A DNA stretch of 64,000 nt, taken from Actinokineospora diospyrosa. Its GTDB lineage: Bacteria; Actinomycetota; Actinomycetes; Mycobacteriales; Pseudonocardiaceae. Position 1 is the stretch's first letter. Each line of letters starts with the position of its first letter. The stretch covers positions 151,041-215,040 of the forward strand of contig NZ_JAMTCO010000002.1 in the NCBI RefSeq assembly GCF_024171925.1. Direction: 5' to 3'. The notes beneath the pieces are model-generated. The model was given only the letters and a program-made list of their open reading frames with translations. It did not search any database and was not told where the DNA came from. Positions 1 through 64,000 of the stretch are shown here, piece after piece. A program made the position numbers and the translations under genes.

Positions 1-19
1 GCAACAGGGTCTCGGGGTG

Positions 20-107
20 GTCATCCCCGCATACGCGGGGCTGTCCCGCCACCAACCTCACGGCGGAAACCGCCGCGACGTCATCCCTGCAGCCGCGGGG
101 CTTGGGA
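20..107. CRISPR. Terminal end of a type I-E-like CRISPR array
   Basis: Two copies of a roughly 28-nt repeat lie 60 nt apart (starts at 20 and 80). The first reads GTCATCCCCGCATACGCGGG followed by GCTGTCCC; its CCCCGC...GCGGGG stem is the type found in class 1 type I-E repeats of actinomycetes. The second copy keeps GTCATCCC and CGCGGGGCT but has drifted in the middle and at its 3' end, as trailer-end repeats usually do. One spacer of about 32 nt lies at 48-79. No further repeat is seen to the right, so the array, leader and any cas genes must lie left of the window. The type assignment is by repeat shape only. Confidence 0.72.
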
Positions 108-246
108 CGGCTAGTGGGTCCCCTGGTGGTTCCAGCCGGTGTCGGATGGGGTGCTGTCTGCCGTGCTCGGGGTGCCTAGACAGGGCTGGAGCCGGGGGGC
201 TGCCCGCGCCCCAGGAACCTGCCGCCCGTTGCGGTACCGTCGACGC

Positions 247-576
247 GTGGCGGAGGACCTGGAATCGCGTGTCGCAGCCCTGGAGGACCGCCTCAGGGCC
301 CTAGATGAGCGCGTCCGTGCCAGCGAGCGAGACGCGGCAGCTGCGAGAGTGCTTGCAGGCGGCGCCGACCGCGACGTCTCCGAGATCCGAACCGACATCC
401 GCGACCTTCGCCAAGCCACCACCAGCAGCTTCAACGCCATGCGCGAAGATCTGCACGACCTTCATTCCAACGCAGACGACAGTATGGCCGCGCTGCGCGG
501 CAAACTCGACGCCTTATCGGCAGGCCAAGAGCAGATCACAAGCCTGCTGACCAGGCTCATCGAGCGTGAAGACTAG
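247..576 (+). CDS. Small coiled-coil protein of unknown function
   Basis: This encodes 109 residues dominated by charged heptads: an N-terminal block rich in Leu, Glu and Arg, then a helix with DIRDLRQATTSSFNAMRED and a C-terminal Leu-rich helix. I expect an elongated coiled coil without membrane segments. The GTG at 247 was chosen because a TACCGT box (235-240) lies exactly 6 nt upstream, the actinobacterial leaderless arrangement; the frame stays open further upstream but without a comparable signal. It lies just beyond the CRISPR trailer end, but nothing in the sequence links it to CRISPR function. I do not recognise the family. Confidence 0.6.
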   Translation: MAEDLESRVAALEDRLRALDERVRASERDAAAARVLAGGADRDVSEIRTDIRDLRQATTSSFNAMREDLHDLHSNADDSMAALRGKLDALSAGQEQITSLLTRLIERED

Positions 577-597
577 GAATCAGCTCGCGCCCTTCGT

Positions 598-885
598 TCA
601 AGGACCTTGCAGCCAAGGCGGCACGCCACCTGTGGTCGCCGGTTGCCCTTCCGGTAACTGGCTTCCCTCGACGTTGTCGAATACGTGCCCGCGCTCGGCA
701 GCTGGGTGGCGCCATATCCCCGCAGCCCGGGCAGCCTCACATGTGCACGGGTGGCTAACTTCGCGCGTTTCCCACTGCCCTCCAGGTAGCTGTGTGGGCT
801 GTGTCCATGTCATCACCCCAGTGTCTCGACAGACACGACAGGCCGAACCAGCGGCGGCTGGTGGACTGGCGTCAGGCTGACTCAT
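598..885 (-). CDS. Small Cys-rich, probably zinc-binding protein
   Basis: The product is 95 residues with CRVC near residue 17 and a CTC motif about 30 residues later, so up to four cysteines could hold a metal ion. Proteins of this shape (a CxxC knuckle followed by CxC) are common as uncharacterised cargo in actinomycete phages and integrative elements. The ATG at 885 has a good GGGGAGG ribosome-binding site 8 nt upstream, which is why the nine codons upstream are left out. It converges on the preceding coiled-coil gene with a 21-nt gap. Function unknown. Confidence 0.5.
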   Translation of the reverse strand: MSQPDASPPAAAGSACRVCRDTGVMTWTQPTQLPGGQWETREVSHPCTCEAARAAGIWRHPAAERGHVFDNVEGSQLPEGQPATTGGVPPWLQGP

Positions 886-1050
886 CCCGGAACCTCCCCG
901 ATCCCCCCGCACCGCCCACAGGCACCGCGCGGGCTGCCGTCGTCATCGCTCTCGTCCTCTGGTGGGTCATCAAGCCCCGATCCGTGGCAGGTTGGGCAGG
1001 TCTTCACGCCATCTACGGTGACACGCGATCTCTTATAATGCCAGCCCGCT

Positions 1051-1974
1051 TTATCCCGTCTCCAGATTCTTCGATAGGAATTGCCTAACTCGACTGGTGG
1101 CGACTGCGTAGCACAAACTATTGGTGCCAGGTACGGTCCGGGCGGAATGTGGGCTAATTATGACACCAGACGCCTTCCACAGTGGATGTTCAGGTGGCAG
1201 GGGCTCAGGGTCGGTAACGTCAAGTGCGGCAGTTAGGCGGCCCTGTTGCAACTCTGCTAGGAGTGCGCTGGTCTCGACTACCTGCCCTCTGCTTGCGTTA
1301 ACGAGCAGCGCGCCGTCGTCCATCCTAGCGAGGAACTTGCTGTCAACAAGTCCTAGGGTTGCTTCAGTAAGCGGCGTCGTGATTACCACTACACGATGTC
1401 CGGGAATTAGGCTCGTAAGTTCACTCGTGCCATGTACACCTTGTCTGGCGGACCTGCCCACGAGCGTTGTGTGCGCACCGAACGCGGCAAGTTTAGTTGC
1501 TGTCGCTCTACCGATGTTTCCTGCTCCAACCAGAAGGACTCGATTCTCGGCGAGAGTGTCAGCACTGAACTTGCGGTGTGCCCAAACCTGCTGGTCTTGA
1601 AATCGTACAAGCGATGGCCATTGGCGAAGCTGTGTCAGGATGGCGGACAAGATCCACTCTGAGACCGGGCCTGCATGCGCGTCGCCAGCATTGCTTACCT
1701 CAATTCCTGCGCTGACATGAGGCGCCCATTCGTCCGTTCCGGCGGTCAATAGCTGCACGAGTTGAAGTAAGGGTAGTTTGGGTAGCAGTCTTATCGGGCG
1801 ATGACTGCCTCGATATGGAGGTATCAAGACACTGGCTGTGCGCTGCTCGGGCGTCAGGTCCGACGAACCTGGGTCGTACCGGATCACTTCGACCCCAGCT
1901 ATGGCGACCAGCATCTCACTTCCGACTTGGTCGTCCTCCTCGGAGCTCACCAGCACGCGTAGCTTCTCAGTCAC
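1051..1974 (-). CDS. D-isomer-specific 2-hydroxyacid dehydrogenase family protein
   Basis: This encodes 307 residues with the family layout of a split substrate domain around an NAD-binding Rossmann core. GAGNIG is at 150-155, the catalytic Arg sits in NASRGQVV (R229), the Glu in DPEPLP (E257) and the His in SPHSA (H276), so the enzyme looks catalytically complete. It should oxidise or reduce a 2-hydroxy/2-oxo acid with NAD(P); the substrate cannot be read from sequence. The GTG start overlaps the stop of the upstream GntR-kinase gene by 4 nt, so the two are translationally coupled. Base composition is clearly less GC-rich than the surroundings, which suggests recent acquisition. Confidence 0.85.
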   Translation of the reverse strand: MTEKLRVLVSSEEDDQVGSEMLVAIAGVEVIRYDPGSSDLTPEQRTASVLIPPYRGSHRPIRLLPKLPLLQLVQLLTAGTDEWAPHVSAGIEVSNAGDAHAGPVSEWILSAILTQLRQWPSLVRFQDQQVWAHRKFSADTLAENRVLLVGAGNIGRATATKLAAFGAHTTLVGRSARQGVHGTSELTSLIPGHRVVVITTPLTEATLGLVDSKFLARMDDGALLVNASRGQVVETSALLAELQQGRLTAALDVTDPEPLPPEHPLWKASGVIISPHSARTVPGTNSLCYAVATSRVRQFLSKNLETG

Positions 1975-2864
1975 TTTGCCTCACCTAGGACGTACGAGAC
2001 CAGTGTGCTGGCTTGCTCCCGTAGAGGATTTCCCGATGCGCTGTTGTCGACCAAGAAGTGGGCAATATTCGGCCGGAAGTCTACATCAATAGAGGCGGCA
2101 TATTCTGGCCAGTTGTCAAGTTTCGACGCGTCCCGCGCTGCGCTGCGATGTCTAATGTATGTATGCATTGTGTCAATGTCGCAGTACACCCACACAACTG
2201 TGACCTTTGCACCTAGTGAATCGTATAGCGTGCGCATCCGGTTTACCCAGGCATCGTCTTTAAGTTCGCGTATGAATGGCGCTGTCACGATAGCCGAGTT
2301 TCCACACTGGACGTTCTCGGTTACGGCACTTCGAAGCGCCTCGTATTCGCGCGGTCGAATTTGTGTAAGATAGCTCTTCGACTCTCGATCGTTGGGGGAG
2401 CATCCCATAACTTGTAGTGCTGCCTCGACAACGGGGCGTGTTAGAGTGTCCTTGTCTAGTATTGGCCATCCGATACGTCGTGCGAGGATGCGACCAAGCT
2501 CGGTTTTTCCACTTCCGGCATAGCCGCCGATCATCAGAACATTCGGATTTGGCATGCGCAATATGGAGTGCTGCTCTTGCTGTGGCGCCACTACTTTGCG
2601 TCCAGATCGGGGGCGACTTTCAACTAGGCCGTTCGCGATTAGTATTTTCATCGCCTCGTTGATTGTAAAGACGCTTACCCCCCACTGTTTCGCCAATTCC
2701 CGAGTAGTTTTCAAGGTCTCGTCGTGGCGAAGTCTGCCAGCCTCAATGTCGTTCTGAATATTGCGCGCCACCTGCTGGTGGAGTGACTCCGAGCGCGAGA
2801 GTCGGGGCTGGTCGTCTGCCATGAGACTCCGATGCTTGTCCGCCGGGTCGGTCTGCTCAGACAT
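1971..2864 (-). CDS. GntR-family regulator fused to a P-loop kinase-like domain
   Basis: The product has 297 residues. Residues 27-95 form a GntR winged helix (TTRELAKQWGVSVFTINEAM carries the recognition helix). From residue 108 a nucleotide-binding domain begins with GGYAGSGKT (113-121), followed by LDKD and a second acidic strand near VWVYCD, as in small AAA_33-type kinases. The usual ligand-binding domain of GntR proteins is therefore replaced by a kinase-like module, which would let it respond to a nucleotide or a phosphorylatable small molecule (inference). It is first in a two-gene unit with the dehydrogenase. It reads away from the mobile-element genes across a palindromic region, a position like that of KorSA-type GntR repressors in actinomycete elements. 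Its AT-richer composition matches its partner. Confidence 0.78.
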   Translation of the reverse strand: MSEQTDPADKHRSLMADDQPRLSRSESLHQQVARNIQNDIEAGRLRHDETLKTTRELAKQWGVSVFTINEAMKILIANGLVESRPRSGRKVVAPQQEQHSILRMPNPNVLMIGGYAGSGKTELGRILARRIGWPILDKDTLTRPVVEAALQVMGCSPNDRESKSYLTQIRPREYEALRSAVTENVQCGNSAIVTAPFIRELKDDAWVNRMRTLYDSLGAKVTVVWVYCDIDTMHTYIRHRSAARDASKLDNWPEYAASIDVDFRPNIAHFLVDNSASGNPLREQASTLVSYVLGEAK

Positions 2865-2913
2865 CCTACCAGTTGCCTAACAGGCTTGATGGATGCATCA
2901 CCGCAGGTAGAGG

Positions 2914-3006
2914 CCTGTTTTGCGCAAAGTTGGACCTAACAGTTGACCTGAAGAGCTAACAACTGTTAGCTTCAGCTGGTCGAGCTGACGCAGCGTGCAA
3001 AACAGG
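2914..3006. promoter_or_regulatory. Nested palindromes between divergent transcription units (putative operator)
   Basis: The gap between the GntR-kinase gene and the first element gene holds three inverted repeats. Outer arms: CCTGTTTTGC (2914-2923) with GCAAAACAGG (2997-3006), perfect. Inner arms: CTAACAGTTG (2936-2945) with CAACTGTTAG (2960-2969), perfect. Overlapping the inner right arm is GCTAACA-AC-TGTTAGC (2955-2970), extended by CTGAAG/CTTCAG flanks. TAAC/GTTA palindromes of this size suit a dimeric winged-helix regulator such as the adjacent GntR protein. Binding is inferred, not shown. Confidence 0.55.
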
Positions 3007-3019
3007 GAAGAGGTGTGAA

Positions 3020-3280
3020 GTGGATCACTCGGCTCACTTCCCCGACGGCCTCTCTGAGGCGGTCGTGGATGCGTTGGTGGAGGAGGTGGACAGGCATGTG
3101 GTGCCGACTCGGTATGTGCCGCCGCTGTATGTGGATCGGGAAGCCGCACTGCGGCGGCAGCGTCGTCAGCAGCAGCGGGTGTTGGCGCGAGTGTCTAGGA
3201 CCACGCGGTGCCCGTTCTGTCAGTGCCCTGGTGGTCATGCCCCGAGCTGCCCGCGTGGCGGGTCGGGGGTGGCGGCGTGA
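3020..3280 (+). CDS. Small Cys-containing hypothetical protein, first gene of the element
   Basis: This encodes 86 residues: an acidic N-terminal helix, an Arg/Gln-rich stretch, then CPFCQCPGGHAPSCP near the C-terminus, which could bind a metal. The GTG at 3020 follows a purine-rich GGGAAGAGG site. The stop overlaps the GTG of the next gene, starting a run of four tightly coupled genes. It begins directly after the palindromic region, so it is probably the first gene of the element's main transcript. Family not recognised. Confidence 0.6.
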   Translation: MDHSAHFPDGLSEAVVDALVEEVDRHVVPTRYVPPLYVDREAALRRQRRQQQRVLARVSRTTRCPFCQCPGGHAPSCPRGGSGVAA

Positions 3281-3726
3281 GTTACAGGTCCATGGTTGCT
3301 GGTGTCGCCGCTGTGTCTGCGTTGCTCGATGAGCATGTGAACGCGCCGCCTCTGGTCGGTGTGATCGTGCAGTCGTCGATGGCGGTAGACAGGGCTGAGG
3401 TGCTTCTGCAGGTAGGGGACTCGTTGGCGGACGTTGCCGAGTGGGCGCGTCTATTGGGCTCTCCGGTCGCGATGCGGGTCGCTGAACAGTTTGTCGAGGT
3501 GTCGGCCAGGGCGATGTTGCGCAGGGACGGGTTCTTGGCGCCCGTGCGGGTGTGGAGCCACTTGGATGACGTCGAGTTGAGGGCGTTGGCAGTGGTTGCC
3601 GGATTGGTGTTCAAGGCGGGCGTTGACGTCGGTTCGTGGGTGGAGATCGAGGCTCACGTGGCGGTGGAGGCAGCTGCGGCAGCTGCCGCGGATCGGCCTT
3701 GGTTCTCGGGGCGGGCTGCGTCGTGA
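3277..3726 (+). CDS. Hypothetical protein of the element's leading operon
   Basis: The product is 149 residues, predicted mostly helical, with alternating Val/Ala/Leu-rich and acidic segments, an Ala run near the C-terminus and no obvious catalytic motif, signal peptide or membrane span. The GTG at 3277 overlaps the upstream stop (GTGA) and its own stop overlaps the start of the WhiB-like gene, so it is co-translated with both. I do not recognise the family. Confidence 0.6.
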   Translation: MSYRSMVAGVAAVSALLDEHVNAPPLVGVIVQSSMAVDRAEVLLQVGDSLADVAEWARLLGSPVAMRVAEQFVEVSARAMLRRDGFLAPVRVWSHLDDVELRALAVVAGLVFKAGVDVGSWVEIEAHVAVEAAAAAAADRPWFSGRAAS

Positions 3727-3962
3727 GCGCGGCCGACTCGGGGTGGATGGCTGATGCGCTGTGTGCCGAGACGGATCCGGACGCGTTTCACCCGGAGCGC
3801 GCGAATCCCGACGGGGCTGCGCGGCGGGTGTGTCAGCGCTGTGACGTGCAGGCAGCTTGCCTGGCGTACGCGCTGGCCACGGGGCAGTCCGAGGGCGTGT
3901 GGGGCGGGACGTCACCTGCTCAGCGCCGCAGGATGCGTCTGGCGAAGGTGGTGCACCGGTGA
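3723..3962 (+). CDS. WhiB-family iron-sulfur regulator
   Basis: This encodes 79 residues with the four WhiB cysteines C14, C37, C40 and C46 (C-x22-C-x2-C-x5-C) and the family turn GVWGG at 58-62. WhiB proteins bind a [4Fe-4S] cluster and act with the main sigma factor. WhiB genes are frequent passengers on actinomycete plasmids, phages and AICEs, where they are thought to tune host or element transcription. Start and stop codons overlap both neighbours. The protein is short but complete; a basic tail (RRRMRLAKVVHR) follows the turn, as needed for DNA contact. Confidence 0.87.
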   Translation: MSAADSGWMADALCAETDPDAFHPERANPDGAARRVCQRCDVQAACLAYALATGQSEGVWGGTSPAQRRRMRLAKVVHR

Positions 3963-4414
3963 GCGCGGCGGCGGTGACGTTCGCGGTGGTGTTGCCGGGT
4001 TTGTTGGTGGCGCATCACGTCGGTGATCACTGGGTGCAGACCGATTATCAGGCGGCGAACAAGGGTCGTCGGGATCGTCGGGGTCGGGTGGCGTGTCTGG
4101 CGCATGTGGCGTCGTACACCGGTGTCACCGCGGTGACGGTGGCGCTGTTGTGGTGGCGGCTGGGGTTGCCGGTGTCGGTGCTCGGGTTTGTGTTGGGTCA
4201 GTTGGTGAGTGCGGTGACGCACTACTGGGCCGACCGTCGGTTCACGCTGGCGTGGTTGATTCGGGTCACCGGCCGGGCTCGGTTCGCGGGGATGGGCACG
4301 CCTCGTGTGGGGTGCGACGACAACCCGTGTCTCGGCACTGGGGCGTATGCGCTGGATCAGTCGTGGCATCAGGCGTGGTTGTTCGTGGCGGCGTTGTTGA
4401 CGGCGGGGTTGTGA
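3959..4414 (+). CDS. DUF3307-like polytopic membrane protein
   Basis: This encodes 151 residues. Near the N-terminus there is a histidine-rich LVAHHVGDHWVQTDYQAANK motif of the DUF3307 type, followed by two hydrophobic segments (about 55-75 and 75-95), a polar middle with two Cys, and a final hydrophobic helix. It is probably an inner-membrane protein of unknown function; homologues are common on actinomycete mobile elements. The GTG start overlaps the WhiB stop by 4 nt and the stop abuts the next start (TGATG). Confidence 0.65.
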   Translation: MSAAAVTFAVVLPGLLVAHHVGDHWVQTDYQAANKGRRDRRGRVACLAHVASYTGVTAVTVALLWWRLGLPVSVLGFVLGQLVSAVTHYWADRRFTLAWLIRVTGRARFAGMGTPRVGCDDNPCLGTGAYALDQSWHQAWLFVAALLTAGL

Positions 4415-4845
4415 TGGGCGGCCGCCAGTATCCGTGGGTGTTGGCCTCGGTGCCGTGGTCGGATGCCACGGCGTTCACCCGGGGTACGCATCTGGGTTTG
4501 CCGTTGGTGTCATGGGGGATCGCGCCCCGGGACCTGGTGGCCACGCGCCGGCAGCTGCGGGCGATGGGGTTGCGTCCCAACGGCCAGGAACCGGTGGCCT
4601 ATCTGTACTTCTACTGCCGTCGGGCGGGCAAGAAGGTGTTCGCCGAGCTGTTCCTGATCAGCAAATCAGCGCCGCACCGTCCGGCGACACCGGCCCAACA
4701 CACCGCGATCGCCAAGGCCAACCTCGCCAAGCGCATCTGCCGGACCTGTGGGCGCGACGCGGGTTATGTCGTGCCGCTCGAAACCCGCCAGTGCACCGAC
4801 TGCTGGCTCGCTGAACAGTCCACTCCGGAGCCGATGGCGGCCTGA
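4414..4845 (+). CDS. RRQRL-motif zinc-binding protein
   Basis: The product is 143 residues. The central segment RRQLRAMGLRPNGQ is the signature stretch of a small protein family seen on actinomycete mobile elements. The C-terminal part carries a CRTCG...CTDC zinc ribbon at about residues 109-130. The family is usually found between membrane/WhiB genes and transfer genes, as here; its role is unknown, though a nucleic-acid-binding function is plausible from the basic centre and zinc ribbon. ATG 4414 overlaps the preceding stop; GTG 4411 is an alternative one codon earlier. Confidence 0.72.
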   Translation: MGGRQYPWVLASVPWSDATAFTRGTHLGLPLVSWGIAPRDLVATRRQLRAMGLRPNGQEPVAYLYFYCRRAGKKVFAELFLISKSAPHRPATPAQHTAIAKANLAKRICRTCGRDAGYVVPLETRQCTDCWLAEQSTPEPMAA

Positions 4846-4919
4846 CCAGGCCCAGCCTCGGCGTTTCCGGCCGCAGCCCTGGCACAACAGACCGATCACA
4901 TCACACGGAAGGTGAACCG

Positions 4920-5114
4920 ATGAGTCTCTTGAAGAGCGCGGCCCGCGCGTTGACTCCGACGGCGCAGGTGGAGCGTGAGCAGCGGCGCGAGGATTCCCAG
5001 TGCGAGGCCCAGCCCGGGGGTCGGCAGTGCCGCCGGAAGAAGCACCGGCGGGCGGGCGGTAGCTGCGGCAGGCCCGCGTGCGCGGCGTGGGTGTTGCAGC
5101 GCGACGGCGACTGA
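4920..5114 (+). CDS. Small basic hypothetical protein
   Basis: This encodes 64 residues, strongly basic, with a Lys/Arg run (RRKKHRRAGG) and three cysteines. The ATG at 4920 has GGAAGG 8 nt upstream. No fold can be named. Hairpin copy A begins 4 nt after its stop codon, the same placement seen downstream of three other small genes of the element. Confidence 0.5.
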   Translation: MSLLKSAARALTPTAQVEREQRREDSQCEAQPGGRQCRRKKHRRAGGSCGRPACAAWVLQRDGD

Positions 5115-5118
5115 TTCC

Positions 5119-5165
5119 CCCTGGTCAGGCGGTCACTCCGGCAAAGACTGCCCGCCTGGCCAGGG
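5119..5165 (+). repeat. Covarying hairpin repeat, copy A
   Basis: A 14-bp stem has left arm CCCTGGTCAGGCGG (5119-5132) and right arm CCGCCTGGCCAGGG (5152-5165), with one T-G wobble at pair 7. The 19-nt loop is TCACTCCGGCAAAGACTGC. The conserved tail TTCCCAACCACC follows. The copy starts 4 nt after the stop of the small basic gene and ends 37 nt before the Nudix start. There is no U-tract, so it is not a textbook intrinsic terminator. Confidence 0.85.
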
Positions 5166-5202
5166 TTCCCAACCACCACTCCAACCAGAGGAGCAACAAA
5201 CA

Positions 5203-5643
5203 ATGGCGAGCAAGAGCGACGACGTCAAGCTGACCGCCGACGCGGTCGTGTTCGCCCAGAAGGGCGGCGAATGGAACCTCCTGCTGATCCAGCGGCGTTG
5301 GAAGCCGTTCGCGGGTCTCTGGGCCCTGCCCGGCGGCCACATCGAGCCGGGGGAGGACACGCGAATCGCGGCAGAACGAGAGCTGAAGGAGGAGACCGGG
5401 ATCATCCTGCCTCGCACCGCGGTGCGGGTCGGCGTGTACAACGCGCCCGGGCGTGACCCACGTGGCCGCTACGAGACCCATGCGTACGCGGCGAAGTTGA
5501 ACACCATGCCGGCCCCGGTCGCGGCGGACGACGCCAAGGCGGCCCGATGGGAGCCGCTGAGCAAGGTCACCGCTTCCTCGCTGGCGTTCGACCACAGCCG
5601 GATCGTGGCTGACGCCATGCGCCGACTCGGCATCCGTACCTGA
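5203..5643 (+). CDS. Nudix hydrolase
   Basis: This encodes 146 residues with a full Nudix box (GHIEPGEDTRIAAERELKEE, about residues 46-65, followed by TGI), which supplies the Mg-binding glutamates for hydrolysis of nucleoside-diphosphate-X substrates. The substrate cannot be deduced. A Nudix protein (Pif/Pra region) is a regular member of AICE backbones and has been linked to control of element excision or exclusion in pSAM2-type elements (known for the family, inferred here). The ATG at 5203 has AGAGGAG 10 nt upstream. It is bounded by hairpin copies A and B. Confidence 0.88.
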   Translation: MASKSDDVKLTADAVVFAQKGGEWNLLLIQRRWKPFAGLWALPGGHIEPGEDTRIAAERELKEETGIILPRTAVRVGVYNAPGRDPRGRYETHAYAAKLNTMPAPVAADDAKAARWEPLSKVTASSLAFDHSRIVADAMRRLGIRT

Positions 5644-5647
5644 TTTC

Positions 5648-5694
5648 CCCTGGCCAGGCGGTCACTCCGGCAAAGACTGCCCGCCTGGCCAGGG
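5648..5694 (+). repeat. Covarying hairpin repeat, copy B
   Basis: A perfect 14-bp stem, CCCTGGCCAGGCGG (5648-5661) with CCGCCTGGCCAGGG (5681-5694), encloses the same 19-nt loop as copy A. Pair 7 is C-G here instead of the T-G wobble of copy A. The tail TTCCCAACCACCA is identical to copy A. It starts 4 nt after the Nudix stop codon. Confidence 0.87.
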
Positions 5695-5733
5695 TTCCCA
5701 ACCACCAGTCACCAAGGACCAGTGGAGACATCA

Positions 5734-5778
5734 ATGCTAGCGATACCGCGCAAGCCCTCCGTGCAGGGTGGGTGGTGA
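5734..5778 (+). CDS. Possible 14-residue leader peptide
   Basis: ATG 5734 with GGAG 7 nt upstream opens a short frame, MLAIPRKPSVQGGW. Its TGA (5776-5778) overlaps the GTG at 5775 of the HExxH gene. This GTGA arrangement matches the start/stop coupling used throughout the element and would deliver ribosomes to the downstream gene, which lacks a clear site of its own. Translation is not proven. Confidence 0.35.
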   Translation: MLAIPRKPSVQGGW

Positions 5779-6278
5779 GGATGCTTGACCTGACCGATGA
5801 GCAGATCAGGGCGGTGCTGGCGCACCACGAGGCCGCACACGCGGTGATCATGGTGCGCGCGGGCGACCAGGTCCGCTCCGTCTGGGTCAGGCGGTCGCTC
5901 GGCGGGTCGTACCGCGGCCGCACCGAGCGGGCGGGGAGATCCCTGCTGGGCCCGGATGAGTGGGCGATCAGCGCGCTCGCCGGTCCCGAGGGCAGCGCAC
6001 TGTGGGCCACCGAGGCACTCGGCATGAGCCTCGGCGCCGCCAGGATCGCCACAGCCCGCACCGGGCGGGGCGACGTCGCCGACGCCCGCGACTACCTGCA
6101 CAGGAAGAACGCCACGCTCTCGATGCCCCAAGCGACTCGGGCCGCGCAGGGCCAGGTCGCGGGGGAGTGGCGCCACATCAAGGCCGTCGCTATGGAGATC
6201 CTCGCCCACGGCCGGGTGCCCGGCGACAAGGTCCGGGCCCTGGCTGGGCCGCCGCGCACCTCGCGAGGCAGGCGATGA
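5775..6278 (+). CDS. HExxH-motif protein (M41/zincin-like), element cargo
   Basis: The product is 167 residues. An HHEAAHAV motif near residue 15 is a zincin-type HExxH followed by a helix; the mid-region LGPDEWAISALAGPEGSAL resembles the helical part of FtsH-type M41 peptidase domains. No AAA domain or membrane segment is present, so it is a stand-alone peptidase-like domain. Whether it cuts peptides is unknown. I chose GTG 5775 because it overlaps the stop of a short upstream frame that has its own ribosome-binding site; GTG 5772 and ATG 5781 are alternatives. The stop overlaps the next start (ATGA). Confidence 0.65.
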   Translation: MRMLDLTDEQIRAVLAHHEAAHAVIMVRAGDQVRSVWVRRSLGGSYRGRTERAGRSLLGPDEWAISALAGPEGSALWATEALGMSLGAARIATARTGRGDVADARDYLHRKNATLSMPQATRAAQGQVAGEWRHIKAVAMEILAHGRVPGDKVRALAGPPRTSRGRR

Positions 6279-6376
6279 CGCCACCGATCACCACCGACGA
6301 CGACTACGACGACCTGTGCGAATGCCGCTGTGAGCGGCTGCCCGGCACTCACACCGCGGGCCAATGCTCGCAATGA
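6275..6376 (+). CDS. 33-residue acidic Cys-rich miniprotein
   Basis: This short coupled frame begins ATGA over the preceding stop. The acidic start DDDYDD is followed by CECRC and a later Cys near the C-terminus (GQCSQ), giving four cysteines in 33 residues, enough for one metal site. The overlapping start and its position between two supported genes argue for translation. Function unknown. Confidence 0.45.
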   Translation: MTPPITTDDDYDDLCECRCERLPGTHTAGQCSQ

Positions 6377-6389
6377 CGAAGGGAAAGTG

Positions 6390-6608
6390 ATGGCCAAGTA
6401 CTCGATCACCGGCAGGAACGACAACGGGAACGTGCACGTCACCCTCAGCGACAACGTGCCTGCGGCACTGCGAGCGGCCGGGGACGAATACGACCGCCTG
6501 AAGGCCAAGGGCAAAGACCCCTCCGGCGCAGTCCGGAAGTTCGTCGCCGCGCTCCGCCGTGCTGGTGCGCACGACGTGGCCGACATGTTCAGGCCCGAGT
6601 ACCAGTAG
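6390..6608 (+). CDS. Small element protein, paralogue of the gene at 6704
   Basis: This encodes 72 residues: a beta-rich N-terminal half (YSITGRNDNGNVHVTL) and a helical C-terminal half with KAKGKDPSGAVRKFVAALRR and a final EYQ. The second half matches the protein encoded at 6704-6925 (AKGKD..AV....A.LRR......YQ), so the two are tandem paralogues. A GAAGGGA site precedes ATG 6390. Hairpin copy C follows 11 nt after the stop. Family not recognised. Confidence 0.6.
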   Translation: MAKYSITGRNDNGNVHVTLSDNVPAALRAAGDEYDRLKAKGKDPSGAVRKFVAALRRAGAHDVADMFRPEYQ

Positions 6609-6619
6609 CCACAGTCCTG

Positions 6620-6666
6620 CCCTGGTCCGGCGGTCACTCCGGCAAAGACTGCCCGCCGGACCAGGG
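6620..6666 (+). repeat. Covarying hairpin repeat, copy C
   Basis: A perfect stem, CCCTGGTCCGGCGG (6620-6633) with CCGCCGGACCAGGG (6653-6666), has the same 19-nt loop as copies A and B. Relative to copy B, pair 7 is T-A instead of C-G and pair 9 is C-G instead of A-T; both sides changed together. The tail has drifted to CTCCCGACCGCC. Confidence 0.87.
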
Positions 6667-6703
6667 CTCCCGACCGCCAACCCAGAACGGACAGAGATCT
6701 CGG

Positions 6704-6925
6704 ATGCCGGGCAGATTCACGCTCAAAGTGCGGATGTGGGCTGGGTACCAGAGCATCGAGATCATCGGTAGGGCGCCCGTGTCACTGGAAGCGCATGTGG
6801 CCAAGGTCAACCGTCTAACGGCCAAGGGCAAGGACAGCTCTCGCGCCGTCGACGCCCTGATCGCTTGGCTACGCCGCCACGGCAGGCCCGGTGAGGCCGC
6901 CTTCATTGCCACCAACTACCAGTAG
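6704..6925 (+). CDS. Small element protein, paralogue of the gene at 6390
   Basis: This encodes 73 residues. The N-terminal half is beta-like (RFTLKVRMWAGYQSIEII); the C-terminal half shares the AKGKD, AVDALIAWLRR and terminal YQ pattern with the product of 6390-6608. Both paralogues are followed within 11 nt by a copy of the conserved hairpin, as if gene and hairpin had been duplicated as a unit. No recognisable catalytic motif. Confidence 0.6.
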   Translation: MPGRFTLKVRMWAGYQSIEIIGRAPVSLEAHVAKVNRLTAKGKDSSRAVDALIAWLRRHGRPGEAAFIATNYQ

Positions 6926-6933
6926 CGAAAGTC

Positions 6934-6979
6934 CCCTGGTCCGGCGTTCACTCCGGCAAGACTGCACGCCGGACCAGGG
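6934..6979 (+). repeat. Covarying hairpin repeat, copy D
   Basis: The stem CCCTGGTCCGGCGT (6934-6947) with ACGCCGGACCAGGG (6966-6979) is perfect. Compared with copy C the loop-closing pair changed from G-C to T-A on both strands. The loop is TCACTCCGGCAAGACTGC, one A shorter than in the others. The tail is TTCCCAACCACC. It lies 8 nt after the stop of the paralogue gene and 33 nt before the spread-protein start. Confidence 0.87.
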
Positions 6980-7012
6980 TTCCCAACCACCAACCAAGGG
7001 AGTGGAACCCCC

Positions 7013-7981
7013 ATGCGCGACTCCGAATCCAGTGGGTCCGTTGTAGACCGACTTGCCACGCAGGCTGCTGAGGCGGCGCAGGTTCGGGCGTTGACCACGC
7101 ACCCGGATGTGGTCGCGTTGCGAGTGGAGAAAGTCCGGGCCCAGGTTGACGTGTTGATGTGGCTGGGGATCGGGCTCGGGTTGGCGTTCACGATGGTCAA
7201 TGTGCAGGTGTTCGCCGCCGCCGGTGCCGCGCTGTTCTCGCTGGCGTGGTGCGCGGCGTGGCTGTTGGACCCGATGGTGTCGCTGGTGTTGATCGCGGTG
7301 CTGCGTGCCGAGCAGATCACCGCCCGGTGGCAGGTCCCGGTCACCGGACCGTGGGCGTGGCGCACCAAGGTGTTCGCGTTCGCCGGCACCTACACGATGA
7401 ACACGTGGTCGTCCTGGGCGCAGCTGCACGCGGCGGGGATCGTGCTGCACTCGGTGCCCCCGGTTCTGGTGCTGGCGGCCGCCGAGGCGGGACCGTACCT
7501 GCGTGACCGGCTGACCGAGGCGGTGCTGCTCGCGGCGCGGTCCCCGCTGCCCAGCCAGTCCACGCCCCCCGTGGTTCCAGCCTCCCCTCACGCCCCAGAG
7601 ACCGTGAGCGGCCCGGCGGATGTCTCCGCCCCGTCGCCGGTGGACGTCTCGCAGGCGGCCCTCACAGCACCCGAGGCTGGAACCGGCGGGGGAGTGGAGC
7701 AGCCTCCCACTATCGTGTCCGCCCCTCGTTCGCAGGCGCGCAGCCCCCGACGCCAGGCCCCGGTGGAGACCGGTCGTAGGCGCCTGCTGTCGGACTTCAC
7801 CGACCAGGCCCGGGCCGCCCTCACGGCGGACACGCACCTGACCCCCGCATGGGTTCGAGCGACCACCGGCTGCTCGCGCAGCGTCTCCACCAAGGTCGCC
7901 GCCGCCCTGCGCGCCGAGCGTGACGCCTCGAACCCCGAAAGCGGGTTGAGCAGCGTCGACACCATCAGGGACGCGGCATGA
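7013..7981 (+). CDS. DUF2637 (SpdB-like) membrane protein
   Basis: This encodes 322 residues. Residues 1-45 are polar, followed by two adjacent hydrophobic spans (about 46-70 and 75-103), a conserved WAWRTKVFAFAGTYTMNTW stretch and a third span near 140-160. This is the DUF2637 layout of Streptomyces SpdB-type proteins, which support intramycelial spread of conjugative elements. The C-terminal half is Pro/Ala-rich and ends in a basic helical domain (LTPAWVRATTGCSRSVSTK) that looks like a small helix-turn-helix. The stop overlaps the start of the translocase gene (ATGA), consistent with joint action in transfer. Confidence 0.78.
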   Translation: MRDSESSGSVVDRLATQAAEAAQVRALTTHPDVVALRVEKVRAQVDVLMWLGIGLGLAFTMVNVQVFAAAGAALFSLAWCAAWLLDPMVSLVLIAVLRAEQITARWQVPVTGPWAWRTKVFAFAGTYTMNTWSSWAQLHAAGIVLHSVPPVLVLAAAEAGPYLRDRLTEAVLLAARSPLPSQSTPPVVPASPHAPETVSGPADVSAPSPVDVSQAALTAPEAGTGGGVEQPPTIVSAPRSQARSPRRQAPVETGRRRLLSDFTDQARAALTADTHLTPAWVRATTGCSRSVSTKVAAALRAERDASNPESGLSSVDTIRDAA

Positions 7982-10248
7982 GCACCCCACGCGAAGACAC
8001 CCACGGCACCCACGATGAGCCGGGGGGCAGGGTGATCCCGCTGCGCCCTGAACCGGTCTCCTCCCCGGACGTCACCCCGCCGCCGGGCACGGCGGTCGAA
8101 CGCGCCGAGATCGCCGCCGAACTGCTCACCCCCGCCGAGTCGGACGCGGTCACCCGCCGTCTCCCGGCAGGCGCTCGACACGCGGGCACGGTGCGACTGC
8201 TGCCCGCACGCACCCTGGCCGCGCTGGGCACGGCGCGGCGCTCCCCCCGAGTCCTGGCGGTGATCCGAGTGAGCGTGGTGACGTTGCAGGGCGGCAGGTC
8301 GTGGGCGGTTCGCGCCTGGGACGCGGGCACCCACGGGGTGTACCGCCGCCAGATCCGAGCGGCGGAAGCCCTCGGCGACCAGGACTTGGTACGCAACTGG
8401 GTCCAGGCCCGTGAAGAGGCCGTCGAGCGGCGCCACGCGCGTCTGATGAACCTGCCGAAGCTCGCGGTCGGGCTGCTCAAGGTCGTGCTCGGCGGCGCCC
8501 TCGGCGTGGTCGTGTTCGTCCTCGTCATCGCGGGCATGGCACAGCTCTCGGGTGCGGGCACCTTCGCCGGGGTCATCGCCGGCGTGCTGGACTTCGTCGG
8601 GTTCCTGTTCTGGCTGATCGCCGTCGCGTGGACCCCGGTGCTGCTCGGCGCCCCGGTGGCGGTGCTCTACGGCGCCTACCGCGAAGGTTCCCGCCGCGCG
8701 GAGCCACCCCAGTGGGTCCGTCCTCCCGAGCGGCGCCGCACCCGCGACGGAGAGATGATCACCCCTTCGGTCGTGGTCACTGCGCTGCGCGACCTCGGGA
8801 TCGGCCCGCTGCGCAAGGCCATCACAGCGATGCCCGACGCCGGGGCGGCCATGCTGGGCCCGATCACCCTCGCCGGGTGCGGTGTCGAGGTCGACGTCCT
8901 GCTCCCCAAAGGCGTGTCCACCAACGAAGTGCAGGGCCGACACCGCAAGCTGGCCGAGAACCTCGACCGCCACCAGCACGAGGTGTTCATCACCATCCCC
9001 ACCGCGGCCCGCACCGTGCGGCTGTGGATCGCCGATTCCGGTGCCCTCGACGAACCGATCGGGCCGTCCCCGCTGGTGATCGACGAGAGCCTGACCGCCG
9101 ACTACTACACCGGCCGCGCCCCCTGGGGCCAGGACCTGCGCGGCGACGCGGCCTCGGTGTCGCTGTTCCAGATGCACCTGCTGATCACCGGACTGTCCAA
9201 TCAGGGCAAAACCGCCGCCCTGCGTGCTCTGGCACTGTGGTTGGCGCAGTGCAAGCACGTCGAGTTCCGCGTGGCCGACCTCAAGGGCGTCGGTGACTGG
9301 CGCATGTTCGACGGCATCGCCACCACCCTCATCCAGGGCCCCACCGACGACCACGTCATCGCCGCCACCGAGATGCTCGAAGCCGCAGTGGCGGAGATGG
9401 ACCGCCGCATCGCAGCCTTGGAGGCATCGGGTGCCACCGACGGCATCACCCGGGACATGGCCTACCGCCCCGGCAGCGGTTTCCACCCGCTCGTGCTGCT
9501 CGTGGACGAAGCCCAGGTGGCGTTCATGTGCCCGGCCATCGGCGACGACAAGCGCCCCTACGGCGGGTCCAAGGCCACCAGCCGCTACTTCATGGCCACC
9601 CGCAAGATCCAGAACCAGGGCCGCGCGGTCAACATCGGGCTCTGGCAAGGCACCCAGGACCCAACCGACCGGAACCTGCCCAAACTGGTCCGTGAAGGCG
9701 CCCACCTGCGCATCTCCCTGGCCCTGGGCACCGAGGAACAAGGCCGCATGGCCCTGGGAGACAAGGCCATCGACAGCGGCGCGGCACCGCACCACCTGCG
9801 CGCCGGACTGGACAAGGGCACCGTCGTGGCCACCGGCCCCGGCTTCACCGTCCCACAGGGACAGTCCTCGATCATCGTGCGAACCCACTTCATCGACGGC
9901 AAGGACAGTGCCGCCCTCGCCGACCGCGCCCGGGCACTGCGCGATGGCCTCACCACCACCGACGGCACCACCGAACCGGCAGCCCCGCTGGACCTGCTCA
10001 CCGACGTCGCCACCGTCCTCAACGGACACCGGCGGATGCGCACCCAGGAAGTCCTGGCAGCCCTCACCGTCCATGACCCGCGCTACCGCACCTGGACCTT
10101 CGCCGACCTCACCAACGCACTCCCCGAGACGGCCAAGCCCTACAAGACCGCCGGACACATGCAAATCAGCGCCGCACGCATCGACGAAGCCGTCACCGAA
10201 CGTGACGAAATCGGCGACATCGACCCCGACGACCAGGGAGACGACTAG
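7978..10248 (+). CDS. FtsK/SpoIIIE-type DNA translocase (TraB-like transfer protein)
   Basis: This encodes 756 residues. Residues about 158-240 contain two to three membrane helices; the motor domain follows with Walker A GLSNQGKT at about 404-411 and Walker B LVLLVDEAQ at about 505-513. A C-terminal winged-helix-like part (residues 670-740) may read DNA, as the gamma domain does in FtsK and TraB. In AICEs a single hexameric motor of this kind moves double-stranded DNA between hyphae, replacing a type IV system. It is coupled to the SpdB-like gene by a 4-nt overlap. Length and motifs are intact. Confidence 0.9.
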   Translation: MSTPREDTHGTHDEPGGRVIPLRPEPVSSPDVTPPPGTAVERAEIAAELLTPAESDAVTRRLPAGARHAGTVRLLPARTLAALGTARRSPRVLAVIRVSVVTLQGGRSWAVRAWDAGTHGVYRRQIRAAEALGDQDLVRNWVQAREEAVERRHARLMNLPKLAVGLLKVVLGGALGVVVFVLVIAGMAQLSGAGTFAGVIAGVLDFVGFLFWLIAVAWTPVLLGAPVAVLYGAYREGSRRAEPPQWVRPPERRRTRDGEMITPSVVVTALRDLGIGPLRKAITAMPDAGAAMLGPITLAGCGVEVDVLLPKGVSTNEVQGRHRKLAENLDRHQHEVFITIPTAARTVRLWIADSGALDEPIGPSPLVIDESLTADYYTGRAPWGQDLRGDAASVSLFQMHLLITGLSNQGKTAALRALALWLAQCKHVEFRVADLKGVGDWRMFDGIATTLIQGPTDDHVIAATEMLEAAVAEMDRRIAALEASGATDGITRDMAYRPGSGFHPLVLLVDEAQVAFMCPAIGDDKRPYGGSKATSRYFMATRKIQNQGRAVNIGLWQGTQDPTDRNLPKLVREGAHLRISLALGTEEQGRMALGDKAIDSGAAPHHLRAGLDKGTVVATGPGFTVPQGQSSIIVRTHFIDGKDSAALADRARALRDGLTTTDGTTEPAAPLDLLTDVATVLNGHRRMRTQEVLAALTVHDPRYRTWTFADLTNALPETAKPYKTAGHMQISAARIDEAVTERDEIGDIDPDDQGDD

Positions 10249-10416
10249 GGAGGCAGGGAGTTCTCCCTAACGCCCTCCCCAGCCCGCCTCCCTCGTCTGA
10301 GCTGCGCGACCGCCCCTCGGGGAGGCAGTCGACAGGCAACGCACGGACCTGCGAAAACCTGACAAATACAGGACTGGACGCACCTGCACAGCCTCCCTCG
10401 CGTCCTCACGCGCCCA

Positions 10417-10452
10417 TCGACTCTCACGGAGAGTAGTCGATTCTCGAGAGTT
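10417..10452 (+). promoter_or_regulatory. Short repeats upstream of the post-transfer operon
   Basis: In the 238-bp gap after the translocase gene, ATCGACTCTC and GAGAGTAGTCGAT form an imperfect palindrome, immediately followed by a second GATTCTCGAGAGTTC palindrome. This lies about 35-70 nt before the start of the next gene, where an operator or promoter would be expected. No clear -10/-35 pair can be fixed. Confidence 0.3.
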
Positions 10453-10486
10453 CATCCCACACCCGCAACACCGACAGGAGAAGCGC

Positions 10487-10771
10487 ATGTCAGTAGACAC
10501 CCGATGGGAAAAGGCCATCAAGGATGCGATCGAGAGCCTCGCCCGCAAACAGGGTGACTGGGTCGGCATGGTCGATCTGCGCCGCATCCTCGACGGCCGA
10601 GGCACTTCCCGCGCCGCACAGGACAGCCACCTCAAGCGACTGTCCGCCGCCCGCAAACTGCACCTCGCGCCGGAGTCCAACCGCAAGGCACTGCGCGACA
10701 GGCACCACGAAGCCGCCGTGACCGTCGGTGGCGAGCCCTGCCACATCGTCGCCTGGGACTACCACCAGTGA
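10487..10771 (+). CDS. Small helical hypothetical protein (possible winged helix)
   Basis: The product is 94 residues: an N-terminal helix, then WVGMVDLRRILDGRGTSRAAQDSHLKRL, which reads like a helix-turn-helix, followed by a short beta-rich tail. This suggests a DNA-binding protein, but the match is by pattern only. The ATG at 10487 follows ACAGGAG. It is the first gene after the translocase and probably starts the replication part of the element. Confidence 0.55.
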   Translation: MSVDTRWEKAIKDAIESLARKQGDWVGMVDLRRILDGRGTSRAAQDSHLKRLSAARKLHLAPESNRKALRDRHHEAAVTVGGEPCHIVAWDYHQ

Positions 10772-10797
10772 TCACCCCGCCAATCACAGGAGATCCC

Positions 10798-11001
10798 ATG
10801 AGCACCAGCAATCAGGCCGGCAACAAGGCCGTGCGCATCACCGTCCGAGTGGAGGGCCGCTGCGGCAACAACCACTTGGTCTCCCACAACCTGATCATCA
10901 ATGTCCCTTCGGGCAGTCGTGGCTTCGCCGACGCCACGACCGACTGCCCCACCTGCAAGTCCAAGGTCGACATGGTCGGCAGCTTCACCACCCCCGCCTG
11001 A
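10798..11001 (+). CDS. Small zinc-ribbon-like hypothetical protein
   Basis: This encodes 67 residues with C-x2-C near the C-terminus (TDCPTCKSK) and one upstream Cys-Gly-His-like cluster (RCGNNH), which together could form a single metal site. The ATG at 10798 has CAGGAG 6 nt upstream. Family not recognised. Confidence 0.5.
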   Translation: MSTSNQAGNKAVRITVRVEGRCGNNHLVSHNLIINVPSGSRGFADATTDCPTCKSKVDMVGSFTTPA

Positions 11002-11048
11002 GTCCGCCACGCGGCTACACCCGCCACTAGGCGAAGTCTGGCTCATCT

Positions 11049-11081
11049 CCGTGCGGGCGGGTACCTCGCCCGCCCGCACGG
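11049..11081 (+). terminator. Strong hairpin before the kinase gene (terminator or attenuator)
   Basis: CGTGCGGGCGGG (11050-11061) pairs perfectly with CCCGCCCGCACG (11069-11080) around the 7-nt loop TACCTCG, with one more C-G pair outside. C-rich and TTT sequence follows. It ends about 20 nt before the first ribosome-binding site of the kinase gene, so it could end the upstream message or limit read-through. Confidence 0.5.
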
Positions 11082-11137
11082 GCCCCCCTTTCCCGCTCTT
11101 GGAGGTTGCCGTGGACGACATACGGAGGGGTACCACC

Positions 11138-11635
11138 ATGCACATCGACCTGCCTGATCACTGTGTCGTGCTCATGGCCGGGGCCAGCGGGGCGGGTAAG
11201 TCCACCCTGGCCCGGGGCATCGCCCGCACCGCGGTCCCTGAGACGGTGATCGAGTCCTACGATCGTTGGCGGCAGCTGCTGACCGGCGACCCGCACGAGC
11301 AGTCGGCCACCCCCGGTGCTGTCGGGGCCGTCCATACGATCCTGGACGCGGCGTGTCTGTCGGGGCGGTTGTCGATGGTGGTGGACGGTACCCACAGCAC
11401 CCCCACCGAACGGGCCGCTGTCCTCGACATCGCCACCCGGCACCAGGTCCCGGTCGTGTTGGTGGCGGTGTTGACGCCACTGCGGGTGTGCCTGGCCCGT
11501 CAGGACAGCCGTGCCCGGCCGGTGCCCGCCGATACCGTGACACGCCAGTTCAGCAACCTCATGGACGGGATCGCCACCGTCCACACCGAGGGATTCGCCG
11601 CCGTGCACCTGACCACCGGGGTCGGTGGGCGATGA
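11138..11635 (+). CDS. P-loop ATPase/kinase (AAA_33, polynucleotide-kinase-like)
   Basis: This encodes 165 residues. Walker A is ASGAGKST at about 17-24; an acidic strand VVDGTHST near residue 87 and a lid segment ARQDSRARPVP follow, as in small kinases related to the 5'-kinase module of polynucleotide kinases. The target could be a nucleotide, nucleic acid end or small molecule. Two starts are possible: ATG 11138 (GGAGGGG upstream, best matching the family N-terminus) or GTG 11111 (GGAGG at ideal distance). The stop overlaps the primase start (ATGA), tying it to replication. Confidence 0.72.
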   Translation: MHIDLPDHCVVLMAGASGAGKSTLARGIARTAVPETVIESYDRWRQLLTGDPHEQSATPGAVGAVHTILDAACLSGRLSMVVDGTHSTPTERAAVLDIATRHQVPVVLVAVLTPLRVCLARQDSRARPVPADTVTRQFSNLMDGIATVHTEGFAAVHLTTGVGGR

Positions 11636-12633
11636 ACGGTCATGCCGACAGCCTGCTCACCGCCGCCCTGGACGCGGCCGCGCGGGGGTGGCATGTGTTC
11701 CCGCTGCGCGCGGGCAGCAAGATCCCCGCGCTGCACGGTCACCGCGGCTGCCCCCGCACCGGCCCTTGCCGGGATGGGCACCGGGGATGGGAGCAGCGGG
11801 CCACCACCGACCCCGACCGGATCTGCGCCGCCTGGTCGATCAGGCCGTTCAACATCGGTGTCGCCACCGGCCCCAGCGGCCTGGTGGTGGTCGACCTCGA
11901 CGTCCCGAAAGCGGCGGGCGAGACGGCCCCGGACGGCTGGAACCAGGCGGGGATCACCGATGGGGCCGACGTGTTCGCGGCCGTGTGCACCGACCTGGGG
12001 CACCCGGTGCCGTGGGACACCCTGACCGTGCGGACCCCCTCGGGTGGCACTCACCTCTACTTCGCCGCCCCGGCCGGGATCGAGCTGCGCAACACCGAGG
12101 GCACCACCGGCACCGGGTTGGGCTGGAAGGTCGACACCCGCGCCCACGGCGGCTACGTCGTCGGCCCCGGCTCGACAACCCCCGCCGGGATCTACCGGCT
12201 GATCGAGGACACCACGGTCGCGCCCCTGCCGAACTGGCTCACCACCCGACTCACCCCACCCCCGCCGCCGGTCCCGGCCACCGCGGCCCCCACACCGGGG
12301 TCTACCCGGCTGCCCGCCTATGTGGACGCCGCCGTCCGGGGCGAGTGCGACCACGTCACCGCCGCCCAACCCGGCAACCACGGCAAAACCCTGTTCGCCG
12401 CCGCCGTGGTACTCGGGGGCCTGGTCGGCGCGGGAGCCCTCCCCCTGGCTCAAGCCGAGAACGCGCTGCACACCGCCGCCGCCCACATGATCACCGGGAA
12501 GTGCACGTGCACCGACCGCGAAGTCCGACGCACCATCACCAACGGCCTACGAGCAGGCACCACCCGCCCCCGCACGCTACCCACCACCGGGCAGGCGCAG
12601 TCCGCATTGTGGGGCGGCGGTGCGGCGGCATGA
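11632..12633 (+). CDS. Bifunctional DNA primase/polymerase (Prim-Pol)
   Basis: The product is 333 residues. The archaeo-eukaryotic primase core is visible: WHVFPLRAGSKIPA near the start, the catalytic pair D88/D90 in VVVDLDVP, then TPSGGTHLYF around residue 130 carrying the catalytic His. The C-terminal 120 residues are helical with CTCTDREVRRTI near the end. In AICEs such a protein replaces or assists Rep and is usually found with a DUF3631 helicase-like ATPase, which here lies 2 kb downstream. Coupled at both ends by ATGA overlaps. Confidence 0.88.
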   Translation: MNGHADSLLTAALDAAARGWHVFPLRAGSKIPALHGHRGCPRTGPCRDGHRGWEQRATTDPDRICAAWSIRPFNIGVATGPSGLVVVDLDVPKAAGETAPDGWNQAGITDGADVFAAVCTDLGHPVPWDTLTVRTPSGGTHLYFAAPAGIELRNTEGTTGTGLGWKVDTRAHGGYVVGPGSTTPAGIYRLIEDTTVAPLPNWLTTRLTPPPPPVPATAAPTPGSTRLPAYVDAAVRGECDHVTAAQPGNHGKTLFAAAVVLGGLVGAGALPLAQAENALHTAAAHMITGKCTCTDREVRRTITNGLRAGTTRPRTLPTTGQAQSALWGGGAAA

Positions 12634-12800
12634 CCGCCGCCGCCCGGCAGCTGCCGGAGTTCCTGTTGGGGCCGTACCAGCCCGCGCATCTGCCCACCGC
12701 GCTCGCAGAGTGCTTGGGGCAGGGGTGGTTCGTCGTGTCCGACTGGGACACCGTCACCACCTACGCCATCCGAAACCCCCAGACCACAAAGGGGACGTGA
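12630..12800 (+). CDS. 56-residue hypothetical protein sharing an N-terminal segment with the downstream TGT-like protein
   Basis: ATG 12630 overlaps the primase stop. The protein begins MTAAARQLPEFLLGPYQPAHL and ends in a short acidic/aromatic stretch (GWFVVSDWDTVTTYAI). Residues RQLPEFLLG..QPAHL recur in the protein encoded at 13798, and the underlying 49 nt (12645-12693 versus 13870-13918) differ at only four positions. No domain can be named; after the shared segment the two sequences have nothing in common. Confidence 0.5.
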   Translation: MTAAARQLPEFLLGPYQPAHLPTALAECLGQGWFVVSDWDTVTTYAIRNPQTTKGT

Positions 12801-12801
12801 C

Positions 12802-13725
12802 ATGTGTCGAGCTGGCGGGCCGCGCTGCTCCGGAAGCCACAGCAACGGCCGCGCCACCCAGACCACCCGCAAAGCCGTCTCCCGCGCCCGTGCCGCGCTC
12901 AAGGCCGCGACCGCCGCCGGTGACGTCGAGGCCATCGACAACGCCCGCGCCCGGCTGGTCACCGCCCAGTCGGCCCACCAACAGGTCAAGGACATCGCCG
13001 TGGACCACCAGCACGAAGAACCGGCAAGCCAGGACGAGGAAGCGGCAGGTAGTGGCGGGGACGTGACCGACCCGCCCGACCGCGACCGCGACGACGACCG
13101 CAACCGTGAGCGTGCGGCGTTCTACGCCCACCCCCAGGTTCGGCAGTGGCTACGCGACCCGCTGATCCGAAGTGGCGCGATGACGCTGGAAGACCGCGCC
13201 CGCGAGTGGAACGCGCACCCGTTGGTGCAAGTCGGGCTTGTCCGTCCCATCGCCATCCCAGGCCAGGGCGGGGACGTGACCGACCAGCCCCACACCCGCC
13301 CCGACCCGACACCACAGCCGGAGAAGCCCCGACCGCGACCGCACGAGACACCCGGCGGGCAGTCGTACACCAGGACATCGACATACCGCGTCGGTGGTGA
13401 CCGAGACCGGCCCGGCGACACCGTCCACGTCACCAACATCGTCACCGGGAACGTCCAGGTCGGCAGTCAACACGACGTGGTCTACGGCGACGTGACCATC
13501 GTCAACGGCGAGTTCATCGACGACGCCACCCAGCAGCACCGACCCTCACCGGCCCCCGGCACGCCCGACAAGAGCCAGCGCCCCGCGCCGCCCCACCGGA
13601 CACGCCGCTCCGGGGACACCGCAGAGGTCCACAACACCATCGGCGACGGCGAACGGGTGGAGCAGCAGATCGGCATCGTCATGGGCCGCACCCGCCGGTA
13701 CCGCAACGGTCGCCCTGTCGACTAG
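12802..13725 (+). CDS. Mobile-element protein with MCR..C start and beta-repeat tail
   Basis: The product is 307 residues. The N-terminus MCRAGGPRCSG followed by a basic Ala-rich coiled-coil segment is a recurring start in actinomycete mobile-element proteins. The middle is Asp/Arg/Pro-rich and probably disordered. Around residues 210-237 a short beta-type repeat appears (VTNIVTGNVQVGSQHDVVYGDVTI), similar in spacing to the NxVxGxVxQxGxxHGxV repeats of some actinobacterial proteins. No catalytic motif or membrane span is visible. It sits between replication genes. Confidence 0.6.
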   Translation: MCRAGGPRCSGSHSNGRATQTTRKAVSRARAALKAATAAGDVEAIDNARARLVTAQSAHQQVKDIAVDHQHEEPASQDEEAAGSGGDVTDPPDRDRDDDRNRERAAFYAHPQVRQWLRDPLIRSGAMTLEDRAREWNAHPLVQVGLVRPIAIPGQGGDVTDQPHTRPDPTPQPEKPRPRPHETPGGQSYTRTSTYRVGGDRDRPGDTVHVTNIVTGNVQVGSQHDVVYGDVTIVNGEFIDDATQQHRPSPAPGTPDKSQRPAPPHRTRRSGDTAEVHNTIGDGERVEQQIGIVMGRTRRYRNGRPVD

Positions 13726-13797
13726 GTCGCCCAGGTCATGGCAGGGACGTGACCCACGCCGACCGATCGGAACTGTCCACTTCACAAGGGAGGCCGC

Positions 13798-14730
13798 GTG
13801 ATCACCACGACTGATTTGTTCTGTGGGGCCGGGCGATCCGGTCTCGGGGTCGCCGCCGTCACCGGGATCCGGCAGCTGCCGGAGTTCCTGTTAGGGCTGC
13901 ACCAGCCCGCGCACCTGCAGGTGGCCGGGGTGCCCGCGTTCGTGTCCGACACCCGGCTACGCGACCGCAAGAACTTCCCCCGCGCCATCGCCCGGGTCTG
14001 CTACGACTCCGGCGGGTTCTCCGAGCTGAAGAAACACGGCACCTGGACCGTGTCCCCAGCCGAGTACGTGGCCCGGCTCTACCGCTACCGCGACGAAATC
14101 GGCCACATGGGCTGGGCCGCCCCGCAGGACTGGATGTGCGAGCCGTGGATCCTCTCCGGCGGCTGGCACCACGGCCAGCACTACGCCGGAACCCGACTCT
14201 CCGTCACCGCGCACCAGGAACGCACCGTCGACAACTGGGTCACCCTCAACAACCTGGCCCCGGACCTGAACATCATCCCCGTCGTGCAGGGCTGGGACAT
14301 CGGCGAACACGAACGCTGCGCCGACCTGTACTGGACGCGGCACCGCATCGACCTCACCGACACCACCCGATTCCCCCTCATCGGCGTGGGCAGCGTCTGC
14401 CGCCGCCAAGGCACCCACGACGCCGGACACCTACTGCGTCGCCTGCACGCACGCGGCCTGACCCGCCTGCACGGCTTCGGATTCAAAACCCTGGCCTACA
14501 TCCGCCACGCCGACCTCATCACCTCCGGCGACTCCATGGCCTGGTCCGACGACGCCCGCAAAGCCGCCCGCGAACACCCCGGAAACCGACTCACCCTGTG
14601 CGGCACCACCCACCCCAACGGCGCCAAGAACTGCGCCAACTGCCTCCCCTACGCCCAGCAATGGCGCAACCGCTTGCTCACCGCCACCCACAACGCCTGG
14701 CCCGCAAAAACAGCAGCCGCAGCGGCCTGA
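13798..14730 (+). CDS. Queuine tRNA-ribosyltransferase-like protein with a C5-methyltransferase-like N-terminal stub
   Basis: This encodes 310 residues. From about residue 28 (EFLLGLHQPAHL, then FVSDTRL and YDSGGFSEL near 62-70) it follows the TGT-like barrel pattern of DUF7221/DpdA-type proteins, ending in a Cys cluster (LCG...NCANC) expected to bind zinc. Relatives exchange bases in tRNA or DNA; a role in modifying element DNA is plausible but unproven. The first 20 residues, TTDLFCGAGRSGLG, instead look like motif I of DNA cytosine-5 methyltransferases and join the TGT-like part directly. The strong AAGGGAGG site before GTG 13798 shows that the chimeric start is the one used. Confidence 0.68.
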   Translation: MITTTDLFCGAGRSGLGVAAVTGIRQLPEFLLGLHQPAHLQVAGVPAFVSDTRLRDRKNFPRAIARVCYDSGGFSELKKHGTWTVSPAEYVARLYRYRDEIGHMGWAAPQDWMCEPWILSGGWHHGQHYAGTRLSVTAHQERTVDNWVTLNNLAPDLNIIPVVQGWDIGEHERCADLYWTRHRIDLTDTTRFPLIGVGSVCRRQGTHDAGHLLRRLHARGLTRLHGFGFKTLAYIRHADLITSGDSMAWSDDARKAAREHPGNRLTLCGTTHPNGAKNCANCLPYAQQWRNRLLTATHNAWPAKTAAAAA

Positions 14731-14743
14731 ACAGGACACCGCC

Positions 14744-15889
14744 ATGACTTCAACAGCACCCGTAGAGGCTGGCCAATCGGCCGCTGAGTTGCTCGACTCG
14801 GTCAACAGCGCGCTTGCACGGTACGTGGTGTTGCCGACCCTGGACGCCAGCTATGCGATCACCTTGTGGATCGCGGCCACGCACGCACAACCGGCGTGGG
14901 CGCACGCCCCGCGCCTGGTGATCCGGGCCCCTGAGAAGCGATGCGGGAAATCCAGGCTCCTGGACCTCATCGAGGCCATGTGCCACGACCCGTTCATCAC
15001 CGTCAACGCCAGCACGTCGTCCATCTACAGGTCCGTCACCGACGACCCTCCCACCCTCTTGGTGGACGAAGCGGACACCATCTTCGGCCCACGTGCCGGT
15101 CAGCACGAGGACCTACGGGGCCTGCTGAACGCGGGACACCAGCGCAACCGCCCCATCAAACGCTACAACGCCGAGACAAAACAAGTCGAGTCGCTGCCCA
15201 CCTTCGCCATGGCGGCACTCGCAGGCATCGGCGCCATGCCGGGGACGATCGAGGATCGGGCGGTCATCGTCCGGATGCGGCGACGCCTGCCGAATGAGTC
15301 CACGGCGCCATTTCGACACCGCCGTGACCGGCCTGCGTTGCGTGAGTTGGCCACGCAGCTCAACAAATGGGTGCGCACGAGCCTGGACGCGCTGGAACTG
15401 GCCGTTCCCGACATGCCGGTTGAGGACCGTGCGGCGGACACCTGGGAACCACTCGTGATCATCGCTGACCATGCCGGCGGGGACTGGCCCGACCGGGCCA
15501 GGGCAGCCGTGTTGGCTCTCACCGCGGAGCATGACGCGGACCAGGAGACCTCCCTGGGTGTCCGCCTGTTGACGGACTGCCGCGCTGCGTTCGGCGACGA
15601 CGCGGCTGTCTCCACCACGTCCCTGCTAGACCGGCTCAAGCGTGACCCTGAAGGGCCCTGGGCCGCGCACGGACCCGTCGGCATGACCCCGGCCAAGCTC
15701 GCCGACTACCTACGCGAGTACGACATTCGCTCGGGAAACGTCCGATTCTCCGATGGATCCCAGGCGAAGGGGTACAAGCGTGTCCACTTCGGCGACGCGT
15801 GGCAGCGCTATTGCCCGACTCTCAACACCAACACTCCCGCTGCCGGAACGCTGCTGCAACTTCTCCCGCTGGAAGGTGATGTCGCGTGA
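14744..15889 (+). CDS. DUF3631-domain ATPase (replication helicase-like)
   Basis: This encodes 381 residues. Walker A is APEKRCGKS at 62-70, Walker B is TLLVDEAD near 103-110, a sensor-like NAGHQRNRPIKRY follows, and the C-terminal 180 residues match the DUF3631 layout (LADYLREYDIRSGNVRF near the end). This ATPase typically accompanies a Prim-Pol in AICEs and is thought to act as the replicative helicase or loader. The ATG follows the TGT-like gene by 13 nt; the stop overlaps the excisionase start by 4 nt. Confidence 0.82.
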   Translation: MTSTAPVEAGQSAAELLDSVNSALARYVVLPTLDASYAITLWIAATHAQPAWAHAPRLVIRAPEKRCGKSRLLDLIEAMCHDPFITVNASTSSIYRSVTDDPPTLLVDEADTIFGPRAGQHEDLRGLLNAGHQRNRPIKRYNAETKQVESLPTFAMAALAGIGAMPGTIEDRAVIVRMRRRLPNESTAPFRHRRDRPALRELATQLNKWVRTSLDALELAVPDMPVEDRAADTWEPLVIIADHAGGDWPDRARAAVLALTAEHDADQETSLGVRLLTDCRAAFGDDAAVSTTSLLDRLKRDPEGPWAAHGPVGMTPAKLADYLREYDIRSGNVRFSDGSQAKGYKRVHFGDAWQRYCPTLNTNTPAAGTLLQLLPLEGDVA

Positions 15890-16107
15890 AGAAAGGAAAC
15901 GTCTACAGGATCGTTATAGGCAGCTTGAGTATCGACGACGTCCTTGAGGATCTGGGAATCGCCAGGTCGACATTCTACGAATGGCGTGTGACCAACCGAG
16001 GGCCAAAGGTGAAGCGGCTGCCCAACGGTGCGATCCGCATCCGGATTGCAGACTACGAGGAATGGCTGGCTTCGCTCGACGAAGACGAAGGCAAGGAGGC
16101 GGCGTAG
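15886..16107 (+). CDS. Excisionase-like small helix-turn-helix protein (Xis)
   Basis: The product is 73 residues. A winged helix of the AlpA/MerR-excisionase type is visible: SIDDVLEDLGIARSTFYEWR (helix-turn-helix), then RLPNGAIRIRIADYEEWL (wing and closing helix). Directly upstream of and abutting the integrase, it is the expected recombination directionality factor. The GTG start overlaps the ATPase stop and the TAG stop abuts the integrase ATG, so all three are made from one message. Confidence 0.82.
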   Translation: MKKGNVYRIVIGSLSIDDVLEDLGIARSTFYEWRVTNRGPKVKRLPNGAIRIRIADYEEWLASLDEDEGKEAA

Positions 16108-17508
16108 ATGGTCAAGTCTTACAAGGTCAAGATCTGGGCAATCGAGGCTCGCCAAGGTAAGAAGTCGAATACCTATCGCGTCGCATGGCTTGTCGACGGG
16201 GAACGGTTTCAAGAAACCTTCTCGACGCGGACTCTTGCCGATGGCTTCCGGTCCAGTCTGGTCTCGGCCACCCGGAAGGGAGAGGCGTTTGACACTGAAT
16301 CGGGCCTGCCGACATCGCTGGCGCGCAAGGCTTCCGCCTTGAGTTGGTACGACTTCGCGATCCGGTACGCCGACATGAAGTGGGGTCAATCCGCCGCCAA
16401 GTCGCGGGCTGGGGTTGCTGACACGCTCGCAACTGCGATGCCTGCCTTGATCACAGGCCAGCGCGGGCGACCTGATCCCAAGGTCATACGGCGCGCCCTT
16501 GTCGGGTGGGCCTACAACTCCAGTCGCAGAGACCAGGACATGCCTGCCGAGGTCGCGGAGGCGTTGAAGTGGCTCGCGTCCAATACCGTCGAGGTGTCCG
16601 CCTTGGACGATGTCGCCTTGCTTCGCCGCGTTCTGGACGCGATATCGGTGAAGATGGACGGTGAGCACGCTGGTGCCAAGACGGTGTTGCGTAAGCGGGC
16701 CGTCTTCCACAACGCTCTGGAGTATGCCCTGGAGTTGGAAGTGTTGGGTGTCAACCGATTGAGTGCGGTCAAGTGGAAGGTTCCGAAGACTGTCACTGCC
16801 ATTGACAAGCGAGTCGTGGTCAACCCTCGGCAGGGAGCCGGCTTGATCGCGGCGGTAGGGGCACAGGTTGTGGACGGACAGCCCCGGCGGTCGGCGGGAC
16901 CGATGCTGCGGGGCTACTTCGCCTCGATGTTCTACGCCGCACTGAGGCCAGCGGAAGCGGCGATGCTGGGCCGTACGTCGATACGCGGGTTGCCCGGTAG
17001 CGGGTGGGGCGAGCTCCACCTGTCCGACACCGCCCCGATCGCAGGCGCGGCATGGACCGACACAGGTGAACGCCGAGACAGGCGGGGACTCAAGCACCGC
17101 GCACGACAGCAGGTACGGGTCGTCCCGTCTCCGCCTCCGCTGACCGCGATCCTGAACCAGCATGTCGAGCAGTTCGGGTTCGGGGCCGACGGGAGGCTGT
17201 TTCGCAGCCTGACCGGGGGACCGGTGGCGGAGTCGACCGCGGCACGGGTCTGGGACAACGCCAGGAAAGCCGCGCTCACCGAAGAGGAGTACGCCTCACC
17301 GACGGCCGCCAGACCCTACGACCTGCGGCACGCGTGTGTGTCGACCTGGCTCGCGGCGGGCGTGCAGCCGGCGCAGATCGCGGAGTGGGCCGGGCACTCG
17401 CTCTGGGTATTGCTCCAGATCTACGCCTCCGTCATTGCGGGCCTGGAACACCAGGCCCGCCAACGCATCGACCAGGCACTACTCGGACTGGACCGAGGGG
17501 GTGAATAG
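16108..17508 (+). CDS. Tyrosine site-specific integrase
   Basis: This encodes 466 residues. A SAM-like core-binding domain spans roughly 80-215. The catalytic domain carries R280 (YAALRPAEA), R407 (PYDLRHA), H430 (AGHS) and the nucleophile Y439 (QIYAS). All essential residues are present, so the enzyme should be active. It integrates the element into the adjacent tRNA-Leu gene (inferred from the 111-bp distance and convergent orientation). It is the last gene of the element's long transcript and is coupled to the excisionase. Confidence 0.93.
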   Translation: MVKSYKVKIWAIEARQGKKSNTYRVAWLVDGERFQETFSTRTLADGFRSSLVSATRKGEAFDTESGLPTSLARKASALSWYDFAIRYADMKWGQSAAKSRAGVADTLATAMPALITGQRGRPDPKVIRRALVGWAYNSSRRDQDMPAEVAEALKWLASNTVEVSALDDVALLRRVLDAISVKMDGEHAGAKTVLRKRAVFHNALEYALELEVLGVNRLSAVKWKVPKTVTAIDKRVVVNPRQGAGLIAAVGAQVVDGQPRRSAGPMLRGYFASMFYAALRPAEAAMLGRTSIRGLPGSGWGELHLSDTAPIAGAAWTDTGERRDRRGLKHRARQQVRVVPSPPPLTAILNQHVEQFGFGADGRLFRSLTGGPVAESTAARVWDNARKAALTEEEYASPTAARPYDLRHACVSTWLAAGVQPAQIAEWAGHSLWVLLQIYASVIAGLEHQARQRIDQALLGLDRGGE

Positions 17509-17561
17509 GGGGAGAACAGCCGTACAACCCCGAATCTGACCGGACACAGCCGAACATCGAT

Positions 17562-17604
17562 GAAACAGGCCCTGCCAGCGATCGTGCTGGTCAGGGCCTG
17601 TTTC
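17562..17604. terminator. Bidirectional hairpin between integrase and tRNA
   Basis: GAAACAGGCCCTG-CCAGC (17562-17579) pairs with GCTGG-T-CAGGGCCTGTTTC (17586-17604), an 18-bp stem with one bulged T and a 6-nt loop. Read on the minus strand it lies just downstream of the tRNA and ends in TTTC, so it is probably the tRNA terminator; on the plus strand it would also stop integrase transcripts. Confidence 0.75.
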
Positions 17605-17619
17605 GGGTGGTCATGGGAG

Positions 17620-17693
17620 TGCCCCCGGTGCGATTCGAACGCACACTGGACGGATTTTGAGTCCGCTGCCTCTGCCGGTTGGGCTACGGGGGC
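17620..17693 (-). tRNA. tRNA-Leu, anticodon CAA
   Basis: This 74-nt gene is read on the minus strand. The acceptor arm GCCCCCG pairs with CGGGGGC, the anticodon stem GCGGA/TCCGT encloses the loop CTCAAAA (U33, anticodon CAA at 34-36), and the T arm is GTGCG-TTCGAAT-CGCAC, with discriminator A. CCA is not encoded. The variable region is only 5 nt (CCAGT), unlike the long arm of ordinary class II leucine tRNAs. The gene is complete despite the neighbouring integrase, so the element restored the 3' end on integration. Confidence 0.9.
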
Positions 17694-17859
17694 GTCGCGG
17701 GGTGACTCTACGGGATGGGGGGTGGGGGGTGTTCCACGGGTTGGGTGGTGCGGGGCGTTTGGGGGGTGTTGGCGCGATCACGCGTGGTGGGGGCGGGTGG
17801 GCGGTGTACCTGGCGGTACGCTGGGGGCTCCGTCTTCTGCCTACCTGAGGAGGACCCCG

Positions 17860-18459
17860 GTGACCGATGTGGCTGCCGAGGCCCAGCCCGCCCCGCGTCG
17901 CGTGCTGGTGGCTGAGGACGAGGCCCTGATCCGGCTCGACCTCGTCGAGATGTTGCGGGAAGAGGGCTATGAGGTCGCCGGGGAGGCCGGGGACGGCGAG
18001 GAGGCCGTTCGGTTGGCTGGGGAGCTCCGGCCCGACCTGGTGATCCTCGACGTCAAGATGCCGCGGATGGACGGGATCGACGCGGCGACCATGATCGCGG
18101 GGGAGCGGATCGCGCCGGTGGTGATGTTGACGGCGTTCTCGCAGCGGGAGTTGGTGGAGCGGGCGCGGGACGCGGGGGCGATGGCGTACCTGGTGAAGCC
18201 GTTCGCCAAGCACGACTTGGTGCCCGCGATCGAGTTGGCGGTGAGCCGGTTCGCCGAGTTGCAGGCGCTGGAGAACGAGGTCGCGGGGCTGACCGAGCGG
18301 TTGGAGACCCGCAAGGTCATCGAGCGGGCCAAGGGGCTGCTGATGGCCGCGCAGGGCCTTTCCGAGCCCGAGGCCTTCCGCTGGATCCAGCGGACCGCCA
18401 TGGACCGGCGGACGACCATGAAGGCCGTCGCTGAGGCCGTAGTGGACAACATCACGTAA
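17860..18459 (+). CDS. pdtaR: ANTAR-domain response regulator PdtaR
   Basis: This encodes 199 residues. The receiver domain has acidic residues in VAEDEALIR, phosphoacceptor D64 (VILDVKMPRMDG) and the conserved Lys in LVKPF. The C-terminal ANTAR domain (about 138-197) carries RKVIERAKGLLMAAQGLSEPEAF. ANTAR proteins bind paired hairpins in mRNA and antiterminate; the Mycobacterium orthologue Rv1626 pairs with the kinase PdtaS, which is not in this window. GTG 17860 follows GAGGAGG. It directly follows the tRNA, at the chromosome side of the element. Confidence 0.9.
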   Translation: MTDVAAEAQPAPRRVLVAEDEALIRLDLVEMLREEGYEVAGEAGDGEEAVRLAGELRPDLVILDVKMPRMDGIDAATMIAGERIAPVVMLTAFSQRELVERARDAGAMAYLVKPFAKHDLVPAIELAVSRFAELQALENEVAGLTERLETRKVIERAKGLLMAAQGLSEPEAFRWIQRTAMDRRTTMKAVAEAVVDNIT

Positions 18460-18466
18460 GGCGCCA

Positions 18467-20422
18467 CTAGGCGACGGTGAACTGGCTGAGCACCGACCCC
18501 CGGGCTCCGCTCGTCCCGATGACCCGCACCTCCACGGTGTGTTCACCGACCGCACGACCGGTCAGCCCCACCGGGATCGCGTACTGCCCGCCAGGGGCGC
18601 CCGTGTTCGTCGCGGTCGGCAGGCTCGCCGTCATCCGGCCGTCCACCCACAACTGAAACCCCTGCACACCCTCCAGCCCACCCGTGTCCCACTGCGCCGC
18701 CGCCCCGCTTAGCGCCACCGTCAACACCAGCCGCCCCTGAGCTGGGACGACCGGTGACGGCAACGGGCGCCCGGCGGAGTCGCCGAGGACAAGGCGAGCT
18801 GCGGGCAACGCGTCCACCGTTGGGCGTTGTCGATCGGTTCGGGCGGGTTGCGTTGTCGTACGCACGGTCGCGACAGGACCTGGCACCAGCTCCAAGTAGC
18901 TCTCCTGCACCAACGCCCCAGGTCCGGCCCCGGGTGCGCGCACCACCAGAGGACTTAGCGAGTCAGACCCGTTGCCGCCCAACAACGCCTGCGGGATCTC
19001 CGCTGCCACCGTCAGGACGGATCCCGGCGCTGTCGGGGGAGTTGGCACTACCGGTGGCGCGGGCAATAGAGCAGTGCCCAGCTGGATCTGAACTCGGCTG
19101 ACGTCCATCCCCGCCGACACAACCAGCGTGACAACCATCCGAGCCGACAGTGCATTCACCAGTGGGCGGCGCAAGATGCCTGCAGAGGGAGCCGACGTCG
19201 ATGGGTCCAACACCTGCCGCGTAGCCAGGTTGACCGGCGTCTCTACTACCTGCGGTATCGGCGTTGCAGCCCCCGTGAACCCCGCCGACGCTATATGCAC
19301 CCGGGCGCGTCGCCCCTCAGGCCCGCGAACCCCCACCAACACCCACGCCGTTCGCCACGACGGCACCACCGGCGAGGACGCGACGACCCTGCCGTCCTGC
19401 GACAGCGTCACCTCGGTCCTGGTAACCCGTACCTCGAACAAGTGCAGCGCCCCAGCACCGCGCGGACCAGGCGTGGCGACGAACGCGCCTCGCTCACCCA
19501 CCGACGCGCCGGAGTCGTCCACGACCGCCCGCACCGTGCCTGGCGGCAGCGTCCCGGTCCCGTCCAGCGATCCCACCCGGTCTGCGGGCCCCGGTACCAA
19601 GTCCACCTTGAGCCGCCCACCCGGCCCCGCCGCGTCCGCGAGCACGGCGACCCTGCCGAGCACGCCGTCCCGTGTGGACTCGTCGAGCACTATAGGCCGC
19701 CGCGCCCGCAGCACCGCTTCGTCGGCCCCGCAGCCGAGATCGATCGGCAGTCCTACCTCGCCGGTGGCCCGCGCGCCCAGGTCAACGCACCCGCGGTAAC
19801 CGGACAGGTGCCACAGTGACCCGACCGTGTCCGCGCGCAGCGTGGAATCGTCCGGGAAATCGTCGAGCAGCCCGCTCAACCCGCCCCGCCAGGAAGTGTC
19901 ACCCGGTCCGGGATTCCCCTTTGCCACTTCTGGCGCCGAAAGCTGGCCGAACCCGTCGACCGCCCGTACCTCGATCCGGTATTCCTGTCCATCGCTGAGC
20001 CCGTCGAGCTGCGTGTCACGGGTTGCCACCAGCCGGATCCCGCCCGGGTGGCCCGCTCCGCTCCAGCGCACCTGGTACCCGGTGGCCCGGGCCGCTCCCG
20101 CCCAGGACACGACCAACCGGCCGGGGGACGGTCGAACCTTGAGATCACGCGGAGTGTCCGGCGGCGCACCGGGATCCGGGAGCACTACGTCATCGGCGGC
20201 GAACCGGCTCACCCGTTCCGGTGGCGGGATCGGCGCAGGTCCTGGCCCCGGTGGCGGTTGCGGAGCGCGCAGAACGAGCACGGCCGCACCGATGAAGATC
20301 GCGGCGGAACCCCAGGCCAGGAGCCGGTTCCGCGGGCGCACACCCCGAACCCTAGGCCCGCCGGTGACCGTCTGTGACACGTTGTTGTGAAGTTGAGACC
20401 GGGTCGGTGTCGCGCCGTTCAT
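18467..20422 (-). CDS. Membrane-anchored fibronectin type III protein
   Basis: The product is 651 residues. After a short cytoplasmic start, one hydrophobic helix (about 33-53, LLAWGSAAIFIGAAVLVL) anchors it; a Pro-rich linker follows, then a fibronectin type III domain (about 90-165, PRDLKVRPSPGRLVVSWAGAARATGYQVRW). The remaining 480 residues are beta-rich without a catalytic motif. I expect an extracytoplasmic protein on a single anchor, of unknown role. It converges on pdtaR and diverges from the ABC operon. Confidence 0.72.
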   Translation of the reverse strand: MNGATPTRSQLHNNVSQTVTGGPRVRGVRPRNRLLAWGSAAIFIGAAVLVLRAPQPPPGPGPAPIPPPERVSRFAADDVVLPDPGAPPDTPRDLKVRPSPGRLVVSWAGAARATGYQVRWSGAGHPGGIRLVATRDTQLDGLSDGQEYRIEVRAVDGFGQLSAPEVAKGNPGPGDTSWRGGLSGLLDDFPDDSTLRADTVGSLWHLSGYRGCVDLGARATGEVGLPIDLGCGADEAVLRARRPIVLDESTRDGVLGRVAVLADAAGPGGRLKVDLVPGPADRVGSLDGTGTLPPGTVRAVVDDSGASVGERGAFVATPGPRGAGALHLFEVRVTRTEVTLSQDGRVVASSPVVPSWRTAWVLVGVRGPEGRRARVHIASAGFTGAATPIPQVVETPVNLATRQVLDPSTSAPSAGILRRPLVNALSARMVVTLVVSAGMDVSRVQIQLGTALLPAPPVVPTPPTAPGSVLTVAAEIPQALLGGNGSDSLSPLVVRAPGAGPGALVQESYLELVPGPVATVRTTTQPARTDRQRPTVDALPAARLVLGDSAGRPLPSPVVPAQGRLVLTVALSGAAAQWDTGGLEGVQGFQLWVDGRMTASLPTATNTGAPGGQYAIPVGLTGRAVGEHTVEVRVIGTSGARGSVLSQFTVA

Positions 20423-20606
20423 GCCCGGATGTCCGGACTGCGGACACGGTGGTGGACTTTCGTTGCAGTCTGGTCACGAGGAGCCCAGGTGCGTGACTAC
20501 GTCGCATTCGGTCACTACTTTCCGGCGCAACCCTCCAACAGGTATGAGGGCGAGGTTCGGCATGCTTACACGCATTGTCCGGACGAAAGCGGAGAAGGGA
20601 CATCAC

Positions 20607-21839
20607 GTGCGAAACCAGACGGTGAAGGCCGCGGTGCTGGTCGCTGGCGCGTTGTTGCTCGCAGCCTGTGGCACGAACAAGACCGAGTCAGGCTCGGGCG
20701 GGGGAAACAACAACCAGAGTTGTGACCAGAGCAAGGGCACCCTGGTCATCGGCGTCATCGCGCCGCAGTCCGGTGGTCTGTCCGCGCTCGGCCTCGGGAT
20801 CAAGAACTCCGCGTCGCTCGCGGCCGACCAGGCCAACGAGAAGTGCGTCGTGCCCGGCTACAAGCTCCAGGTGCAGACCGAGGACGACCAGGCGACCGCC
20901 CAGGTCGGCGCCCAGGCGGCGACCCGCCTGTCCTCCAACGCGAACGTCGTCGGCGTGGTCGGCACGCTGAACTCGTCGGTCGCGCAGAGCGTGCAGCCGA
21001 TCCTCAAGGGCAAGAACATCGTTCAGGTGTCGCCCGCCAACACCAACCCGTCGCTGACCAGGGGCGCCGAGTACGGCACCGCCCCCAAGCGGCAGTTCGA
21101 GACCTACTTCCGCGTCTGCGCCACCGACGACCTGCAGGGCCCGTTCGCGGCCAAGTACCTGGTCGGCAAGGCGGGCAAGAAGTCCATCGCCATCATCACC
21201 GACGGCAAGACCTACGGTGAGGGCCTGGCGGCGGAGTTCAAGAAGCAGGCCGAGAAGGACGGCGCCAAGATCGTCGCCACCGCCAAGGTCGGCGAGAAGG
21301 ACACCGACTTCAGCGGTGTCATCGGCACCATCAGCGGCTCGAAGCCGGACGCGGTCTACTACGGCGGCGAGTACCCGCAGGCGGGTCCGCTGTCCAAGCA
21401 GCTCAAGGACGCGGGCCTCGACATCCCGGTCATGGGTGGCGACGGCATCTACGACGGCAAGTACATCGAGCTGGGCGGCAAGGAGGGTGACCTGGCCACC
21501 TCGGTCGGCGCCCCCACCGACACCCTCGAGACCGCGAAGGCGTTCGTCTCGGCCTACAAGGCCAAGGCTTACAAGGACGACTTCAGCGCGTACGGCGCCT
21601 TCTCCTACGACGCCACCAACGCCATCATCGGCGCGCTCGCCAAGACCCTCTCCGGTGGCGACTGGAGCGACGCCAAGCGGGCTGACCTGATCAAGAACGT
21701 CCAGTCGTACTCCGCGGAGGGTGCGACCGGCGAGGTCAAGTTCGACGAGTACGGCGACAGCACCAACAAGCTGCTGACCGTCTACAAGGTCTCCGGCGGC
21801 AAGTGGGTTGCCGACGAGACCGGCACCTTCGGCGGCTGA
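20607..21839 (+). CDS. Branched-chain amino-acid ABC transporter substrate-binding lipoprotein
   Basis: This encodes 410 residues with a lipoprotein signal (LVAGALLLAAC, Cys at about residue 21), then a Leu/Ile/Val-binding-protein fold: GVIAPQSGGLSALGLGIKNSA at the N-lobe and ITDGKTYGEGLAAEFKKQ in the second lobe. It captures leucine, isoleucine, valine or a related amino acid outside the membrane and feeds LivHMGF encoded downstream. GTG 20607 was chosen for its GGAGAAGGG site and because it gives a proper signal peptide. Confidence 0.9.
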   Translation: MRNQTVKAAVLVAGALLLAACGTNKTESGSGGGNNNQSCDQSKGTLVIGVIAPQSGGLSALGLGIKNSASLAADQANEKCVVPGYKLQVQTEDDQATAQVGAQAATRLSSNANVVGVVGTLNSSVAQSVQPILKGKNIVQVSPANTNPSLTRGAEYGTAPKRQFETYFRVCATDDLQGPFAAKYLVGKAGKKSIAIITDGKTYGEGLAAEFKKQAEKDGAKIVATAKVGEKDTDFSGVIGTISGSKPDAVYYGGEYPQAGPLSKQLKDAGLDIPVMGGDGIYDGKYIELGGKEGDLATSVGAPTDTLETAKAFVSAYKAKAYKDDFSAYGAFSYDATNAIIGALAKTLSGGDWSDAKRADLIKNVQSYSAEGATGEVKFDEYGDSTNKLLTVYKVSGGKWVADETGTFGG

Positions 21840-21915
21840 GCCGTAACTTCTTGTCCAACCGCACGCGGCGGGGGCGGGCGCTTCTGGCCTGCCCCCGCCG
21901 CTCTTGGAGGTAGAC

Positions 21916-22845
21916 GTGGCCACGCTGCTACAGCAGCTCATTAACGGCCTTGTGCTGGGTGGCTTGATCGCGCTCATCGCACTGGGCTACACGATGGTGT
22001 ACGGCATCATCCAGTTGATCAACTTCGCGCACGGCGAGGTCTTCATGGTCGGCGGCTTCGCGTCGCTGGCCACGTATCGGTACTTCCTCCCGCCGAGCTG
22101 GCGCAGCGACTGGTGGCTGGCACTGCCGTTGATGGCCATCGGGGGTGCCGTGGTCGCCGTGGTCCTCGCGGTGGTCATGGAGCGCTTCGCCTACCGGCCC
22201 CTGCGCAACGCACCCCGCCTGGCGCCGTTGATCACGGCGCTCGGCGTCTCGGTCATCCTCAAGGAGGTCGTGCGCCTGGGCTACCCCGGCGCGACCGCCC
22301 CGGTCCCCTTCCCCCGTGCCTTCGTCGACCAGCAGTACCGGTTCGAGTTCTTCGACGGCACCGTCAGCATCGGCTCGACGGCCATCCTGATGATCGTGGT
22401 GTCCATCATCGGCGCCATCGTCCTGCAGACCTACATCTCCCGGTCCCGGATGGGACGCGCGATGCGCGCGACCGCCCAGGACCCGGACACCGCTCGCCTG
22501 ATGGGGGTCAACCCCAACCGCACCATCGTGCTCACCTTCACCATCGGTGGCGCGCTGGCCGGTCTCGCCGGTGTGCTCTACGGCATCCACATCACCAACG
22601 TCGACACCGAGGTCGGCTTCCTGTACGGCATCTTCGCCTTCACCGCGGCCGTGCTCGGCGGTGTCGGCAGCATCAAGGGCGCCGTCATCGGCGGCTTCGC
22701 CATCGGCCTCATCAAGACCCTGTCCGGGCAGTACTTCCCCGGTGGGACGCAGTACGACCTGGTGTGGATCTTCGTCCTGCTGATCGTGGTGCTCGTGTTC
22801 CGGCCGCAGGGCCTGTTCGGTGAGCCGGAAAGGGTGCGCGCGTGA
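21916..22845 (+). CDS. livH: Branched-chain amino-acid ABC permease LivH
   Basis: This encodes 309 residues with eight or so membrane helices, starting LLQQLINGLVLGGLIALIALGYTMVYGI, the conserved N-terminus of LivH permeases, and the loop INFAHGEVFMVG. It forms the membrane channel with LivM. GTG 21916 has GGAGG 5 nt upstream. It lies 76 nt behind the binding protein and overlaps livM by 4 nt. Confidence 0.9.
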   Translation: MATLLQQLINGLVLGGLIALIALGYTMVYGIIQLINFAHGEVFMVGGFASLATYRYFLPPSWRSDWWLALPLMAIGGAVVAVVLAVVMERFAYRPLRNAPRLAPLITALGVSVILKEVVRLGYPGATAPVPFPRAFVDQQYRFEFFDGTVSIGSTAILMIVVSIIGAIVLQTYISRSRMGRAMRATAQDPDTARLMGVNPNRTIVLTFTIGGALAGLAGVLYGIHITNVDTEVGFLYGIFAFTAAVLGGVGSIKGAVIGGFAIGLIKTLSGQYFPGGTQYDLVWIFVLLIVVLVFRPQGLFGEPERVRA

Positions 22846-24683
22846 AAGAGTGGAACGAGTACCCGGACGGCTGGGTCTGGCTGGGCCAGATCCTGCTGGT
22901 TGGCGCGGGCATCGCGGCCGTCGTGCTGCTGGTGCGCCTGCTGTGGCGGGTCGCGACCCCGTACCTGGCCGAGCGCCCCGCGCTCGACCGCCCGCTCGGC
23001 ATCGCTGGTGGCGTGGTCGCCATCATCGGCGCTCTGCTCCCCTGGGTGACCTTCGTCCTCAACGACGGCCCCTACCCGGACAAGGCGACCCTGCAGTTCT
23101 TCGACTCCCCGTGGGCGTTGAGCGGGTTCCGCCTGCACACGCTGATCATCGGCGTCCTGGCCATCGCGGTGGTCTTCCTCCCGCTGCCCCGGCGCCGGGT
23201 GCTGCGCGCGCTCGGCTGGGGCTCCATCGGCATCGCGCTGGTGAACATCCTCTTCCCGATCATCGACGGCGGCGGCTTCGGCGCGATCACCTCCGACGGC
23301 GAGTCGTTCGCCTTCGGCGGCATCGCCACCCTGATCGCCGCGGTCCTGCTGGTCTTCGCCGCGAAGGCGGGCGGTGTGCTGGAGCCGATCCCGCACTGGA
23401 AGAGCGCGGTCCCCACGCTCGTCGCCTACGCGGTGCTGGTCGTCTCCTTCGTCGTGCTGCTGCTCGTGGTCGCGATGCTGCTCAACTCCGGCGGCCAGGG
23501 CGGTGTCGGCAACCCGTACGCGGGCCCGATCTTCCTGTCCCTGCTGGCGTTCCTGGCCGGTGTGCTCGGCGCGCTGCACGCGATCGGGCTCACCACCTGG
23601 ATCTCGGCGCTGTCGGACAAGCACAAGTGGTTCAGCGTGATCGTCCTGCTGGTGGTGGCGCTCGCGCTGCCGTTCACCGAGGCGGGCACGGACTACTGGA
23701 TGACCACGGCGGCCAACATCGGCGTGTACGCCGCGACCGCCATCGGCCTCAACATCGTCGTCGGCCTCGCCGGCCTGCTCGACCTCGGGTACGTGGCGTT
23801 CCTGGGCATCGGCGCGTTCGTCGCGGCGAACTTCTCCGGTGCCGCGGCGGCCGCGGTCGGCATCGAGTTGCCGTTCGTGGTCGCGGCGCTCATCGCCGCG
23901 GTCGTGGCGGGCATCTTCGGTGCCGTGGTCGGGTCCCCGACGCTGCGCGTGCGCGGCGACTACCTGGCCATCGTCACGCTCGCCTTCGGTGAGATCTTCA
24001 AGAAGGCCGCGCAGAACAACATCGGTGGGCTCACCGGTGGCGCTAACGCCATCCCCAACGTGCCTCCGGTGAGCGCGTTCGGTCAACCCTTCGACCAGCC
24101 GCTGACGATCGGTTCGGTGGAGCTGCCCTCGGGCGTCCTCTACTACGTGTTGATCATCGTGCTCGTCGCCCTGGTCATGGTCGTGTTCGCGAACCTGAAG
24201 AACGCGCGCATCGGCCGGGCGTGGATCGCGATCCGCGAGGACGAGGACGCCGCGCGGGCCATGGGCATCAAGACCGGGCAGGCGAAGATCCTCGCCTTCC
24301 TCATCGGCGCGATGCTGGCCGGTCTCGCGGGCGCGGTGTTCGCGCACAAGACCTCCACCGTGGCTTACGACAGCTTCCAGTTCATCGAGTCGGTGACGCT
24401 GCTCGCGGCGGTCATCCTCGGCGGCATGGGGTCCATCCCCGGCGCCGTGCTCGGTGCCGCGCTGCTGCTGGTGCTGCCGGAGAAGCTGCGCGAGTTCGCC
24501 GACTACCGGCTCATGCTCTTCGGCCTGGCGCTGGTGCTGATCATGCGGTTCCGCCCGCAGGGGCTGGTCCCGGACCGGCACCGCAGGGCCGAACTGGCCA
24601 ACGAGGGCGCCGAGGGCGTACCCATCGAGGAGCTCAACGTGCACGACGACACCCCCGGTGACTCGAAGGCGGTGACCCGATGA
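22842..24683 (+). CDS. livM: Branched-chain amino-acid ABC permease LivM, extended
   Basis: This encodes 613 residues. The C-terminal 400 residues are a standard LivM permease (GLNIVVGLAGLLDLGYVAFLGIGAF, RVRGDYLAIVTLAFGEI, and the AMGIKTGQAKILAF EAA-type loop). The first 200 residues add several extra membrane helices not needed by the family, making it about one third longer than usual; what the extension does is unknown. The GTG start overlaps the livH stop. Confidence 0.88.
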   Translation: MKEWNEYPDGWVWLGQILLVGAGIAAVVLLVRLLWRVATPYLAERPALDRPLGIAGGVVAIIGALLPWVTFVLNDGPYPDKATLQFFDSPWALSGFRLHTLIIGVLAIAVVFLPLPRRRVLRALGWGSIGIALVNILFPIIDGGGFGAITSDGESFAFGGIATLIAAVLLVFAAKAGGVLEPIPHWKSAVPTLVAYAVLVVSFVVLLLVVAMLLNSGGQGGVGNPYAGPIFLSLLAFLAGVLGALHAIGLTTWISALSDKHKWFSVIVLLVVALALPFTEAGTDYWMTTAANIGVYAATAIGLNIVVGLAGLLDLGYVAFLGIGAFVAANFSGAAAAAVGIELPFVVAALIAAVVAGIFGAVVGSPTLRVRGDYLAIVTLAFGEIFKKAAQNNIGGLTGGANAIPNVPPVSAFGQPFDQPLTIGSVELPSGVLYYVLIIVLVALVMVVFANLKNARIGRAWIAIREDEDAARAMGIKTGQAKILAFLIGAMLAGLAGAVFAHKTSTVAYDSFQFIESVTLLAAVILGGMGSIPGAVLGAALLLVLPEKLREFADYRLMLFGLALVLIMRFRPQGLVPDRHRRAELANEGAEGVPIEELNVHDDTPGDSKAVTR

Positions 24684-25573
24684 CCGCCAGCAGGCCGCCG
24701 GTGCTCGCGGCGAACAGCGTGTCGATGGTGTTCGGTGGCCTCACCGCGCTGTCCAACGTCAGCCTGCGGTTGCAGGAGGGCCAGATCCTCGGGCTGATCG
24801 GGCCCAACGGCGCGGGCAAGACCACGTTCTTCAACTGCCTCACCGGCCTCTACTCGCCCACCACGGGCAACGTGGAGCTGCGCGGGCGGGTGCTGCCCAA
24901 GGACCCGGCCGCGGTGACCGTGGCCGGGGTGGCACGCACGTTCCAGAACATCCGGCTGTTCCCCAGCATGACCTCGCTGGAGAACGTCCTGGTCGGTCGG
25001 CACTCGCGGATGAAGCAGGGCCCGATCGCCTCGCTGTTCCACGGCCCGGCCTACCGCAAGGGCGAGCAGGACGCGCGGGACCGGTCGCTGGAGCTGCTGG
25101 AGTTCGTCGGCCTGGCCAGCGTGCACGACGAGCTGGCCCGCAACCTGCCCTACGGCGACCAGCGCAGGCTGGAGATCGCCAGGGCGCTGGCGACCGACCC
25201 GTCGGTGCTGCTGCTCGACGAGCCGACCGCGGGCATGAACCCGCAGGAGACCGAGGCGACCCGGCAGCTGATCTTCGCGATCCGCGAGACCGGCGTCGCG
25301 GTCGTGGTCATCGAGCACGACACGAAGTTCATCTTCTCGCTGTGCGACCACGTCTCGGTGCTGGTCCAGGGCCAGCTGCTGGTCGAGGGCACGCCGGAGG
25401 TGGTGCGCGGCGACCCCCGGGTCATCGAGGCCTACCTGGGCAAGCCCCCGGACGAGGTCCAGGCCGAGGTCCGCGGGTACGCCGAGGAAGTCGGCCACGG
25501 TGGGCCCGACGCGACTCAGGTGATGGAGCCGGTCCGCGACGTGGACGGCGGCAGCGAGGGAGGCAACCGGTGA
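24680..25573 (+). CDS. livG: Branched-chain amino-acid ABC ATPase LivG
   Basis: This encodes 297 residues. Walker A is GPNGAGKTT, the Q-loop lies in TFQNIRLF, the signature region is NLPYGDQRRLEIARAL (an LSGGQ variant typical of LivG), Walker B is VLLLDEPTAGMNP, and the H-loop is VVIEHD. It powers the LivHM channel with LivF. An acidic/Gly-rich tail of about 40 residues extends past the family core. ATGA overlap with livM. Confidence 0.92.
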   Translation: MTASRPPVLAANSVSMVFGGLTALSNVSLRLQEGQILGLIGPNGAGKTTFFNCLTGLYSPTTGNVELRGRVLPKDPAAVTVAGVARTFQNIRLFPSMTSLENVLVGRHSRMKQGPIASLFHGPAYRKGEQDARDRSLELLEFVGLASVHDELARNLPYGDQRRLEIARALATDPSVLLLDEPTAGMNPQETEATRQLIFAIRETGVAVVVIEHDTKFIFSLCDHVSVLVQGQLLVEGTPEVVRGDPRVIEAYLGKPPDEVQAEVRGYAEEVGHGGPDATQVMEPVRDVDGGSEGGNR

Positions 25574-26283
25574 CCGCACTGCTAGAGGTGCGCAACCTCA
25601 GCGTCGCCTACGGCGCCATCGAGGCGGTCCGTGACGTGTCCTTCTCCGTCGGCGAGGGCCAGATCGTCAGCCTCATCGGCAGCAACGGTGCGGGCAAGAC
25701 GACCACGCTGCGCACGATCTCGGGCCTGTTGCGGCCGAAGTCGGGCCAGATCCTGCTCGAGGGCAAGCCGATCGACGCCCTGGCCGCGCACACCATCCTC
25801 GAACGCGGTGTCGCGCACTGCCCCGAGGGCCGCAGGCTCTTCGGCCGGATGACGGTCGAGGAGAACCTGCAACTGGGCGCCTACGTCCGCAAGGACAGCG
25901 GCGTCGCGGCCGACATGCAGCGGGTGTACGAACTGTTCCCGGTGCTGGGCCAGCGCAAGACCCAGAAGGCGGGCCTGTTCTCCGGCGGCGAGCAGCAGAT
26001 GCTCGCCATCGGCCGCGCCATGATGTCGCGCCCCCGCCTGCTCATGCTCGACGAGCCCTCGATGGGCCTCTCCCCGATCATGACGCAGCGGATCTTCGAC
26101 ACGATCAAGGACCTGCAGGCGCAGGGCACCACGATCCTGCTGGTCGAGCAGAACGCCCTGGCGGCACTTGCCCTGTCCGACCGCGGCTACGTCGTGGACC
26201 TCGGCCGGACGACGCTGGAGGGCCCGGGTCACGACCTCCTCGCGGACGAGCGGGTACGCGCCGCTTACCTCGGCGAGGGCTGA
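25570..26283 (+). CDS. livF: Branched-chain amino-acid ABC ATPase LivF
   Basis: The product is 237 residues, a compact ABC ATPase: Walker A GSNGAGKTT, LivF-type CPEGRRLFGRMTVEENL, signature FSGGEQQMLAIGRA, Walker B LLMLDEPSMGLSP, H-loop VEQN. It is the last gene of the operon, followed by a strong terminator 16 nt after the stop. Confidence 0.92.
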   Translation: MTALLEVRNLSVAYGAIEAVRDVSFSVGEGQIVSLIGSNGAGKTTTLRTISGLLRPKSGQILLEGKPIDALAAHTILERGVAHCPEGRRLFGRMTVEENLQLGAYVRKDSGVAADMQRVYELFPVLGQRKTQKAGLFSGGEQQMLAIGRAMMSRPRLLMLDEPSMGLSPIMTQRIFDTIKDLQAQGTTILLVEQNALAALALSDRGYVVDLGRTTLEGPGHDLLADERVRAAYLGEG

Positions 26284-26298
26284 TCTGTCGCTTGTGGA

Positions 26299-26325
26299 GG
26301 GGCCGCACCCGGCGGGTGCGGCCCC
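26299..26325 (+). terminator. Terminator of the branched-chain amino-acid operon
   Basis: GGGGCCGCACCC (26299-26310) pairs perfectly with GGGTGCGGCCCC (26314-26325) around a 3-nt loop, followed by TTTGCGTT. It lies 16 nt after livF. Confidence 0.9.
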
Positions 26326-27028
26326 TTTGCGTTGTCCGGTGTGGACTTGGGTGACCCTGGCTGGTTGGTAGTGCTTGGCTGCGGGTTGCTTGGGGCCGGG
26401 TTGCCTGGTGGTGTTCCTGGGTTTGGTTGGCTACGGGCAGGCTGGTGGTGCTTGGTTGGCTTCAGGGTGCTTCGTTGACCCTGAGTTGCTTGGCGTTGGG
26501 CTGGCTGGCTGTGCTGGCTGTTTAGTGGCGCTTGACCCCGGGCTGGTTGTTCGGTGGCGCTTGGCCCCGGGATGCTTGCTTGGTGGTGCTTGACTCCGGG
26601 TTGCGTGTCCACGGGCACGCCGGGAGCGGCCGCCTGCGCGTTGCCCGCGCTGCCGTGGCGACCGGCCCGCTCGGTCACCTACTCGGCGAGCGCGAGGACG
26701 ACCAGGCGGTGCCTGGCCCCCGTTGCCTGACCCCTGTTGCTTGCCTGGCGGCGTTTGGTCCCGGGTGCTTGCTGGTGGTGCTGGACTCCGGTTTGCGTGT
26801 CCGGGCAGTGCCTGCCCCTGTTGCTTGCCCGGCGGCGTTTGGTCCCGGGTACTTGCTGCTAGCGCTTGACTCTGGGGCTGCCTGCTTGGTGGTCCCCGAC
26901 CTGGACGCTTGCCTGGCCAGCGCGTGAACCCGGTGGTGCTTGGCCCGGTCGTGCTTGCCTAGCGGCGGTGCTGATCCGCCGGTACCCGCCTCGGCGGGCC
27001 GCCGCGTGCGCGCCCTCTGGCGGTGATG

Positions 27029-27150
27029 TTCACCCGTCTCAGCGACAAAAGTTATCCACATCTGGATCTTGGTTGCCCCTGTTTCAAGATCCACTGTCGG
27101 TGGGGCCTAGTAGACTGGCCCTGGGGCCGCCCCCCGGTGAGGGTGGGGGC
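27029..27150 (+). repeat. Intergenic 120-bp repeat with hairpin and TTATCCACA box, copy 1
   Basis: The copy starts TTCACCCGTCTCAGCGACAA, then TTATCCACA (27052-27060, a consensus DnaA box), then a hairpin with arms TGGATCTTG (27063-27071) and CAAGATCCA (27085-27093), then GTAGACTGG and a G/C-rich end. The same order recurs 426 bp downstream. Confidence 0.65.
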
Positions 27151-27454
27151 TGCGCCCCCGACCCGCGCGCGTGGGGGGAGCGGTGTTGGTGTCGCAGTGA
27201 GCGCGTGGACTGTGGCTTGATGTGCCGATGTCTGACCGGTGGCCTGCCTTGGGATGGTTGACGTCGGCCTGGTTTGGGCGGGTGGCTTGCCGGTGGGTGG
27301 TCCGCCTGCGCTCCGGTCCAATCGGGACACGCGTCCGCTGCGACCTGGATCCGGACACCCGAGTTGATCACCCTCGCACGACTTGGCCCGCCAAGCCCCG
27401 TCTAGGCGACCTCCGGCGCGTTCCCGCAGGTCACAGCCCCCCGCTCGTCCAGAT

Positions 27455-27577
27455 ATTCACCCGTCCCAGCGACAAAAGTCATCCACATGTCGATCTTCAC
27501 CGGCCTCGTTCAAGATCGACTGTCACCCCCACCCGGTAGACTGGCACCGGGGTCGCCCCCCGGAGAGGGTGGGGGCC
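27455..27577 (+). repeat. Intergenic 120-bp repeat with hairpin, copy 2
   Basis: Same layout as the copy at 27029: TTCACCCGTCCCAGCGACAA, TCATCCACA (27479-27487), hairpin arms GTCGATCTT (27489-27497) and AAGATCGAC (27512-27520), GGTAGACTGG and a G/C-rich end. One stem pair changed from G-C in copy 1 to C-G here, so base pairing was kept while the sequence drifted. The loops differ completely. Confidence 0.65.
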
Positions 27578-27712
27578 GGGCTCGACTCGGTGGGCGCGCG
27601 CGAAGAGGAGGGCGGCGGGGTCGCCGGGAGGGCGGCAGGGCTGCCGAGGGGCGGGTAGGGGTGTAAGGCGCAGCGGGTGGGGCGTTCCCCGCGCGAGAGA
27701 ACGGCTAAGAGG

Positions 27713-28147
27713 TCACGAAGGGTCGCCGGGGGCCTTTGCGATGATCACGCACGTAAGGCGCGCGGTGCAGGTTCGGCGGTCTTGGTCGTCGGTGATGACG
27801 ATCTCGAAGGTCGAGGTGGTGCGGCCGATGTGCAGGGGGGTGCAGACCGCGGTGACCTGTCCGGTGCGGACGGCTCGGTGGTGGGTGCAGGAGAGTTCCA
27901 GGCCGACGGCCAGTTTGCCGGTGGGGGCGTTGAGGACGGCGGCGATCGAGCCGAGGGTTTCGGCCAGCACCGCGTTCGCGCCGCCGTGCAGGAGGCCGTA
28001 GGGCTGCAGGTTGCCCTTCACCGGCATGGTCCCGACGAGCCGGGTGGGGGTCCAGTCGGTGACGTCGATGCCCAGTTTGTCCGGCAGGAACTGGTCGGCC
28101 ACCTCTGCGCGCAGCCCGGGCAGCTTGTCGCGGTCGATCCCGCTCAT
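27713..28147 (-). CDS. Hotdog-fold (PaaI-type) thioesterase
   Basis: This encodes 144 residues with a hotdog pattern: a central helix in YGLLHGGANAVLAETLGSIAA, the catalytic-type HGG and Glu, followed by beta strands ending LTCVII. Such proteins hydrolyse acyl-CoA esters; the substrate is unknown. It is transcribed divergently from polA with 43 nt between the two start codons. Confidence 0.82.
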   Translation of the reverse strand: MSGIDRDKLPGLRAEVADQFLPDKLGIDVTDWTPTRLVGTMPVKGNLQPYGLLHGGANAVLAETLGSIAAVLNAPTGKLAVGLELSCTHHRAVRTGQVTAVCTPLHIGRTTSTFEIVITDDQDRRTCTARLTCVIIAKAPGDPS

Positions 28148-28190
28148 GGGTCCTCCGAAGGGTGTCGGTGCCCCACCCTAGACTCGGACC

Positions 28191-30905
28191 GTGCCTGCGA
28201 AGACTGAGACCCGTACCACCCCCCGGCTGCTGCTCATCGACGGCCACTCCATGGCGTACCGGGCGTTCTTCGCGCTGCCCAAGGAGAACTTCCAGACCGG
28301 CACCGGTCAGCACACCAACGCCGTCTACGGCTTCACCTCCATGCTGATCAACCTGCTGCGCGACGAGGCGCCCACCCACCTCGCGGTCTGCTTCGACGTC
28401 TCCCGCAAGACCTTCCGCACCGAGCACTACCCCGAGTACAAGGCGAACCGCAGCGCCAGCCCGGACGAGTTCAAGGGGCAGGTCAGCCTGATCGAGGACG
28501 TCCTCGCCACGCTGAACATCCCGAAGCTCGCCAAGGACAACTACGAGGCCGACGACCTCATCGCCACCCTCACCACCCAGGCGACCGCCGCCGGCTACCA
28601 CGTGTCGATCTGCACCGGCGACCGCGACGCGCTGCAGCTGGTCACCGACGAGGTCACCGTGCTCTACCCGGTGAAGGGCGTCTCCGAGCTGGCCCGCTAC
28701 ACGCCCGCGCTGGTGCAGGACAAGTACGGGCTGACCCCGGCGCAGTACCCGGACTTCGCCGCGCTGCGCGGGGACCCCAGCGACAACCTGCCCAACATCA
28801 AGGGCGTCGGCGAGAAGACCATCACCAAGTGGATCCAGCAGTTCGGCTCGCTCGGCGAGCTGGTCGACCGGGTCGACGAGGTCAAGGGCAAGGCGGGGGA
28901 GTTGCTGCGGGCGAACCTGTCCAGCGTGCTGCTCAACCGGCAGCTCACCGAGCTGGTGCGCGACGTGCACCTCGAGGTCGCCCCCGAAGACCTCGAAGTG
29001 CGCGACTGGGACCGCGACGCGGTGCACCGGTTGTTCGACGAGCTGGAGTTCCGGGTGTTGCGGGACCGGCTGTTCGCGACCCTGTCGACCGCCGAGCCCG
29101 AGGCCGAGGAGGGCTTCGAGGTCAGCGGCGGCGCCGTCGCGGCGGGGGAGTTGCCCGGGTGGCTCGCTGAGCACGCGCCGCAGGGGACCCGGATCGGACT
29201 GTCCTTCCGCGAGACCGCGACCGGGGTGTCCGGCCAGGCCGTGGAACTGCGGTCGGTCGCGTTGGCCACGGCGGCGGGCGAGGGTGTCTACATCGACGTC
29301 ACCACGCTCAGTGAGGACGACGAGAAGGCCTTCCGCGACTGGCTCGCCGACCCGGCCGCGCCCAAGCTCGCGCACGACGTCAAGCGCTCGCTGCACGCCG
29401 TGCGCCACCGGGGCTGGGTCGTCGGTGGCCTGATCACCGACACCGCACTCGCGGCGTACCTGGTCCGACCGGGCCAGCGCACCTTCAACCTCGACGACCT
29501 CGTCTTGCGCTACCTGCAGCGGGAACTGCGCGTCGAGGACGGCGACGGCGAGCAGCAGCTGTCCCTGCTCGACGACGAGGGCGAGGACGAGCGCAAGCTC
29601 GCCGCGGGGGAGATCCTGCGCGCCAGGGCCATCGCCGAGCTCGCCGACGCGCTGGACGAGGCGCTCGCCGAGACCGGGCAGGCGCCGCTGCTGGCCGACA
29701 TGGAGCTGCCGCTGCTGCGGGTGCTCGCCGAGCTCGAGGCGGTCGGCATCGCGGTCGACACCGAGCGGCTGGACATCCTCGAGTCGCAGTTCGCCGCCCG
29801 GGTGCGCGACGCCGAGCGGGCCGCGTTCGACGTGATCGGCAAGGAGATCAACCTCGGGTCGCCCAAGCAGCTGCAGGTCGTGCTGTTCGACGAGCTGCAG
29901 ATGCCCAAGACCAAGCGCACCAAGACCGGTTACACCACCGACGCCGAGGCGCTGACCACCCTCTACGAGCAGACCGAGCACCCGTTCCTGGCGCACATGC
30001 TCGAGCACCGGGACGCGACCAGGCTGCGGGTCACCGTCGAGGGCCTGATCAAGTCGGTGTCGGAGGACGGGCGCATCCACACCACGTTCAACCAGACCAT
30101 CGCCGCCACCGGCCGGTTGTCCTCCACCGAGCCGAACCTGCAGAACATCCCGATCCGCACCGAGGCGGGCCGCACCATCCGCGACGCGTTCGTGGTCGGC
30201 GCCGACTCCGCCGAGCTGCTCACCGCGGACTACAGCCAGATCGAGATGCGGATCATGGCGCACCTGTCCGAGGACGCGGCGCTGATCGAGGCGTTCAACT
30301 CCGGGTTCGACTTCCACGCCGCCACCGCCGCCCGCGTGTTCAGCGTCGAGCCGACCGCGGTGTCGCAGGAGCAGCGCGCCAAGATCAAGGCGATGAACTA
30401 CGGCCTGGCGTACGGGCTCTCCGCCTACGGCCTGTCGCAGCAGCTGCGGATCTCCACCGAGGAGGCCCGGGGGCTGATGGACGACTACTTCCAGGGCTTC
30501 GGCGGGGTCCGCGACTACCTGCACGAGGTCGTCGCCAAGGCGCGCAAGGACGGCTACACCGAGACCATCTTCGGTCGCCGCCGCTACCTGCCCGACCTCA
30601 CCAGCGACAACCGCCAGCGCCGCGAGATGGCCGAGCGGATGGCGCTCAACGCCCCCATCCAGGGCAGCGCCGCCGACATCATCAAGGTCGCCATGCTCAA
30701 CGTCCACCGCGAACTCGGCGCCGCGGACCTGCGCACCCGGATGCTGCTGCAGGTCCACGACGAACTCGTCCTCGAGGTCGCCGAGGGGGAGCGGGAGCGG
30801 GCCGAAACCCTGGTCCGGGCCCAGATGGCCGCCGCGTTCCACCTGCGCGTCCCGCTGGACGTGTCGGTCGGGTTCGGTCGATCCTGGAACCAGGCCGCGC
30901 ACTAG
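28191..30905 (+). CDS. polA: DNA polymerase I
   Basis: This encodes 904 residues. The N-terminal 5'-nuclease domain (LLLIDGHSMAYRAFF, then ADDLIATL and GDRDALQLV) is followed by a 3'-exonuclease-like domain that lacks the DxE metal motif and so is probably inactive, as in other actinobacterial enzymes. The polymerase domain has motif A DYSQIEMR (about 680), motif B with MNYGLAYG (about 735) and motif C VHDE (about 854). It fills gaps in repair and matures Okazaki fragments. GTG 28191 lies 6 nt after TAGACT (28179-28184), a leaderless start. Confidence 0.96.
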   Translation: MPAKTETRTTPRLLLIDGHSMAYRAFFALPKENFQTGTGQHTNAVYGFTSMLINLLRDEAPTHLAVCFDVSRKTFRTEHYPEYKANRSASPDEFKGQVSLIEDVLATLNIPKLAKDNYEADDLIATLTTQATAAGYHVSICTGDRDALQLVTDEVTVLYPVKGVSELARYTPALVQDKYGLTPAQYPDFAALRGDPSDNLPNIKGVGEKTITKWIQQFGSLGELVDRVDEVKGKAGELLRANLSSVLLNRQLTELVRDVHLEVAPEDLEVRDWDRDAVHRLFDELEFRVLRDRLFATLSTAEPEAEEGFEVSGGAVAAGELPGWLAEHAPQGTRIGLSFRETATGVSGQAVELRSVALATAAGEGVYIDVTTLSEDDEKAFRDWLADPAAPKLAHDVKRSLHAVRHRGWVVGGLITDTALAAYLVRPGQRTFNLDDLVLRYLQRELRVEDGDGEQQLSLLDDEGEDERKLAAGEILRARAIAELADALDEALAETGQAPLLADMELPLLRVLAELEAVGIAVDTERLDILESQFAARVRDAERAAFDVIGKEINLGSPKQLQVVLFDELQMPKTKRTKTGYTTDAEALTTLYEQTEHPFLAHMLEHRDATRLRVTVEGLIKSVSEDGRIHTTFNQTIAATGRLSSTEPNLQNIPIRTEAGRTIRDAFVVGADSAELLTADYSQIEMRIMAHLSEDAALIEAFNSGFDFHAATAARVFSVEPTAVSQEQRAKIKAMNYGLAYGLSAYGLSQQLRISTEEARGLMDDYFQGFGGVRDYLHEVVAKARKDGYTETIFGRRRYLPDLTSDNRQRREMAERMALNAPIQGSAADIIKVAMLNVHRELGAADLRTRMLLQVHDELVLEVAEGERERAETLVRAQMAAAFHLRVPLDVSVGFGRSWNQAAH

Positions 30906-30937
30906 TCCATGATCCTCCCAGTGGGCGGAGGGGACGC

Positions 30938-31639
30938 ATGGACAGCCAACGGTCACTCGGCGCGGCGACGGCGACGGCCGCGGTGCGCCGGGCCCTCCTG
31001 CGGTCGGTGGCGCTGTTCGCCGCCGGGGTGCTGCTGTTCGCCGCTGCCGGGCTGACCGACAGCACCATCGAGGAGCGGCGGGCCAAACTGCTCACCGAGG
31101 GCGTCCGGGTGTCCGGTGTGGTGGTCGCCGTCGTGGACCGCACCCGGCACACCGCCGGGTCGATCGACGTCCGCTTCGCCGTGGACGGGCAGGACCGGGT
31201 CCGCACCCTCACCCTGCTGGTGCCCGACCCCCCGATCCGGGTCGACGACCCGATCACCCTCGCCTACGACCCCGCCGACCCCGAGCGTCTGGCGAGCGCG
31301 CGTGCGGGCACCGACCCGCCGTTGGCTCTGTCTGCGGCGCACCTCGGCACCACCATGGCCGCCGTCGGCCTCACCGCCGCCGGTGTCATCCTCATCGCCC
31401 GCTGGTGGCGCCGACTACTGGCCACCCGCCGCCACGGCTGGCGCCCCGGCACCGCGACCGCTGACGCTGCCCTGGTCCACGTCTGCCTGGACGTCGCCCC
31501 GCACAGCGAGGTCCGCATCGACACCGGCCGCTCCCGCACCCACAACGGCCGAGTCCTCCTCGGCGGCGCGGGCGGCGCAGTGGTCCTCGTCGGTGCCGAC
31601 GGGCGGGTCGTGCCCGGTCGGGAGTTGGCCCGTGGCTGA
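30938..31639 (+). CDS. DUF3592-like membrane protein
   Basis: This encodes 233 residues. One membrane helix lies near 20-42, a beta-rich domain with GVVVAVVDRTRHTAGSIDVRF and DPITLAYDPADPERL follows (DUF3592 pattern), then a second helix near 125-150 and a short soluble tail. Function unknown. It lies 32 nt after polA and overlaps a shorter relative downstream. Confidence 0.65.
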   Translation: MDSQRSLGAATATAAVRRALLRSVALFAAGVLLFAAAGLTDSTIEERRAKLLTEGVRVSGVVVAVVDRTRHTAGSIDVRFAVDGQDRVRTLTLLVPDPPIRVDDPITLAYDPADPERLASARAGTDPPLALSAAHLGTTMAAVGLTAAGVILIARWWRRLLATRRHGWRPGTATADAALVHVCLDVAPHSEVRIDTGRSRTHNGRVLLGGAGGAVVLVGADGRVVPGRELARG

Positions 31640-32189
31640 GCGATCAGTGGCTGACCCGCACCGGGGGGTGACGGCCGAGGATGCGACAGCGGCGGTGCGC
31701 CGCGCACTACTGCGGTCGGCGCTCGCCCTCGTGGCCGGGGTCGTCTCCCTCGTCGTGTGCGCAGCCGTTGCCTCCATCGAGGACGCCGACGCGGTCGCCG
31801 CCGGTATCAGCCCCGCCGGGGTGGGTGGGGTGCCGGACGTGCTGTTCGCGGGTGCCGCGGCGCTCGCCGCCCTGGCGCTCTGGCTCGTCCCGACCAGGAC
31901 TCTCCTGGTGCTCCGCTGGGCCCTGCGGCTGCGGTCGGTCCGCAAACACGGGTGGCGGCGCGGTCACGCCACCGCCACTCCCGGGGCACCCCGGCGCATC
32001 CGGGTCCACTCGGATTCCGACGAGGTCGATGATGTCGATGATGTCACCGTGCTGACCTGCCTCCTGTTGGGCGGGCGCGGCCCCACCCCACTGCGCAAGG
32101 GCCCGGTGCTGCTGGGCGGCTCCGGGCGCGCCGCGGTGATCATGTTCTGCTGGGGCGGGCGGGTGGAAGCCGGGCGGGAGGTGCGGTGA
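31632..32189 (+). CDS. Membrane protein, short relative of the upstream gene
   Basis: This encodes 185 residues. The start (ATAAVRRALLRSALALVAGV) and the end (GPVLLGGSGRAAVIM, then VEAGREVR) mirror the upstream protein, but the central beta domain is absent, so it looks like a tandem paralogue that lost its middle. It has two hydrophobic spans. GTG 31632 overlaps the preceding frame by 8 nt and has GGAG upstream. Confidence 0.6.
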   Translation: MAERSVADPHRGVTAEDATAAVRRALLRSALALVAGVVSLVVCAAVASIEDADAVAAGISPAGVGGVPDVLFAGAAALAALALWLVPTRTLLVLRWALRLRSVRKHGWRRGHATATPGAPRRIRVHSDSDEVDDVDDVTVLTCLLLGGRGPTPLRKGPVLLGGSGRAAVIMFCWGGRVEAGREVR

Positions 32190-32705
32190 CGCGGGGCGTC
32201 ACCGGTTGGCGGGACCGCAGGGCGGCCCGGCTCGCGGCGGCACCGGATCCGGGTGCGTGGCTAGTCGGGCAGGCACGGCCGGTGGCCTGACTGTCCACAT
32301 CGGAGGGTTGGGGTTCACCCGTTGCGGTGGCCTAGGCCAGCCGGGTGGACGTGTACCAGCGCCGGGATGTGCGGGCCGAGTTCACCGCGCCGAGTGGGGG
32401 GACGAGCAGGCCCTGGGACTTCGCGGTGGTCCGCGACCCGGTGACCGGGGCTCTACTCCGTGCGCCCGGCGATCCAGAACCTGTGGCCGGCCGCGACGGC
32501 GGAGAATTTGAGGATGGGGTGGGTTAGTTTTTACCAGGAGGACCACCTCCGGTCCCTCCTGGACTGCCCCGCGTCGGTGCGCCCGGTCGAGCGGCTCCAG
32601 GAGGTGCCGGATCGGGAACGACACGGCTGGCGGAGCGAGCAGGTCACCTGGTCGAGCGCTACACCCGGGGACAGCACCGCCTGACACGGAGAGGCGGCGT
32701 GGCGG
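32190..32705 (+). other. 516-bp gap, possible gene remnants
   Basis: Two short frames have protein-like composition: 32345-32527 (VDVYQRRDVRAEFTAP, then WDFAVVRDPVTGALL) and 32460-32684 (WVSFYQEDHLRSLLDCP). They overlap out of phase and neither has a ribosome-binding site, which would fit one frameshifted, decaying gene. Neither half is recognised, so nothing is annotated as a gene here. Confidence 0.35.
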
Positions 32706-33176
32706 ATGAGAACGGCATTGGTACTGGGCGGGAGCGGCATGCTCACCGGGTGCGCGGAACGACTAGTGGCCAACGGTTGGCACGTAGTGCTGCCGTGCAG
32801 GCACTACGCCCCATTGGCTGCCGATCACCACAGTGGCTGCGGTAGGGCTACCTGGGTGGAGGTCGACTGGTCCAAGCCCCAGCTCTTGGCGACTCGAACC
32901 GCCCGCATCCTTGACCACCCCGCCGAGCTCCTCATCACCTGGCTCCCCGACGACACCCTTGACCCTGCCCTTCGTGCGGTAGAGCCACTTCTCGCCCCAG
33001 GTGCCCCAGTCGTCGAGGCCCACGACCGTCCATCCACAACGGCGCTACCCGACCACCCCACCCAGCACGTCGTGCTAAGCCCCATCGGCTACGCCGGACG
33101 CACCCGCAGGCCGTCGAGCGCGGAGATCACCGAGGGCATCCTGCGCGCCACCCGTCGCGCTCTTATCAGCCACTGA
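32706..33176 (+). CDS. Short Rossmann-fold protein
   Basis: This encodes 156 residues. The glycine motif GGSGML at 8-13 begins a Rossmann fold, followed by a W-containing strand and PAELLITWLP, as in truncated short-chain dehydrogenases. There is no Tyr-x3-Lys catalytic pair, so enzyme activity is doubtful. ATG 32706 follows a purine-rich GGAGAGGCGG stretch. Specific function unknown. Confidence 0.6.
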   Translation: MRTALVLGGSGMLTGCAERLVANGWHVVLPCRHYAPLAADHHSGCGRATWVEVDWSKPQLLATRTARILDHPAELLITWLPDDTLDPALRAVEPLLAPGAPVVEAHDRPSTTALPDHPTQHVVLSPIGYAGRTRRPSSAEITEGILRATRRALISH

Positions 33177-33184
33177 CCCGGCGG

Positions 33185-33300
33185 CCGCACTACAGACCCA
33201 ATCGCCCGCACAGACCCAGTCACCCGCACAGACCCAGTCACCCGCACAGACCCAGTCACCCGCACAGACCCAGTTGCCCGCACTGACCCGATCGCCCGCC
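33185..33300. repeat. 18-bp tandem repeat
   Basis: About six copies of CACCCGCACAGACCCAGT lie head to tail between the Rossmann-fold gene and the TetR gene. Three units (33221-33274) are identical; the outer ones have drifted. No open frame uses it convincingly. Confidence 0.85.
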
Positions 33301-33314
33301 GGGTGGGCGCGTGC

Positions 33315-33896
33315 TCACCCGGCGCGCAGGCCGCGGACCAGCGTCAGCACCGAGTCGCGCACCTGCACCGCCGTGCGCTCCGGGGTGAACACCTGCCAGT
33401 CCAGGGTCACCACCAGCACCGTGCCGAACAGCGCCGCCGACGCCGTCGCCACCTCGACCCCCGCGGGCAGTTCGCCCGCCTCCGCCAGCCGCTCCAGGTG
33501 GCCGCGGATGATCGAGGTGACCTCCGCGCGCAGCAGCGCCAACGTCTCCCGCCACTGGCCCGGCGTCCGCCACAGCTCGCTCACCAGCAGCTGCGCGAAG
33601 GTCGGGTACTCGGCGAAGAACCCGACCATCCCGTCGATCAGCGCCGTCAGCGTGTCCGGCGCCGGGCCTGCCGCCGCGCGCAGCCGGGCCGCGAGCAGGT
33701 CGACCCCGTAGCGCAGCAGGGCGTCGATCAGGCCGTCCTTGCTGCCGAAGTTGTAGTAGACCGTCCCCTTCGCGACGCCTGCCTCGGCGGCGATCTCGTC
33801 CACGGTCAACCCGACCATGCCCCGGGTACCGGCCAACCGCAGCGTCGCGTCGAACAGCTTGCGCTTCGTTGCGCCGGTCCGCGCTGGCCTGGTCAC
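33315..33896 (-). CDS. TetR-family transcriptional repressor
   Basis: This encodes 193 residues with an N-terminal TetR helix-turn-helix (ATLRLAGTRGMVGLTVDEIA, then GVAKGTVYYNFGSKDGLIDAL) and a helical ligand domain. GTG 33896 overlaps the stop of the YhgE-like gene by 4 nt, so it is the last gene of the operon it probably controls. The palindrome at 36505-36528 before the first gene of the operon is the likely operator. Confidence 0.9.
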   Translation of the reverse strand: MTRPARTGATKRKLFDATLRLAGTRGMVGLTVDEIAAEAGVAKGTVYYNFGSKDGLIDALLRYGVDLLAARLRAAAGPAPDTLTALIDGMVGFFAEYPTFAQLLVSELWRTPGQWRETLALLRAEVTSIIRGHLERLAEAGELPAGVEVATASAALFGTVLVVTLDWQVFTPERTAVQVRDSVLTLVRGLRAG

Positions 33897-35872
33897 AAAA
33901 CCAGCTCCGGCTTCAGCCGCGCCGGGGTCCAAACCCGCTGCCTGCGCGCGGCGAGGGTCGACACCACGAGTCCTCCGATCAGGTAGGCCAGCAGCACCCC
34001 CACGTCCACACCGATGCTGCCCGCGGCGCCACCGTAGAGCAGGTGCCGCAGCCCGTCGACGACGTACCCCATCGGCAGCACCTGGTGCAGCGGGATCAGC
34101 GCGTCCGGCAGCGTCTGCCACGGGAACGTCCCACCCGCGCTGATCAGCTGCAAGATCAGCACCACCAGCGCGACGAACTTGCCGACCGGGCCCAGCGCCG
34201 CGTTCAGCGCGTGCACCACCGAGACGAACGTCAGCGACGTCAGCATCAGGAAACCGAGCGTGGCGACCGGGCGCGCGGGGTCGATGCCGATCACCGTGGT
34301 CACCACGGTGAACATCAGCACCACCTGGGCCACCCCGAGCGCGGCGGGGGTCAGCCAGCCCGCCAGCGCCGTGCGCACCGCCGAGTGGCCCGCGGCCAGC
34401 GCGCGCGCCGACAGCGGCCGGACCAGCAGGAACAGCACGAACGCGCCGATCCACATGGCGAGGCCGAGGAAGAACGGGGCGAGCCCGGCGCCGTAGCTGC
34501 CCGCGCTGTTCTCGCCGACGGTGTGCACCGACACCGGGTCGCCGATGGTCTTGGCCGTGGCGTCGCGGGTCGCGTCGTCCGGGTGCGGGATCTGGCCGAG
34601 CCCGGCGGTCAGCCCGTCGCGCAGCTGGACCGAGCCGTCCGACAGCGACTTGGTGCCCGCGGCCAACTGGTCGACACCGGTCACCGCCTTGCCCTCGCCG
34701 TCGCGCAACGCCACCGCGCCGTCGCGCAGCTTGGCCGTGCCCGCCGCCAGTTCGCGGCCGCCCCCGGCGGCGTCGGAGATCCCGCCCGCGAGCGCGGGCG
34801 CCGCGCCAGCCAACGCCTCGGCCCCGTCGGCGACCTGGTCGGCGCCGGTCGCCAGCGCCCGCAGCTGCCCGCTCGCGGACTTCACCTGCGTGTTCGCCTG
34901 CTCGACCGGGGTGCGCAGGCTCCGCAGCTGCGCCAGCACCTGGTCGACGTCGGCCGCGGGCAGCCCCGCGTCGCGCAGCTTCGCCTCGATCGCGGTGTCG
35001 AGCTCGTCGAGGTGGTCCACCGCCTTCTGCGCCGCGCCGGACAGGTTCTCCGCCGTGCGCGCCACCTGGTCGTCCCCGGTCGCGACCTTGCGCGCGCCGG
35101 TGGCCAACTCCGTCGCCTGCGCGGGCAGGTCCTTCGTCTTGGCCTGCAACGTGTCCAGCCCGGTCGACAGCTTCTTCGCGCCGGTGGCCGCCGTGGTCGC
35201 GCCGTCGGCGAGCCGGGTCGCGCCGTCGGCCAGTTCGCGCTGCCCGGACGCCAGTTGGGTCGCGCCCGAGTTGGCCTGGGCGGCGCCGTCGGCCAACCGC
35301 GCGGCGCCGTCGGCCGCCTGCTGGGTGCGCTCGTAGACGGTGCCGAACCCGACGAGGAACTTCTCCGCCGCCTGCGTGCCCACCGACGCCGCCACCGACT
35401 CGCGCACCGCGCTGACCACCCGGTCGGCGATCGTGCCGACGAGGTAGTTGTTGGCGTCGTTGGTGGTCACCGTGATCATCCCCTGGCGGGGCGCGAAGTC
35501 CGAGGAGGACGCCAGCGACGCGGAGAAGTCTTCCGGCAGGGTGATCGAGAACGTGTACTCGCCGGTGCGGACCCCGTCCTCGGCGGCCTTGCCGTCCACC
35601 TCGCGCCAGTCGAACTTGCCGGACGCCTTCAACTCGTCGGCGACCTTGCGACCCGCGTCGACCCGACTGCCGTCCGCCTGTACCAGCCCCTTATCGCTCA
35701 CCACCAGTGCCGCCGGGATCTTGTCCAACCGGTTGTACGGGTCGGCGTTGGCATAGAGGTACAGCGAGCCGTAGAGGAGCGGAACCAGTACTAGCGCCAA
35801 GACAGCCAACTTCGGCAAGGTGCCCGAGCTGACCCGGCGCAGCTCATTGCGGGCGAGGCGGAAGACGCTCAC
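33893..35872 (-). CDS. YhgE/Pip-type membrane protein (ABC-2 related exporter)
   Basis: This encodes 659 residues. One N-terminal membrane helix is followed by a 400-residue extracytoplasmic part made of degenerate repeats (LADGATRLADGA, LSTGLDTLQ, LATGARKVATG), typical of the long coiled-coil arms of YhgE/Pip proteins, and five C-terminal helices of ABC-2 type. Relatives take part in export or in phage receptor function in Gram-positives. It is encoded between an ABC-ATPase-like gene and a TetR gene with 4-nt overlaps on both sides, so the three form one system. Confidence 0.85.
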   Translation of the reverse strand: MSVFRLARNELRRVSSGTLPKLAVLALVLVPLLYGSLYLYANADPYNRLDKIPAALVVSDKGLVQADGSRVDAGRKVADELKASGKFDWREVDGKAAEDGVRTGEYTFSITLPEDFSASLASSSDFAPRQGMITVTTNDANNYLVGTIADRVVSAVRESVAASVGTQAAEKFLVGFGTVYERTQQAADGAARLADGAAQANSGATQLASGQRELADGATRLADGATTAATGAKKLSTGLDTLQAKTKDLPAQATELATGARKVATGDDQVARTAENLSGAAQKAVDHLDELDTAIEAKLRDAGLPAADVDQVLAQLRSLRTPVEQANTQVKSASGQLRALATGADQVADGAEALAGAAPALAGGISDAAGGGRELAAGTAKLRDGAVALRDGEGKAVTGVDQLAAGTKSLSDGSVQLRDGLTAGLGQIPHPDDATRDATAKTIGDPVSVHTVGENSAGSYGAGLAPFFLGLAMWIGAFVLFLLVRPLSARALAAGHSAVRTALAGWLTPAALGVAQVVLMFTVVTTVIGIDPARPVATLGFLMLTSLTFVSVVHALNAALGPVGKFVALVVLILQLISAGGTFPWQTLPDALIPLHQVLPMGYVVDGLRHLLYGGAAGSIGVDVGVLLAYLIGGLVVSTLAARRQRVWTPARLKPELVL

Positions 35873-36495
35873 AGGGTCGACTCCAAGGGGGCGGGCTGAT
35901 CCGACTCGCCGAGCCGGGCGGGGTTGATGGGCAGGCGCAGCGCGGTGGAGGTACCGCAGAGCACGACGACGGCGCGGCCATCGCGCGCTTGCGCCATCGC
36001 GGTCGGCAACCAGTCGGCGGGATTGCTGGAGTGCCGGTCGGGGGTGTCGAGCACCAGCAGTTCGGCGCCGGGCCGCAGGGCCGCGAGCCTGGTCAGCAGC
36101 GCGACCCTGGCCGCGCCGGGGACGTCCTCGAACCGCGTCCCGGCCGCCAGGCCGTGTTCGGCGAGCAGCTCCGCGGTCGTCGCCCGGCGGCCGCGGGCGC
36201 CCGCCAGCGCCAACTCCTCGGCGATCACGTCGGCGACCCGCAGGTTCGGTTCCGGCGCGGTCACCTCGGGGGCGTCGACCAGCACCGCGTGCGCGCGCAG
36301 TTCACCCGCCGATGGGGTGACAGATCCTGCCGACGGGGTGATCCGCCCGGTCAGCGCCAGGCCGAACGCGGTATGCCCGGCATTGGGTTCGCCCGCGACC
36401 ACCGCCAGCTCGCCCGGTCGCACCCGCAGCGAGGTCGGCTCCAGCAGCCGCCCGTGCGCGCCGGTGACCACGACGTGGTCCGCGTGGACCTCCAT
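35869..36495 (-). CDS. Degenerate ABC-type ATP-binding protein of the YhgE operon
   Basis: This encodes 208 residues, arranged like an ABC ATPase: LEPTSLRVRPGELAVVAGEPNAGHT in the Walker A position, and AELLVLDTPDRHSS in the Walker B position. The invariant Walker A lysine is His (GEPNAGHT), the signature LSGGQ is reduced to VPGAA, and the Walker B catalytic Glu is Thr. It probably cannot hydrolyse ATP normally and may have a structural or sensing role. ATG 36495 has AAAGGAGG at ideal distance, so the start is secure. Confidence 0.72.
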   Translation of the reverse strand: MEVHADHVVVTGAHGRLLEPTSLRVRPGELAVVAGEPNAGHTAFGLALTGRITPSAGSVTPSAGELRAHAVLVDAPEVTAPEPNLRVADVIAEELALAGARGRRATTAELLAEHGLAAGTRFEDVPGAARVALLTRLAALRPGAELLVLDTPDRHSSNPADWLPTAMAQARDGRAVVVLCGTSTALRLPINPARLGESDQPAPLESTL

Positions 36496-36504
36496 GACGC
36501 CTCC

Positions 36505-36528
36505 TTTGAACTGACCAGTCAGTTCAAA
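36505..36528. promoter_or_regulatory. TetR-type palindromic operator
   Basis: TTTGAACTGAC-CA-GTCAGTTCAAA is a perfect inverted repeat with 11-bp arms, placed 9 nt upstream of the first start codon of the three-gene operon that ends with a TetR gene. Size and symmetry fit autoregulation by that TetR protein. Confidence 0.8.
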
Positions 36529-36625
36529 TAGTGCGCCCGCGCGGGCCGGACCGCAACCGGGTAGTGGGTGATCCCGGCTACCCGATCGGGGGAACCGACC
36601 AGCGAACCGGACCATCCGAGCCCGC

Positions 36626-36916
36626 GTGACAAGACAGCTCAAACTGCTCGTCGCGGGCCTGGCCTGCGCGCTCGTCCCGTACCTGTTCTTCGTGGGCATC
36701 TCCCAGACGAAGAAGGTCAACGGCCAAGTGGTCGTCGAGGAATCGCTCAACATCGGTGGGGTCATCGCGGGCATCGCGGCCATCGCCATCGCCTGGGCCA
36801 TGGCGATGAAGTGGGAGACCGAGGCCGACAAGGCGCCGCACTGGCGGATCGCCGCCGCCGTGATCGCCCTGCTCGGTGCCGCGCAGATCGTGATCAGCCT
36901 CGACCTGATCGGCTGA
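36626..36916 (+). CDS. Small membrane protein of unknown function
   Basis: This encodes 96 residues with three hydrophobic helices (about 5-25, 42-62 and 75-94) separated by short polar loops. GTG 36626 has no strong ribosome-binding site. It is transcribed divergently from the YhgE operon. Family not recognised. Confidence 0.55.
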   Translation: MTRQLKLLVAGLACALVPYLFFVGISQTKKVNGQVVVEESLNIGGVIAGIAAIAIAWAMAMKWETEADKAPHWRIAAAVIALLGAAQIVISLDLIG

Positions 36917-36919
36917 GCC

Positions 36920-37840
36920 TCAGCGCACCGCGCCCGCGGGCCGGGTCTCCCACACCGTCCACAGGGGCCGATAGCCCTGCCGCGCCCAGAACACCGGGGA
37001 CACCGGGTTGGGCGGGTTGTAATAGAGGAACGAACCGACGGTGCCCGGCCCTAGCAGCGCGGCGTGGGCAACGTCCATCAACGCCCGACCCACCCCGGTA
37101 CCGCGCGCGGACGGCAGCACCGACAGGCAGTTCACATAGCCCCAGCGGCCGTGCTTCACCCGCGTCTCCGCCCAAGAACCCGGCGTCGAGCTCGTGTGCC
37201 AGCCCTCGACGTGCCCGACCGGGACCCCGTCGACCTCGGCGATCCACACCGGGTCGCCCTGGGCGAGGTGGCGGCGCAGCGTCTCCCGCTTGATGTTCGC
37301 CGCCCCCGGCCGCAGCACCGCGCCGCCCACCAGCGACGAGTACGCCACCTCGGCCATCGCGGAGACCACCAGCGCGTCCAGGTCGGCCGCGGTCGCCCGC
37401 CGGACCACCGCCCCGGCGGGCTCCCCGCCCGGCCGAGCCCCGCCGGTCCGCACGGCGAGCACGGCCAGCGGGACGAACCCGTGCGCGAGCAGCGCCGCCG
37501 TCGCCTCGACGTCGCGGCTCGGCCAGGTCACCACGCACGCCGAGTCCCGACCGGGGGACACCCGCGCCACGATCGAGGGCCACCGCCGCAGCAGCGCGTC
37601 GACACCGGGGCCACCCGCCGCCCCGACCAGCGGGTGCAACTCCCACACCTGCGCCGCCGACCACAGCGTCTGCGGCGTGCCCGGGTCGGCCGAGGTCTTC
37701 GTGATCACCCCGGCCACCCGCTCGCCGTCGGCCAGCGCCGCGGTGATCACCTCGCCCGGCGGCGGGTCGACGGCCGCGGGCAGCAGCGGGTCGAGCGCGG
37801 CGAAGCGGGCGGACTGCGCGCGCACCAGCGGGGCGGTCAC
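36920..37840 (-). CDS. GNAT-family N-acetyltransferase
   Basis: The product is 306 residues. The C-terminal half has the acetyl-CoA-binding pattern VNCLSVLPSARGTGVGRALMDVA, preceded by VWIAEVDGVPVGHVEG; the N-terminal half resembles a second, worn GNAT fold. Acetyl acceptor unknown. The start overlaps the stop of the methyltransferase gene by 4 nt. Confidence 0.8.
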   Translation of the reverse strand: MTAPLVRAQSARFAALDPLLPAAVDPPPGEVITAALADGERVAGVITKTSADPGTPQTLWSAAQVWELHPLVGAAGGPGVDALLRRWPSIVARVSPGRDSACVVTWPSRDVEATAALLAHGFVPLAVLAVRTGGARPGGEPAGAVVRRATAADLDALVVSAMAEVAYSSLVGGAVLRPGAANIKRETLRRHLAQGDPVWIAEVDGVPVGHVEGWHTSSTPGSWAETRVKHGRWGYVNCLSVLPSARGTGVGRALMDVAHAALLGPGTVGSFLYYNPPNPVSPVFWARQGYRPLWTVWETRPAGAVR

Positions 37841-38661
37841 CGGCGGCAGCGGAAGATCGCGGTCCCCGGGAAGAGTTCACCGCGCAACGGGCTCCACTGG
37901 CCCCACTGCTGCGTGTGCCCCTCCGGCCACTCCGGCTCCACCAGGTCGAACAGCTCGAACCCGGCCGCGCCCAGCGCCCGCACGTAGTCGCCCAGCGTGC
38001 GGTGGTGCTCGACGTAGGTGGGCACCCCGTCGGCGTCGACCTCCACGTAGGGGGTGCGGTCGAAGTACGACCCGGTCACCAGCAGCCCGTTCGGGCCGGG
38101 GTCGTCGGGGAAGATCCACCGCATCGGGTGGGTGACCGCGAAGGTCCACGTGCCGCCCGGCCGCAGCACCCGCGCGACCTCGGTGAACACCGCCTGGACG
38201 TCGGCGACGAAGGGCACCGCGCCGAAGGCCGAGCACGCCAGGTCGAACGTGCCGGACCCGAACGGCAGCCGCTCGGCGTTGGCCCGCACCAGCGGCACCC
38301 GCGTCCCGGTCGCGGTGTTGGCGGCCGCGGCGTAGCGCAGCATCCCGCTCGACAGGTCCAGGCCGACGACCCGGGCGCCCTGGTCGGCCAGCCAGCGCGC
38401 GCACGGCGCCGACCCGCAGCCGATCTCCAGCACGTCCTTGCCCACGACCGGCCCGAGCAGGCCCGCCTCCGCCTCGCGCACCCGCTCCGGGCACCACATG
38501 AAGTCGCTGACCCCGAGGAACTCGCCGTGCTCGCGGTGGTAGTCGTCGGCGTCGGCGTCCCACCAGGCGATGTTCGCCGCCACCGACTCGGCCGACCCCA
38601 CGCTCATCCGCGCAACGCCGGTGGTACCCAGTGCCCGCTCCGCGCTGGTCTCGCTCGCCAC
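37837..38661 (-). CDS. SAM-dependent methyltransferase
   Basis: This encodes 274 residues with motif I VLEIGCGSAPCARWLADQG, an acidic GLDLS end of strand 2, ANAERLPFGSGTFDLACSAFG and EVARVLRPGGTW, the class I methyltransferase pattern of the UbiE/BioC type. Substrate unknown. GTG 38661 is the most upstream plausible start; ATG 38607 is an alternative that trims 18 residues. Confidence 0.85.
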   Translation of the reverse strand: MASETSAERALGTTGVARMSVGSAESVAANIAWWDADADDYHREHGEFLGVSDFMWCPERVREAEAGLLGPVVGKDVLEIGCGSAPCARWLADQGARVVGLDLSSGMLRYAAAANTATGTRVPLVRANAERLPFGSGTFDLACSAFGAVPFVADVQAVFTEVARVLRPGGTWTFAVTHPMRWIFPDDPGPNGLLVTGSYFDRTPYVEVDADGVPTYVEHHRTLGDYVRALGAAGFELFDLVEPEWPEGHTQQWGQWSPLRGELFPGTAIFRCRR

Positions 38662-38931
38662 CAGGCCATCCTGCCGTGCGCGGGTGCGGGGCGGCAGGAG
38701 GGTACCCCGGGTTTGCCCGGCTCTCCGGGGGCCGCGTAGGATACATCCGCGCGGTGGTAACGCGCTGCCCCGGGTTTCCGACCGCTGGGAAGCCCTGGCG
38801 GGAATGGTCCGGGGTGGCGCGGTGTTGGCGGTGTTCGTTCCTGTTCTCCGGGTGCCCGTCGGCGGCACGATCCCGCGGCGCCCCAAGAACTGAACCCAGC
38901 GACCCCAATCCGTACCGGAGCCACCTACCTA

Positions 38932-40437
38932 ATGTCCACCGACACCACCATTGTCCCGGCTGCAGCAGCGCCGAAGCAGCAGGTCGCCATCAACGACATC
39001 GGGACGGAGGAGGAGTTCCTCGCCGCGATCGACGCGACGATCAAGTACTTCAACGACGGTGACATCGTTGAGGGCACGATCGTCAAGGTCGACCGGGACG
39101 AGGTCCTGCTCGACATCGGCTACAAGACCGAGGGCGTCATCCCCTCGCGCGAGCTGTCGATCAAGCACGATGTCGACCCCGCCGACGTGGTCAGCGTCGG
39201 TGACGAGGTCGAGGCCCTCGTCCTCCAGAAGGAGGACAAGGAGGGCCGCCTGATCCTGTCCAAGAAGCGCGCTCAGTACGAGCGGGCTTGGGGCACGATC
39301 GAGGCACTCAAGGAGTCGGACGAGCCGGTCAAGGGCACGGTCATCGAGGTCGTCAAGGGTGGTCTCATCCTCGACATCGGTCTTCGCGGCTTCCTCCCCG
39401 CCTCGCTGGTGGAGATGCGCCGCGTGCGCGACCTGCAGCCGTACGTGGGCCGCGAGCTCGAGGCGAAGATCATAGAGCTGGACAAGAACCGCAACAACGT
39501 CGTGCTCTCGCGGCGTGCGTGGCTGGAGCAGACCCAGTCCGAGGTGCGCAGCGAGTTCCTCAACCAGCTGCAGAAGGGCCAGGTCCGCAAGGGCGTCGTG
39601 TCCTCGATCGTCAACTTCGGTGCCTTCGTGGACCTCGGTGGCGTCGACGGCCTGGTGCACGTCTCGGAGCTGTCCTGGAAGCACATCGACCACCCCTCCG
39701 AGGTGGTCGAGGTCGGCCAGGAGGTCACCGTCGAGGTCCTCGACGTCGACATGGAGCGCGAGCGCGTCTCCCTGTCGCTGAAGGCGACCCAGGAAGACCC
39801 GTGGCGCCAGTTCGCCCGCACCCACGCGATCGGTCAGATCGTGCCGGGCAAGGTCACGAAGCTGGTTCCGTTCGGTGCGTTCGTCCGCGTGGACGAGGGC
39901 ATCGAGGGCCTGGTCCACATCTCCGAGCTGGCCGAGCGCCACGTGGAGATCCCGGAGCAGGTCGTGCAGGTCGGCAACGACGTCATGGTCAAGGTCATCG
40001 ACATCGACCTGGAGCGCCGCCGCATCTCGCTGTCGCTCAAGCAGGCGAACGAGGGCTTCACGACCGAGACCGAGTTCGACCCGACCCAGTACGGCATGGC
40101 CGCCGAGTACGACCCCGAGGGCAACTACATCTACCCCGAGGGCTTCGACCCGGACACCCAGGAGTGGCAGGAAGGCTTCGAGAAGCAGCGCGAGGAGTGG
40201 GAGCGCCAGTACGCCGACGCGCACGCCCGCTACGAGCAGCACATGAAGCAGATCGCCAAGGCAGCGGAGGCCGACGCGGCCGCCGAGGCCGAGGGTGTCA
40301 TCGCGGCCGCCACCGGCGGCGGCGAGCAGAACTACTCCTCCACCGGCGGCGGTGAGAAGCCCGCCCAGAGCGGCGGCACCCTCGCCTCCGACGAGCAGCT
40401 CGCGGCACTGCGCGAGAAGCTCTCCGGCGGCGTGTGA
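38932..40437 (+). CDS. rpsA: 30S ribosomal protein S1
   Basis: The product is 501 residues with four S1 RNA-binding domains at roughly 36-105, 122-187, 208-277 and 293-362 (for example GTIVKVDRDEVLLDIGYKTEG and GVVSSIVNFGAFVDLGGVDG). Four domains rather than the six of E. coli is the actinobacterial form. An acidic, Gly-rich C-terminal tail follows. The start is preceded by a leader of up to 270 nt. A strong terminator follows 15 nt after the stop. Confidence 0.95.
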   Translation: MSTDTTIVPAAAAPKQQVAINDIGTEEEFLAAIDATIKYFNDGDIVEGTIVKVDRDEVLLDIGYKTEGVIPSRELSIKHDVDPADVVSVGDEVEALVLQKEDKEGRLILSKKRAQYERAWGTIEALKESDEPVKGTVIEVVKGGLILDIGLRGFLPASLVEMRRVRDLQPYVGRELEAKIIELDKNRNNVVLSRRAWLEQTQSEVRSEFLNQLQKGQVRKGVVSSIVNFGAFVDLGGVDGLVHVSELSWKHIDHPSEVVEVGQEVTVEVLDVDMERERVSLSLKATQEDPWRQFARTHAIGQIVPGKVTKLVPFGAFVRVDEGIEGLVHISELAERHVEIPEQVVQVGNDVMVKVIDIDLERRRISLSLKQANEGFTTETEFDPTQYGMAAEYDPEGNYIYPEGFDPDTQEWQEGFEKQREEWERQYADAHARYEQHMKQIAKAAEADAAAEAEGVIAAATGGGEQNYSSTGGGEKPAQSGGTLASDEQLAALREKLSGGV

Positions 40438-40452
40438 GCTAGCTGAAGTCCT

Positions 40453-40489
40453 CGAGAGCCCCGCACCTGTTCCAGGTGCGGGGCTCTCG
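40453..40489 (+). terminator. Terminator after rpsA
   Basis: CGAGAGCCCCGCACCT (40453-40468) pairs perfectly with AGGTGCGGGGCTCTCG (40474-40489) around GTTCC, followed by GCTTTCT. Confidence 0.93.
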
Positions 40490-40560
40490 GCTTTCTCAGC
40501 AGGCCCGCCCCCGGTGAGCTCCCACTTTCGCGGCGCCGCAACGCGGTCTACCGTCAGCCG

Positions 40561-41127
40561 ATGCGGATCCTGCTGGTGTCCCTGGTCTTGAGCCTGGCGG
40601 CCTGCACGTCCGCGCCGCCCACCACCCCCAGGGCCCCCGAGATCCCGCAGTTCTCCACCACGACCCCCAAGCCGCGCGCCGAGCGCACCCTGCCCGATTC
40701 CTGCGCGAAGGTCCTCACCCGCGAGGACCTCGACGCCACCGTCGCCACTGTCATCACCGGGCGCACCGAGGTCGTGGCCGGGGTCGCGCTGCCCAAGATC
40801 GGGCGGACCGGCCGGATCGACTGCTACTACGGCATCCCGCAGGGGCAGCCGACGACCGCCGCGGTGCTCACCGTGGGGATGGCCGCCTACACCGACAGCG
40901 CGTCAGCGGCGCAGCGGATCCAGGACACCGTCAACACCGAGCGGGACAACGGGATCGCGCCCCGGGAGATCCAGGTGGGGCTGGACAAGGGGTTCCTGCT
41001 CGACGGCGCGACCCGCACGGTGGTCGTCGCGCACGGGAAGATCACCGTGGCGGTGAGCGTCAAGCCCGAGCTCGCCACGGGGGAGCAGGTCGCCGCGTTG
41101 GCCGACCTGGCGCTCACCGCGCGCTAA
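40561..41127 (+). CDS. DUF3558-like lipoprotein
   Basis: This encodes 188 residues. A short lipoprotein signal (LLVSLVLSLAAC) is followed by a Pro/Thr linker and a small alpha/beta domain with two further cysteines (PDSCAKVLT and RIDCYYG), the DUF3558 pattern of actinobacterial surface lipoproteins. ATG 40561 lies 6 nt after TACCGT (40549-40554), so the message is probably leaderless. Function unknown. Confidence 0.72.
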   Translation: MRILLVSLVLSLAACTSAPPTTPRAPEIPQFSTTTPKPRAERTLPDSCAKVLTREDLDATVATVITGRTEVVAGVALPKIGRTGRIDCYYGIPQGQPTTAAVLTVGMAAYTDSASAAQRIQDTVNTERDNGIAPREIQVGLDKGFLLDGATRTVVVAHGKITVAVSVKPELATGEQVAALADLALTAR

Positions 41128-41327
41128 GCGGTCCGGACCTGCGGCGCCCACGCCCGCTCCACCGCGGCCGCGGCGGCCCGGCGGCGGAGTCCGGCGAGGC
41201 TGTGCCGGGCGGGGGCCGCGAGCATCGACCACCACGAGCGGTGCACGGGCACGGTGACGTGCTCGGTGCAGTGCACCAGGCCCGGCGTGCCGAGCCGGTG
41301 CCGTCCCCGGCGTCTCGTGTCGCGCAT
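41124..41327 (-). CDS. Small basic hypothetical protein
   Basis: This encodes 67 residues, rich in Arg and Ala, with a central VTVPVHRSWWSML segment; probably two helices. ATG 41327 has GGAGGA 5 nt upstream, the main reason to accept it. It converges on the lipoprotein gene with a 4-nt overlap of the stops. Family not recognised. Confidence 0.5.
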   Translation of the reverse strand: MRDTRRRGRHRLGTPGLVHCTEHVTVPVHRSWWSMLAAPARHSLAGLRRRAAAAAVERAWAPQVRTA

Positions 41328-41468
41328 TGGTTCCTCCGCTTGGGTGATCGCCCTGGCGACACCGTAGCCGGCGGGGGTGGCAAAACCGGGCAACCGACCG
41401 GCGTGTCCGCGCCCACTCCTGTCACCAGTTCACCCGCCAACCACTCGGTGGTGGAAGAATCCCACCCC

Positions 41469-42644
41469 ATGCTGCGCGTCGGCCTCACCGGTGGGATCGG
41501 GTCCGGGAAATCCACCGTGGCGGCCAGGCTGGCCGACCACGGCGCTGTCGTCGTCGACTCCGACCGGGTCGCCAGGGAGGTCGTCGCCCCGGGCACCCCG
41601 GGCCTCGCCGCGGTCGCGGCGGAGTTCGGCGCGGACGTCCTGACCGCCGACGGCGCGCTGGACCGGCCCAAGCTGGCGGGCATCGTGTTCAGCGACGACG
41701 CCGCGCGCCAGCGGCTCAACGCGATCGTGCACCCCCTGGTCCGCGACCGCGCCACCGAACTCGTCACCGCCGCTCCACCGGACGCGGTCGTCGTGCAGGA
41801 CGTGCCGCTGCTGGTGGAGAACGGCATGGGCGCGCTCTACCACCTGGTGATCGTGGTGGACACCCCGGTCGAGGTGCGGGTGCGCAGGCTGGTCGAGCAC
41901 CGCGGTCTTGCCGAGTCGGACGCCCGGGCCCGGATCGCCGCGCAGGCCGACGACGACGCCCGCCGCGCGGCCGCGGACATCTGGCTGTCCAACGCGGGGA
42001 CCCCCGATCAGACCAGGGCCGCTGTTGACGCGTTGTGGGCTGAGCGCCTAGCGCCCTACGAGACCAACCTGCGCGAGCGCCGACACGCCGACCGGGGCGC
42101 GCCGCGGATCCTCGACCACGACCTGACCTGGCCCGCGCAGGCGCAACGGCTGCTCGCCCGGCTCCGCCTCGCCGTCGGCGGTGCCGCGCTGCGGGTCGAC
42201 CACGTGGGCTCCACCTCGGTCCCCGGGCTGGCCGCCAAGGACGTTCTCGACTTCCAGGTCGTCGTCGCGACCCTCGACGACGGCCTCGACGAACCCCTGG
42301 CCGCGGCCGGGTTCCCGCGCCTGCCCGGGTTCGACCTCGACTCCCCGCACCCGCCCGGCGGGCCCGCGACCGCCAAGCGCACGCACGTCGCCGCCGACCC
42401 GGGCCGGTGGGCCAACGTCCACGTCCGGGCCCAGGACTCGCCCTTCGCCGGGTACTCCTTGCTGTTCCCGGCGTGGTTGCGCGCCGACGGGTCCGCGCGC
42501 GCGGAGTACGAGCAGCTCAAGCGCGGACTGGCGTCGAGCCACAGCGACGTCCCGGCCTACGCCGAGGCGAAGGAATCGTGGTTCGACCAGGCGATCCCGC
42601 GGGCCGAGGCGTGGGCGGCGGCCACCGGCTGGACCGCGGACTGA
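41469..42644 (+). CDS. coaE: Dephospho-CoA kinase with GrpB-like C-terminal domain
   Basis: This encodes 391 residues. Residues 1-195 are CoaE: P-loop GLTGGIGSGKST at 5-16, DSDRVAREVV, the lid region and QDVPLLVEN. This kinase phosphorylates dephospho-CoA in the last step of CoA synthesis. Residues 205-391 form a GrpB/UPF0157 nucleotidyltransferase-like domain (VDHVGSTSVPGLAAKDVLDFQV), the fusion known from mycobacteria and relatives. ATG 41469 places the P-loop at the normal distance. Confidence 0.94.
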   Translation: MLRVGLTGGIGSGKSTVAARLADHGAVVVDSDRVAREVVAPGTPGLAAVAAEFGADVLTADGALDRPKLAGIVFSDDAARQRLNAIVHPLVRDRATELVTAAPPDAVVVQDVPLLVENGMGALYHLVIVVDTPVEVRVRRLVEHRGLAESDARARIAAQADDDARRAAADIWLSNAGTPDQTRAAVDALWAERLAPYETNLRERRHADRGAPRILDHDLTWPAQAQRLLARLRLAVGGAALRVDHVGSTSVPGLAAKDVLDFQVVVATLDDGLDEPLAAAGFPRLPGFDLDSPHPPGGPATAKRTHVAADPGRWANVHVRAQDSPFAGYSLLFPAWLRADGSARAEYEQLKRGLASSHSDVPAYAEAKESWFDQAIPRAEAWAAATGWTAD

Positions 42645-42735
42645 GGACCGGCTCGACAGCGCGCCCCGACGCCCAGAACCAGAACAGTGCTCGGCGGCTA
42701 GGGCAGTGCCCGGTGCCTAAGACGGTGTCCGGCGC

Positions 42736-43254
42736 CTAGAACGGGGGCCAGACCTCGAACACGTGCTTGTAGGCCAGCCACGACGACAGGTCGTGCCGGA
42801 ACCGGCTGAGCTCCTCGAGGGTCTGGTGCACCGTGCACAGCGCCAGGTCCGCGTCGCCGACCCGCAGCACCCGGCCCGCGACCGCGGCGGCGAACTCCTC
42901 CGAGCGCACGATCCGCGCGGTCGTCCCGCCCGGCGCGGCCAGGCCGAGCAGCAGGTCGGTGGTCCGCCAGGTCCGGCCGTCGCGCAGCACCCGGACCGCG
43001 GTGAGCACGCTGGGGCTGCCCTTGGCGTGCCGCGAGCGCGGTTTGCTCTGGGTGAGCCGCAGGTTCAGGTGCGGCAGCAGCCAGGTCACCTCGGCGTCGG
43101 AGAACGGGTCCTCCGGGGTCGGGCACTCCATGCGCAGGCCCCAGCGCTCGACCTGGCAGGTGCGGAGGGTCCGGGTCATCCCGGAGGAGTAGCTGCGAAC
43201 CGCGGTGACCGTGTCGACAACGTCGACCAGCTGCGGGGTGATGGCCGTGCCCAC
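42736..43254 (-). CDS. DUF402-like protein
   Basis: This encodes 172 residues, beta-rich, with the pattern VLRDGRTWRTTDLLL and a final helix ending LAYKHVF, similar in layout to the protein encoded at 43399 (DG.VWR..DLYLDV). DUF402 proteins include nucleoside-diphosphate phosphatases, but the acidic cluster is not obvious here, so activity is uncertain. It is one of two related genes in the same direction, 145 nt apart. Confidence 0.55.
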   Translation of the reverse strand: MGTAITPQLVDVVDTVTAVRSYSSGMTRTLRTCQVERWGLRMECPTPEDPFSDAEVTWLLPHLNLRLTQSKPRSRHAKGSPSVLTAVRVLRDGRTWRTTDLLLGLAAPGGTTARIVRSEEFAAAVAGRVLRVGDADLALCTVHQTLEELSRFRHDLSSWLAYKHVFEVWPPF

Positions 43255-43398
43255 GCGGCCAGAGCGTAGTCGGGAACGTGCGTTCCGTGACTACCGGGGT
43301 CGATTCGTTATGTCACAGATCGTGTGCGCTCAGCTATCGGTTGGGCGATATTTCGTCGCGCGGCGTCCCGGACTGTTGACGCAGCGTCGCGTTGGCCA

Positions 43399-43980
43399 CT
43401 ATCGGGTCTGCCACGGCGCGGGGATGCCCGCCCCGGCGAGCCAGCCGTCCACGTGGTGCCCGGTCTCGGCGATCCCGGCCACCACGGCGTACCCGCGCGC
43501 CATCGCCCGCTCGGCCGTGTCCAGGTCGAGCAGCCCGGCCCGCACCGCGGCGAGCAGCTCGTCGCAGTCCTCCACCCGGGTGTCGCGGCCGGTGCGCACC
43601 AGCACGTCCAGGTAGAGGTCGACGGTGCGCCACACCCGGCCGTCGCGGGTGATGTCGACGACGTCGAGGTAGAAGTCGTGGCCGAGGTCCACCCCCGGCG
43701 CGGGGCGCCACTTCGACACCCGCAGACCGGCCGCGGGCAGCAGCAGCGACTCGAAGTGCGCGATCCTCGGGTGCCCGTCGACCGGGCGCGACATGTAGAG
43801 GCCGTGGCGGCTCTCGCGGAACACCTCGACCGCGCGGACGAACCCCTTCGGGTCCGTGTTGGTCATCGCGACCGGGTCGAACAGCTCCACCTTGGGCGGG
43901 TGGACCTCGTGGGCGGTGTCGTCCCGACGGGACGGTGGGATGGGCAGATCACCGAGGACCGGTTCGGCGTGTGCGCGCAT
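43399..43980 (-). CDS. DUF402-domain protein
   Basis: The product is 193 residues with the DUF402 core: HDFYLDVVDITRDGRVWRTVDLYLDVLV followed by a helix with LLDLDTAERAMARGY. The conserved D/E clusters of the family (YLDVVD, DLYLDV) are present, so phosphatase activity on nucleotides is possible. An internal Met start near residue 40 is an alternative to the ATG used. Confidence 0.72.
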   Translation of the reverse strand: MRAHAEPVLGDLPIPPSRRDDTAHEVHPPKVELFDPVAMTNTDPKGFVRAVEVFRESRHGLYMSRPVDGHPRIAHFESLLLPAAGLRVSKWRPAPGVDLGHDFYLDVVDITRDGRVWRTVDLYLDVLVRTGRDTRVEDCDELLAAVRAGLLDLDTAERAMARGYAVVAGIAETGHHVDGWLAGAGIPAPWQTR

Positions 43981-44102
43981 GCCGCCATCGTGCCCACGAC
44001 CCCCGGGCGAAGCCCAGACCTTTCGAAGGATTTTTGCCCCCCGTACGGGTGAATGAGCGCTAGGCTCCCGCCCCGATCGGTCGTGGGAGTTCGTGGAGGT
44101 CA

Positions 44103-45254
44103 GTGAGCGTGTTCGGAATCCTTCGGCCCTGTCGGCACCGCTTGTCGCCGACCCTGCGCACTTCGTGGATGGCCCACCTTTGTGGACTGTGCCTCGCGCT
44201 GCGCGACGACCACGGGCACCTCGCGCGCACGGTCACCAACTACGACGGGCTCGTCGTGTCCGCCTTGGTCGAGGCGCAGTCACCCAGCGTCGGCGGGCGC
44301 CGGGTCGCGGGGCCGTGCCCGTTGCGCGGGATGCGCCCGGCGCCGGTCGCCGAGGGCGCGGGCGCCCGGTTGGCCGCCGCGGTGTCGCTGGTGCTCGCGT
44401 CGGCGAAGATGCGCGACCACGTCGACGACGGTGACGGCGCGTTCCGCCGTGCCCCGGTCGCCGGGGTCGCCCGCCGGGTCGCCACCCGCTGGGCCGCGCA
44501 GGGCGCGGCGACGGGGGAGCGGATCGGGTTCTCCACCGCCGTGCTGCTCGACGCCGTCGGCAGGCAGGGCGAGCTGGAGTCTGGCCTGGTCGCCGGGTCG
44601 TCGGTGCTGCTGGCGACCGAGCCGACCGAGACGGCGACGGCCGCCGCGTTCGCGCACACCGCAGTGCTCACCGGGCGACCGGGCAACGCGGCGCCGCTGG
44701 CCGAGGCCGGGCGGATGTTCGGGCGCGTCGCGCACCTGCTCGACGCCGTCGAGGACCGCGACACCGACGCCGAGACCGGGGCGTGGAACCCGCTGACGGC
44801 CACCGGTACGGGCCTGGCCGAGGCGCGGCGGCTGTGCGATGACGCCGTGCTCGGGGTCCGGCTGGCTCTACGCGAAGCAGAGTTCGACGACCAGAAGTTG
44901 GTGCACGCCCTTCTTGTGCACGAACTGGACGCCGCCGTGCACCGCACCTTCGGTCACCTTGAAGCCAGCCAACAGCCCGGGCACGTGCCGTTGACGCCAA
45001 CGTCGCCGAAGCACCGCCACGGGCCTAACGACCCCCAAGGGCCGAAGTGGGGTAAGAGGCGGTCCACGATCCCGGGCTGCGGCGTGGCGCTGGTGCTGTG
45101 CTGCACCTGCCAGTACTGCTGTGCCGACCCGTACCACGACCCGTGGACCGGGGAGCCCAAGTCGGGGTGGTGCACCAACTGTGACTGCGGTGGCTGCGAC
45201 TGCTGCAACTGTGACGGCTGTTGCTGTGACGGGTGCTGCTGCGACTGCAACTGA
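44103..45254 (+). CDS. DUF5685-like protein with Cys-rich C-terminal tail
   Basis: This encodes 383 residues. It starts [11 protein letters not shown]...[16 protein letters not shown], the Cys-containing DUF5685 signature, followed by a long helical body. The last 65 residues contain more than 20 cysteines in runs such as CDCCNC and [10 protein letters not shown], preceded by a helix-breaking [16 protein letters not shown]. The tail could bind several metal ions or be lipidated or cross-linked. GTG 44103 has GGAGGT upstream. Function unknown. Confidence 0.75.
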
Positions 45255-45396
45255 CCGAGCCAGCTCCGCGGCGAACCGTGTCTTCGCCGCGGAGAAGGTT
45301 CGCTCGCCCAGCCGGGCACGATGCCGGGCGGGGACGAGGGGGTGGGTGGCGGGAGGAATAGCCAGAGTGTCGGGGTGCGGGCGTACTGTCGTTCCC

Positions 45397-47571
45397 GTGG
45401 CTTTCGCGACCGAGAAATCCCAGCAGAACGCACCGGTGCTCGCCCACTCCGAGCACCGGCCAGTCAGCGACATCCCGCGCTCGGGCGGGAAGTTCCGGAT
45501 GGCCGCGCCCTACCAGCCCGCCGGTGACCAGCCCGCCGCCATCGACGAGCTGGAGCGGCGGATCACCGCGGGCGAGCAGGACGTGGTGCTGCTCGGCGCG
45601 ACCGGTACCGGCAAGTCGGCCACCACGGCGTGGCTGGTCGAGCGGGTGCAGCGGCCGACGCTGGTGATGGCGCCGAACAAGACGCTGGCCGCGCAGCTGG
45701 CCAACGAGCTGCGGGAGTTCTTCCCGGACAACGCGGTCGAGTACTTCGTCAGCTACTACGACTACTACCAGCCCGAGGCGTACATCCCGCAGACCGACAC
45801 CTACATCGAGAAGGACTCCTCGATCAACGACGACGTCGAGCGGCTGCGGCACTCGGCGACGATGAGCCTGCTGTCGCGCCGCGACGTGATCGTGGTCGCC
45901 TCGGTGTCGTGCATCTACGGCCTGGGCACCCCGCAGTCCTACCTGGACCGCTCGATCGGGCTGACCGTCGGCGGCGAGGTCGAGCGCGACACGTTCCTGC
46001 GCGCCCTGGTCGACGTGCAGTACAACCGCAACGACATCGCCTTCGCCCGCGGCACCTTCCGGGTCCGCGGCGACACGGTGGAGATCATCCCGGCGTACGA
46101 GGAGCTGGCCATCCGGGTCGAGTTCTTCGGCGACGAGATCGACAAGCTGTACTACCTGCACCCGCTCACCGGTGACATCGTCCGCGAGTGCGAGGAGCTG
46201 CGGATCTTCCCGGCGACGCACTACGTGGCCGGTCCGGAGCGGATGGAGCGCGCGATCGGCGGCATCGAGCAGGAGCTCGAGGAGCGGCTCGCCGAGCTCG
46301 AGCGCCAGGGCAAGCTGCTGGAGGCCCAGCGGCTGCGCATGCGCACCAGCTACGACATCGAGATGATGCGCCAGGTCGGGTTCTGCTCGGGCATCGAGAA
46401 CTACTCCCGCCACGTCGACGGCCGCGCCGCGGGCACCGCGCCCGCCACCCTGATCGACTACTTCCCGGACGACTTCCTGCTGGTCATCGACGAGTCGCAC
46501 GTGACGGTCCCGCAGATCGGCGGCATGTACGAGGGCGACATGTCCCGCAAGCGCAACCTGGTCGAGCACGGCTTCCGGCTGCCGAGCGCGGTGGACAACC
46601 GGCCGCTGACCTGGGAGGAGTTCACCCAGCGGATCGGCCAGACGGTGTACCTGTCGGCGACGCCCGGCCCGTACGAGATCGGCCAGGCCGCTGGCGAGTT
46701 CGTCGAGCAGGTCATCCGCCCGACCGGCCTGATCGACCCGGAGGTCGTGGTCAAGCCGACCGAGGGGCAGATCGACGACCTGGTGCACGAGATTCGGGTG
46801 CGCGCCGAGCGCGACGAACGGGTGCTGGTCACCACGCTGACCAAGAAGATGTCCGAGGACCTCACCGACTACCTGCTGGAGCTGGGCATCCGGGTGCGCT
46901 ACCTGCACTCCGAGGTGGACACCCTGCGCCGCATCGAGCTGCTGCGCCAACTGCGCTCCGGCGAGTACGACGTGCTGATCGGCATCAACCTGCTGCGCGA
47001 GGGCCTCGACCTGCCCGAGGTGTCCCTGGTGGCGATCCTCGACGCGGACAAGGAGGGCTTCCTGCGCAGCGGCACCTCGCTGATCCAGACCATTGGCCGC
47101 GCCGCGCGCAACGTCTCCGGCGAGGTCCACATGTACGCCGACAAGATCACCGACTCGATGCGGCACGCCATCGACGAGACCAACCGCAGGCGCGCCAAGC
47201 AGGTCGCCTACAACACCGAGCGCGGCATCGACCCGCAGCCGTTGCGCAAGAAGATCGCCGACATCCTCGACCGCGTCTACACCGAGGCCGAGGAGACCGA
47301 CACCGTCCCCATCGGCGGCTCCGGCCGCAACACCTCCCGGGGCAAGCGCGCCACCGGCGAGGCGGGCTCCGGCAAGTCCGCGGGCCTGGTCGCCGACCGC
47401 GACGTCAAGTCCATGCCGCGCGCGGAATTGGCCGACCTGGTGCAGCAGCTCACCGACCAGATGATGAACGCGGCTCGGGACCTGCAGTTCGAACTGGCCG
47501 CCCGGCTGCGCGACGAGATCCACGACCTCAAACGGGAACTGCGGGGGATGGACGCCGCGGGCATCCGCTGA
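45397..47571 (+). CDS. uvrB: Excinuclease ABC subunit B
   Basis: This encodes 724 residues with Walker [12 protein letters not shown], the damage-binding beta-hairpin [21 protein letters not shown], helicase motifs DESHVT and QTIGRAARN, and the C-terminal UvrC-binding helix pair [14 protein letters not shown]. It verifies DNA damage delivered by UvrA. GTG 45397 follows TACTGT (45384-45389) by 7 nt, indicating a leaderless message. The frame is open further upstream, but that would add non-family sequence. Confidence 0.97.
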
Positions 47572-47572
47572 C

Positions 47573-48499
47573 TCAGCGCGCCCAGCCCGGTGCCCAGGTG
47601 CCCTCGGTCGCCGTCGTCCGGTACCGGGCTTGGAGGTGCTCGAGCAGGTCGGCGAGCAGGGGGTGCGGGTTGTCGGCCCGCCAGATGACCGACAGCGGGT
47701 AGACCGGGGTCGGGTCGGTGACCGGGATCCGGCGCAGGTCGTAGCTCTCCGGCCAGAGGTAGCGCGAACCCTCGCCGACGAGCATGGCGAGCTGGGCGGA
47801 GTCCGCGATCTCGGCGAGCAGCGCCTCGATGCCGAACATCGGCCCGACCGTGTCGATGGTGAGCCCGAACGCCTTCGCCAGGTCCTCGTAGTAGCCCACC
47901 GGCTCGGCGTCGGACATGCCGGGCATCCAAACGGGATGGTCGGCGAGCTCGGCGGGTGTCACGGTCGCGGCGTCCGCCAACGGGTGCCGTGGTCCGATCA
48001 GCAGTTGGTGCCGGTCATCGATGACCCGCGCCGAGCGGAGTCCACTGGGGACTTCGACGGTCCGCAGTGACCGGAAAGTGGCGTCCAGGGTGCCCGCGTT
48101 GACCTCCGCCAGCGCCGTCGCGGCGTCGGCGTTGGTCAGCGCCACGACGTGGAGCTCGATGCCGGGGCGCTGCTGGTAGAACGCGTGCAAGACGTTCGAC
48201 GGCGCGATCCTGCGGCTGACGACATCGATCCGCAACGCCCTGCGCCCCGGCGTCACCGCCGTCTTGACGCGTTCGGCGGCGCGCAGGAGTTCGCGCGCGT
48301 GTGGCAACAACGCCTGCCCGTCGACGGTCAGCCGGACACCCCGGGCGATCCGCGCGAACAGCTGCACCCCGAGCTCCCGCTCCAGCGCGGCCACCCGCTT
48401 CGAGGCCGCCTGCTGGGTGATCTCCAGGTCGTCCGCGGCCGCCTGGAACTGCCCGCTCCCGGCAACGGCGACGAAGGTGCGAACCGCGTCCAGATCCAC
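47573..48499 (-). CDS. LysR-family transcriptional regulator
   Basis: This encodes 308 residues. The N-terminal helix-turn-helix is LDAVRTFVAVAGSGQFQAAADDLEITQQAASKRVAALE; a periplasmic-binding-like effector domain follows. It is transcribed away from the MFS gene at 48621 with a 121-nt shared control region, so it probably regulates that transporter. It converges tail to tail with uvrB (1-nt gap). Confidence 0.9.
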   Translation of the reverse strand: MDLDAVRTFVAVAGSGQFQAAADDLEITQQAASKRVAALERELGVQLFARIARGVRLTVDGQALLPHARELLRAAERVKTAVTPGRRALRIDVVSRRIAPSNVLHAFYQQRPGIELHVVALTNADAATALAEVNAGTLDATFRSLRTVEVPSGLRSARVIDDRHQLLIGPRHPLADAATVTPAELADHPVWMPGMSDAEPVGYYEDLAKAFGLTIDTVGPMFGIEALLAEIADSAQLAMLVGEGSRYLWPESYDLRRIPVTDPTPVYPLSVIWRADNPHPLLADLLEHLQARYRTTATEGTWAPGWAR

Positions 48500-48620
48500 G
48501 GCCAGAACCTACGCCCACAACTCCCGGTTGTGACACGCCGCTCGCCCCGTTGTTGGTGCTGTCCCCTGGCCACCGGTTTGACTCCACCGACTTCGTTCAT
48601 CGACGAGTGGGAGCCGCTGG

Positions 48621-49805
48621 GTGTTAGGCCGCTCATTCGGTTGGCTGTGGGCCGCGTACGCCGTCAGCGCCTACGGCACCGGCCTCAGCTTCGGCGCCTT
48701 CTCGTTCGTCGCCATCACCGTGCTCAACGCCACCTCCGCCGAGGTGGCGACCCTGTCGTCCGCAGGCCTGGTGATCGGAGCCCTCTTGGCGGTCCCTTTG
48801 GGCCCCTGGATGGAAAGCCGCGCCAAGCGCCCCGTCATGATCGCCATGGACCTGACCCGCTTCGCGGCCCTCTCGTCCATCCCCCTCGCCTACGCCCTGG
48901 ACGCCCTCTCCTACCCCCACCTCCTGCTGATCTCCGTCGTCACCGCGGCGGCCAAGATCGCCTCCTCCGCCGCCAGCGGCGCGCACCTCAGAACCCTTGT
49001 CCCGCCGGACAAACTCCTGCTGGCCACCAGCCGCCTCGAGTCCACTACCTGGTCAGCCACCACAATCGCCCCACCCCTCGGCGGCGCCGCCGTCAGCCTC
49101 TTAGGCCCAGTGATCACGGTTGCCTTGGACGCCGCGAGCTATCTCCTCTCCGCCCTCGGCATCGCCGCGATCAAAGCCCCCGAACCCCCGAAAACCCCCA
49201 CCCGCCAGCGCACCAACCTCATCGAGGGCTGGCGCTACCTCATCACCCACCGCCAGCTCCGCCGGTACTTCCTCAACGCGGTCCTGGTCAACGCCCTGAT
49301 CATGGCCACCGAACCCCTACTGGCCGTCCTGATGCTCTCCCACCTGAACTTCCCCGCCTGGCAATACGCCCTAGCCCTCGCCACCCCTTGCCTCGGCGGC
49401 CTACTAGGTTCCCGCCTAGCCCCCCGCCTGACTTCCCGCTACGGCCAACAAGCGGTCCTCCGAGCCTCCGGAATCGCCCGTAGCTGTTGGCCCCTGTGCC
49501 TCGCCTTCGTCCAGCCAGGCATCCCAGGCCTGGCAATAGTGATCGCCACCCAACTAGCCCTGATCGTCTCCATAAGCATCTTCACCCCCACCCTCTCGGC
49601 CTACCGCCTGACCAACACCACCCCCACCCACCACACCCGCCTCCTCACGGCTTGGGCCATCACCAGCGCTATAGCCACCGCCGCAACCACTGTGCTGTGG
49701 GGCTTCCTGGCGGAACTCACCACCCCGCGCACCGCCATCGCCCTAGCCGGAGCCCTGCTCTTAGCCACGCCCCTTCTCTTGCCGCGTCACAACACCCCTG
49801 ACTAA
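48621..49805 (+). CDS. MFS transporter (exporter type)
   Basis: This encodes 394 residues with about twelve membrane helices and the MFS loop WMESRAKRPVMIAMD between helices 2 and 3; probably an efflux pump of the DHA/MFS_3 type. Codon use differs from its neighbours: three TTA codons (48624, 49101, 49761), many CTA and TTG codons in the second half. The second codon is TTA, so expression may depend on the rare leucyl-tRNA, as with bldA in Streptomyces. GTG 48621 lacks a strong ribosome-binding site. Confidence 0.8.
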   Translation: MLGRSFGWLWAAYAVSAYGTGLSFGAFSFVAITVLNATSAEVATLSSAGLVIGALLAVPLGPWMESRAKRPVMIAMDLTRFAALSSIPLAYALDALSYPHLLLISVVTAAAKIASSAASGAHLRTLVPPDKLLLATSRLESTTWSATTIAPPLGGAAVSLLGPVITVALDAASYLLSALGIAAIKAPEPPKTPTRQRTNLIEGWRYLITHRQLRRYFLNAVLVNALIMATEPLLAVLMLSHLNFPAWQYALALATPCLGGLLGSRLAPRLTSRYGQQAVLRASGIARSCWPLCLAFVQPGIPGLAIVIATQLALIVSISIFTPTLSAYRLTNTTPTHHTRLLTAWAITSAIATAATTVLWGFLAELTTPRTAIALAGALLLATPLLLPRHNTPD

Positions 49806-49879
49806 CCGCACCCCTCCCTCACCCCCGTCAATCCTCGCCTCCCATGCACTGCCGACCACCGATTGCCCAAGCTCGCGCC

Positions 49880-50447
49880 ACCACCCACCTGCCCCGACTT
49901 GAACCGCCTGGCTAGCCCCGGACACCCAGACCCGACGGTGTCAGCCCAGCTGCCGTCAGGCCTGCCCCAGTCCACCGGGTACACCTGGACACTCGGAAGC
50001 CGCCGCTGGCCAACCCGGCTGCCCTCAGGTTCGACCCAAGTCACCAACCCAGTCCATGGACACCCAGCCCCAGCGGCGCCAACCACCCTACGCAAGATCA
50101 TCTGTCGCAAGAGCCCCCGATATACAGCCTATTGAGGAAGACCGACAGAACCGGGGCAGCGATCAGGGCCTGTGGACAACAGAACACGTTGTGGACAACC
50201 ACCCGCCAGCCCAGTCCCCGGACACGCGGACCCAGCGGTGCCAACCTGCCCCCCGTCAGGACCGGCCCCGACCCACAGTGCCAGCTCCTGGACACTCGGA
50301 CCAGCCGGTGCCATCCCAGCCCGCTCTCGCCAGTCCTGCCAACCCAGCACCTGGACACTCGGACCCAGCGGTGCCAACCCGCACCCCGTCAGGTCCGCCC
50401 CAGCCCACCTTCCCAGCACCTGGACAGTCGGACTCGCTGGTGCCAAC
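49880..50447 (+). repeat. Degenerate tandem repeats of about 55 bp
   Basis: Head-to-tail copies of a unit with CCTGGACACTCGGACCCAGC, GGTGCCAACCC and CCGTCAGG(T/A)CCGCC recur at least six times with substitutions and small indels, best preserved between 50210 and 50450. The pattern is interrupted by the first DnaA-box-like unit at 50091-50199. No gene is supported in this interval; open frames are a by-product of the repeat period. Confidence 0.6.
50091..50199 (+). repeat. 110-bp unit with two DnaA-box-like sites, copy 1
   Basis: The order is CGCAAGATCA, GCCCCCGATATACAGC, a purine-rich GAAGACCGACAGAAC stretch, then TGTGGACAA at 50171-50179 and again at 50190-50198, exactly 19 bp apart. The complement of each site, TTGTCCACA, equals the high-GC actinobacterial DnaA box. 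Two more copies lie at 50724 and 50847. Confidence 0.7.
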
Positions 50448-50594
50448 TGCTCGATGGGGTGGACCTGTTTTGTGTGGGGGGACGACACCCGTAGCGTCGC
50501 CTCGCGGCAGGGCCAGTCTTTTCGGCCCCTGCTGTGCGGTCCTGCCACGGGTGTCGTAGGGGCCCCGCACAAAACAGGTCCACCGCATCGAGCA
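50448..50594. repeat. Long imperfect inverted repeat (45/48-nt arms)
   Basis: The left arm 50448-50492 begins TGCTCGATGGGGTGGACCTG and ends GACGACACCCGT. The right arm 50547-50594 begins ACGGGTGTCGTA and ends CAGGTCCACCGCATCGAGCA. Arms match at about 38 of 45 positions with a short indel near the middle, around a 54-nt loop. As RNA or single-stranded DNA this would fold into one long hairpin. It carries no transposase and no flanking duplication that I can see. Confidence 0.75.
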
Positions 50595-50723
50595 AAGCTC
50601 GAAAATCGCGGATCGGGCCCGATGTTGCCGCCAGGCAACGAGGCGTCCGAACCGGGTCGCCGAGGTCGCCGCCAGGCGACGAGGCCGACCCCATCCCTTG
50701 CCCCGCACCCCCAGCAACGGCTC

Positions 50724-50836
50724 ACGCCAAGATCAACCTGATCGAAGGCCCCCGAATACACAGCTTACCGAGACGCACCGACAAACCGGCAGCACCAAGC
50801 AAGGCCCTGTGGACAGCCAGAACCGTTGTGGACAAC
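50724..50836 (+). repeat. 110-bp unit with two DnaA-box-like sites, copy 2
   Basis: Same order as copy 1: CGCCAAGATCA, GGCCCCCGAATACACAGC, GACGCACCGACAAACC, then TGTGGACAG (50808-50816) and TGTGGACAA (50827-50835), again 19 bp apart. Confidence 0.7.
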
Positions 50837-50846
50837 CAGCCACCCC

Positions 50847-50956
50847 CGCAAGATCAACTCAACCAAAAGCCCCCGATATACAGCTTACCGAGGCAGACCG
50901 ACACAACGGGAGCAGCAAGCAGCAGCCTGTGGACAACCAAACCCGTTGTGGACAAA
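50847..50956 (+). repeat. 110-bp unit with two DnaA-box-like sites, copy 3
   Basis: Same order: CGCAAGATCA, GCCCCCGATATACAGC, GGCAGACCGACACAAC, then TGTGGACAA at 50928-50936 and 50947-50955, 19 bp apart. Copies 2 and 3 are nearly contiguous; copy 1 is separated from them by the long inverted repeat and 55-bp repeats. Confidence 0.7.
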
Positions 50957-51036
50957 CAGAACCGTCGTGGAAAGCCGCCCTGCATGCAACCGGCGCAGCA
51001 GAAGCGGCTCACCACAACAAGGGGTCAACAGTCCAC

Positions 51037-52182
51037 TTACTCCGCGACCGCAGGCACCAACACTTCGCCAGCGGGGCTCGGGATCGCCACGCCATCCCTG
51101 TACCGCGCCACCGTTGCCCGCAGTCGGTCCGCGTACTGGTAGATGTCCTCCACCCGTTCCAACGCGTACCGCGTCTCCACCTTGTTCTCGTCGAACACCC
51201 CGAGGTACTTCTTCGTCCGGTTGAACCACAGCCGCGCGATCGGTTTGCGGTTGTTGTCGTCCAGCAGCACCCCGAAGTAGGTCTTGGTGTCCCGTGCGAC
51301 CACTCGGTTGCTGGCGACCTCACCGCACACGATCGCCCGCACCACCCGGAACCCTTCGAGCTCCTCCTCGGTCGTGACCAGGTCCGACTCGCCCGCGGCC
51401 GGGGCCTCGGCCTCGACCGCGGTGGGTGCGGGCTCGACCGCGTTCGACACGCTGACGAACGAGTCCGGGCCGCCCAGGGCGCTCTTGAGGCGGTCGTTGA
51501 CCTGTTCGTTGAGGAACTGCCGCATGGCCTTGTCGACGAGGGTGGTGAACTGTTCGCGCACCTTCTGGGTGAACGACCCGTCGTAGACCTTGGTCGTGAA
51601 GTAGCGGACCCAGGTCTCGGAGGGTTCCCGGAATTCCGTGGCCAAGACGCGCTTGATCTGGCCGATGTACTTGAGCTCCCCGGCGGCGCTGATCACCGAG
51701 TCCAGGTCGAACGACTCCTTGCTCAGCTTGGCCAGCTCCGGCAGGAGCGTGGTGTCGACGTCGCTGAAGTCCAGGACCAGGAAGGGTTTCGCGTCCATCC
51801 GGTTCGGCGCGTCGAGGTCGGTGTAGAACTGGTAGACCTCGCCGTTGGTGAGGATGGCGATCCTTGCGTTGGTCACCGAGAAGTAGCGGAACAGCTGGGA
51901 GGCGTGCTCCACGCGCAGCGGGTCGTTGACCTTCTTGGCCTCGACCAGGACCTGCACCTGTCCGTTGTGGACGAGGGCGTAGTCGATCTTCTCGCCCTTC
52001 TTCGTCCCCACGTCGGCGGTGAACTCCGGGATGACCTCGGCCGGGTTGAACACGTCATAGCCGAGCACCAGGCTGATGAACGGCATCACGAAGGCGTTCT
52101 TCGTCGCTTCCTCGGTCTCGATCGACGCCTTGTGCTTGCGGATCTTCAGTGCCAACGCTTGCGCCCGCTCGGCGATGTCCAT
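51037..52182 (-). CDS. Solitary HsdR N-terminal (PD-(D/E)XK) nuclease-like protein
   Basis: This encodes 381 residues. The N-terminal part follows the type I restriction HsdR_N fold: TEEATKNAFVMPFISLVLGY, then EKIDYAL (Asp) and VLVEAKK (Glu-x-Lys) near residues 66-84, the nuclease active site. No helicase domain and no HsdM/HsdS gene are present. The C-terminal domain (from about 280) is beta-rich. Stand-alone proteins of this kind are widespread in actinomycetes, with unknown roles that may include defence. It ends 7 bp from the repeat region. Confidence 0.75.
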   Translation of the reverse strand: MDIAERAQALALKIRKHKASIETEEATKNAFVMPFISLVLGYDVFNPAEVIPEFTADVGTKKGEKIDYALVHNGQVQVLVEAKKVNDPLRVEHASQLFRYFSVTNARIAILTNGEVYQFYTDLDAPNRMDAKPFLVLDFSDVDTTLLPELAKLSKESFDLDSVISAAGELKYIGQIKRVLATEFREPSETWVRYFTTKVYDGSFTQKVREQFTTLVDKAMRQFLNEQVNDRLKSALGGPDSFVSVSNAVEPAPTAVEAEAPAAGESDLVTTEEELEGFRVVRAIVCGEVASNRVVARDTKTYFGVLLDDNNRKPIARLWFNRTKKYLGVFDENKVETRYALERVEDIYQYADRLRATVARYRDGVAIPSPAGEVLVPAVAE

Positions 52183-52373
52183 GGTCGAAAAGCCTTCCGC
52201 TCGTGTGCGTTCGGGGTCCGTCCCGACACGGACGGTTGCCCTATTTCACTGTGCGGAGAGTCGGGGGTCGGTATCGGTGCGTTACCGGCGTGTCCGAGTC
52301 GTGATGTTGTTCTTGTAGTCCTCTATGGAGGGTCGTAGGGCGGCGGCTCGTTGTCGCCGCCCCGGGGCAGTGG

Positions 52374-53021
52374 TCAGACGGGGAGTTTGGTGGCGAAGGC
52401 TCGGCCTGTGGTGGCGGCCAGGTCGTGGGCGGCGGTCGCGGACTCCTGCGCCAAGGGGATCAGTTCGGCCATCGACGGGACTGTGGTGGCGAGGGTTAGT
52501 TCGGCTGCCACGAAGGTCACCTCGGCGCCGAGGACGTCTTGGAAGATTCGGATTAGCCAGGGGGTGGCGTGGTCCCAGCCCTCGCGCGGCGTGCCTGCTC
52601 CGTAGCCGCCGCCGCGGGCGATGATGAGGGCGGCTTGCTTGCCCACCAGGGGTTGGGTTCCCGGGGCGAAGCGGGGGTCGGTGATCAGCAGGTCGATCCA
52701 CGCCTTCAGGTGCTGGGAGATCCCGAAGTTGTACAGCGACGTCGCGATGACCAGGGAGTCGGCGGCGGCTACCTCGTCGGCGATGGTGCTCGCGAGGGAC
52801 AGGGCGCCGAGGTGGGTCGGGGTCCGCTGGTCGGCGGGGGTGGTCGCGGCGGCGAGCGAGTCGGTCCAGGCCGTGGGGGGCAGTTCGTCGGCCACCAGGT
52901 CCCGGCGGGTGACGGTGCCGTTCGGGTGGGCGGCCAGCCAGTTCTCGGTGACCGTGTCGGCGACGGCGCGGCTGACCGAGCCTGCCACGCGGATGCTGCT
53001 GTCGAGGCGGAACAGGTTCAC
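52374..53021 (-). CDS. FMN-dependent NADH-azoreductase-type flavoprotein
   Basis: This encodes 215 residues with an AzoR/flavodoxin-like fold: FRLDSSIRVAGSVSRAVAD at the FMN phosphate loop, then ATSLYNFGISQHLKAWIDL, the hallmark Y-N-F-x-I-x-x-x-L-K segment. It reduces quinones or azo dyes with NAD(P)H. GTG 53021 has GGAGG 8 nt upstream. It is divergent from a MarR gene with a palindromic site between, a typical quinone-stress module. Confidence 0.87.
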   Translation of the reverse strand: MNLFRLDSSIRVAGSVSRAVADTVTENWLAAHPNGTVTRRDLVADELPPTAWTDSLAAATTPADQRTPTHLGALSLASTIADEVAAADSLVIATSLYNFGISQHLKAWIDLLITDPRFAPGTQPLVGKQAALIIARGGGYGAGTPREGWDHATPWLIRIFQDVLGAEVTFVAAELTLATTVPSMAELIPLAQESATAAHDLAATTGRAFATKLPV

Positions 53022-53039
53022 GAGATTCCTCCGGAAGGC

Positions 53040-53064
53040 AGATCGTCTGTACTGCAGACTATCT
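53040..53064. promoter_or_regulatory. MarR-type palindromic operator
   Basis: AGATCGTCTG-TACTG-CAGACTATCT is an inverted repeat with 9 of 10 arm positions matching, centred between the azoreductase and MarR genes. It would overlap the promoters of both, so one MarR dimer could repress both directions. Confidence 0.75.
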
Positions 53065-53112
53065 TGCCCGCAGAGTGACTCTGCTGTCCATCCCCCTCGG
53101 TACGATGCGATG

Positions 53113-53583
53113 GTGAGCACACCCGCCGTCGAGTCCGATCTGGGATGGGCGCTGGGCGTGGTCTTCCGCGGCTACGTGCGCGCCGCCGAGGGGGTGCTCG
53201 CCGATCTGCCCGGTGGGCCGCGCGGCTACCAGGTCCTCACCAGCGCCACCGCGGGCGAGGCGTGCAGCCAGCAGACCCTGGCCCACCGCCTCGGCCTGGA
53301 CAAGACCGTGATGACCTACCTGATCGACGACCTCGAGCGCTCCGGCCTGGTCGAACGCCGCCCGGACCCCGCCGACCGGCGCGCGCGCCTGCTCTCGGCC
53401 ACCGACGTGGGCAAGGCCCGCCTCGCCGAGACCACCGAGTCCCTCCGCGGCGTCGAGGAGCAGGTCCTGGCCCCGCTGGCCGCCCCCGAACGCGACCTCC
53501 TGCGCGACCTCCTGCGCAAACTCGCCACCCGCCAGGACAACCCCGTGGATCCCTGCGCGGAAGCCGAGCCCAGACCCTGCTAG
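53113..53583 (+). CDS. MarR-family transcriptional regulator
   Basis: This encodes 156 residues (157 from ATG 53110). The winged helix is QQTLAHRLGLDKTVMTYLIDDLERSGLVERRPDPADRRARLL, the MarR signature with basic wing. TACGAT at 53101-53106 lies 6 nt before GTG 53113, so a leaderless start there is favoured over ATG 53110. It probably represses itself and the divergent azoreductase gene in response to a quinone-like ligand. Confidence 0.88.
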   Translation: MSTPAVESDLGWALGVVFRGYVRAAEGVLADLPGGPRGYQVLTSATAGEACSQQTLAHRLGLDKTVMTYLIDDLERSGLVERRPDPADRRARLLSATDVGKARLAETTESLRGVEEQVLAPLAAPERDLLRDLLRKLATRQDNPVDPCAEAEPRPC

Positions 53584-53663
53584 TGGCGCGCCTCGGAACT
53601 TCGCCACCAGGGCGGCCGTCACCGCCAGCACCCCGATACAGGCCAACGCCCTGGGGCGAGCCG

Positions 53664-54878
53664 CTAAACCGAAGGTGCGGGGTTCGGTTGCCGGATGAGG
53701 CCGCGGATGCTGGGGGTCACCGAGGCGGCCAGGATGGCCAGGAGGACGAGGATCGCGAGGCCGGTCAGGGTCGCTGAGGTGCCGAAGTGGTTGGCGAGGG
53801 GGCCCACGGCTATCTCGCCCAGGGGGATGGCCACGAAGGAGCCGACGGCGTCGTAGGAGTAGACGCGGGCCAGGCGGTCTTGGGGGACGTTCTCCTGCAG
53901 CGACACGTCCCAGGCGATGCCGAACTGCTCGATCGCGATGCCGCCGACGAACATGGCGATGAGCATGGGGATCACGGCCGGGGCGTGCGCCAGGACGAGC
54001 AGGGGCACGGCCTCGACGGCGATGAGGGCGGTGCCGAACAGCAGGGCGCGGCGGGGTTGCCAGCGGCTGGCGACGATGCCGCCGACGAGGGCGCCGACGG
54101 TTTGCGCGCCCAGGATGAAGCCCCACGCGAGGCGGCCGAAGGTCGAGTTGGCGATGGACGGGCCCAGCACCTGCATCCCGCCGGTGACCGCCGCGTTGAC
54201 CACCATGAAGGCCAGCACGATCGCCCAGACCCAGGTGCGGGCGGTGAACTCGGCCCAGCCCGCGCGCAGGTCGGCCAGCGGCCGGGTCGGCTCGCTCGCG
54301 GCGATCTCCGGGGCCCTGACCCGCGCGTAGCAGAACGAGGCCACCAGGAACACCAGGGCGGTCGCGGCCATCGCCCAGCCTGGGCTGGTCAGCGCGGCCA
54401 GCATGCCGCCGAGCGAGGCGCCGGTGATCAGCGCGGTGTTGATCCCCATCCGGACCACCGCGTTCGCCTGCCGGATCATGCCCGGCGGCACCGTCTGCGG
54501 GGTCAGCGCCGAGGCCGCGGGCAGCGACGCGGCGGCGACGGCGCCGTTGAGCACGCTGAGCACGACCAGCAGCGGGACCGAGGCGAAGTCGAGCAGCACG
54601 GCCAGCGCCGTCGCCGCCTGGGAGACGGCGGCGGCGAGGCTGGCGCCCTGCAGGATGACCCCGCGGGGCAGCCGGTCGGCCAGGACGCCGCCCATGAGCA
54701 GCAGCAGCACGTTCGCGATGGACCGCGCGCCGACCACGATGCCGAGCGCCACCACCGACCCGGTCAGGTCGAGCACGGCGAACGCCAGCGCGACGGGCGC
54801 GACGGCGTTGCCGATGTAGGTGGTCACCCGGCCGATGGCCAGCCTGCGGAACATCGGCACGCGCAGCGGGGCGAGCAT
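53664..54878 (-). CDS. MFS transporter paired with an ArsR regulator
   Basis: This encodes 404 residues with twelve predicted helices, starting PLRVPMFRRLAIGRVTTYIGN, and the MFS loop GGVLADRLPRGVILQ; probably an efflux protein of the MFS_3 group. ATG 54878 is used; a TTG at 54896 overlapping the ArsR stop (TTGA) is an alternative that would couple the two genes. Expressed with the upstream ArsR gene. Confidence 0.85.
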   Translation of the reverse strand: MLAPLRVPMFRRLAIGRVTTYIGNAVAPVALAFAVLDLTGSVVALGIVVGARSIANVLLLLMGGVLADRLPRGVILQGASLAAAVSQAATALAVLLDFASVPLLVVLSVLNGAVAAASLPAASALTPQTVPPGMIRQANAVVRMGINTALITGASLGGMLAALTSPGWAMAATALVFLVASFCYARVRAPEIAASEPTRPLADLRAGWAEFTARTWVWAIVLAFMVVNAAVTGGMQVLGPSIANSTFGRLAWGFILGAQTVGALVGGIVASRWQPRRALLFGTALIAVEAVPLLVLAHAPAVIPMLIAMFVGGIAIEQFGIAWDVSLQENVPQDRLARVYSYDAVGSFVAIPLGEIAVGPLANHFGTSATLTGLAILVLLAILAASVTPSIRGLIRQPNPAPSV

Positions 54879-54892
54879 CCCGGCCGACGCGG

Positions 54893-55411
54893 TCAACAGC
54901 GGTCCATCTCGAACATGGAGATCGTGGTGCTGACCCGGACCGTGCCCGGTGTCCGCGGCGGCTGCGCGGCGTGCTGCAGCCGCAGGCTCATCTCCCGCAC
55001 GTGCGCCACCGTGTCCCGCCACACCTGCGGGTCCACCCACAGCTCGGCGTCGGTGGCCGTCTCGGTGCCCGGTGCCCGCCGCGCGGTCCGGGCGCCGAGC
55101 CCCGCCGCCAGCGCCGAGGCGAGCAGGTGGTCGTCGCCGGGGTCGCGGGGTGCGGCGACCGCGGGCGGGATGTGCCGGTACCGCTTGGCGATGCCACCCC
55201 GGATCGGCACCTCCTCCACGATCCCCACCAAGTCCGCGTCGGCGAGCTTGCGCAGGTGGTAGCTGATGTTGGGTTGGCTGTCGCCGAGCTCCCTGGCGAC
55301 CTCGGCCGCGCTCATCGCGCGGTCGGTCACCAGGGACAGGATGCGCATCCGCAGCGGGTGCGCGAGAGCGCGCATCCCGTGCAGGGTCGAACGAGTATCC
55401 CCCATGTCCAT
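54893..55411 (-). CDS. ArsR-type winged-helix regulator
   Basis: This encodes 172 residues. The N-terminal winged helix has RALAHPLRMRILSLV, AAEVARELGDSQPNISYHLRKLADADLV and a basic wing; the C-terminal half is helical with VWRDTVAHVREM. It lacks the metal-binding ELCVCD motif of true ArsR, so it is the broader helix_turn_helix_5/20 type. It is first in a two-gene unit with the MFS exporter and likely controls it. Confidence 0.85.
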   Translation of the reverse strand: MDMGDTRSTLHGMRALAHPLRMRILSLVTDRAMSAAEVARELGDSQPNISYHLRKLADADLVGIVEEVPIRGGIAKRYRHIPPAVAAPRDPGDDHLLASALAAGLGARTARRAPGTETATDAELWVDPQVWRDTVAHVREMSLRLQHAAQPPRTPGTVRVSTTISMFEMDRC

Positions 55412-55519
55412 ACAGCGAGTCTCTGAATGCGGACCGACTGTGTCAAATGACTATGGTGCGGTCGCCGGTAAGCGCCGGTCGTGGGAGCGTTCGCACTGCT
55501 CAGGGCGCGTGCCAACCGG

Positions 55520-55687
55520 TCAGCTCGTGCGGGCCCGCCGCCTGCCGCCCTGGCTCGGCTTGGGCGCCGGGGTGGCGGGCGGCTGCGCGACGTCCTGCGG
55601 CTTGTCCGCCGCCGCCGTCGCGCCCTCGGTCATCTCGCGCAACAGCTCGTCGAAGATCGGCGTGGACATCGCGCTCTGGTTCGCCAT
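55520..55687 (-). CDS. 55-residue small protein, helical start and Pro/Ala-rich basic end
   Basis: Starts MANQSAMSTPIFDELLREMT, then ATAAADKPQDVAQPPATPAP, ending in a basic GGRRRARTS. ATG 55687 has GAGGGAG about 8 nt upstream and codon positions show the expected GC bias, so this is probably a real gene despite its size. The short acidic helix followed by a disordered basic tail suggests an adaptor or nucleic-acid-binding role, but this is speculation. It lies between the ArsR and crotonase genes. Confidence 0.6.
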   Translation of the reverse strand: MANQSAMSTPIFDELLREMTEGATAAADKPQDVAQPPATPAPKPSQGGRRRARTS

Positions 55688-55814
55688 CCGCAGTCTCCCT
55701 CGCTATCTGGCTTGCGGAGGAACCTACCTCGGCACCCGCCGCGCCCCGGTGATCACGACGCCACACGATCGGGGGAAGTGTCCGACCCGGTTACCGATGA
55801 GTAGTGTCCCGTGT

Positions 55815-56639
55815 ATGACGGAGAACCTGGTGTCGGTGAAGGTCGAAGTGTCCGATCGCGTGGCCGAGGTAACCCTGCTCGGGCCCGGTAAGGGCAACGC
55901 GATGGGACCGGATTTCTGGCGCGAACTGCCGGTCGTGTTCGGCGCGTTGGACGCCGATCCGGAGGTGCGGGCGGTAGTCGTAACTGGTAGCGGTGCCAAC
56001 TTCTCCTACGGCCTCGACCTGCCCGCGATGATGCCCGCGTGGGGCGAGCTGCTCGGTGGCGACGCCCTCGCCGCACCGCGCACCCGGTTCTTGGGCGAGA
56101 TCCGCGCGCTACAGGACGCCGTCACGTCCCTGGCCGCGTGCCGCAAGCCGGTTGTCGCCGCCATCAGCGGGTGGTGCATCGGTGCCGGGCTGGACGTGAT
56201 CTCCGCGGCGGACATCCGGGTCGCGAGCGCGGACGCCAAGTTCAGCCTCCGCGAGGTGAAGGTGGCCATCGTCGCCGACGTGGGCAGCCTGCAGCGGCTG
56301 AGCGGGGTCATCGGCGAGGGGCACCTGCGCGAGCTGGCGCTCACCGGCAAGGACATCGACGCCGAGCGCGCGCTGCGCATCGGGCTGGTCAACGACGTGC
56401 ACCCCGACCAGGCCGCCGCGCTCGACGCCGCCAGGCGGACCGCGGCCGAGATCGCCGCCAACCCGCCGCTGGTCGTCCAGGGCACCAAGGACGTGCTCGG
56501 CCACGAGCGCGAGCGCCGGGTCGCCGACGGCCTGCGCTACGTCGCGGCCTGGAACGCGGCGTTCCTGCCCAGCAAGGACCTCGGCGAGGCCGTCCAGGCG
56601 TTCCTGGAGCGCAGGCCGCCGGAGTTCACCGGCCAGTAG
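55815..56639 (+). CDS. Enoyl-CoA hydratase/isomerase (crotonase) family protein
   Basis: This encodes 274 residues with the oxyanion-hole segments SGANFSYGLDLPAM and ISGWCIGAGLDVISAADIRVAS of the crotonase fold. The Asp in VKVAIVADVGSLQRL is placed as in dienoyl-CoA isomerase-like (ECH1) members. It should act on an acyl-CoA in fatty-acid or amino-acid breakdown. ATG 55815 is 7 nt after TAGTGT (55802-55807), a leaderless start. The acyl-CoA synthetase gene follows after 64 nt. Confidence 0.87.
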   Translation: MTENLVSVKVEVSDRVAEVTLLGPGKGNAMGPDFWRELPVVFGALDADPEVRAVVVTGSGANFSYGLDLPAMMPAWGELLGGDALAAPRTRFLGEIRALQDAVTSLAACRKPVVAAISGWCIGAGLDVISAADIRVASADAKFSLREVKVAIVADVGSLQRLSGVIGEGHLRELALTGKDIDAERALRIGLVNDVHPDQAAALDAARRTAAEIAANPPLVVQGTKDVLGHERERRVADGLRYVAAWNAAFLPSKDLGEAVQAFLERRPPEFTGQ

Positions 56640-56703
56640 CCATCCCGCGCCACCTGGGGCAGGCTCGTGCGGGTTCGCCGCCGACCATGAAGGGGGAGCC
56701 GCC

Positions 56704-58410
56704 TTGGCCGATTCGAGCCTGGCCTTCCGCGCCGCCCGGGACTTCCTGCTCCACCACCGCGAGGACTACGGCGCCGCTCGCGGCGGGTTCGCCTGGCCGA
56801 GGTTGACCGAGTTCAACTGGGCGTTGGACTGGTTCGACGTGATCGCCGCCGGTGGGCCTACCGCGGACCGGTTAGCGCTATGGATCGTGGAGGAGGACGG
56901 GACTGAGCAGCGCTGGACCTTCGCCGAGCTGTCCCGCCGGTCCAGTCAGGTCGCCGTCTGGCTCCGCGAGCACGGCGTGGCGCGCGGCGACCGGCTGATC
57001 CTGATGCTGGGCAACCAGGGTGAGCTGTGGGAGACGATCCTGGCCGCCATCAAGCTCGGCGCGGTGATCATCCCGGCGACCACCCTGCTGGCGCCGACCG
57101 ACCTGCGGGACCGGGTCGACCGCGGCGGTGCCCGGCACGTCGTGGCCCGCTCAGCCGACACAACGAAGTTCGACGATGTCCCAGGCGAGTACACCCGCAT
57201 CGCGGTAGGGGAACCCGTCGAAGGTTGGCTCAACTACGCCGATTCGGCCCAAGCGTCCGCTGACTACAGCCCAGAGGCTCCTACCAGCGCTGACGACACC
57301 CTCTTGCTGTACTTCACTTCCGGCACGACAGCGCGACCGAAGCTCGTCGAGCACACCCACGTGTCTTACCCCGTGGGGCATCTGTCGACGATGTACTGGA
57401 TCGGCCTAGAGCCAGGAGACGTCCACCTCAACATTTCCTCGCCCGGTTGGGCCAAACACGCGTGGAGCAACGTCTTCGCTCCGTGGAACGCCGAAGCCAC
57501 GGTGTTCATCTACAACTACACGCGGTTCGACCCGGCGGCGTTGATGGCACAAATGGATCGCTGTGGTGTCACCAGCTTCTGCGCCCCGCCGACGGTGTGG
57601 CGGATGCTCATCCAATCCGACCTCAGCAAGCTCGCCACGCCACCGACCAAGGTTGTCGGCGCAGGCGAGCCACTCAACCCAGAGGTGATCGAGCAGGTCT
57701 CCCGCGCGTGGGGAGTCACGATCCGCGATGGCTTCGGTCAGACCGAGACCAGCGTCCAGGTCGCCAACACCCCGGGCCAGCGGGTGAAACCGGGCTCGAT
57801 GGGTAAGCCCCTGCCCGGTTTCACCATCGAACTCGTCGACCCCGCTACCGGCGAACCTGCCGCTGAAGGCGAGATCTGCGTAGCGCTCGCCGATCGACCC
57901 GTGGGCCTGATGACCGGGTACGCCGACGATGACGACCGCACCTCGGACGCCATGCGCGACGGCCGCTACCACACAGGAGACGTCGGTTCCCGCGACGAGG
58001 ACGGTTACATCACCTACGTTGGCCGCGCTGACGACGTCTTTAAGGCATCCGACTACCGCATCTCCCCGTTCGAGTTGGAGAGCGTCCTCATAGAACACCC
58101 AGCGGTAGCCGAGGCCGCGGTAGTCCCGTCGCCCGATCCGATCCGTCTTGCCGTGCCTAAGGCGTATGTGGTGCTCGCTGCGGGACACGAACCTGACGCG
58201 GACACCGCCCGGTCCATCTTGGCCTTCGCGCGCGAGCACCTCTCGCCATACAAGCGGATCCGCCGCCTAGAGTTCGCCGAACTCCCCAAGACGATCTCCG
58301 GCAAGATCCGCCGGGTAGAGCTACGCAGCCGCGAGAAGGAAATCCACGGCGGTAGTGCTACCGCGACCGGTGAGTTCACCGAGGACGATTTCCCCGACCT
58401 ACGCGGATAG
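56704..58410 (+). CDS. AMP-forming acyl-CoA synthetase (acetyl-CoA synthetase-like)
   Basis: This encodes 568 residues. The adenylate-forming motifs are LYFTSGTTARPK, RDGFGQTETS, YHTGDVGSRDEDGYI and the terminal KTISGKIRRVEL carrying the catalytic Lys. The motif set and length fit medium/short-chain acyl-CoA synthetases. The start is TTG at 56704, 8 nt after GGGGGAG; no ATG or GTG fits better. Follows the crotonase gene and probably supplies its substrate or works in the same breakdown route (inference). Confidence 0.9.
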   Translation: MADSSLAFRAARDFLLHHREDYGAARGGFAWPRLTEFNWALDWFDVIAAGGPTADRLALWIVEEDGTEQRWTFAELSRRSSQVAVWLREHGVARGDRLILMLGNQGELWETILAAIKLGAVIIPATTLLAPTDLRDRVDRGGARHVVARSADTTKFDDVPGEYTRIAVGEPVEGWLNYADSAQASADYSPEAPTSADDTLLLYFTSGTTARPKLVEHTHVSYPVGHLSTMYWIGLEPGDVHLNISSPGWAKHAWSNVFAPWNAEATVFIYNYTRFDPAALMAQMDRCGVTSFCAPPTVWRMLIQSDLSKLATPPTKVVGAGEPLNPEVIEQVSRAWGVTIRDGFGQTETSVQVANTPGQRVKPGSMGKPLPGFTIELVDPATGEPAAEGEICVALADRPVGLMTGYADDDDRTSDAMRDGRYHTGDVGSRDEDGYITYVGRADDVFKASDYRISPFELESVLIEHPAVAEAAVVPSPDPIRLAVPKAYVVLAAGHEPDADTARSILAFAREHLSPYKRIRRLEFAELPKTISGKIRRVELRSREKEIHGGSATATGEFTEDDFPDLRG

Positions 58411-59055
58411 CCGTGCCCGGACCACGTGGTCCGAGCGGGTGCCCTCGACCCCGTCCGGGCTCGTCGACGGCCGCGTCACGACGTCCTCCAGTTCGACGGT
58501 CCACCGGTCGTCGAGGTTGAGGAACGCCACCACCTCGGCGGTACCGGGGAAGTGCACGTCGTGGCGCGGCTCGGTCATCCAGGTCGGCCACCCGTAGTGG
58601 CTGACGATCAGCAGCAGCCCGCCGGGCGCCACCGCCTCGGACGCCCGGCGCAGCGTCCGCTGCCGCTCGCCCTCCTGCTCGACGGGGGAGTGGAAGTACT
58701 GGGCGCACACCAGGTCGAACCGGCCCTCGGGGAAGGTCGCGTTCAGGTCGTGCCGCTCGAAGGTGATCGAGTCGGTCACGCCGCGCTGCGCCGCCAGTTG
58801 CGCGGCCCGGGCGATGGCGGTCGCCGACACGTCGACCCCGGTCACCCGCCACCCCCGCTCGGCGAGCCACACCGCGTCGCCGCCCTCGGCGCTGCCCAGG
58901 TCGAGCACCGTGCCGGGTGGCAGGTCGGCGACCTCGCGCACGAGCAGGTCGTTGGGGTTGCCCGACCAGATCTGCCCCTTCTCGGCGTAGAAGCCCTCCC
59001 AGAACTCGGCGGGGTCGCGGGGCTCGGTCTGCTGGTGCCCGTGGTGGTGAGTCAT
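58399..59055 (-). CDS. Class I SAM-dependent methyltransferase
   Basis: This encodes 218 residues. A His-rich start (MTHHHGHQQ) is followed by FWEGFYAEKGQIWSGNPNDLLV and motif I VLDLGSAEGGDAVWLAERG, then GVDVS, HDLNATFPEGRFDLV and VAPGGLLLIV. The layout resembles thiopurine/tellurite-type (TehB-like) methyltransferases. Its 3' end overlaps the acyl-CoA synthetase gene by 12 nt, tail to tail. Confidence 0.85.
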   Translation of the reverse strand: MTHHHGHQQTEPRDPAEFWEGFYAEKGQIWSGNPNDLLVREVADLPPGTVLDLGSAEGGDAVWLAERGWRVTGVDVSATAIARAAQLAAQRGVTDSITFERHDLNATFPEGRFDLVCAQYFHSPVEQEGERQRTLRRASEAVAPGGLLLIVSHYGWPTWMTEPRHDVHFPGTAEVVAFLNLDDRWTVELEDVVTRPSTSPDGVEGTRSDHVVRARLSA

Positions 59056-59092
59056 GGTCCGATGATGCGGGCCGGACCGGAGAGCGCGCAAA

Positions 59093-60499
59093 CTATGTTG
59101 CCGGATCGGCAACGAGCACGCCGGGGTTGAGCAGCCCGCCCGGGTCCCAGGCGTGCTTGATGGCCCGGTAGAGGGCGAGTTCGGCGGGGGAGCGGGTCAA
59201 GCCGAGCCAGGGCGCCTTGGCGACGCCGACGCCGTGCTCGGCCGAGATCGTGCCGCCCCTGGCCGCCGCCGCGCGCAGCACCAGGTCGGTCAGGGCTTCC
59301 TCCGCCTCGCCCGCGCCGACCACGTTGACGTGGTAGTTGCCCTCGGCCAGGTGTCCGAAGAGGATCGTGGTCGCCGTGGGCGCGACCGCCGCCGCGATCG
59401 CGCGGACCTCCCGTTCGAACTCCGCCGCCTGGGCTGGTGGCACGCCCACGTCGAGCTTCAGCGGTGGACCCAACGCGTTGATCGCCTCGGCGTGGGCCTC
59501 GCGGTGTGTCCACAGTGCCCGTCGCGCGGACTCGTCCACCGCGAGAGCCGAATCGCGAAGTCCGCCAAGCGTTTCGACGACCGCCCCCAAGGCGTCGGTG
59601 GGATCTTCGTCCGCCGCGCATTCCACGAGCAGGTACGTCGAGTGCGTCGAGGCGAACGGTGGGGACACACGCCGGTGCGCGCACACCAGTCGCAAGCCGT
59701 CGTCGTAGAAGACCTCAGTGGAGGTGAGGGACGGCAGAACGCGCAGCGCCCCGATGGCCGAGATGGCGTCCTCTGTTCTATCGAAAGCTAGAGTCGCCGT
59801 AGCTCGTTCGGTGAACGCGGGAATCAGACGCAAGCGTGCCGCTGTGACCACCGCGAGTGTTCCCTCGCTGCCCACCAACGCGCTGGCGAGGTCGTACCCC
59901 GTGCTGTCCTTCGGCGGTCTGGTAACCCCGCCGACGACCTGGCCATCGGCCAACACCGCTTCGACGTCGGCCACCTGGTCGCGCATAGAACCCCAACGCA
60001 GCACACGCAATCCGCCCGCATTGGTCGCCAAGAGGCCGCCCACCGTGGCGCTATCGCGAGACGCGATGTCGATGGCGAAATCCAGCCCGGCATCCGCCGC
60101 GTGGGCCGATAGCGCAGCCAGCGTCACCCCGGCTCCGACGGTCACCTGCCGAGTCACGGGGTCGACCGGCCCGAGGTAGTTCAACCGCGTCAGGCTTAGC
60201 ACTACCTCGCCCCGGTAAGGGATCCCGCCACCGACGAGCCCCGTGTTCCCGCCCTGCGGCACTACCGGCACGCCCAGCTCGCGACACACCCGGAGGACTC
60301 CGGCGACCTCATCCCGGTCCGCGGGCCGCACCACGGCCCGCGCTGAACCGGTGAAGCGCCCCGTCCAATCCGTCGCGTACCCCGACACCACATCGGGATC
60401 CGTGACGACATGACTCGCCCCGACCACCGCGACGAGCCTGTCGATCAGCCGGTCATCCGCGTTCCCCACCATCGGGATCGTCCCCGTTGGGATCGTCAT
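59093..60499 (-). CDS. FAD-linked oxidase (GlcD/D-lactate dehydrogenase type)
   Basis: This encodes 468 residues. The FAD-binding PCMH domain has VVPQGGNTGLVGGGIPY and SRDSATVGGLLATNAGGLRVLRWGSMRDQV; the C-terminal cap ends with HGVGVAKAPWL, whose His helps bind substrate. Family members oxidise D-2-hydroxy acids such as glycolate, lactate or 2-hydroxyglutarate. ATG 60499 is used; ATG 60472 is possible, because the first nine codons come from a short GGGATCGT repeat. Confidence 0.87.
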   Translation of the reverse strand: MTIPTGTIPMVGNADDRLIDRLVAVVGASHVVTDPDVVSGYATDWTGRFTGSARAVVRPADRDEVAGVLRVCRELGVPVVPQGGNTGLVGGGIPYRGEVVLSLTRLNYLGPVDPVTRQVTVGAGVTLAALSAHAADAGLDFAIDIASRDSATVGGLLATNAGGLRVLRWGSMRDQVADVEAVLADGQVVGGVTRPPKDSTGYDLASALVGSEGTLAVVTAARLRLIPAFTERATATLAFDRTEDAISAIGALRVLPSLTSTEVFYDDGLRLVCAHRRVSPPFASTHSTYLLVECAADEDPTDALGAVVETLGGLRDSALAVDESARRALWTHREAHAEAINALGPPLKLDVGVPPAQAAEFEREVRAIAAAVAPTATTILFGHLAEGNYHVNVVGAGEAEEALTDLVLRAAAARGGTISAEHGVGVAKAPWLGLTRSPAELALYRAIKHAWDPGGLLNPGVLVADPAT

Positions 60500-60557
60500 G
60501 GTTGGGATCGTTCCGGATGGGAACCCCTTTCACGTAACCGAGTGGAAGGAATCAGAC

Positions 60558-60722
60558 ATGGCAGCCCGCGCCGACCTGCGCGACGCGCTCGCGGCACAGG
60601 TCGACGAGCAGCACGTGGTCAACCACTCTGGGAGGGCCCGGTCGATCGCCGGTCGCGACCCCGATGACCTGCCCGACCTCCACCGGGCCCCGGCCTGCAC
60701 CGCCGCCGGAGCCCGTGCCTGA
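60558..60722 (+). CDS. Small hypothetical protein
   Basis: This encodes 54 residues: an Ala/Arg-rich helical start and a tail with one Cys. ATG 60558 has GGAAGGA 8 nt upstream. It is divergent from the FAD-linked oxidase gene. No family recognised; accepted mainly on its ribosome-binding site. Confidence 0.4.
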   Translation: MAARADLRDALAAQVDEQHVVNHSGRARSIAGRDPDDLPDLHRAPACTAAGARA

Positions 60723-60858
60723 CAGCAGTCCCGCCTCAGCGCAAGCCGCTGGCTTAGCGCTGCCACGGGGTGGGATCGCATCGATTCAGTTCGATTCGGT
60801 CGCCGAGAGAGCTAACACACACTCCCCGGCTGCCGACGTCCGGAGCGGAGGTAAACCG

Positions 60859-61077
60859 ATGAGTACCGAAACGATCTCTCACCAGGCCGGATCCGGATCC
60901 GGACCGACACTGCCGACCGCGCCGTGCAGCGTCGTCTGGAGCCAGGGCCACGCCTACGTGCTGGAGTACGCCGGGGGAGCGGCCCGTTGGGTCGGTCTTG
61001 ACGCGTTCGGTAGGCCCACCGCGCTCAGCCCCACCGCGCTTGAGCGGCAGGGCTGGACGCACCGCCGGGACGACTAG
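60859..61077 (+). CDS. Small hypothetical protein
   Basis: This encodes 72 residues, beta-rich in the second half (CSVVWSQGHAYVLEYAGGAARWVGLDAFG), giving the look of a small barrel. ATG 60859 follows GGAGG 6 nt upstream. The 136 bp before it hold no other gene. Function unknown. Confidence 0.5.
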   Translation: MSTETISHQAGSGSGPTLPTAPCSVVWSQGHAYVLEYAGGAARWVGLDAFGRPTALSPTALERQGWTHRRDD

Positions 61078-61200
61078 CCGAAGGCAGTCCTACCGGCGCA
61101 CGGCAAGACCAACTGGGGAACTGGGGGGCTAAAAGTGGGGATTAGCTGAGGGGATGAGCCGCCGGGTAGGCCCGGCGTCCGCCTGCCCTACTCTTCCCGC

Positions 61201-61818
61201 ATGGCTGAGCTGCGGGAAGAGAGGGCGGGGCGGGAAGAAGGGGCTTCCGCGGATCGCGTGTGGACGATCCCGAACATCCTGAGCATGCTCCGGCTCGCCG
61301 GGGTGCCGCTGTTCCTGTACCTGCTGCTGGTGCCCAAAGCCGATGGCTGGGCGCTCGTCGTGCTGCTGTTCAGCGGCCTCAGCGACTGGCTGGACGGCAA
61401 GATCGCCCGCTGGCTCGACCAGACCAGCCGCCTCGGTGCCCTGCTCGACCCGGCCGCCGACCGGCTGTACACGCTCGTCACGATTGTCGCTTTCGTGGTG
61501 CGCGACATCGTGCCGTGGTGGGTCGCCGCGCTCCTGGTCGCCCGCGACGTGCTCGTCGGCGGGTGCATCCTCGTGCTGCGCCGGGCCGGGTTCGGACCGC
61601 CCGAGGTCACCTACGTCGGTAAGGCAGCGACGTTCAACCTGATGTACGCGTTCCCGTTGCTGCTATTGGCCCAGGGCGGCTCTACCTTCGCCTCGGTGGT
61701 TCGCCCGGTGGCCTACGCCTTTGTGATCTGGGGCGGACTCTTGTTCATCTGGTCCGGTTTGCTGTACCTCGTGCAGACACGGGCAGCGCTGCGCTTGACC
61801 GGTAGCCCTGCCGTTTAA
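61201..61818 (+). CDS. CDP-alcohol phosphatidyltransferase
   Basis: This encodes 205 residues with the complete active-site motif D-G-x2-A-R-x8-G-x3-D-x3-D in SDWLDGKIARWLDQTSRLGALLDPAADRLY, flanked by six hydrophobic helices. It joins a CDP-activated lipid to an alcohol such as glycerol-3-phosphate or cardiolipin precursor (PgsA/ClsC-like); the exact product is uncertain. ATG 61201 lies 6 nt after TACTCT (61189-61194), a leaderless start. Confidence 0.9.
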   Translation: MAELREERAGREEGASADRVWTIPNILSMLRLAGVPLFLYLLLVPKADGWALVVLLFSGLSDWLDGKIARWLDQTSRLGALLDPAADRLYTLVTIVAFVVRDIVPWWVAALLVARDVLVGGCILVLRRAGFGPPEVTYVGKAATFNLMYAFPLLLLAQGGSTFASVVRPVAYAFVIWGGLLFIWSGLLYLVQTRAALRLTGSPAV

Positions 61819-61922
61819 GCTCTGCGCCACTCAGCAGTCTGGAACTCATCAGTCCCAAGCTCACCAGTCCCCAAGTGAACACCCACCCAGACCCCTTCCC
61901 CAGTCTCGAAAGAGGGCTCCGA

Positions 61923-62303
61923 GTGATTCCCGAAGAACTCCGCTACACCGACGAGCACGAGTGGGTGGCGACCAAGACCGAGGACCTGGTCCGCGTCGGC
62001 ATCACCGAGTACGCCCAGCAGCAGCTCGGCGACGTCGTGTTCGTGCAGCTGCCCGAGCTGGGCGACCGCGTCGAGGCGGGCGCCTCGATCGGCGAGGTCG
62101 AGTCGACCAAGAGCGTCTCCGACCTCTACGCCCCGCTCAGCGGTGAGGTCGTCGCGGTCAACGACGCGGTCGCCGAGCAGGCCGACCTGCTCAACTCCGA
62201 CCCCTACGGCGAGGGCTGGCTGATCGAGATCAGGGTCGACGACCCCGACGCGCTCGAGGCGCTGCTCGACGCCGACGCCTACCAGGCCCTTACCGAAGCC
62301 TGA
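61923..62303 (+). CDS. gcvH: Glycine cleavage system H protein
   Basis: This encodes 126 residues. The lipoyl domain carries the lipoylated Lys in GEVESTKSVSDLYAP and the HEW motif YTDEHEWV near the start. It shuttles the aminomethyl group between GcvP, GcvT and GcvL, none of which is in the window. GTG 61923 follows AGAGGG. Its place before garA and ftsR is the arrangement known from mycobacteria. Confidence 0.95.
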   Translation: MIPEELRYTDEHEWVATKTEDLVRVGITEYAQQQLGDVVFVQLPELGDRVEAGASIGEVESTKSVSDLYAPLSGEVVAVNDAVAEQADLLNSDPYGEGWLIEIRVDDPDALEALLDADAYQALTEA

Positions 62304-62446
62304 CCCCGCGTGAGACGATCTTGACCCGCTGGTCCGGCCGTCCCCGGCCCCCCGCCACCCGCGAAGGGGTACCACTGGTCCGGCGCCTGATCGCGCACGG
62401 TACGTTGGCAACTGTTCAGCGCAACTGACCAGCAGGAGGAGCTCAG

Positions 62447-62902
62447 GTGAGCACCAACGACGGGCCCGGCGTCCCGCCGGAGCAGTCTCCGGAGCGGACT
62501 TCGGTCTTCCGGGCCGACTTCCTCACCGACCCCGAGGCCCAGGCGGCCGCTCGGGCGCCCGAGCCCGCTGTCGCGGGTGTGGACGCCCTGCCCGCGGGCT
62601 CGGCGCTGCTGGTGGTCAAGCGCGGCCCCAACGCGGGGTCGCGGTTCCTGCTCGACCGCGACACCACCAGCGCGGGCAGGCACCCCGACAGCGACATCTT
62701 CCTCGACGACGTCACCGTCTCCCGGCGGCACGCGGAGTTCCGCCGCGAGGGCGGGGAGTTCGTGGTGATCGACGTCGGCAGCCTCAACGGCACCTACGTC
62801 AACCGCGAGCCGGTCGACCAGGCCGTGCTCGCCGGTGGCGACGAGGTGCAGATCGGCAAGTTCCGCCTGGTGTTCCTCACCGGCCCCGGCGCGGGGGCCT
62901 AG
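62447..62902 (+). CDS. garA: FHA-domain regulator GarA
   Basis: This encodes 151 residues. The N-terminal phospho-motif ERTSVFRADFL holds Thr18, equivalent to the second Thr of the ETTSVFRADF switch in mycobacterial GarA; the first Thr is Arg here. The FHA domain (about 50-145) has SAGRHPDSDIFLDDVTVSRRH and GSLNGTYVN. The protein switches between binding its own phospho-Thr and inhibiting 2-oxoglutarate metabolic enzymes under control of Ser/Thr kinases. Confidence 0.93.
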   Translation: MSTNDGPGVPPEQSPERTSVFRADFLTDPEAQAAARAPEPAVAGVDALPAGSALLVVKRGPNAGSRFLLDRDTTSAGRHPDSDIFLDDVTVSRRHAEFRREGGEFVVIDVGSLNGTYVNREPVDQAVLAGGDEVQIGKFRLVFLTGPGAGA

Positions 62903-62908
62903 GGGCGC

Positions 62909-63622
62909 GTGACGGCCGCCGGTCGGCAGCCGCGGGTCGGGTCGAGCATCGGCGCCGTGCTGGCGCAGCTGCGGCCGGACTTCCCGGACGTGACCATCTC
63001 CAAGATCCGCTTCCTCGAGTCGGAGGGGCTGGTCAGCCCGGAACGCACGCCGTCGGGGTACCGGCGGTTCACCGACGCGGATGTGGCCAGGCTGCGCTTC
63101 GTGCTCGCCGCGCAGCGCGACCACTACCTGCCGCTCAAGGTCATCAAGGAACAGCTCGACCGCTCGGGCGGGCCACCGGGGACGGCGGCCCGCCCGACGC
63201 GCGGTCTGGTCTCGGTACCCGCCGTCGTGGCGCCGGAACCGACCAGCACCCCACCGCGGCTCACCCGCGACGAGTTGCTCGAGCGCGCCGGGATCACCGC
63301 GCAGACCCTGCTCGAGCTCGAGCAGTACGGCCTGCTGGGCGCGGCCGCGGACGGCGTGTTCGACGGTGACGCGCTCACCGTCGCCACGACCGCGACGGCG
63401 CTCGCCGAGTACGGCATCGAACCCCGGCACCTGCGCGCGTTCCGCGCCGCGGCCGACCGCGAGGTCGGGTTGGTCGAGCAGGTGCTCACACCCCTGTTCC
63501 GCCAACGTGATCCGTCCGCGCGGGCGCGCGCGGACGAGGCGGCCGAGGACCTCGCGGCGCTCTCGGTGACGCTGCACTCGCTACTGGTGAGGGCCGGTCT
63601 GCGCAGAGTCACCGGCAGGTAG
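62909..63622 (+). CDS. ftsR: MerR-type regulator FtsR
   Basis: This encodes 237 residues. The MerR-like winged helix is VTISKIRFLESEGLVSPERTPSGYRRFTDADVARLRFVL, close to the FtsR/Rv1828 family that activates ftsZ in corynebacteria. A Pro/Thr linker leads to a second helix-turn-helix-like region (TRDELLERAGITAQTLLELEQYGLL). GTG 62909 follows garA by 6 nt, so the two share a message. Confidence 0.9.
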   Translation: MTAAGRQPRVGSSIGAVLAQLRPDFPDVTISKIRFLESEGLVSPERTPSGYRRFTDADVARLRFVLAAQRDHYLPLKVIKEQLDRSGGPPGTAARPTRGLVSVPAVVAPEPTSTPPRLTRDELLERAGITAQTLLELEQYGLLGAAADGVFDGDALTVATTATALAEYGIEPRHLRAFRAAADREVGLVEQVLTPLFRQRDPSARARADEAAEDLAALSVTLHSLLVRAGLRRVTGR

Positions 63623-63784
63623 CGGCCCGCGCGCGGCGGTGCGCGGGGTGAACCGATCATCCCGGAATAGACGTGAGATAGGCGGGCGTGGGGACCAGAT
63701 GGCGGGTAGCGTCGAACTAGGCGATGAGCGATCCTCGATGGGACGGGACGCCGATGCCCCAGCGAGCGGAGGGAGGCGAGCCCG

Positions 63785-64000
63785 ATGAGCGAGATGCGCG
63801 TCGTGGGGGTGCGGGTGGAGTTGCCCGCGAACCAGCCGATCTTGTTGCTGCGCGAGACCGAGGGAGAGCGGTACCTGCCGATCTGGATCGGATCGGTGGA
63901 GGCCACCGCGATCGCCCTTGAGCAGCAGGGGGTGCGGCCCGCGCGGCCGCTGACCCACGACCTGCTCAAGGACGTGATCGGCGCGCTGGGCCGCGAACTC
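63785..64000 (+). CDS. Bifunctional nuclease (DUF151) family protein, cut by the window edge
   Basis: The first 72 residues are visible: MSEMRVVGVRVELPANQPILLLRE...YLPIWIGSVEATAIALEQQG...RPLTHDLLKDVI, the BFN/DUF151 pattern. The gene next to garA-ftsR in mycobacteria and relatives is the same family. ATG 63785 follows GGAGGGAGG. The 3' end lies beyond position 64000. Confidence 0.88.
   Translation, partial: MSEMRVVGVRVELPANQPILLLRETEGERYLPIWIGSVEATAIALEQQGVRPARPLTHDLLKDVIGALGREL

Follow-up and report, generated by a model that had tools for sequence, protein, structure and literature searches.

A recurrent hairpin with a constant loop and a variable stem ahead of start codons in bacterial mobile elements: a candidate mRNA signal for translation

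The window, a stretch of 64,000 nt from the Actinokineospora diospyrosa contig NZ_JAMTCO010000002.1 (assembly GCF_024171925.1), carries four hairpins on the + strand, each placed behind the stop codon of one ORF and ahead of the start codon that follows. Hairpin A (5119-5165) lies 4 nt after the TGA stop (5112-5114) of a 64-aa ORF (4920-5114). It is followed by a C/A-rich tail that starts with TTCCCAACCACC and by the Shine-Dalgarno sequence AGAGGAG (5166-5202), and the distance from the stem to the ATG at 5203 of a NUDIX gene (5203-5643) is 37 nt. The TGA stop of the NUDIX gene (5641-5643) stands 4 nt before hairpin B (5648-5694), whose tail and Shine-Dalgarno, AGTGGAGA (5695-5733), lead after 39 nt to ATGCTA at 5734. 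As read from the sequence, the frame from 5734 has 14 codons and closes with TGA at 5776-5778, where the ORF 5772-6278 begins. Hairpin C (6620-6666) is 11 nt from the TAG stop (6606-6608) of the ORF 6390-6608; its tail (6667-6703) is drifted, and its stem is 37 nt from the ATG at 6704 of a 73-aa ORF (6704-6925). The TAG stop of this ORF (6923-6925) lies 8 nt before hairpin D (6934-6979), which is followed by a tail with the Shine-Dalgarno GGGAG (6980-7012) and, 33 nt from the stem, by the ATG at 7013 of a 322-aa ORF (7013-7981). This last ORF, which we take to be SpdB-like, had no Pfam or NCBIfam match and overlaps an FtsK/TraB-type gene (7978-10248). A search of the 64-kb window for an att repeat of 14 nt or more on the tRNA side gave none.

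The first-pass annotation had placed all four copies correctly, on the right strand and 4 to 11 nt behind a stop codon, and had described a near-invariant loop. Indeed, the 14-bp stem of hairpin A carries the loop TCACTCCGGCAAAGACTGC, which is exact also in B and C and one A shorter in D. This loop had no match in 100 shuffles of the window, even with up to three mismatches allowed. The variation at stem pairs 7, 9 and 14 recurred in our comparison of the four copies (pair 14 is T-A in D), as did the common start of the tail in A, B and D and its drift in C. The folding z-scores of A to D were -4.15, -5.42, -5.18 and -4.92, and none of 200 dinucleotide shuffles of any copy folded as well as the real hairpin. 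In the host genome, the covariance model R3 matched only these four at E ≤ 1e-8, and the two places that ranked next had E values of 5.8 and 8.0.

A GC-rich, strong stem between genes might be taken for an intrinsic terminator or for an attenuator of that kind; an attenuator had been among the first-pass suggestions. However, there is no T tract, and the loop is constant and 17-21 nt long. A terminator scan of positions 4900-7100 gave none, against 1.0 in shuffles. This reading is not supported, and we consider it very unlikely.

The family is far wider than the single element seen in the first pass. The covariance-model search of actinobacterial genomes that had been proposed as a check yielded many further copies, on the gene strand and with excess covariation. 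Of 390 genomes from the host's family (Pseudonocardiaceae), 197 had matches; among 394 from its class, the host included, there were 35. Relatives of the hairpin came only from covariance models: an exact loop search of the 15 further genomes available for the genus, with one mismatch or less, gave no match, and that of viral sequences gave one, inside a coding region and without a hairpin. The hairpin was also observed upstream of a RuvC-like gene in GC-rich phage contigs. A control on the viral matches placed the real loop within a strong hairpin in 51 of 120 cases, versus 0 and 1 of 120 for two scrambled loops. The loop variant CCGACCAAGAAC gave no hairpin among 110 matches in viral contigs; CCGACC loops do occur in cellular elements. 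A hairpin upstream of a RuvC-like gene was found in the alphaproteobacterium Shinella as well, with the loop ACCGCCAAGCA and an ATG 36 nt past the stem. This copy was reached through protein similarity, not through the loop. For the relative of the RuvC-like gene in the Acidithiobacillus phage AcaML1, inspection by eye of 201 bases around the gene start revealed no hairpin, and pIJ101 had no significant match to the family. A match in a Streptomyces alfalfae plasmid (H25/L084) was set aside for its weak hairpin (24.4 bits) and unusual context.

The genes that follow the hairpin are diverse: FtsK/TraB-type, RepSA-like, Prim-Pol, excisionase-like, NUDIX, WhiB and RuvC-like genes are among them. 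Several copies per operon are present in 20 of 109 loci, with a maximum of six per locus. Although this candidate cis-regulatory RNA resembles the families of Rfam in its covariation, cmscan of the window and eight phage loci gave no Rfam 15 family at gathering scores. At lax thresholds, just weak CRISPR-repeat and microRNA matches appeared (E ≥ 0.65). A literature search returned no description of this hairpin; most subscription papers were outside its scope, and unpublished status is not proven.

The four window copies by themselves are weak evidence for covariation, and the strong evidence comes from the relatives, in which the excess anticipated in the first pass proved large. In an alignment of 48 sequences (A3), 11 of 14 pairs were changed on both sides, in 51 cells versus 11.8 in shuffles. 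In 27 diverse sequences (A4), this was true of 11 of 13 pairs, in 41 cells versus 7.9. The corresponding values for 34 distinct matches, mostly from other families (A5), were 12 of 13 pairs and 70 cells versus 14.7; this alignment was fitted to the covariance model and so leans towards structure, and it retains doubtful rows without the loop core (L204, L083:11353, L196:2928 and a reverse-strand duplicate of L197). The phage alignment showed covariation too, weaker than in A3, A4 and A5.

The loop, in contrast to the stem, is constant. Its core is mostly CCGCCAAG, with variants that include CCGGCAAA and ACGCCAAT. After ten identical hairpins had been merged (151 to 141), the core was counted in 117 of the 141 distinct hairpins: C, C, G, C and C occurred at 97, 88, 91, 91 and 98 percent, the AA[GA] that comes after them being fixed by the anchoring of the hairpins. 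In the Streptomyces-type locus L172, two copies with different stems have loops identical over 20 nt. The alignment also raised the question whether the left arm GGCGG might pair with CCGCC of the loop instead. This was dropped because CCGCC is kept where the arm turns to GGCAG, GGTGG or AGCG.

It should be mentioned that the mismatches do not simply follow the expectation for RNA. At stem positions 2-10 of 121 hairpins, G-U and A-C were equally frequent (21 and 20; an earlier count gave 22 and 27), and this parity counts against a plain RNA reading. It is caused by one pair in the middle of the stem, pair 6, which alone accounts for 16 C-A and one A-C. When this pair was left out, after the fact, the ratio of G-U to A-C was 19 to 3. 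The ratio in other families was 6 to 1; most stems of the RuvC phages hold an A-C pair as well. The hairpin might form in single-stranded DNA and be read by a primase, replication or transfer protein of the element during replication or transfer. The A-C mismatches at pair 6 would agree with this, and some copies do precede Prim-Pol, RepSA-like or FtsK/TraB-type genes. Yet up to six copies per locus, the many unrelated genes downstream and a stop and start spacing that is fixed whatever stop codon is used are not expected of such a structure, and we regard it as improbable.

The position of the hairpin relative to the genes is the other constant. In loci with a detected TraB relative, 111 of 113 hairpins were on the TraB strand and 2 on the opposite one. 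Together with the tie to stop and start codons, this leaves the reading as a scattered repeat of the REP/MITE type, which the first-pass annotation had named as its own counter-case, without support. Hairpins without a called upstream gene (20) or downstream gene (11) are left out of the following spacing counts. Of 121 called cases, 42 have the stem start exactly 6 nt past the stop codon; these belong to 24 upstream protein families and use TGA, TAG and TAA 24, 17 and 1 times. By family, 6 was the commonest value (range 0-15) in 23 of 41, and 12 of 27 called cases in other families had it. This spacing is not universal: 79 of 121 have another value, and some of them form a second group around 20-28 nt. 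The distance from stem to start codon is 30-46 nt in 97 of 130 hairpins and 36-42 nt in 65 of 130. It is 34-44 nt in 20 of 24 called cases in other families, and 36-39 nt in 24 of 26 viral hairpins. According to the database gene tables, the stop-to-stem and stem-to-start distances are 6 and 38 nt in pCM32, 6 and 38 nt in a Streptomyces longwoodensis plasmid, and 6 and 37 nt in a plasmid of Streptomyces sp. NBC_00562. The tail after the stem has a mean composition of 46 percent C, 26 percent A, 14 percent T and 14 percent G.

A stem 6 nt past a stop codon is the known geometry of programmed readthrough and frameshift signals, and the observed spacing fits it. However, all three stop codons are used, some phage copies have no called upstream stop, and of 68 downstream starts only 10 lie in the frame that readthrough would use, 7 of these 10 being open to it. 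Readthrough was rejected on this count of frames; it is not supported, and a signal of this class seems the least credible of the possibilities.

Processing or protection of the message deserves more weight. After an endonuclease cut in the tail, the hairpin would shield the upstream cistron at its 3' end and would uncouple the decay of the two cistrons, the loop marking the cut or a bound protector. Strong stems located right past stop codons and followed by a single-stranded, C/A-rich tail would suit this role. It does not explain why the start codon of the following gene stands at a fixed distance, nor does it account for the phage copies, for which no upstream gene was called among the 14 listed of 51 contigs. 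In addition, a shield requires no constant loop. We think this reading rather unlikely.

At the level of transcription, a signal of the nut/put kind would allow RNA polymerase to run past Rho-dependent stops where long mobile-element operons have untranslated gaps. The common strand, the multiple copies in about a fifth of the loci and the occurrence in phages and conjugative elements with few genes in common might all be understood in this way. Such a signal is expected to be free in its distance to start and stop codons, whereas the observed distances are fixed, and for this reason we judge it unlikely.

A covarying stem, the mRNA strand and a set place relative to a gene are what is generally looked for in a cis-regulatory mRNA hairpin, and all three are found here. 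We infer that the hairpin acts on RNA rather than on single-stranded DNA, on translation, and via a factor that binds the loop. Our preferred reading, for which we see about an even chance, is a cis-acting mRNA hairpin whose loop would be read where the initiating ribosome has its upstream edge, and which would set the independent start of the next gene. The hairpin would form on the sense strand of mobile-element operons, between cistrons or in the leader. The stem would be a mere holder, for which any GC-rich stem of about 11-14 bp might suffice, and the information would reside in the apical loop and in its placement, usually 6 nt past the upstream stop and about 36-42 nt ahead of the start of the gene that follows. 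The interval from stem to start codon holds a C/A-rich stretch poor in G and the Shine-Dalgarno; the hairpin would thus be located at the upstream edge of the 30S subunit that starts the next gene, and just ahead of the ribosome that finishes the previous one. Reading of the loop by a trans-acting factor, or by a part of the ribosome itself, would set how often the next gene starts independently of the previous one.

Simple masking or release of the Shine-Dalgarno was rejected as the way of action. The predicted unpaired probability of the Shine-Dalgarno was 0.431 with the real hairpin and 0.412 after shuffling of the hairpin letters (n = 102, p = 0.024); the hairpin hardly alters this predicted access and therefore does not seem to work by masking. 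Pairing of the loop with ribosomal RNA was likewise set aside: the host 23S sequence, on either strand, had no complement longer than 9 nt. The host 16S gene was not found in the assembly; in the 16S and a partial 23S sequence of E. coli, no complement exceeded 7 nt. A small Cys-rich protein and an RRQRL zinc protein were each considered as the common loop-binding factor and rejected, as neither is in all carriers. Indeed, no protein common to all carriers of the loop was found. Since the carriers do not have even one element gene in common, the factor would probably be an RNA-binding protein of the host, or else a part of the ribosome.

Phage operator hairpins and the nut/put antitermination RNAs are short mRNA hairpins of mobile DNA whose loop is read by a protein or by the polymerase, and each serves one protein or one phage group. 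The loop described here, in contrast, is common to unrelated elements of two phyla. The closest repeated elements seem to be SAS and ESAS of cluster K phages. In the report on them (PMC12699233), SAS is a 13-bp sequence, GGGATAGGAGCCC, that overlaps the ribosome-binding site near the start codon; a role in translation initiation was proposed, its function being given as unknown. ESAS consists there of inverted repeats of about 17 bp with a variable spacer, and little support for base pairing was found (PMC12699233). To this extent, the hairpins resemble SAS and ESAS, which likewise recur on one strand of actinobacterial mobile DNA a short way before start codons. They differ from ESAS in that their base pairing has strong support and that the loop is what stays constant. 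There was no SAS motif near the hairpins: a single match with two mismatches occurred in the 64 kb, at 48771, where 2.05 are expected by chance.

A clt-like site for the transfer motor encoded downstream had also been suggested. A clt site of a Streptomyces plasmid, as presented in PMC3583192, is a single locus whose direct repeats are bound by Tra in double-stranded form. The hairpins are similar to clt sites in being non-coding inverted repeats near FtsK-type tra genes. They differ from clt as described there in that there are several per element, that defining direct repeats are missing (no array of short direct repeats was found at the hairpins) and that they also precede phage genes. A transfer site is not supported, because the hairpin stands before replication, excision, regulatory and phage genes as well, reaches six copies per locus and keeps its distance to the start codon. 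From the first interpretation, the parts that stood are a stem that drifts while its structure is kept, a fixed loop, the gene strand and the place between a stop and the next gene; the clt-like site and the terminator-type attenuator found no support.

Taken at the level of sequence, these features point to a signal in the mRNA of mobile elements of GC-rich bacteria that would be read at or near translation and that appears undescribed. A wider form of the proposal is that unrelated conjugative elements, plasmids and phages of Actinobacteria and Alphaproteobacteria use one signal, with fixed loop, arbitrary stem and fixed start distance, read by a conserved part of the host machinery for gene expression, either the ribosome or an RNA-binding protein of universal occurrence. 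Mobile DNA would then have an access code in common through which it sets the translation of its genes. This we put forward tentatively, as possible and still doubtful. The loop provides a search handle for the annotation of mobile elements. Mutational tests are made simple by a stem that is free and clearly distinct from the fixed loop and spacing. If the reading is true, mobile elements with almost no shared genes use one mRNA signal, and a common reader in the host would follow. This reader would be a control point for the expression of conjugative elements and phages in antibiotic-producing actinomycetes and in alphaproteobacteria.

The four hairpins are all on the plus strand, in intergenic positions of a conjugative integrative element whose integrase-like gene (Pfam E 5e-4, under the cut-off) adjoins tRNA-Leu. 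Hairpin A (5119-5165, +) is located 3' of a 64-aa ORF and 5' of a NUDIX gene, hairpin B (5648-5694, +) 3' of the NUDIX gene, hairpin C (6620-6666, +) between two short ORFs, and hairpin D (6934-6979, +) 5' of a 322-aa ORF that is followed by an FtsK/TraB-type gene. The sequence, loop, stem changes and coordinates reported in the first-pass annotation were all confirmed on re-examination, and the folding of each hairpin beats 200 of 200 of its own shuffles. Rfam 15 gave no gathering-score match for the four; the best E-value in a lax search was 0.65.

Some other features of the window should be mentioned. The ATG after hairpin B opens a 14-codon frame (5734-5778), the TGA of which overlaps the beginning of the following ORF; this frame might encode a leader peptide, act as a coupled start or reflect a frameshift at the start of a gene. 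The adjacent short ORFs on either side of hairpin C (6390-6608 and 6704-6925) resemble paralogues and had no match in Pfam or NCBIfam. The window also encodes an RRQRL-motif zinc-binding protein (NF041638; 4093-4842), of a kind present in many carriers of the hairpin, not all, an AAA_33/zeta-toxin-like kinase that is also polynucleotide-kinase-like (10901-11632), and, as cargo of the element, a DpdA-like 7-deazapurine DNA-modification protein (13798-14727; Pfam PF23859, 3e-59). A 50-nt stretch at 12644 is repeated at 13869 with 92 percent identity.

The hairpins are members of a family rather than a local repeat. Of 249 genomes from the host's family, 89 contained a match (E<=0.01) to covariance model R1, which was built on the four copies; R2, from an alignment of 48 curated matches, had hits (E<=0.001) in 197 of 390 genomes from this family, covering 35 of 46 genera, and in 9 of 16 genomes of the host's own genus; and R3, from 27 diverse sequences, matched 35 of 394 genomes sampled across the class, host counted (E<=0.01), in families labelled f19, f20, f21 and f29; these counts are approximate, because the E-values are imprecise and only a small number of candidates is scored when a whole genome is scanned. 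Named carriers include the Saccharopolyspora endophytica plasmid pCM32, Prauserella, Saccharomonospora, Crossiella, Longimycelium and Sciscionella. Among 20 R3-matched loci inspected, one (L204) was without the loop core and another (L194) had a diverged core.

The loop is the constant part of the hairpin. On AA[GA], 117 of 141 distinct hairpins could be anchored, and the five positions before this anchor read C, C, G, C and C in 97, 88, 91, 91 and 98 percent, respectively. In the remaining 24, CCGCC is mostly intact and the changes are downstream of it. Two copies at a Streptomyces-type locus (L172) have an identical 20-nt loop on different stems, CCCGGTGTGGCGG and CCGAGGGCGGCGG. In other families, a loop of the same kind is borne on stems such as CCCCGGCACAGCG, CCGGGGCGCGGCG and GACGACGGCGG. 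In the Streptomyces longwoodensis and Streptomyces sp. NBC_00562 plasmids, ACGCCAAT takes the place of the usual core; therefore, the core is best written CGCCAA, with C and G as usual flanks. Double-sided changes of the stem were observed at 11 of 14 pairs in alignment A3 (48 sequences; 51 cells vs. 11.8 in shuffles), 11 of 13 in A4 (27 diverse sequences; 41 vs. 7.9) and 12 of 13 in A5 (34 distinct matches, mostly from other families; 70 vs. 14.7). Offsetting the partner column by 1-3 positions abolished the signal in all three.

A pattern search of viral sequences with the real loop matched at least 120 stretches. Among the 120 matches listed, the loop forms part of a hairpin with a score of at least 8.5 in 51 and of at least 10 in 39, and two scrambled-loop controls gave hairpins in 0/120 and 1/120 viral matches. 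Most of the 51 hairpins among these listed matches are from one phage group, 5' of a gene labelled RuvC-like from its tblastn relatives; its protein had no Pfam match. A second viral pattern, CCGCCAAGCA, gave hairpins in 26 of 121, and in 24 of these the start codon is 36-39 nt away; a third, CCGACCAAGAAC, gave none in 110 matches, and a further pattern with another stem gave 4 in 80. The closest named full-length relative of the RuvC-like protein is from the alphaproteobacterium Shinella sp. PSBB067 (65 percent identity). A hairpin (loop ...ACCGCCAAGCA...) is upstream of this gene, 36 nt from its ATG, and was located via protein similarity rather than via the loop. The phage set (10 sequences) had double changes at 4 of 12 pairs, with 7 pairs invariant; this covariation is weaker and agrees in direction with A3, A4 and A5.

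Placement was analyzed for the 141 hairpins (109 loci) with genes called by a simple script that uses reading frame and codon bias; an upstream gene was called for 121 and a downstream gene for 130. The gap from stop codon to stem is exactly 6 nt in 42 of the 121 (TGA 24, TAG 17, TAA 1; 24 upstream protein families), that is, in 42 of the 75 with a gap of 0-15 nt. By family, 6 is the commonest gap in 23 of 41 (0-15 nt range; the uniform expectation is crude). A second cluster is found at about 20-28 nt. The start codon is 30-46 nt from the stem in 97 of 130 hairpins and 36-42 nt in 65. In the R3 set (33 distinct matches), the stop gap was 6 nt in 12 of 27 called and the start lay at 34-44 nt in 20 of 24 called. 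Three database gene tables concur with the script: the gaps are 6 and 38 nt in pCM32, 6 and 38 nt in the S. longwoodensis plasmid, and 6 and 37 nt in the NBC_00562 plasmid. In stretches containing a TraB relative, the hairpin is on the TraB strand in 111 of 113. TraB relatives were detected at 84 of 109 loci; at 19, TraB, SpdB-like, replication and integrase queries were all unmatched within the fetched stretch.

In the host's family, the post-hairpin gene often starts ATG-NTA, with a rare GTA or CTA second codon (5734-5739 in the window). AT[GC]NTA occurs within 75 nt of the hairpin in 62 of 89 single-hairpin loci of this family, compared with ATG-NTA in 117 of 1776 Shine-Dalgarno ATG frames of the same loci, post-hairpin starts included. 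At three loci (L093, L116, L152), NTA is retained while the ATG position reads ATC.

No one upstream or downstream gene is common to all carriers examined. In the window, the genes that follow the hairpins are NUDIX and short ORFs; at loci in other genomes they encode FtsK/SpoIIIE-type proteins (L200 and L749, above the Pfam cut-off; L769, slightly below, 22.6 vs. 24), a RepSA-like protein (L182; 531 bits, curated cut-off 700), an excisionase-like protein (L201; 28.3 bits, cut-off 28.8), a DnaB N-terminal plus DUF3987 protein (L187), Prim-Pol (L214 and the S. longwoodensis plasmid) and WhiB (L203).

A clt-like transfer site, suggested in the first-pass annotation, is not supported: the hairpins do not fit the defining features of clt sites of Streptomyces plasmids (PMC3583192), in that no array of short direct repeats is present at them. 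A terminator is not supported either, its defining features being absent. The nearest in kind are the SAS/ESAS repeats of cluster K phages, which are start-linked, on a single strand and of unknown function according to their authors; they differ in that their inverted repeats are described there without base-pair support (PMC12699233). The SAS motif is absent near the hairpins, the window having one match with 2 mismatches, at 48771.

The spacing, fixed to any stop and to the start of any gene, together with the strand bias, favours mRNA as the active form. The evidence for RNA from G-U versus A-C pairs is mixed. An initial, looser count gave 22 G-U vs. 27 A-C; stem positions 2-10 of 121 hairpins gave 21 vs. 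20, or 19 vs. 3 with pair 6 omitted, and A5 gave 6 vs. 1. Pair 6, in the middle of the stem (the region of pair 7 in the window), has a recurrent C-A mismatch in 16 of 121, plus one A-C, whereas other positions favour G-U; this C-A may be tolerated or selected.

From ribosome footprint sizes, a 6-nt stop gap would place the stem directly ahead of the terminating ribosome, and a start gap of about 38 nt would place it at the upstream edge of the initiating one. The tail from stem to Shine-Dalgarno sequence is C 46, A 26, T 14 and G 14 percent. Predicted access to the Shine-Dalgarno sequence is 0.431 with the hairpin vs. 0.412 with its letters shuffled (p 0.024); it is barely altered, so that a masking switch is unlikely. 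A loop complement of note was looked for in the host 23S rRNA and in E. coli 16S and partial 23S rRNA, and none was found. Processing or protection by the hairpin, both raised in the first-pass annotation for the polycistronic message, ranks next after the reading that we favour. On the basis of the footprint-based placement and the small change in Shine-Dalgarno access, we give about an even chance to this favoured reading, in which either a trans-acting factor or the ribosome would read the loop and thereby set independent initiation of the next gene.
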